A stretch of 20,154 nucleotides of DNA from positions 1 through 20,154 of IMG/VR virus record IMGVR_UViG_3300046010_001902; one strand, 5' to 3'. Of this stretch, positions 1-20,154 are shown in pieces. Within the stretch, counting starts at the first letter, position 1; the number at the start of each line of letters is the position of its first letter. A program made the position numbers and the translations under genes. A model generated the notes under the pieces. It saw nothing but the letters and a program-made list of their open reading frames with translations, searched no databases and was not told where the DNA came from. Source of the DNA: a virus.

Positions 1-16
1 GGGATTATAATCAAGA

Positions 17-45
17 AAAGGCGGTGAAATAGCCGCCTTTTTTTT
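17..45 (+). terminator. Rho-independent terminator before the tube-like gene
   Basis: AAAGGCGG (17-24) pairs perfectly with CCGCCTTT (33-40) around an 8-nt loop and runs into a T tract (38-45). A stop codon in frame 2 at 8-10 could be the end of a gene lying left of the window. Only 13 nt separate the T tract from the next ATG, too little for a promoter, so transcription of the 59-577 gene must either read through this hairpin or the hairpin acts as an RNA processing or stability element. Confidence 0.8.
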
Positions 46-58
46 AAACTTTTTTATC

Positions 59-577
59 ATGGCATGTGCAATAACAAGCGGTTACACGATTGATTGTCGC
101 GAGAATATCGGCGGTTTGTCCGCAGTATATTTAGCAGAGTTCGGCAACATTTCGGGTGTAACCGAAGTAAGCGGTCTAGTTACCGGGATCACAAAAGTAG
201 CGGGCAAAAGATTTTACAAGTTTGAGGTTCCAAGAGCAACCGCAAACACATCATCTAATGCAACTGCATCGGAAGAGAATGGTTCAGTATTTTATACTCA
301 CCAAGTAGTATTCCCATTAAATAAGAGAGACTCAACAACTGCGAACATAGTTCGTACACTTGCTAAAAATAAGTTAATGGTTGTTACATTGGATATGGAT
401 GGCAATTATCGTATGTACGGTAAGGGTAAAGGTTTATATCTTGCAACAACTGAAAGCGGAAGTGGTACGGCTGCGGGTGATCGTAATGGTTACAATATCA
501 CATTAAGTGGAATAGAGGTTGATGATTTTTTACAAGTTAGCGCAACAGTAGGAGCGGCGCTTGAGACTGCGGGATAA
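59..577 (+). CDS. Phage structural protein, probable tail-tube (major tail) type
   Basis: A 172-residue protein beginning MACAITSGYTIDCRENIGG. Proteins with this MACxIT(S/A)GxxxxC opening, a segment like ENGSVFYTHQV in the middle and a closing GYNITLSGIE beta segment recur in Bacteroidota phages and uncultured marine and freshwater phages; they are usually labelled structural or hypothetical. Size, predominantly beta-rich sequence and neighbourhood (just before connector-type genes) fit a tail-tube or major tail subunit. That role is inference; a small decoration protein is the alternative. The gene is boxed between hairpins at 17-45 and 605-637, so it probably forms its own transcript with a defined 3' end, which would suit an abundant virion protein. 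The start is the first ATG after the upstream T tract. Confidence 0.7.
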   Translation: MACAITSGYTIDCRENIGGLSAVYLAEFGNISGVTEVSGLVTGITKVAGKRFYKFEVPRATANTSSNATASEENGSVFYTHQVVFPLNKRDSTTANIVRTLAKNKLMVVTLDMDGNYRMYGKGKGLYLATTESGSGTAAGDRNGYNITLSGIEVDDFLQVSATVGAALETAG

Positions 578-604
578 TTTTATTTAAAGCAGTATTTTAT
601 TTAT

Positions 605-637
605 GCCCTACCTACCTGTGAGTAGGTAGGGCTTTTT
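605..637 (+). terminator. Strong Rho-independent terminator after the tube-like gene
   Basis: An 11-bp perfect stem, GCCCTACCTAC (605-615) with GTAGGTAGGGC (622-632), closes a 6-nt loop CTGTGA and is followed by five T (633-637). It lies 27 nt after the stop codon of the 59-577 gene and 12 nt before the next ATG. No TAnnTTTG box lies between it and the next gene, so partial read-through is likely to feed the portal operon. Confidence 0.9.
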
Positions 638-649
638 AAATTTAACAAG

Positions 650-1024
650 ATGTTGCACATATATAAAGGGCAAAATAATTACATAATATTTACGGCCGAT
701 GAGTTAACAACCATCGCAACGCCTAAATATTTATTTATTTTTACAAGTGCTACGGATAAAATAGTTAAATTTGTTGGTACAAACATTGTTGATTATAATA
801 GATACCAAAAAATGCTTATCTTGGATAAGGTTTTTAAGAATTACGAAGCCGGCACCTGGCGATATATTATAAGACAACAAGCAAGCTCAACAAATCTTGA
901 TCCATTATTGAGCGGTGCAATTGTTGAGGAGGGCTTTATGTATTTGCATGATGTCGCCGAATGTGCGCCAACTGAATACACGGATCAATGTAACGAATTT
1001 AAAACATATAATTGTGAGCAATAA
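650..1024 (+). CDS. Small virion-module protein of unknown function
   Basis: A 124-residue protein beginning MLHIYKGQNNYIIFTADEL. It has alternating hydrophobic beta segments (KYLFIFTSATDKIVKF, GTWRYIIRQQASS) and ends in a cysteine-containing tail. The pattern of a short 'kGqxNxI' opening, a central F-x-F segment and 'YxIxxQASSTNLDP' near the end is one I associate with small proteins next to structural genes in Bacteroidota phages; I know of no assigned function. A single beta-sandwich domain is plausible (inference). The gene lies directly upstream of the portal gene and overlaps its GTG start by 11 bp, suggesting translational coupling and a virion or assembly role. Confidence 0.6.
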   Translation: MLHIYKGQNNYIIFTADELTTIATPKYLFIFTSATDKIVKFVGTNIVDYNRYQKMLILDKVFKNYEAGTWRYIIRQQASSTNLDPLLSGAIVEEGFMYLHDVAECAPTEYTDQCNEFKTYNCEQ

Positions 1025-3005
1025 ATATCATTTAGTAAAGGTCGAATTTGACCAAGCGCAACAACCTAAATTCGAAGAGAAAAAAGGTAAAAACTATGTT
1101 GAGTTTGGTGCTAAAAATAACTATTCAAATTACTTGATTGAGTTATTTGGCGAAAGCCCAAAGCACGGTGCAATTGTAAAAGGTAAGGTTAATTATATTT
1201 ATGGCAAAGGTTTTGCGGATGTTCCGAAAGTTGCCAATGTTGAGGGTGAAACTTGGAATCAAATTTTAAAGCGCTCGATTTTAGATGATGAGCTTCATGG
1301 TGGATTTTATTTGCAAATTGTTTACAATGCGTTAAAGCAAATCGCCGGAGTGTATCACATTGAGTTCCAAAAAGTAAGGGTTTCAAAAGATATGAAATGC
1401 TTTTATGTTAAAGATGATTGGAGCAAGAGCGAATTTAGAGAAACGGCAAGAGAGTACAAAGCATTCAATCCAAATGAGCCAAATGGCGCGCAAATTTTAT
1501 TTGTAAAGCAGTACAATCCAAAGAGTGATATTTACCCTCTTCCTTCCTATTTCCAAGGTCTTAACTACATTGAGAGTGATATCCAAGTGAGCCGACATAT
1601 ATTAGGTAATGCAAAGAAAAACTTTGTGGCCACCAAATTGATTAATTTCAATAATGGCTTACCAGGTGAGGAGGAGCAAGAGGAAGTTGAGAGAGATTTA
1701 AAGAATAAATTTGCTAATCCGGAAGGTGATCGCGTAGTAATTGCATTTAATCCATCAAAGGAAAATGCAGTCGATATTGTTGATCTAGGACAAACCAATT
1801 TGACAAAAGAGGATTTCACTAATGTTAACAATCTAATCCAACAAGAGATTTTCTCTTGTCATCAAGTTACAAGCCCGATGCTATTTGGTATTAAAACCGA
1901 AGGGCAATTGGGTGGCCGCAGCGAGATTCGTGATGCTTATCAAATATTCCAAAACACATATGTCAACGAGCGCCAACAACAACACGAAGTAACTTTCAAT
2001 AAGTTAATGAAATTGGCCGGCATCGTTGGTGAGTTTGAGATTGTTCCGGTTGAGCCATTAAGCTTTGAGTTTAGCGAAGCCATTATGAGCGCCAATATGA
2101 CACGCAATGAAATCCGCGAGAAGTTAGGCCTTGCACCGGATAACTTGGCACCACAGGGCGGGGGATTGCCTCCAACGGGTAGTGAGCCAATAGCGGCTGC
2201 AAATGATAGCATTAAGAATTTAAGCGGAAGGCAATATCAAAATGTTATGCGTATTGTTCGCCAATTCGGAAGCGGTAAGATTAACAAGCAACAAGCGGCA
2301 TTGATGTTAAAGAGTGGATTTGGTTTTAGCGATGATGATGTGAATACCTTCCTGGGTGTTGATGATGATCCTAAAACCGAAGAGGCCTTTGCTGACATGC
2401 AAGATGATTTGTTATTGAGTGAATTTAGCGCATGCGGTGACAATTGCAATGAGTTTGAAGTAATTGAGACTCATGAAGCTAAAAACTTTGAGCAATTTGC
2501 GGATGCCGAGATTGACACAATCAAAGCAAATGTCCTTGATTTGATAAGCAAAAACAAGCTTATCACTCCGGAGAACATTGGCACCATCTTAAATAAAAGC
2601 GTTGCCGAGGTTAATCTTACAATTGAAGCTTTAAAAACGGAAGGATATTTAAAAATAATCGGGAGAGATTTAAGCATCTTAAACCCAAAGTATAAACCTC
2701 AAGAGAGTGTGCTTACAAAGCCACTTCGCAAAATTGCGGGAGGTGATAAAGCAACCACAACCGAGGTGCTTTTGCGTTACACATATGCCGGTCCAAGAGA
2801 TGATAAAAACCGACCATTTTGTGCGCGCTTATTACAACTAGCGGAGACAAAGCTTTGGAGCCGTTCCGATATTGAGAACATCTCCGAGCGTTTAGGCTAT
2901 TCAGTATTTGATAGGAGAGGCGGTTGGTTCACGCAACCAAATGGAGTTCACCGCCCATATTGCAGACATCGTTGGCAAGTAAAAATTGTAACTAGAAAAA
3001 AATAA
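1014..3005 (+). CDS. Portal protein with C-terminal winged-helix-like and MuF-like domains
   Basis: The portal forms the dodecameric ring at the capsid vertex through which DNA enters and leaves. I place the start at GTG 1014, giving 663 residues opening (M)SNKYHLVKVEFDQ. The frame stays open upstream to an ATG at 915, but those 33 codons overlap the preceding gene and read as a cysteine-rich out-of-frame peptide. Residues about 1-440 look like a portal: KVNYIYGKG, GFYLQIVYN, RHILGNAKKNF, and TSPMLFGIK with a following EIRDAYQIF stretch. Residues about 498-550 resemble a winged helix (ITPENIGTILN...LKTEGYLKI). Residues about 588-660 (YAGPRDDKNRPFC603 ... PYC650RH652RW) resemble the C-terminal part of Mu gpF-like minor head proteins. 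A fused portal plus minor head protein is therefore the best reading. The portal call is firm; the tail domains are by pattern. Confidence 0.85.
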   Translation: MSNKYHLVKVEFDQAQQPKFEEKKGKNYVEFGAKNNYSNYLIELFGESPKHGAIVKGKVNYIYGKGFADVPKVANVEGETWNQILKRSILDDELHGGFYLQIVYNALKQIAGVYHIEFQKVRVSKDMKCFYVKDDWSKSEFRETAREYKAFNPNEPNGAQILFVKQYNPKSDIYPLPSYFQGLNYIESDIQVSRHILGNAKKNFVATKLINFNNGLPGEEEQEEVERDLKNKFANPEGDRVVIAFNPSKENAVDIVDLGQTNLTKEDFTNVNNLIQQEIFSCHQVTSPMLFGIKTEGQLGGRSEIRDAYQIFQNTYVNERQQQHEVTFNKLMKLAGIVGEFEIVPVEPLSFEFSEAIMSANMTRNEIREKLGLAPDNLAPQGGGLPPTGSEPIAAANDSIKNLSGRQYQNVMRIVRQFGSGKINKQQAALMLKSGFGFSDDDVNTFLGVDDDPKTEEAFADMQDDLLLSEFSACGDNCNEFEVIETHEAKNFEQFADAEIDTIKANVLDLISKNKLITPENIGTILNKSVAEVNLTIEALKTEGYLKIIGRDLSILNPKYKPQESVLTKPLRKIAGGDKATTTEVLLRYTYAGPRDDKNRPFCARLLQLAETKLWSRSDIENISERLGYSVFDRRGGWFTQPNGVHRPYCRHRWQVKIVTRKK

Positions 3006-3009
3006 TTTT

Positions 3010-3582
3010 ATGAGTTTAAATATACTTTTTATTAATGAGGAGCTTATCAAAAGTAGAACGGCAATAAGCCAGGGCATCGATGGTAAGCAAATTTTACCGG
3101 TTATCAAGTTAGCTCAAGATAAGTTTTTATTGCCGGCACTTGGTACATCTTTATTTCGTAGGTTACAAGATGGGGTTGAGAATAACGATTTAAGCACGGA
3201 TGAAAAATCTTTGCTTAATGATTATGTAACGGATTGCCTTTTATGGTTCACACTTGCCGAGATGGTGATGGCAACATCGTTCCAATTTTTTAGCAAAGGA
3301 TTGATGCAGAAAACTGCGGAGGAGAGCAACTCACCAAGTAAGGGCCAATTGGAATTATTACAAAGGTCTTACATGAGCAATGGTGAGTTTTACAAGACAA
3401 GATTAATTGATTATCTTCGTGAAAACTCCGAGTTGTTTGATGAGTACTTAAATTATGGTAGCGGATTTGATATCATAGCGCCACAAATTAAAGCATATAC
3501 TTCGCCAATATTTTTGGGAAGGAGAGGAGCAACACGAAGAGTTAGTAACCTAGATTTACCTCATGAAAATACGCAGTTATAA
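3010..3582 (+). CDS. Head-tail connector/adaptor protein (DUF6712-like)
   Basis: A 190-residue protein, largely helical, beginning MSLNILFINEELIKSRTAI. It starts 4 nt after the portal stop. Length, all-alpha character, the opening 'FINEEELKxxTxI..gID..qI.P.I..AQD' type pattern (here GIDGKQILPVIKLAQDKFL) and the position immediately after the portal match the connector proteins of Bacteroidota phages (DUF6712 type), which sit under the portal and join head to tail. The C-terminal part (SPIFLGRRGATRRV) is basic and probably extended. The family name is from memory of the pattern; the connector role rests mainly on gene order. Confidence 0.7.
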   Translation: MSLNILFINEELIKSRTAISQGIDGKQILPVIKLAQDKFLLPALGTSLFRRLQDGVENNDLSTDEKSLLNDYVTDCLLWFTLAEMVMATSFQFFSKGLMQKTAEESNSPSKGQLELLQRSYMSNGEFYKTRLIDYLRENSELFDEYLNYGSGFDIIAPQIKAYTSPIFLGRRGATRRVSNLDLPHENTQL

Positions 3583-3617
3583 AAGGGAGTTTATAGACAA
3601 AGTAAAACAAAAATTCA

Positions 3618-4052
3618 ATGACTTACAACCAGGTAATAAGTACAATAAGGACTCTCCTAGAATCGCATGCGCAAATAAAGAGCGTAAAAAATGCGACACC
3701 AAGAGAGTGGTTGTTTGTAAATGACCAACCAATTTATCCCATTGCTTGCTTTGCAATCAATAGCGGATCATTGAATGTTGGGCGTGAGCAAGTCTATAAT
3801 GTAACGCTTTGGTTTTTAGATAAGGCGGGCATGGAGGCCGAATTTGAGCCGGATGTTGCATCCGATCAATTACAAATCGGAGCGGACATAATTAGCAAAA
3901 TGAGAAACGGAGCAAATAATTACATCCTTGATCCTAATATAAGTTACAATTTTATATTGGATAAGTTTGAAGATTATTTGAGTGGTATTGAGATAACCTT
4001 TAACATGACAACAGTATCGGAGTTTGATGCTTGCGATATGCCATTAAATTAA
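3618..4052 (+). CDS. Probable neck / tail-completion protein
   Basis: A 144-residue protein beginning MTYNQVISTIRTLLESHAQI: an N-terminal helix, then beta segments around PIYPIACFAINSGSL and YNVTLWFLDKAG, then a helix (DQLQIGADIISKMRN) and a closing beta hairpin (LSGIEITFNMTT). This alpha-beta-beta-alpha-beta layout and about 140 residues are typical of tail terminator or head-closure proteins. The order portal, connector, this gene supports that role, but no diagnostic residue is present, so an unassigned virion protein is possible. The ATG at 3618 follows A-rich sequence (caaaaattca) as expected for Bacteroidota translation starts. Confidence 0.55.
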   Translation: MTYNQVISTIRTLLESHAQIKSVKNATPREWLFVNDQPIYPIACFAINSGSLNVGREQVYNVTLWFLDKAGMEAEFEPDVASDQLQIGADIISKMRNGANNYILDPNISYNFILDKFEDYLSGIEITFNMTTVSEFDACDMPLN

Positions 4053-4064
4053 AAAATTATAAAT

Positions 4065-4430
4065 ATGAGTTGCAATAGTTCAACGGGTGATTTAAGGCCC
4101 GCACAATACAATGTTCAATTATGGCGCAATGACAGTTGGGCGCAGACATTTGCTATCACGGCAAATGATGTGGCAGTTGATTTAAGCGGATCAACTATCT
4201 TGATACAAGTTAGGACCAAGCCCGCATCAACGGATGTGGTGTTGAGCCTTGTAACCGGTACAAGCATCACAATTGGTGGCGTAGGTAAAAACGAGATCAC
4301 ATTAAATAAGATAGTGGACATTGCCGCCGGAAGTTATGTTTATGACATGAATGTCACCTTCCCAAGTGGCCTTGTCAAAACATATATTTGGGGAACTTTT
4401 TTAGTACAGGAGGACATAACAAGAGTATAA
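4065..4430 (+). CDS. Beta-sandwich virion protein upstream of tail fibre (unknown function)
   Basis: A 121-residue beta-rich protein with the pattern 'W..(D/G)xSWxxTFAI...(V)DLSGSTILIQVRTKP ... GKNEITL...AGSYVYDMNVTFPSGLVKTYIWGTFLVQEDITR'. This layout (substrate-like RxDsf, DLTGxtxxmxvR, G-x-Y-xYD, G-x-F-x-V-xxDIT) is common in small proteins beside phage baseplate and tail-fibre genes and resembles the N-terminal attachment domain of some baseplate proteins. It probably helps attach or assemble the fibre encoded 4 nt downstream. The function is inference from fold pattern and position. Confidence 0.55.
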   Translation: MSCNSSTGDLRPAQYNVQLWRNDSWAQTFAITANDVAVDLSGSTILIQVRTKPASTDVVLSLVTGTSITIGGVGKNEITLNKIVDIAAGSYVYDMNVTFPSGLVKTYIWGTFLVQEDITRV

Positions 4431-4434
4431 TAAA

Positions 4435-7400
4435 ATGAGTACAATAATAACACCAAGCGAAGAGCAAATAAACATAGTAGTTAATGATGAAAAAATTAGT
4501 ATCAATGTAGAGAGTGGCGATGTTATTGTAAATGTAACCGAGAATATTGTTGAAGTATCAACAGTTAATGGAGGTTATCCATTGCCAACAACCGTGTATT
4601 CAGTATTTGGAAGGACCGGAAATATAATCGCGGTTGATGGTGATTATGACCTTGGCGAACTTGGTGATGTAACATTAGTAAGCAGTACCAACGGCGATGT
4701 TCTTACATATGATGGCACTAAATGGATTAACAAAGCAGTAACGGGAACGGGAACAGTAACAAGTGTTAACATGACCGTACCGGTTGGCCTTCAAGTAAGT
4801 GGCAATCCAATTACAGTTGCCGGAACGCTAGCGGTTAATTTTGCTTCCGGTTATTCTTTGCCAACAACTGCAAAGCAAACAACCTGGGATGCGGCTTATA
4901 ATGACTCAATCGTAAGTGCAAGCGTAAGCGGTACAACGACAAAGACATTAACTTTAAACCAACAAGATGGAGGCACCATCACCGCATCATGGACCGACAT
5001 AGATACCAATTTGGTAACAAGTGTTAACGGATATGTTGGAACGGTGGTATTAACAACAACCGACATCGCGGAAGGAACAAGATTATATTATACCGAGACA
5101 AGAGTTTCAAATAATGTGGATGTGGCAGCAAATACGGCTGCAAGACATTCAGCGGTGACAATTGGAACTGCTAATGGGTTAAGCTTGGCATCTCAAGTGT
5201 TAAGCCTGGCATTAGCATCGGCATCAACAACCGGCGCTTTAAGTAGCACGGATTGGGTTAAATTTAATACGGCTTATAACGATTCAATAGTTAGTGCAAA
5301 TGTAAGTGGTACAACTACCAAAACATTGACATTAACGCAACAAGATGCGGGAACAATTACGGCATCATGGACCGATCTTGCAGCAAGCGGAACGGTTACA
5401 AGTGTTGCGGCAACAGTTCCGGCCGGACTTACAATAAGTGGCTCGCCCATCGTAAGCGCGGGTACATTAGCATTTGGATTGGATACGGGGTACACAATCC
5501 CATTAAGCACTCAATTAGTGCCATCGGGAGGTACTGCGGGGCAATTACTTACAAAAAATAGTGCAACGAATTATGATACTGCATGGATGGATAATTACGC
5601 AGATTGGACCGAGCAATTAAGAGATACAGTTAAAGCCGAGGTTGCAATAAATAAAGGGCAAGCCGTTTACATAAGTGGGGCTAATGGGACAAATCAATTG
5701 GTTTCTTTGGCATCAAATACAACCGAGCCACTATCAAGCAAAACACTTGGTTTGGCTATGCAGAATTTGGCAATTAATGGCATCGGGGCAATCATTACGG
5801 AAGGATTATTAGGAGGATTGAATACATCAACGGCAACCGCGGGCGATCCGGTGTGGCTTGGGGTGAGTGGTAATTTAATATTTGGATTGGCAAATAAGCC
5901 CGTTGCACCGGCGCATTTAGTCTATATTGGAGTAGTTACAAGATCAAATATAAACAACGGCGAGATTTATGTTAAGATACAAAATGGCTTTGAATTACAA
6001 GAGTTACATAATGTACTTATCTCAAGTGTTGCAAATAACGAAGGTTTATTTTATGAGACTGCGACAACCTTATGGAAAAATAAAAGCATTGCAACAGTAT
6101 TGGGATATACACCAATCTCATTAACAAGTTTAAGCGGAGTGTCTCCATTAAGTTATAACAATACAACCGGAGCATTTAGCATAGCGCAAGCAACTACATC
6201 GGCAAATGGTTATTTATCAAGCACGGATTGGAATACTTTTAATGGCAAGCAAGCGGCATTGAGCGGCACGGGCTTTGTTAAGATTAGCGGAACGACAATA
6301 AGCTATGATAACTCAAGTTATTATTTAGCATCTAATCCAAACGCATACATTGCGTTAACAGGATTGAGTGCAACGGCTCCATTGTCTTATAACAATACAA
6401 CGGGAGGATTTACAATAAGCCAAGCGGGTGTGAGTGGTGATGGTTATTTAAGCTCAACCGATTGGAATACATTCAATAATAAGCAAGCATCCGGAAGCTA
6501 CATCACCGCTTTAAGTGGTGAGGCAACGGCGAGCGGCCCAGGATCGGCGGCGGTGACATTAAGCACATCGGCCGTAACGGGTAAAATTTTAACCGGTGTG
6601 AACATTACCGGAGGATCAATAACCGCAACCGACTCAATATTGGTTGCATTTGGTAAAGTTCAAAACCAAATCAATGGAGTATTAGGTGGGGCAATATATC
6701 AAAGCGTTTGGAACGCATCAACAAATAGCCCAACGCTTACAAGTAGTACAGGAACAAAAGGATATTATTACATCGTAAGTGTTGCGGGATCAACAAACCT
6801 TGATGGTATCACCGATTGGAAAGTGGGTGATTGGGCCATCTTTAATGGCGCCACATGGGATAAAGTTGATAACACGGATGCCGTAAGTTCAGTAAATGGA
6901 TATACCGGAGCGGTAAGTTTGACAACATCCGACATCACCGAAGGTTCAAGATTATATTATACCGAAGGAAGAGTAAGCGCAAACACGGATGTGGCTGCCA
7001 ATACGGCGGCAAGACATGCAGCGGTGACCATTGGCACGGCAAATGGTTTGAGTTTAAGCACTCAAGCTTTAAGCCTGGGGCTTGCATCAACAAGTGCAAC
7101 CGGTGCTTTAAGTAGTACCGATTGGAACACATTTAATTTAAAACAACCGGCTTTAAGTGGTACCGGCTTTGTAAAGATTAGCGGATCAACAATAAGCTAT
7201 GATAATAGTACTTATTATTTAGCATCTAATCCGACCGCTTATATTTCTTTACTTGCTTTAAGTTCAAGTGCAACAGGGTTAACATATACCAACACAACGG
7301 GAGTATTTAGTTTTACGGCGGGTTATTCAATCCCAACTAATGCAAGCCAAACACAATGGGATACGGCTTATTCAAATAGGATTTCAACATTAAATGGATT

Positions 7401-8847
7401 AACCGCAGCAACTCAAAACTTTTCAACGGGGATGAGTGGTACTGATTTTAATATTTCAAGTACAACGGCAACGCATACTTTTAATATTCCATCCGCATCC
7501 GCAACGGCAAGAGGATTGCTTTCAAATACTGATTGGACAACATTTAACAATAAATACAATTTACCATCTTTAACAAGTGGCTCGGTGTTATTTAGCAATG
7601 GCTCAACTATCGCTCAAGACAATGCAAACTTCTTTTGGGATGATACTAATAATAGATTAGGTATAGGAACAACAAGTCCTAGTGGTATATTTCAAGCGGG
7701 AGTTGCAAATGCGGGAATTTATTTTGATGTAACAACTCAATATACTCCAAAAATAAAAGCAGCGGGAACAATTAGTGATTTGCAAATTGAATCAGTTGGT
7801 AGTGGTGGAAATATGATATTAGGTGCTCCGGGTGCTACTTCAGTAATGCAATTTTTTGTTAATGGAACTCTTGGCACAGGGGAAAGGATGCGTATTTTTT
7901 CGGATGGCAATGTGCTTATACAATCAGGTGGTACTTTTACCAATAATAACTATAAACTAGATGTTAATGGTACATTTATAGCAAGGGGCGCAGCTACCTT
8001 TACTAGTACAATTCAATCAACAGGTTTAACATTATTAGGACCAACAGGCGCGGGTACAGGTCCAACTTTAACTTGGGATAGAAGTGGTGGGTATGGTAGT
8101 TTTGCTGCAACTTATAAATACGAAAATACATATTATACAGGTGGAAGTACTTTAGAATTTCAAGGAGGAACATTGCCTGTATTTAGAATGGCAACTAATA
8201 ATGCTTATACAGTAGCACAAGTTCATTTTCTTAATTCTAACGTAGGTATAGGAACAAATAGTCCGACAGATTCTATCGGATACGGTAGAGCGTTAGATAT
8301 TCAATCAGCAACGGGCGCAGCACTTTATTTAAGAGATTCAGATGCTCCTACAACGCAGTATGGATTTATTGCTTATGATGGTAACGATAATGGGTTAAAA
8401 ATTAATAATGAAAATAGTTCTGGATTTATAAGATTTAATACGGCTGGCTCCGAAAGAATGCGTATTACAAGTGGGGGTGTATTACAAGTGGCAAATTCTA
8501 GTGGAACATTAGGCACAATAGTAGGTAGTGAAAGATTAAATGTAAACGGAGATGTTTATGCTTATGGTAAATATACAGGAACATCTTTTTTTGAATCAAG
8601 TGATATGCGAATCAAAACACTTATTGAAGATAACTACCAAACAAAAGGCATTGCATCAATAACCCCAAAACTTTACACTAAAAACGGAAAGGTTGAATTA
8701 GGTTATTATGCTCAAGATTTTGTTGGAATATTAGATAGTGCGGTTTCAAAAGGTAGTGATGATATGTTAAGCCTATCTTATCGTGAGGTGCATACTGCTA
8801 AAATATACGCTTTGGAACAAAGAATTAAAGAACTAGAAAACAAATAA
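4435..8847 (+). CDS. Tail fibre with internal repeats and S74 chaperone domain
   Basis: A 1470-residue fibre that should form a trimeric host-binding appendage. The N-terminus (SVFGRTGNIIAVDGDY) is followed by GTVTSV...SGxPI..AGTL blocks and by repeats listed separately. Residues about 390-528 form a globular block (NKGQAVYISGANGTNQLVSL ... FELQELHNVL) common in fibres. Five (S/N)TDWxxFN motifs recur. Near the C-terminus come 'LGIGTTSP' and 'VGIGTNSP' shaft motifs, and then SSDMRIK: S1389-D1390, with K1394, match the Ser-Asp autocleavage site of peptidase S74 intramolecular chaperones. The remaining 81 residues end in a coiled coil (AKIYALEQRIKELENK). In known members the chaperone trimerises the fibre and then cuts itself off. 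Codon use changes around 7600 toward AT-richer codons, suggesting an exchanged receptor-binding tip. Confidence 0.9.
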   Translation: MSTIITPSEEQINIVVNDEKISINVESGDVIVNVTENIVEVSTVNGGYPLPTTVYSVFGRTGNIIAVDGDYDLGELGDVTLVSSTNGDVLTYDGTKWINKAVTGTGTVTSVNMTVPVGLQVSGNPITVAGTLAVNFASGYSLPTTAKQTTWDAAYNDSIVSASVSGTTTKTLTLNQQDGGTITASWTDIDTNLVTSVNGYVGTVVLTTTDIAEGTRLYYTETRVSNNVDVAANTAARHSAVTIGTANGLSLASQVLSLALASASTTGALSSTDWVKFNTAYNDSIVSANVSGTTTKTLTLTQQDAGTITASWTDLAASGTVTSVAATVPAGLTISGSPIVSAGTLAFGLDTGYTIPLSTQLVPSGGTAGQLLTKNSATNYDTAWMDNYADWTEQLRDTVKAEVAINKGQAVYISGANGTNQLVSLASNTTEPLSSKTLGLAMQNLAINGIGAIITEGLLGGLNTSTATAGDPVWLGVSGNLIFGLANKPVAPAHLVYIGVVTRSNINNGEIYVKIQNGFELQELHNVLISSVANNEGLFYETATTLWKNKSIATVLGYTPISLTSLSGVSPLSYNNTTGAFSIAQATTSANGYLSSTDWNTFNGKQAALSGTGFVKISGTTISYDNSSYYLASNPNAYIALTGLSATAPLSYNNTTGGFTISQAGVSGDGYLSSTDWNTFNNKQASGSYITALSGEATASGPGSAAVTLSTSAVTGKILTGVNITGGSITATDSILVAFGKVQNQINGVLGGAIYQSVWNASTNSPTLTSSTGTKGYYYIVSVAGSTNLDGITDWKVGDWAIFNGATWDKVDNTDAVSSVNGYTGAVSLTTSDITEGSRLYYTEGRVSANTDVAANTAARHAAVTIGTANGLSLSTQALSLGLASTSATGALSSTDWNTFNLKQPALSGTGFVKISGSTISYDNSTYYLASNPTAYISLLALSSSATGLTYTNTTGVFSFTAGYSIPTNASQTQWDTAYSNRISTLNGLTAATQNFSTGMSGTDFNISSTTATHTFNIPSASATARGLLSNTDWTTFNNKYNLPSLTSGSVLFSNGSTIAQDNANFFWDDTNNRLGIGTTSPSGIFQAGVANAGIYFDVTTQYTPKIKAAGTISDLQIESVGSGGNMILGAPGATSVMQFFVNGTLGTGERMRIFSDGNVLIQSGGTFTNNNYKLDVNGTFIARGAATFTSTIQSTGLTLLGPTGAGTGPTLTWDRSGGYGSFAATYKYENTYYTGGSTLEFQGGTLPVFRMATNNAYTVAQVHFLNSNVGIGTNSPTDSIGYGRALDIQSATGAALYLRDSDAPTTQYGFIAYDGNDNGLKINNENSSGFIRFNTAGSERMRITSGGVLQVANSSGTLGTIVGSERLNVNGDVYAYGKYTGTSFFESSDMRIKTLIEDNYQTKGIASITPKLYTKNGKVELGYYAQDFVGILDSAVSKGSDDMLSLSYREVHTAKIYALEQRIKELENK
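4894..4998 (+). repeat. Tail-fibre repeat C, copy 1 (105 bp)
   Basis: Encodes AYNDSIVSASVSGTTTKTLT and following residues to ITASWTD. It matches 5272-5376 without indels, with only a few amino-acid differences (S/N, N/T, G/A). Many third-position differences separate the copies, so the duplication is not recent or the copies evolve under protein-level constraint. Confidence 0.85.
5062..5256 (+). repeat. Tail-fibre repeat A, copy 1 (195 bp)
   Basis: Encodes fibre residues 210-274, from DIAEGTRLYYTETRVS through VAANTAARH to GALSSTDW. The second copy is at 6931-7125 and has identical length. The 'I-x-E-G-x-x-L-Y-Y-T-x-x-R' motif is widespread in phage tail fibres. Confidence 0.85.
5272..5376 (+). 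repeat. Tail-fibre repeat C, copy 2 (105 bp)
   Basis: Encodes AYNDSIVSANVSGTTTKTLT and following residues to ITASWTD; second copy of 4894-4998. Confidence 0.85.
6217..6351 (+). repeat. Tail-fibre repeat B, copy 1 (135 bp)
   Basis: Encodes STDWNTFNGKQAALSGTGFV and the following segment to ASNPNAYI. Matches 7111-7245 with no length change. Confidence 0.85.
6931..7125 (+). repeat. Tail-fibre repeat A, copy 2 (195 bp)
   Basis: Encodes fibre residues 833-897, from DITEGSRLYYTEGRVS to GALSSTDW. It overlaps the start of repeat B copy 2, so in this copy A and B are fused end to end; in the first half of the gene they are far apart. Confidence 0.85.
7111..7245 (+). repeat. Tail-fibre repeat B, copy 2 (135 bp)
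   Basis: Encodes STDWNTFNLKQPALSGTGFV and the following segment to ASNPTAYI; second copy of 6217-6351. Confidence 0.85.
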
Positions 8848-8848
8848 T

Positions 8849-9319
8849 ATGGCTACAACTTGGGATGGTACGGCTACAAATCAAGGCATAACTAGAACGG
8901 CAATGAATAACTTTTGGGCTAGTAATACCAATAGTAATTATCCTTGGTGTGATGGTTGTACATTACCGGCTAATTCACTTCAATTAATTACAAAGGCTTA
9001 TTTTTTAGCCAATTATTATTATGCCGGACCGGGCAATTATTTAATAAATACCGCAAAAGCAAGTTTACAAGTTTTGGTTAAAAGTGATATAGGGATACAA
9101 ATAAATTTATATACTATTGTTCCAAGTCCTGTATTCGTTGCTACTGTTTATTTAAATTCAACTTTAACATTGGCTTATACAAATGCCGCACAAACAACAT
9201 TATATAACGGATTAGGAATTGAAAGGTTTACCGATAGTATATTACAACAATGTCCTTTTGCAGAAATAACTATCAGTACAGTAGGTGTGGTTACTAATAT
9301 AAATTTTAACTATTGTTAA
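8849..9319 (+). CDS. Orphan protein after the tail fibre, possible receptor-binding accessory
   Basis: A 156-residue protein I do not recognise, beginning MATTWDGTATNQGITRTAMN one base after the fibre stop. The first third has aromatic residues and a CDGC pair (C34, C37); the rest is beta-rich (IGIQINLYTIV, VFVATVYLNSTLTLAY) with two further cysteines, one being the final residue (NFNYC). There is no signal peptide or membrane segment. Its codon use is AT-rich like the tip-coding end of the fibre, unlike the middle of the fibre, so fibre tip and this gene may have been acquired together. A fibre-tip adhesin or assembly helper is a guess from position. Confidence 0.55.
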   Translation: MATTWDGTATNQGITRTAMNNFWASNTNSNYPWCDGCTLPANSLQLITKAYFLANYYYAGPGNYLINTAKASLQVLVKSDIGIQINLYTIVPSPVFVATVYLNSTLTLAYTNAAQTTLYNGLGIERFTDSILQQCPFAEITISTVGVVTNINFNYC

Positions 9320-9334
9320 AAAATAATATATTTG
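9304..9334 (+). promoter_or_regulatory. Bacteroidota-type promoter for the lysis unit
   Basis: TTTT (9304-9307), a 19-nt spacer and TATATTTG (9327-9334), a full match to the -7 consensus TAnnTTTG known from Bacteroidota. It lies across the end of the 8849-9319 gene and the short gap before the ATG at 9351, predicting a leader of roughly 10 nt. It differs from the three early promoters in its spacer sequence. Confidence 0.6.
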
Positions 9335-9350
9335 CTAAAATTATAATTTT

Positions 9351-9740
9351 ATGAAGTATTCAAATTTATTAAACCTAGTCGCACAAATGGAGGCGATCAT
9401 AGGTAACCAGGAAACAAAAGTACAAAAGAAACTATTTAAAATCTTTGAAAAGCTTAAGCCTAGTTATGAAGCGTATCAATCAAAAAAGGATGAATTACGA
9501 CTTGATAATGCAAGTGCTAATGACAAAGGGATTTTAAATGTAACGGAAAAAGGTGATTATCAATTTACAAAGGAAGGCATTAAAAAGCTTACGAGCGACA
9601 TTAAAGCCCTAAATGATGAAGAGTTTGCATTTGAGAAGATTAACATCGTTAATCCTCAAGGGCTTGAAAACTTCATTTTCCTTGAAGATTGGACCAATGG
9701 AATCGAATTTATTAAACAAGATGAAGAGGAAGAACTTTAA
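9351..9740 (+). CDS. Small helical phage protein (DUF1617-like pattern)
   Basis: A 129-residue acidic protein. The N-terminal half is helical (LLNLVAQMEAIIGNQETKVQ ... KLKPSYEAYQSKKDELRLDN), followed by 'KGDYQFTKEGIKKLTSDIKA' and a highly acidic end (KQDEEEEL). The layout, with a charged helical N-terminus, a segment like 'd..G.........y.fT.e....l...i..L' and a short beta tail, recalls DUF1617 proteins found near phage tail genes; the family match is tentative and no function is established. It is the first gene after the promoter at 9304-9334 and is followed 3 nt later by the small membrane protein gene. Confidence 0.6.
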   Translation: MKYSNLLNLVAQMEAIIGNQETKVQKKLFKIFEKLKPSYEAYQSKKDELRLDNASANDKGILNVTEKGDYQFTKEGIKKLTSDIKALNDEEFAFEKINIVNPQGLENFIFLEDWTNGIEFIKQDEEEEL

Positions 9741-9743
9741 GAC

Positions 9744-9914
9744 ATGACACAGGATAGCAGCCACGCCCTAATTAACACAACGGTATCAATTACCGCAGCA
9801 AGTATCACAATCACTCAAGTGCAACCATTGGTCACAATGGTAGCGGGCTTGGTTGCTATCATTTCGGGTATTTTAGCAATCGTATATTATATTAAGCAAA
9901 TCCGAAAGTTATAA
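9744..9914 (+). CDS. 56-residue single-span membrane protein, holin candidate
   Basis: Encodes MTQDSSHALINTTVSITAAS, then a hydrophobic span at about residues 30-50 (TMVAGLVAIISGILAIVYYI) and a basic end KQIRKL. The short polar N-terminus with one hydrophobic segment and a positive C-terminus fits class III-like holins or small holin-associated proteins. The gene starts 3 nt after the previous stop and its TAA overlaps the next ATG (TAATG), so it is a real member of the operon despite its size. Holin function is inferred from size, topology and the endolysin downstream. Confidence 0.7.
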   Translation: MTQDSSHALINTTVSITAASITITQVQPLVTMVAGLVAIISGILAIVYYIKQIRKL

Positions 9915-10441
9915 TGAGGAATCTTATAGTAATTATTTTAATAGCGGTAGTCATTTTTTTATTGATGACAAAGCCTACTTATACTAAAAATGAAATAGTA
10001 TTAAAAACTGATACAATTTTTAATATTAAGACATTGACTAAATATAAAAAAGGCGATTCAATTCCTTATAAAGTAATTTTACAAGATTCAATTTATATCC
10101 CAATATACGACACAATTCGTATAATTAACGACTATTCGCAGATAAAAGAGTATAATGATACAATACGGATGGATTCAAATACATTCTATATCCATGACAC
10201 AATTACAAAAAATAAGATAATAGGAAGGGGATTTGAAGCAACACTACGAGAAAAAACTATATATATAACAAAGACTATTAAGCCAAAAACGGAATTGTTA
10301 ATAGGAGGCGAATTAAGGAACTTTAATAATGTTTTAGGTGCTAGTATAGGAATAGGGTTAAAAGTGCCAAATAAGGGGCTTATGTTGCTTAATTATGGTA
10401 CTCAAGGTTATTCAGTAGGATTTTATAAAAAATTGTTTTAA
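9914..10441 (+). CDS. Membrane-anchored protein of the lysis cassette, unknown function
   Basis: A 175-residue protein with an N-terminal hydrophobic anchor (LIVIILIAVVIFLLM, residues 4-18) and no lipobox, followed by a beta-rich lysine/threonine-rich exported part containing three 'DTI' repeats (KTDTIFN, YDTIRI, HDTITKN), a pattern common in Bacteroidota phage and transposon envelope proteins. The C-terminal 50 residues (LLIGGELRNFNNVLGASIGI ... YSVGFYKKLF) alternate like outer-membrane beta strands ending in an aromatic. It could bridge inner and outer membranes like a unimolecular spanin, but this is inference. It is translationally coupled (TAATG) to the holin candidate. Confidence 0.6.
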   Translation: MRNLIVIILIAVVIFLLMTKPTYTKNEIVLKTDTIFNIKTLTKYKKGDSIPYKVILQDSIYIPIYDTIRIINDYSQIKEYNDTIRMDSNTFYIHDTITKNKIIGRGFEATLREKTIYITKTIKPKTELLIGGELRNFNNVLGASIGIGLKVPNKGLMLLNYGTQGYSVGFYKKLF

Positions 10442-10444
10442 AAT

Positions 10445-10711
10445 ATGATACCGATTAAATTTAAAGAGTTTGCCTCCAACCCTGTTGTTGGAACATTGTT
10501 TGTGGTTTTAATAGCTATTGGCTATTTATACATTGATGTACGATCTACCTTCCAGGGCCAAGCTAAAAACCAAGATGTAAAGATTGAGAAATTAGAGACA
10601 AGACTTGATGTGGTTACAAATGCATTACGCAGATGTGATTCAAGCTTGGCGGCCGCAAGTACCAAACTTTCTACTTTGGAGCAATTAGGTAAAATTCAAA
10701 AAATAAACTAA
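10445..10711 (+). CDS. Candidate inner-membrane spanin (Rz-like)
   Basis: An 88-residue protein: short N-terminus, one membrane span (residues about 14-30, VVGTLFVVLIAIGYLYI), then a periplasmic-type coiled coil (KNQDVKIEKLETRLDVVTNA ... STKLSTLEQLGKIQ). This is the topology of Rz-type i-spanins, which join with an outer-membrane lipoprotein to fuse the membranes in the last lysis step. The next gene, overlapping by one base (TAATG), encodes a small exported coiled-coil protein with a lipobox-like cysteine, which would be the partner. There is no direct sequence match to known spanins. Confidence 0.6.
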   Translation: MIPIKFKEFASNPVVGTLFVVLIAIGYLYIDVRSTFQGQAKNQDVKIEKLETRLDVVTNALRRCDSSLAAASTKLSTLEQLGKIQKIN

Positions 10712-11034
10712 TGAAATATTTATTTATTTTATTCTTATTTGGTTGCGGGGTGCAAGCTCAAAAGGTTGACAAGGATATTGAGTTTGAGGAGTTAATGAAG
10801 CAAGTGGATGCAACCAATGCAAAATCTGCAACAGTTGTTGCAAATGCAACTAAAAAGGAAAAGCAATTAGTTGCAAATGCAGTTGCAACCATTACCCAAA
10901 TGAGAAGCGAAATTAGTGACCTTAAAAACGGAATTGTACAAATAAGAATTGACACTATTTTTATCCATGATACAGTCCTAATAAAAGAAAAAAAGAATTT
11001 TTGGGGTAAGACTAAAACCGATACAACTAATTAA
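10711..11034 (+). CDS. Exported coiled-coil protein, candidate outer-membrane spanin
   Basis: A 107-residue protein with a signal sequence (MKYLFILFLFGCGVQAQK). L9-F10-G11-C12 resembles a lipobox though F at -2 is unusual; alternatively signal peptidase I would cut after VQA. The body is a long amphipathic helix rich in alanine (ATVVANATKKEKQLVANAVA) and then IDTIFIHDTVL and a basic KNFWGKTKT tail of a type common in Bacteroidota mobile-element proteins. If lipidated it would be the partner of the upstream coiled-coil membrane protein. If cleaved by signal peptidase I it would be a soluble periplasmic protein, and the spanin reading fails. Confidence 0.6.
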   Translation: MKYLFILFLFGCGVQAQKVDKDIEFEELMKQVDATNAKSATVVANATKKEKQLVANAVATITQMRSEISDLKNGIVQIRIDTIFIHDTVLIKEKKNFWGKTKTDTTN

Positions 11035-11035
11035 G

Positions 11036-11248
11036 ATGAAGCAATTTTTTACCGAAGATAACGGAAGGTTATCTATGAAGCGTTTATGTGGTTTGATGTG
11101 CGTTGTAGCGTTATGCATTACAATGTATCATAACTCATTTAGCGAATTAAGTAAAGCACCAAGTGAGGCATTAGTGTACGCAGTTGCAACATTGGCATTT
11201 GGATGCCTAGGATTAACAACCGCAGAGAAAATATTCAAAAAAGATTAA
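11036..11248 (+). CDS. Two-span small membrane protein, holin candidate
   Basis: A 70-residue protein with two hydrophobic segments (about residues 17-32, CGLMCVVALCITMYHN, and 45-63, ALVYAVATLAFGCLGLTTA), a charged N-terminus (TEDNGRLSMKR) and a basic end (EKIFKKD). Proteins with the opening 'FFTEDNGRLSMKRLCG' are frequent directly before endolysin genes in Bacteroidota phages. Two spans and a location 1 nt before the endolysin gene fit a class II holin. With the 56-residue protein upstream this gives two holin candidates in one cassette; one may be an antiholin. Confidence 0.7.
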   Translation: MKQFFTEDNGRLSMKRLCGLMCVVALCITMYHNSFSELSKAPSEALVYAVATLAFGCLGLTTAEKIFKKD

Positions 11249-11249
11249 T

Positions 11250-11720
11250 ATGAAAATATCCGAACATTTAGATTTAAGCGAAGTAATCCGAAGTGAAACC
11301 GCAAAGAGACATGGCATCTCAAATATGCCAATTGATGCGCATATTGAAAACTTTAAATTATTAGCTGAAAATGTATTTGAAAAGATAAGGAATCATTTCC
11401 GTTGCCCTATTCATATTAGTTCCGGATATAGATCAAAGGAACTTAATGCTTGCACACCTGGGGCATCACCCACCTCTCAACATAGCACAGGCGAAGCAAT
11501 CGACATTGACATGGATGGGAGTGCAAACGGCGTTACCAACACAATGGTATTTAATTACATTAAGGATAATTTAGAATTTGACCAATTGATTTGGGAATTT
11601 GGAACAAGTGCAAATCCGGATTGGGTTCATGTATCTTATGAAAGTACCGGTAAGCAAAGAAAACAAATCTTAAAAGCTACAAGAGTAAACGGCAAAGCTC
11701 ATTACCAAACATATAAGTAA
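11250..11720 (+). CDS. Endolysin, peptidase M15 family
   Basis: A 156-residue zinc peptidase that should cut peptidoglycan stem peptides to release progeny. SQH78STGEAID85ID carries the M15 signature SxHxxGxAxD; W125-V-H127 supplies the third zinc ligand and E116 (IWEFG) is a candidate catalytic residue. The upstream SSGYRS segment (57-62) is also typical. There is no signal peptide, as expected for a holin-dependent endolysin. The gene is the last of the plus-strand late operon, 1 nt after the two-span holin candidate. Whether it is an L-Ala-D-Glu endopeptidase or a D,D-carboxypeptidase cannot be told from the motif. Confidence 0.9.
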   Translation: MKISEHLDLSEVIRSETAKRHGISNMPIDAHIENFKLLAENVFEKIRNHFRCPIHISSGYRSKELNACTPGASPTSQHSTGEAIDIDMDGSANGVTNTMVFNYIKDNLEFDQLIWEFGTSANPDWVHVSYESTGKQRKQILKATRVNGKAHYQTYK

Positions 11721-11760
11721 AAAAGAACGGCCCTCAAAGACATCAAGTCTTGAGAGCCGT
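11718..11760 (-). terminator. Terminator ending the minus-strand early operon
   Basis: ACGGC (11727-11731), CTCAA (11733-11737) and GAC (11739-11741) pair with GTC (11747-11749), TTGAG (11750-11754) and GCCGT (11756-11760), with one mismatch and one bulge, around loop ATCAA. On the minus strand the stem is followed by TTCTTTTTT, so it terminates transcripts from the DnaA-domain side. Read on the plus strand it has no T tract after the stem, so it would stop the lysis operon poorly, although the convergent position may suffice. Confidence 0.75.
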
Positions 11761-11786
11761 GTTAGTAGATGGGGGAACGAAATATG

Positions 11787-12137
11787 TTATAGCTTCATAA
11801 TCAATTTTTGATATTCCTCTTTAAAATCACAATCCGTTTCAAGCATGTTGCTTGTTGATTTAATGGCATTGATTACCGTTGTGTGATCACGATTAAAAAC
11901 AATTCCTATCTCTTTTAATGTTAAAAGTGTATTTGATTTTAAAATATGCATTGTTAATAATCTAGGTATTACAATAGGACCTTTTCTAGTTTTTGATTTT
12001 ATTTGATCTACTGAAATATTATATTGTTCGCAAGTATTTGCGATAACTGTATCAATATACTGCAATACTTTCTTTTTTGGCATTGTCTTAAAGCCAATCT
12101 TTGCTTTCTTAATTCCCGGTATTATCATGTAGTTCAT
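11787..12137 (-). CDS. Orphan DnaA domain IV (origin-binding) protein
   Basis: A 116-residue protein whose C-terminal 80 residues match the DNA-binding domain of the bacterial initiator DnaA: SKTRKGPIVIPRLLTMHIL, LTLKEIGIVFNRDHTTVINA. The RDHTTV motif (residues 83-88) is the DnaA signature that contacts DnaA boxes. The AAA+ domain and domains I-II are absent; residues 1-25 are only a basic stretch (GIKKAKIGFKTMPKKK). It is the last gene of the minus-strand operon. It could mark a phage origin, recruit host DnaA/DnaB, or compete for host DnaA boxes; which one is unknown. The start could also be the ATG three codons in (12128). It overlaps the preceding gene by 29 bp. Confidence 0.85.
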   Translation of the reverse strand: MNYMIIPGIKKAKIGFKTMPKKKVLQYIDTVIANTCEQYNISVDQIKSKTRKGPIVIPRLLTMHILKSNTLLTLKEIGIVFNRDHTTVINAIKSTSNMLETDCDFKEEYQKLIMKL

Positions 12138-12306
12138 TTTTGTTTATTTTAATCTCATCGAATATCCCAAAGGACTCCGCTTTTTTTATATGTCTTTTAA
12201 ATGTATGAAATGACATCTCATCATTTTGTAGTAAATGGGTAAGCTTACCCACCAGGTCAATTTTCTCAATAATTGTTAACTCAATCCATTCTTTGTGGTT
12301 TGGCAT
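12109..12306 (-). CDS. Hypothetical 65-residue protein
   Basis: Not recognised. It begins MPNHKEWIELTIIEKIDLVG and is mainly helical and charged (LLQNDEMSFHTFKRHIKKAE), without membrane spans. The sequence IELTIIEKIDLVGKL followed by SFHTFKRHIKKAESFGIFD looks like a small helical regulator or adaptor, but no fold can be assigned. It overlaps the 42-residue membrane protein gene by 26 bp upstream and the DnaA-domain gene by 29 bp downstream, so all three are probably translated from one message. Unusually for this region a GGAG directly abuts the ATG. Confidence 0.6.
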   Translation of the reverse strand: MPNHKEWIELTIIEKIDLVGKLTHLLQNDEMSFHTFKRHIKKAESFGIFDEIKINKNELHDNTGN

Positions 12307-12409
12307 CTCCTTTGATTTTATAGATGAAAAATAATGTTACATATAGCAAGCACGCTAATGGCACCGCCAATAAGAAAAACTTTAATAGTGATAATATTGC
12401 TCGGATCAT
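12281..12409 (-). CDS. 42-residue single-span membrane protein
   Basis: Encodes MIRAILSLLKFFLLAVPLAC, then LLYVTLFFIYKIKGDAKPQR and MD. One long hydrophobic span (about residues 4-31) with basic residues at both ends; no function known. The ATG overlaps the TGA of the preceding gene as ATGA, and the end overlaps the next gene by 26 bp, so it fits the operon tiling exactly. Small early membrane proteins in phages often act on host envelope functions or superinfection exclusion, but nothing in this sequence shows which. Confidence 0.6.
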   Translation of the reverse strand: MIRAILSLLKFFLLAVPLACLLYVTLFFIYKIKGDAKPQRMD

Positions 12410-12642
12410 GGTTGATAATTTTTATTAAAATAATCTTGTTGATCTTGATATTCTAAAATATTACCATCCCTTTCGCGGTTCCAAACATTTAGTTCACCAT
12501 CAATAAATGCATTTTTTACATCTTTTGCTGATTTACTTAAATACTTATCTTCAATAAGTTTGGCCAATTGTTCCGGAAGGAATGTGATTGTGTTGGTAGT
12601 TTTTACATACTCCAACAACTCTTGCATTGCAGTTTTTTTCAT
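12406..12642 (-). CDS. Hypothetical 78-residue early protein
   Basis: Begins MKKTAMQELLEYVKTTNTIT. The arrangement of a short N-terminal helix, a second helix with 'KLIEDKYLSKSAKDVKNAF' and a 'DGE..' turn followed by a tyrosine/asparagine-rich end (YFNKNYQP) is one I see often in small early proteins of Bacteroidota phages, with no known function. It is hydrophilic and has no nuclease or metal motif. It starts 2 nt after the stop of the 28-residue peptide gene and ends in an ATGA overlap with the 42-residue one. Confidence 0.65.
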   Translation of the reverse strand: MKKTAMQELLEYVKTTNTITFLPEQLAKLIEDKYLSKSAKDVKNAFIDGELNVWNRERDGNILEYQDQQDYFNKNYQP

Positions 12643-12644
12643 GA

Positions 12645-12731
12645 TTAATAATTTTGTAAAAATGCCGTGATTAAAAATGCGGTGATTAAAATAACGACCG
12701 CTTGAAAATTGTGGTTTTGTTGCTTATTCAT
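12645..12731 (-). CDS. 28-residue membrane peptide with tandem FLITA repeat
   Basis: Encodes MNKQQNHNFQAVVILITAFL followed by ITAFLQNY. A polar N-terminus precedes one hydrophobic span containing ITAFLITAFL. The ATG follows the upstream stop by 1 nt and the stop precedes the next ATG by 2 nt, so it fills its gap completely, which argues for a real gene. The hydrophobic segment is written by a 15-bp tandem duplication (12661-12690). Function unknown; its existence as a protein is inferred from tiling only. Confidence 0.45.
   Translation of the reverse strand: MNKQQNHNFQAVVILITAFLITAFLQNY
12661..12690. repeat. Tandem 15-bp repeat inside the 28-residue peptide gene
   Basis: AATGCCGTGATTAAA (12661-12675) and AATGCGGTGATTAAA (12676-12690) differ at one base. 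The length is a multiple of three, so frame is kept and five residues of the membrane span are doubled. Confidence 0.85.
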
Positions 12732-12732
12732 G

Positions 12733-12969
12733 TTAATGATTGAATTTTACTTTAATAATAAGAGTGTTGGTAATTGTACTAAATTGTCGCGCGTAAACTT
12801 TATAAAAAGAATAATGCGCATTACCAGGATCAAATGTTACATCCATCCCAATGATGTCACCAATAACAGGTGCAATTGTAATGTTTAAAGGTATTTGATT
12901 CATTTTAGGCTCCAACTCGGTACCTTCATTTAGGTTATACTCGATAACCATTTTTGTTGTTTTTTCCAT
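12733..12969 (-). CDS. Hypothetical 78-residue beta-rich protein
   Basis: Not recognised. Begins MEKTTKMVIEYNLNEGTELE; then PLNITIAPVIGDIIGMDVTF, a central FDPGNAHYSFYKVYARQF and a closing beta strand (TNTLIIKVKFNH). It is probably a small beta-barrel or sandwich. It is the first gene after the promoter at 12993-13023, with a short leader rich in A (aaaatcaaagaaa before ATG), so it and the downstream small genes can be expressed separately from the helicase group. Confidence 0.6.
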   Translation of the reverse strand: MEKTTKMVIEYNLNEGTELEPKMNQIPLNITIAPVIGDIIGMDVTFDPGNAHYSFYKVYARQFSTITNTLIIKVKFNH

Positions 12970-12992
12970 TTTCTTTGATTTTGTTTAGAAAC

Positions 12993-13023
12993 CAAAGCTA
13001 TATTATTTTAATTTAATAAAAAA
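12993..13023 (-). promoter_or_regulatory. Early promoter for the small-gene/DnaA-domain unit
   Basis: Minus strand: T-run ending in TTTT (13023-13020), a 19-nt spacer beginning TTATTAAATT, and TAGCTTTG (13000-12993), a full match to TAnnTTTG. Predicted leader is roughly 15-20 nt to the ATG at 12969. The T-run and first ten spacer bases are shared with both divergent promoters at 17089-17152, pointing to co-regulation. Confidence 0.7.
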
Positions 13024-13029
13024 ATATTT

Positions 13030-14253
13030 TTAATATATTTTTTTAAAGTGCCTTAAAGTAAAGTCTTTTTTTAGTTGGACCATGTTAAAAATACGCTCCT
13101 CAATGCCTCCAACGGTGAATATCCAAAACACTTTTGATGCTATTGTCCGGTCCTTTGTCTGCATCCTTGCCCTTGATTGCCAATAGCTTACCGCCGAAAA
13201 GTCAATATTGTACATGACAAGCGCATCGGCCGTGCTTAAATTTATCCCCTCCCTTCCGCTTTGCACCTGGCTTATGAATACCGCATCGCCTCCGGCCTTG
13301 TTGAACTCTTGCGGATCATCATATGAGTTTTTAAAAGTTGCCTTTAAAAGCAATCCTTCGGCTATGTACTTATAAAAGATGGCTATCTTTTGATCCTTAA
13401 ACCTTTCCTTAATAAAATTGGCTTTTGTGTCATCAAAGATGATTGCATTGCCATCATCCTTTTTAACCGTTCCGCTGCATATTTGATGGACCTTTTGCAT
13501 CTCTTTGACCGCCGTATCGGCAACGACAATCTCGCCATCCTTTGTCCTAAATAATTTGTCCTTGGTAATCTTATCAATGGCCCATTTGACCTTATCACTC
13601 ATTGGCACATACAAGATGGCCTCTTGCACCAAAGATTCAAATCCGGCCTCCTGTTGCGTATATGTCAAAAACAAATGATTTATCTCGCATTCAATCAACT
13701 CCGTTTTGACATGTGAGTAATCAGCAAGCTCACGATTGAAAACAAATTTTTTCTTTGGGATGCCATAATGCTTATGCCAGGAATAAAAGTTTTTATGATC
13801 TGCAAATGGTGATTTATCCGATACCCAAAATTGATGGAATATTTGAGCAAAGCTTTCCGGTGTTGGAGTGCCACTTAAATAGATGACCGGCTTTTTTTGA
13901 CATAATACTTTTAATGTTTTTGTACGCTCCGATGGTATAGGGTATTGGCCCAAGCAATGTGCCTCATCTAATATGATAATATCATAATTATCAATATACT
14001 TTTGTACGCTTTCATAATTAATTACATCAAGATTATATTTATAGCCTGTTAATTTAAAATCATCCTCAATGCTTGAGATAGCTTTTTTCTTTGTGACAAA
14101 TAAGACATTTTGAACTCCCATCTTATTAGCCAAATGCAAACTTGTTAATGTCTTGCCGGTCCTTACTTGCATGGCAAGATATACCAACCCAAATTCATTA
14201 ATCACCTCAAGGCCCCTATTGGCTATGTCGATTTGATAGTCTCGCAACTCCAT
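13030..14253 (-). CDS. SF2 (SNF2/DEAD-like) DNA helicase
   Basis: A 407-residue ATP-dependent helicase or translocase. Motif Q-like start MELRDYQIDIANRG; Walker A QVRTGKTL (29-36); DEAH box (96-99); motif III SGTPT (127-131); C-terminal RecA-like lobe with motif V SGREGINLSTAD and motif VI YWQSRARMQTKDR. The short form without extra domains and the 'RDYQ...GKT' start match the small SNF2-like helicases of phages, used in replication or recombination. It follows the mini-zincin gene by 11 nt and ends where the next promoter begins. Duplex or branch specificity cannot be read from the sequence. Confidence 0.9.
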   Translation of the reverse strand: MELRDYQIDIANRGLEVINEFGLVYLAMQVRTGKTLTSLHLANKMGVQNVLFVTKKKAISSIEDDFKLTGYKYNLDVINYESVQKYIDNYDIIILDEAHCLGQYPIPSERTKTLKVLCQKKPVIYLSGTPTPESFAQIFHQFWVSDKSPFADHKNFYSWHKHYGIPKKKFVFNRELADYSHVKTELIECEINHLFLTYTQQEAGFESLVQEAILYVPMSDKVKWAIDKITKDKLFRTKDGEIVVADTAVKEMQKVHQICSGTVKKDDGNAIIFDDTKANFIKERFKDQKIAIFYKYIAEGLLLKATFKNSYDDPQEFNKAGGDAVFISQVQSGREGINLSTADALVMYNIDFSAVSYWQSRARMQTKDRTIASKVFWIFTVGGIEERIFNMVQLKKDFTLRHFKKIY

Positions 14254-14264
14254 ATTTAAGTAAA

Positions 14265-14534
14265 TTAATTTGTGCCGTCCTGTAATGGTGTATCGTTCGT
14301 ATCATCGATACGGCGATAACCCTCTTGCCATAAAATCTTTGTGTATGCTATGGATTTTTTAATGACAGTCTCCTCCGAATCTTTGGCATCCAATAGGTGT
14401 CCGATTTCATGGAGCAAAATTTCCAAATGCTTTTTTCCGCGCAAACGCGGATCCAAATATATTATCCCATCGCTCTCCGCAATGCCATGAGCTTGTTCCC
14501 TTCCTAGTTTTTTATAAATTATCTTTATTTTCAC
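14265..14534 (-). CDS. Small HExxH zinc-metalloprotein (mini-zincin)
   Basis: An 89-residue protein. After a beta hairpin (GIAESDGIIYLDPRLRGKKH) comes H42-E43-I-G-H46, the HExxH zinc-binding and catalytic motif, preceded by the helix LEILLHEIGHLL. A following glutamate (E53/E54) could be the third ligand. Such short zincins resemble the core of SprT or ImmA/IrrE-like proteins and occur in early regions of many Bacteroidota phages. Possible roles are cleaving a host regulator or only binding zinc; neither is shown. It overlaps the upstream gene by 23 bp. Confidence 0.7.
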   Translation of the reverse strand: MKIKIIYKKLGREQAHGIAESDGIIYLDPRLRGKKHLEILLHEIGHLLDAKDSEETVIKKSIAYTKILWQEGYRRIDDTNDTPLQDGTN

Positions 14535-14712
14535 TTCGAGTCTTAATTATTTTTTTGAGATAAATAGCTAAATCTAATGCTTCCTCGTATGCATGTTGTA
14601 ACCATTGCTCTTCGCTTAAATCCTTTCTATCCATTGTCGTTCCATACTCCGCTCGGCCCTTCTCCTCTCTAAATAATAAATCATCAATAACATCATATAA
14701 AAGTTTACTCAT
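14512..14712 (-). CDS. MazG-like small helical protein
   Basis: A 66-residue helical protein with REEKGRAEYGTTMDRKDLSE followed by EQWLQHAYEEALDLAIYLKK. The pattern 'R..KYG......l....WL.HA.EE.lD.aiYL.K' is characteristic of short MazG-like or dATP/dGTP pyrophosphohydrolase-type phage proteins, where the EExxD cluster (E43, E44, D47) would bind Mg. At this length only part of the four-helix site is present, so it may act as a dimer or have lost catalysis. If active it would trim nucleotide pools. It is coupled to the exonuclease gene by TAATG. Confidence 0.6.
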   Translation of the reverse strand: MSKLLYDVIDDLLFREEKGRAEYGTTMDRKDLSEEQWLQHAYEEALDLAIYLKKIIKTRSENKDNL

Positions 14713-15449
14713 TATTTATCCGTTTTATTATGATGCTTGCCGCATGTTCTGCATCTAAAAATTAATTTTACCACTCCGCTTGCTAATGCCCTTCGGTCCT
14801 TGATTACCAGGTCATCGCTGCCACACTCCGGGCAACTTCCTTTGTGATGGCCAAATATTACTCCGTAATGTGTTTTGGGTGCGATATGGTTTGATAGTTT
14901 CTTATGCACTTTCTCAAGTAATACAACATCCATTTTGCAATACTTAACCATCTTATCCATTGCCACTTGATCCTTTTTTAAAACGATGTTTTTCCATAAG
15001 TCAAAATCCGTTTTAATCTTGGAGCCGATGCCTAAATATCCGGCAATGTAATTAAGCTTATTGCTATTGAATTTAAATTTTGACCTTGAGACTTTTAAGG
15101 TGTCAATGGTTTGGTAGGTTGGAAACATATCGATGCCGTAAAATAAACATCTTGTCCTCACCCAAGCAAGATCAAACTTATCACCATTATGACCAACCAA
15201 CTCATCCGCTTCATTTACAATCTTGATAAAATCTTGAAGCATTTTTTTATCACTTTGCTTTACATCCCAGGTGAGCGCGTGAGTCTCTTTATCATCCTCC
15301 CATTTGTAACATATGCAAATAATGGCACGCTCGGTGATAATATTCTGCGGCCCAATGTTTAACTTAAACCCGCTTTGCCAAAAAAAACCAATGTTCGGAC
15401 TTGTCTCGATGTCGAAATACAATCTCTTCCTTTTGGTTCTCGTTATCAT
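14712..15449 (-). CDS. DEDDy 3'-5' exonuclease with C-terminal zinc ribbon
   Basis: A 245-residue RNase-H-like exonuclease. Exo I YFD13IE15TSP; Exo II ELVGHNGDKFD93; Exo III Y170CKMD174, giving the DEDDy set of DnaQ and family-B proofreading domains. A zinc ribbon follows: CPEC (C206, C209) and CRTC (C233, C236). No polymerase domain is attached and none is encoded in the window, so it works alone or with a host or distal phage polymerase. It may process DNA ends with the adjacent PD-(D/E)XK nuclease, helicase and SSB. Zinc-ribbon DEDD proteins occur in other Bacteroidota phages, where the substrate is not known to me. Confidence 0.85.
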   Translation of the reverse strand: MITRTKRKRLYFDIETSPNIGFFWQSGFKLNIGPQNIITERAIICICYKWEDDKETHALTWDVKQSDKKMLQDFIKIVNEADELVGHNGDKFDLAWVRTRCLFYGIDMFPTYQTIDTLKVSRSKFKFNSNKLNYIAGYLGIGSKIKTDFDLWKNIVLKKDQVAMDKMVKYCKMDVVLLEKVHKKLSNHIAPKTHYGVIFGHHKGSCPECGSDDLVIKDRRALASGVVKLIFRCRTCGKHHNKTDK

Positions 15450-15473
15450 AATGCGGGTTTAAGTGTAAAACTA

Positions 15474-16220
15474 CTATTTTTTATGAGATAACTGATAACT
15501 AAATTCTCTCGGCTTATCATTCTCATGCTCCGCGTTCCATAACTGTTGGACTGCAAGGAACAATGACCAATCATCCGAGGTGTCATCTTTGGTCACCATC
15601 TGCCACCCAGGACCTTGGATGACTCCATTCTTACCATAGGTCCGAGTCTTTGCATTAAGCCATAAAATAGCCACGCCATCAATGTCCGGCATGTTATCGG
15701 ATTGCTTTACCGAATGATTATATAATTCCTTATAAGCTGCCAATTGCAGCCAATAACTATTATATATCCCATTGCTTGTCTTAATGTCTAAAACATATGT
15801 TTTGCCATCAATGGTACATATACGATCAAGTGTACCCGCAAACTTTAAATGATTGCTTACAAAGGTTTGCTCAATCATTGCATGTACCGGCTTATGGTTT
15901 ACGCTGAATTCAACATAACGCTCAAACATATTCCACTCCTCAAGCGAATACTTTGGGCGGTTGTTATCATCCAATAATTTACACTCCATGCCGTGATCAT
16001 AATCCTCGGTCAATTGGTGTACGGTAGATCCCCGGCGCCCGGCGTTATCTCTTATCTCATCTGCCTTTGAGCCAACCTCCTTCATCCATTGGATAAGGGC
16101 AAATGGCTTTGGATAAGCTTCAAGTAAAGTGGTGGCACTTGGGAAATAATTCCCATCTTCATCGTGGTAAAATCTACCATCGACAAATGTTAATTGATTG
16201 GTTTTGGTTTTTACTAGCAT
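15474..16220 (-). CDS. PD-(D/E)XK nuclease, RecB/Cas4-like
   Basis: A 248-residue nuclease. The early segment GRRGSTVHQL (H68) with the first acidic residue E117, then AGTLD132RI, D145-I-K147-T and Q159xxxY163 form the RecB-type PD-(D/E)XK signature (E, GxxD, DxK, QxxxY). Cas4's cysteine cluster is absent, so this is RecB-like rather than Cas4. It should degrade double-stranded DNA ends and, next to an SSB and helicase, could generate recombination substrates. It starts 7 bp inside the preceding gene's end, implying translational coupling. Confidence 0.85.
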   Translation of the reverse strand: MLVKTKTNQLTFVDGRFYHDEDGNYFPSATTLLEAYPKPFALIQWMKEVGSKADEIRDNAGRRGSTVHQLTEDYDHGMECKLLDDNNRPKYSLEEWNMFERYVEFSVNHKPVHAMIEQTFVSNHLKFAGTLDRICTIDGKTYVLDIKTSNGIYNSYWLQLAAYKELYNHSVKQSDNMPDIDGVAILWLNAKTRTYGKNGVIQGPGWQMVTKDDTSDDWSLFLAVQQLWNAEHENDKPREFSYQLSHKK

Positions 16221-16402
16221 GTGTATTCTTTTATGGTTTCGGTAATTACTTTATCGCCATTATTGGCAATGACTGCGGTAGCAATTTGCTCAATCTCTTC
16301 AAGGGTTTCGGCCCCTGTAATAAACTTATTATCGACATATAAGAAATATCTCTCAAAATTGTCGATGATGTTAATCTCTTTGGTAATTTTAATTTTCGGC
16401 AT
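16214..16402 (-). CDS. Hypothetical 62-residue protein
   Basis: Not recognised. Begins MPKIKITKEINIIDNFERYF; the layout is beta strands (FERYFLYVDNKFITG) then a helix (ETLEEIEQIATAVIANNG), a small alpha-beta protein with no nuclease or metal motif. It overlaps the nuclease gene by 7 bp, so it may be a partner or regulator, which is inference from coupling only. It is preceded by a 65-bp gap with a tandem heptamer. Confidence 0.55.
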   Translation of the reverse strand: MPKIKITKEINIIDNFERYFLYVDNKFITGAETLEEIEQIATAVIANNGDKVITETIKEYTC

Positions 16403-16445
16403 ATTTTTAATTTTAAATTATAAAAAGTGCCTTTTTGTACGGAAG

Positions 16446-16459
16446 GCTAACCGCTAACC
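16446..16459. repeat. Tandem heptamer GCTAACC in an intergenic gap
   Basis: Two adjacent perfect copies (16446-16452 and 16453-16459), followed by AAAACCAAC, in the 65-bp space between the SSB-like gene and the 62-residue protein gene. No -7 box matching TAnnTTTG was found in this gap. It could be a protein-binding site or a chance repeat. Confidence 0.5.
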
Positions 16460-16467
16460 AAAACCAA

Positions 16468-17055
16468 CTAAAAAGGTGACTCCTCATCTAAAACCAAATC
16501 ATTATCATTATGCTTGGCAAAAATCTTTAAAGCAGTTTGTTCAAGGAACTCCATCATTGCAGAATCATCCCATTGCTCTTTACCTTTAACTTTAATCTTC
16601 TCCATTTGTGGTAAGCCATTAGGCGCATCCTTTGTGTAAGCCGGTGCAATCTTTGTATCATCTTGATACATTGTTATGCCGGTAATCGTTTTGCTTACAT
16701 CGTTTTTGTCCTTCATTGCCCACGGCATAAATCTTAAAGGTTCCTCAATGTTAATGTTTGGCAAAGCTTTTAAAAAGCTTGATGCATATCGACTTGAGTA
16801 CGGCATTGATACAATATATGTATCGGCGCCATCCTGGAATGTCAATTGCCATTGCTTACCATAATCATTTTCACGAGTGTTAATGTTTGTAATTAACCCC
16901 GTTAAGTCTTTGAAGCGTTCCTCAAAAACAAGTTTACCGGTTTTTGTTACTCGCTCGGTTGTGCGATCATTCGCCGTTTTGTGTTGGCGTACTAGGTTCC
17001 CATCGGAAACGGAGAGGTAAGTTAAATTTGTACCTCCTAAATTTGATAAAGCCAT
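16468..17055 (-). CDS. Probable single-stranded DNA-binding protein
   Basis: A 195-residue protein whose last residues are DLVLDEESPF. An acidic tail ending in x-P-F is the hallmark of bacterial SSB and phage gp2.5-type proteins, through which they recruit replication partners. The N-terminal 110 residues are beta-rich with aromatic residues suited to an OB fold (NDYGKQWQLTF, DTYIVSMPYSSRYASSFL). Conventional SSB sequence patterns are not obvious, so it may belong to a phage-specific SSB family. It is first in the minus-strand operon, directly under the divergent promoter, with a nuclease, exonuclease and helicase downstream, which fits. Confidence 0.7.
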   Translation of the reverse strand: MALSNLGGTNLTYLSVSDGNLVRQHKTANDRTTERVTKTGKLVFEERFKDLTGLITNINTRENDYGKQWQLTFQDGADTYIVSMPYSSRYASSFLKALPNINIEEPLRFMPWAMKDKNDVSKTITGITMYQDDTKIAPAYTKDAPNGLPQMEKIKVKGKEQWDDSAMMEFLEQTALKIFAKHNDNDLVLDEESPF

Positions 17056-17088
17056 GATTTAAATATCGTTTGTTTTATAACGACATCA

Positions 17089-17119
17089 CAATACTAATCT
17101 TTTTTAATTGAATAAAAAA
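17089..17119 (-). promoter_or_regulatory. Divergent early promoter, leftward arm
   Basis: Minus strand: TTTT (17119-17116) inside a T7 run, a 19-nt spacer beginning TTATTCAATT, and TAGTATTG (17096-17089), differing from TAnnTTTG at one position. It drives the SSB-like gene and the whole recombination unit; the predicted leader is about 25 nt. Its -33 element abuts that of the rightward promoter. Confidence 0.6.
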
Positions 17120-17121
17120 AC

Positions 17122-17152
17122 TTTTTTATTAAATTTTTTTAAATTACTTTTG
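17122..17152 (+). promoter_or_regulatory. Divergent early promoter, rightward arm
   Basis: TTTT (17122-17125) in a T6 run, a 19-nt spacer beginning TTATTAAATT, and TACTTTTG (17145-17152), a full match to TAnnTTTG. It should start a transcript near 17160 for the membrane peptide, AT-hook protein, VRR-NUC and primase genes. The sequence between the two T-runs is the near-palindrome AATAAAAAAACTTTTTTATT. Confidence 0.65.
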
Positions 17153-17310
17153 AAAGGTAAACGAAATACCTCCGCTAATTAACAATAATTAATAATCGTA
17201 GTGGGTTATCCTGGATGGGAGCGGGGGTGTTTTTTTATAAGGTTTGACCATTTAAAGCTATTGGATAAAATCGGTAGTGTCCTTAAAAATGGTATCTTAA
17301 AACCAATAAC
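17153..17310 (+). promoter_or_regulatory. Long untranslated leader with a short hairpin
   Basis: About 150 nt with no gene. Near its 5' end AGGTA (17155-17159) and TACCT (17167-17171) pair around AACGAAA, at the expected transcription start, so it could be an operator or a 5' hairpin. Further on is a G-rich stretch (gatgggagcgggggtg) followed by seven T. A weaker second promoter-like pair, TTTG then 19 nt then TAAAATCG, ends near 17272 and would give a short leader. The other early promoters here have leaders of only 15-25 nt, which makes this one unusual. Confidence 0.45.
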
Positions 17311-17403
17311 ATGAAAATTTTATTTATCATTGCATTCCTAATATTGGTATGCATATTTATTAACCTAGAAGAAAACTATGAAAAAAGAAACACGAGGGCG
17401 TAA
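17311..17403 (+). CDS. 30-residue membrane peptide
   Basis: Encodes MKILFIIAFLILVCIFINLE followed by ENYEKRNTRA: a single hydrophobic span (residues 3-18) and a charged tail. First reading frame of the rightward early operon; its end overlaps the next gene by 26 bp. It could equally be a leader peptide that only couples translation. Existence as a functional protein is uncertain. Confidence 0.4.
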   Translation: MKILFIIAFLILVCIFINLEENYEKRNTRA

Positions 17404-17536
17404 GCCACTCCCCGAAAAGGAAAAGAAAAAAGCTTTGACCATAATGGTAAAAAGCAAATTTTTAAATGAAGCTAAAAAAGAACTTAAAGAAATTGAGAGA
17501 ATCTATTCTGCAAAGCAAAGTCATCCGGCACTTTGA
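17378..17536 (+). CDS. Small basic DNA-binding protein with AT-hook-like start
   Basis: A 52-residue basic protein, MKKETRGRKPLPEKEKKKAL then TIMVKSKFLNEAKKELKEIE. RGRKP resembles an AT-hook core; the segment ALTIMVKSKFLNEAKKELKEI has the beta strand plus helix layout of ribbon-helix-helix proteins. Small proteins with 'GRKPLPEKEKKK' followed by this layout are frequent in Bacteroidota phages and mobile elements, typically as presumed regulators. AT-hook binding to the adjacent A/T-rich promoter region would allow autoregulation (inference). It overlaps the VRR-NUC gene by 71 bp in another frame. Confidence 0.65.
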   Translation: MKKETRGRKPLPEKEKKKALTIMVKSKFLNEAKKELKEIERIYSAKQSHPAL

Positions 17537-17756
17537 GTTAATCGGTTGGTATGTCGTAAAGATTATACAATGCAATAAAAATGGCATGCCCGACCTAATG
17601 ATCCTTAAGGATGGTAAAACTTTCTTTATTGAATGCAAGGCCGAAAAGGGCCGGCTTTCGGAATTACAAAAGTATAGACATGAACAACTTGAAGAGCAAG
17701 GGTTTCGCGTTTACACTATTTACAAAATGGATGAGATTAAATTTATAACCAAATGA
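17466..17756 (+). CDS. VRR-NUC domain nuclease
   Basis: A 96-residue protein that is essentially one VRR-NUC (PD-(D/E)XK-like) domain: helix ESILQSKVIRHFELIGWYVV, then GMPD43LMIL, FFIE56CK58 and the Q68 helix (ELQKYRHEQL). D43, E56, K58 and Q68 form the expected active site. Stand-alone phage VRR-NUC proteins are thought to be structure-specific or Holliday-junction nucleases. The only ATG that keeps the N-terminal E12 helix is 17466, deep inside the previous gene; TTG 17493 is a possible alternative start. Its TGA overlaps the primase ATG as ATGA. Confidence 0.85.
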   Translation: MKLKKNLKKLRESILQSKVIRHFELIGWYVVKIIQCNKNGMPDLMILKDGKTFFIECKAEKGRLSELQKYRHEQLEEQGFRVYTIYKMDEIKFITK

Positions 17757-20154
17757 TTAAAGCAGCCAACTATTATGCAAATCAAGGTTTCTCCGTTATC
17801 CCAATAGGTGATAACAAGAGAGCAATTTTTCCTTGGACCGAGTTCCAATCCAAGATAATGGATGCGGCAACAATGAAGGCCCAATTTACTAACACCAGGT
17901 CAAACAACATTGCCATCATCGGTGGCGCAGTCTCCGGAGGATTAGAGATTATCGATGTTGATCTTAAATATGATGTAAGCGGTACATTATGGGATCGACT
18001 CAAAGCCGAGCTTGGAGACTTAATGGAGCTTTTATATGTGGTACGCACCAAATCCGGTGGGTATCATTTATATTATAGGTCCGAAGAGATTGAAGGCAAT
18101 CAAAAACTTGCCATGCGCCATGCAACAAAAGAGGAACTTAAAGAGACACCACACGCAAAAGAGATAGTGTTAATTGAGACACGCGGTGAGGGAGGATATG
18201 TGCTTGCACCTCCATCCGAAGGGTACACCAAAGAAAAGGACTTTAAGATAAATGTTATAACATTAGAGCAAAGGGAATCCATCCTATCAATATGTAGATC
18301 ATTCAACGAAGTAGTCAAAGAGGTGCGCCAACAAGTTATAACTGAAACCGATAATTTTCAACTTACACCTTGGGATGATTATAATAATAAGTGCGATGTA
18401 GTTGCATTACTTGAAAAGCACGGTTGGACTTGGATTGAGCGCAAAGGTGAGCGCGATTACTTAAAGCGCCCAGGCAAAACCGATTCGCATATATCCGCAG
18501 ATTATCATCAAGGACTTGGACTATTTAAAGTATTCTCAACATCAACGGAGTTTGAGACAGGCAAAGGATACAAGCCGTTTGCTATTTATACCATCCTTGA
18601 ACATGGTAGTAACTTCTCTAATGCTGCAAAGCAATTGTCTCAAGATGGATTCGGTGAACAAAAGAATCGCATCTCATCAAATATAAAAAGAGACTTCCTT
18701 AAGAAAAAAGAGGAAGGGCTTGATAATAAAAACATCGCCGCCTACCTTTCACAAAAGCATAACCTGGATGTAACCAAGACCGAGGACCTTATCAAAGATA
18801 TTGAGAGCGGTAATGGAGAGAGCATCCTTACATTTTGGAATGTCAATGATAAAGGTATTGTGACCATTGATCGGTCCAAGTTCCTTTCATTTCTATCAAG
18901 CAATGGCGGGTTTTATATTTATTATTATGACAATAAGCTTAATTACAAATTGGTCCGCGTTGAAGATGGATTTGTATCGGAGACAAACATGGAGCAAATT
19001 AAAAAGTTTCTTAACTCATATATTGACCAACTCCCATCCAACTTTGATGGCACCAACCCATCCAAGCTCCGCGAAATAATTTATAAGGGAGCCGATGCAT
19101 ATTTTAACAAAGGTTTGTTTGAGTTTATGCAAAACATTAAACTTAACTTCCTTAAGCACACCAAGACAGCCGCATATTATCCTTTTAAAAATGGAGTGGT
19201 GCGCATCACTAAAAATAAAAAGGAACTAATTAAGTACGGTGATTTGGGTGTACATGTTTGGAAAGACCAAGTAATTGATTTCAATATTGACATTGAACAA
19301 GACATCGACTTTGAATATGTTCAGTACACTAAATTTATTGATAAGGTTTGCAATGGAGACACCGAGCGCATAGCTTATGCCATTAGTTTAATTGGTTACT
19401 TACTCCATACTTACAAGGATCCGACCAAATCATTTGCCGTGATACTTGCAGAAGAGACCGAAGATGAGGCCCAAGGTGGTGGCGCCGGTAAAGGGATTTT
19501 CTTTAAGGCCATCGGTAAATTAATCAACCTGGTATCAATTGATGGTAAGAACTTTAAGCTTGATAAGTCATTTGCATTTCAACGCGTTGAGTTATCCACT
19601 CAATTGATTATTATTGAGGATTGCCGTAAGAATTTAGACTTTGAAGGATTTTATTCCAAGATTACCGAAGGGGTAACAGTTGAAAAGAAAAACAAAGATG
19701 AGCTTTATATTGATTACAATAATGCTCCAAAGTTTGGATTTACTACAAATTACACGATCAATTATAGTGGTGGACACGGCAAGCGAAGAGTAAAAGTGAT
19801 TGAGTTTGGTTCGTTCTTTAACCATAAGAACTCACCACTTGATTTCTTTGGCAATACTTTGTTTAATGATTGGGATCAAGATGAATGGAATCGATTCTAT
19901 AATTTTATGATTGAATCAGTTCAAATATATCTTGAGAGCGGTATTCCTGTTATTGAGAATAGCGACTCAATCAATCGTAAGAATGTAAAACTTAATTTTG
20001 GCGAGGACTTCCTGGCTTATTATGATGATATTGTCCGTGACAAATGGTTTGAGTTTGGCTCGGAATATATATCATTTTGTAATATTAACGACTTTGATAA
20101 AAAGGATTACTCACAAATAAGGTTTAAAAAAGGACTTCATATGTCCTCGGATAT
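17753..20154 (+). CDS. Primase-polymerase / SF3 helicase, partial (runs off window)
   Basis: Open for 800 codons to the window end with no stop. The N-terminal third is an archaeo-eukaryotic primase-polymerase domain: opening AANYYANQGFSVIPIGDNKR, IID68VD70LKYD (metal-binding DxD), SGGYH105LYY and E142TRGEGGYVLAPPS. The C-terminal part is a D5-like superfamily 3 helicase: Walker A GGGAGKG (575-581), Walker B LIIIED (618-623), with an IDFEYVQYTKFIDKV-type segment before it. Such fusions start replication by synthesising primers and unwinding the fork. It overlaps the nuclease gene by ATGA. The first Walker-A residues GG-GAGKG are standard. A SF3 arginine finger would be expected further on, at or beyond 680; I cannot confirm it. 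Confidence 0.9.
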   Translation, partial: MIKAANYYANQGFSVIPIGDNKRAIFPWTEFQSKIMDAATMKAQFTNTRSNNIAIIGGAVSGGLEIIDVDLKYDVSGTLWDRLKAELGDLMELLYVVRTKSGGYHLYYRSEEIEGNQKLAMRHATKEELKETPHAKEIVLIETRGEGGYVLAPPSEGYTKEKDFKINVITLEQRESILSICRSFNEVVKEVRQQVITETDNFQLTPWDDYNNKCDVVALLEKHGWTWIERKGERDYLKRPGKTDSHISADYHQGLGLFKVFSTSTEFETGKGYKPFAIYTILEHGSNFSNAAKQLSQDGFGEQKNRISSNIKRDFLKKKEEGLDNKNIAAYLSQKHNLDVTKTEDLIKDIESGNGESILTFWNVNDKGIVTIDRSKFLSFLSSNGGFYIYYYDNKLNYKLVRVEDGFVSETNMEQIKKFLNSYIDQLPSNFDGTNPSKLREIIYKGADAYFNKGLFEFMQNIKLNFLKHTKTAAYYPFKNGVVRITKNKKELIKYGDLGVHVWKDQVIDFNIDIEQDIDFEYVQYTKFIDKVCNGDTERIAYAISLIGYLLHTYKDPTKSFAVILAEETEDEAQGGGAGKGIFFKAIGKLINLVSIDGKNFKLDKSFAFQRVELSTQLIIIEDCRKNLDFEGFYSKITEGVTVEKKNKDELYIDYNNAPKFGFTTNYTINYSGGHGKRRVKVIEFGSFFNHKNSPLDFFGNTLFNDWDQDEWNRFYNFMIESVQIYLESGIPVIENSDSINRKNVKLNFGEDFLAYYDDIVRDKWFEFGSEYISFCNINDFDKKDYSQIRFKKGLHMSSD

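Follow-up and report, generated by a model that had tools for sequence, protein, structure and literature searches.

A conserved A-tract/T-tract block in place of the -33 box at promoters beside the replication genes of related phages

What sets the promoters of a phage's replication genes apart from its other promoters, and which factor would read them? The question is raised by a 20,154-bp phage fragment from IMG/VR (37% GC; "the window" below is this whole stretch), in which portal, tail and endolysin genes lie on the plus strand up to 11,720 and a replication/recombination operon runs on the minus strand from 17,055 down to 11,787, with an SSB-like gene, an exonuclease, a DnaQ-like exonuclease, a helicase and a DnaA-C domain in that order. 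Three promoter sites with a shared upstream sequence had been predicted here, and all three were found where the original prediction had placed them. P1 stands upstream of a 78-aa ORF (12733-12969) that comes after the helicase, while P2 and P3 form a divergent pair between the SSB-like gene, so labelled from its position and a weak resemblance alone, and a VRR-NUC/primase block. The features are as follows.

12993..13000, minus strand: -7 box of P1, TAGCTTTG; relatives have TAGCTTTG or TATCTTTG at the equivalent place
13015..13031, minus strand: A-tract/T-tract block of P1, AAAAATATTTTTTTATT, kept in almost all relatives
16468..17055, minus strand: SSB-like gene, first in the P2 operon (phrog_19605, a family of unknown function)
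17065..17084, minus strand: predicted hairpin at the 5' end of the P2 transcript, with two stem versions and one loop in relatives
17089..17096, minus strand: -7 box of P2, TAGTATTG, with one mismatch; other clades have TAGCTTTG, TATATTTG or similar
17111..17127, minus strand: A-tract/T-tract block of P2, AAAAAAGTTTTTTTATT, conserved in relatives
17114..17130, plus strand: A-tract/T-tract block of P3, AAAAAAACTTTTTTATT, forming a palindrome with that of P2
17145..17152, plus strand: -7 box of P3, TACTTTTG
17165..17233, plus strand: putative structured RNA of 69 nt in the P3 leader, downstream of P3, with covariation
17466-17756, plus strand: VRR-NUC gene, ahead of the primase in the P3 operon
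17753..20152, plus strand: primase/polymerase gene of the P3 operon, extending past the window end

The three promoters have a common layout, T6-7-ATT(A/C)AATT followed by nine bases and the -7 box, whose TAnnTTTG element is exact in P1 and P3 and has one mismatch in P2. The shared string thus exists, although its original description as T6-T7 followed by TTATT and so on counts two T's twice. P2 and P3 stand back to back on one 20-bp palindrome (AATAAAAAA-AC-TTTTTTATT, 17111-17130), a perfect 9+2+9 inverted repeat that P1 does not have, so that the T-tract of each is the A-tract of the other. Because they have this palindrome in common, P2 and P3 are not two independent instances. The window has three copies of the originally described motif together with a -7 box; 300 dinucleotide shuffles have none, and shuffles of local AT-rich segments contained at least one occurrence in 0.02% of cases. 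As the sites in the window cannot be counted as three separate events, it is the relatives that lend real weight. No TTTG or TTG stands at -33 in P1, P2, P3 or their orthologs, where the T-tract fills the position. The promoter of the lysis region (9304-9334) carries no such block, as had been predicted, and it and its orthologs have a TTG near -33 instead, as do other promoters of the phage.

Relatives comprised 59 viral loci encoding the SSB-like protein and 80 kept loci encoding the primase. Across about 55 intergenic regions the two -7 boxes are retained with few exceptions, as is the A-tract/T-tract in the centre, the P2 box being TAnnTTTG in most other clades, and P1 orthologs come after the helicase gene in the same phage group. 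When 91 distinct P1/P2/P3 orthologous sequences were aligned by anchoring on the -7 box, the consensus was A5-7, one or two bases, T6-7 and usually ATT ((W)TT), spanning about -42 to -28 with the A-tract at about -42 to -37 and the T-tract at about -35 to -30. The T-run therefore occupies the -33 position with the A-run just upstream, which is where an UP element would require an A/T-tract. Across the 91 sequences the A-tract and T-tract columns hold 1.5-1.7 bits, as much as TA and TTT in the -7 box, and the distance between block and box is near-fixed. The extended spacer conservation that had been proposed fails in these relatives: the roughly 14 nt after the block are variable, the 13-mer TTTTTATTMAATT is present in 12 of the 91 distinct promoters, and the 10-mer TTATTMAATT, likewise in 12 of the 91 distinct orthologs, is ruled out as the conserved unit. 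What had been seen was the right half of the block, extended into a locally shared spacer and missing the upstream A-tract. Coding constraint from the helicase is ruled out at P1, as the block is retained where the helicase stop codon lies about 80 nt upstream. A terminator T-run is not favoured, with the P2/P3 blocks lying between divergent promoters and no GC-rich stem before P1. Sigma-70 promoters of the -35/-10 type numbered 48 against 47 expected by chance.

If the block defines a class, it should separate replication-gene promoters from others in the same genomes. We compared the window and 18 related records of about 33-36 kb each, calling promoter candidates from -7 boxes before ORF starts with the T-run ignored. 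A T6 run was present in 42 of 42 promoters beside an SSB-like or helicase gene and in 1 of 20 candidates elsewhere (Fisher p 5e-15, which, with the genomes being related, is not a true probability). In the 18 related records T6ATT-N11-14-TAnnTTTG was found only at P1/P2/P3 orthologs, at 1-3 per genome, and the reversed pattern was found 0 times. In nearly all the relatives we examined, the T-tract block stands at the promoters of three operons: SSB-like/recombination, primase, and the one that comes after the helicase. In one relative (G013, the contig of L045) an inversion has placed the VRR-NUC/primase block in tandem with the SSB-like operon, and both retain a T-tract promoter of their own, which argues that the element belongs to the promoter and not to the divergent spacer. 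This distribution, at replication operons and not at lysis or other promoters, supports the original proposal of an early promoter class, which the block would mark; that these genes are early is suggested by their content.

Is the block confined to this phage group? We searched IMG/VR with AAAAANNTTTTTTATTN13-14TANNTTTG, using the reversed pattern as control, and at least 119 stretches carried the full pattern versus 43 for the control. Among the matches listed, 93 of 120 sites, all from newly fetched loci, are no more than 75 nt away from an ATG that starts an ORF of 40 codons or more (12 of 43 in the control), and 18 of 120 fall within an ORF of 100 codons or longer (27 of 43 in the control). 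The check that had originally been suggested thus gave a positive outcome, with matches in other viral contigs mostly outside ORFs, before ORF starts and near early-type genes. With tblastn (1e-15), window proteins hit nothing in most pattern-bearing contigs among the matches listed, which include ones of 130-360 kb. Grouped by the proteins they share, the contigs fall into 19-40 sets, of which one is large, and they are thus only partly independent. The first downstream genes include helicases, exonucleases, SSB, Erf, DNA ligase, thymidylate synthase, and replication initiation and anti-sigma factor families, with no structural proteins among the best 25 of 99 and the best 25 of 38 downstream-gene families. 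In Muminvirus tooticki, phi46:1, phi38:1 and FCL-2 (two partial records) there were 2 sites in total versus 7 in the control; with no clear excess in these four sequenced Bacteroidota phages, the class is not universal.

The leaders of both divergent transcripts hold predicted RNA structure. The stem of the predicted P2 hairpin is self-complementary in both of its versions (TCGTT/AACGA and GTAGT/ACTAC), and its loop AAAACAAAC is kept. In the P3 leader RNA, seven of ten closing pairs have changed on both sides, and over the whole structure 99% of cells are paired versus 90% in shuffles and 37-53% when the model is slid, figures that come from an alignment fitted to the tested model and with several rows from one clade. 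An Rfam search with this RNA gave no match. The same RNA is also present at another place in two contigs.

Which polymerase, then, would use these promoters? The block recurs in phages that share no detectable window protein, which points to the host RNA polymerase. We favour, as the probable reading, that P1, P2 and P3 are sigma-A promoters of that polymerase, with a proximal UP-like A-tract and a T-tract where a good -33 box would otherwise stand. Here the TAnnTTTG -7 box would be kept, with an A5-7/NN/T6-7/ATT block standing in for a good -33 TTTG. The A-tract (about -42 to -37) might serve as a proximal UP-like element for the C-terminal domain of the alpha subunit, and the T-tract would give a -33 region that is tolerated and narrow in its minor groove. 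Such promoters would presumably be strong, and the first phage genes could then outcompete host promoters without any phage factor. Flavobacteriaceae served as the host comparison. Three Flavobacteriaceae RpoA sequences have the alpha-CTD motif LSVRALNCLKA...FGKKSLTE, which we take to keep the UP-contact residues of E. coli, R265 included, and in this the putative hosts would resemble the E. coli system. In 81 host genomes T6ATT-N13/14-TAnnTTTG alone occurred 134 times versus 103 for the control. Some of these matches are promoters conserved as orthologs, those of thrA, trpS and a GlmU-like gene, each in several genomes, and a T-tract at -33 is thus evidently acceptable to the host polymerase. 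Against this reading, 301 Flavobacteriaceae genomes have the full A-tract and T-tract pattern about as often as background predicts (5 matches versus 2 for the reversed control), and TTG stands at -33 in four host rrn loci; hosts thus seem not to depend on the block design. A T6 run at -26 to -14 from the box was present in 4.4% of 68 candidate host promoters versus 1.2% at in-gene TAHHTTTG; with the run this rare and the rrn promoters lacking it, the block is ruled out as a generic host promoter feature.

It is also conceivable, and to our minds unlikely, that the block acts by DNA shape alone, through A-tract bending, stiffness or easy melting, with no specific alpha-CTD contact. The AnNNTn order and the near-fixed phasing to the -7 box would fit this, as would the report that F. 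johnsoniae promoters have AT-rich motifs, at -18 and -28, that stand out more than any -33 motif (PMC6847099), but the base-specific conservation, A and then T, is stronger than AT-richness alone needs. The original prediction had suggested recognition by a phage or host factor, and a phage-encoded or virion-borne protein that binds the block and directs polymerase to early promoters would account for a pattern that is phage-enriched and near background in hosts; the perfect inverted repeat at P2/P3 would even suit a dimer. We consider such a factor distinctly unlikely: P1 has no palindrome, one shared factor is hard to reconcile with the viral contigs that lack detectable window proteins, and in neither the window nor ten further proteins from G003, the closest longer relative, did we find a sigma factor, an RNA polymerase or a clear activator. 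One relative encodes a T5orf172/HTH_3 protein.

A palindrome between divergent operons, together with a GC-skew sign change near the divergent region and a DnaA-C-domain protein encoded by the phage, might instead suggest that the block belongs to a replication origin or serves an early-shut-off repressor as its operator. This seems very improbable, in that P1 carries the same block 4 kb away inside one operon, the tandem arrangement in G013 retains it at each promoter, and skew also tracks gene direction. Chance similarity would have been the simplest explanation in intergenic DNA that is very AT-rich and full of T-runs, but conservation in dozens of relatives, the empty shuffles and the empty reversed control in related genomes leave it next to no probability, and for these sites it is already refuted. 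A broader idea, which we hold as doubtful, is that many Bacteroidota phages possess a distinct early class in which an An-NN-Tn-ATT block, hardly used by hosts, stands for the -33 box and is recognised unlike host promoters, with the alpha-CTD taking over the -33 region or a phage supplying the factor.

How does the sigma-A reading with a UP-like A-tract compare with known systems? Bacteroidota promoters have a -33 TTTG and a -7 TAnnTTTG; F. johnsoniae combines a weak -33 motif with AT-rich ones at -18 and -28 (PMC6847099), and F. psychrophilum has three sigma-A motif variants (PMC9723704). P1-P3 resemble the Bacteroidota sigma-ABfr promoter in their TAnnTTTG -7 box upstream of start codons and their short leaders, and differ from it in having the A-tract/T-tract block and no TTTG/TTG at -33; the F. 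johnsoniae -18/-28 motifs (PMC6847099) are not the phage block. In E. coli the proximal UP element at -45 to -37 is bound by the alpha-CTD (PMC2613000), and the phage A-tract would similarly lie just upstream of the -33/-35 region, but is followed by a T-tract that replaces the -35/-33 box. In T4, early promoters fit UP elements well, and at PuvsX such elements make up for a weak -35 (PMC2988021). P1-P3 would be alike in being phage promoters with upstream A/T-rich elements for the host polymerase, but most T4 early promoters also have a good -35 and a TGn, and the sigma specificity differs. The open-access literature that we searched contained no description of the block in Bacteroidota promoters or phages, and none of UP function in Bacteroidota.

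Why should the block matter? Little work exists on the way in which Bacteroidota phages commandeer a polymerase whose sigma factor is unusual, and we found no paper on it in the open-access literature searched. With an early class recognisable in sequence, early operons could be predicted in metagenomic phage genomes, and Flavobacterium and its relatives would gain candidate strong promoters. Such a class would also test whether UP elements work in Bacteroidota, where the -33 element is poorly defined.

Four features of the window bear on the predicted promoters P1 (after the helicase gene) and P2 and P3 (back to back, ahead of the SSB-like and VRR-NUC-primase operons) or on a possible origin:
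17165-17233 (+), structured RNA in the P3 leader
17065-17084 (-), predicted hairpin at the extreme 5' terminus of the SSB-like transcript
about 12977-12997 (-), inverted repeat TTTG(A/G)TTT...AAATCAAA in the P1 start region
11787-12137, phage-encoded DnaA-C-domain protein

The P3-leader RNA, also found at L040/L179 and L161 (6796-6866), has a 10-bp closing stem whose pairs change in step between lineages, an inner core of AAUAAUYGUAGUGGGUUAUCC, and a U-run 3' of the stem, and is a candidate attenuator or other leader RNA. At L229 and L230 the same type lies at a different intergenic site, away from the P3 leader. An Rfam search gave no match, and 301 Flavobacteriaceae genomes yielded one, which was weak. 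Further elements of about 65-70 nt, with GC-rich stems and AU-rich loops, lie between early genes (L176 4021-4087; L167 10416-10480; L174 2899-2964; L098, L108, L133 and L134), some with a helicase gene directly 3'; their matches to the P3-leader model are weak.

The stem of the predicted SSB-like mRNA hairpin is TCGTT/AACGA or GTAGT/ACTAC by clade, around a constant loop, AAAACAAAC, and the hairpin possibly functions in mRNA protection or translational control. The P1 inverted repeat covers the -7 box end and the expected start site, is retained in varied forms among relatives, and is a possible operator.

Cumulative GC skew turns near P2/P3, at about 17.1 kb here and about 28.4 kb in the longer related genome G003, which may reflect an origin or a gene-direction effect.

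Across Flavobacteriaceae, T6ATT-N13/14-TAnnTTTG recurs at thrA, GlmU-like and trpS promoters (L180-L194, L197). Tandem host rrn promoters (L239-L242), which finish with TATNTTTGCA(C/G)CCGCT, resemble P3 of many relatives, TATGTTTGCAGCAAAT, around the -7 box and start.
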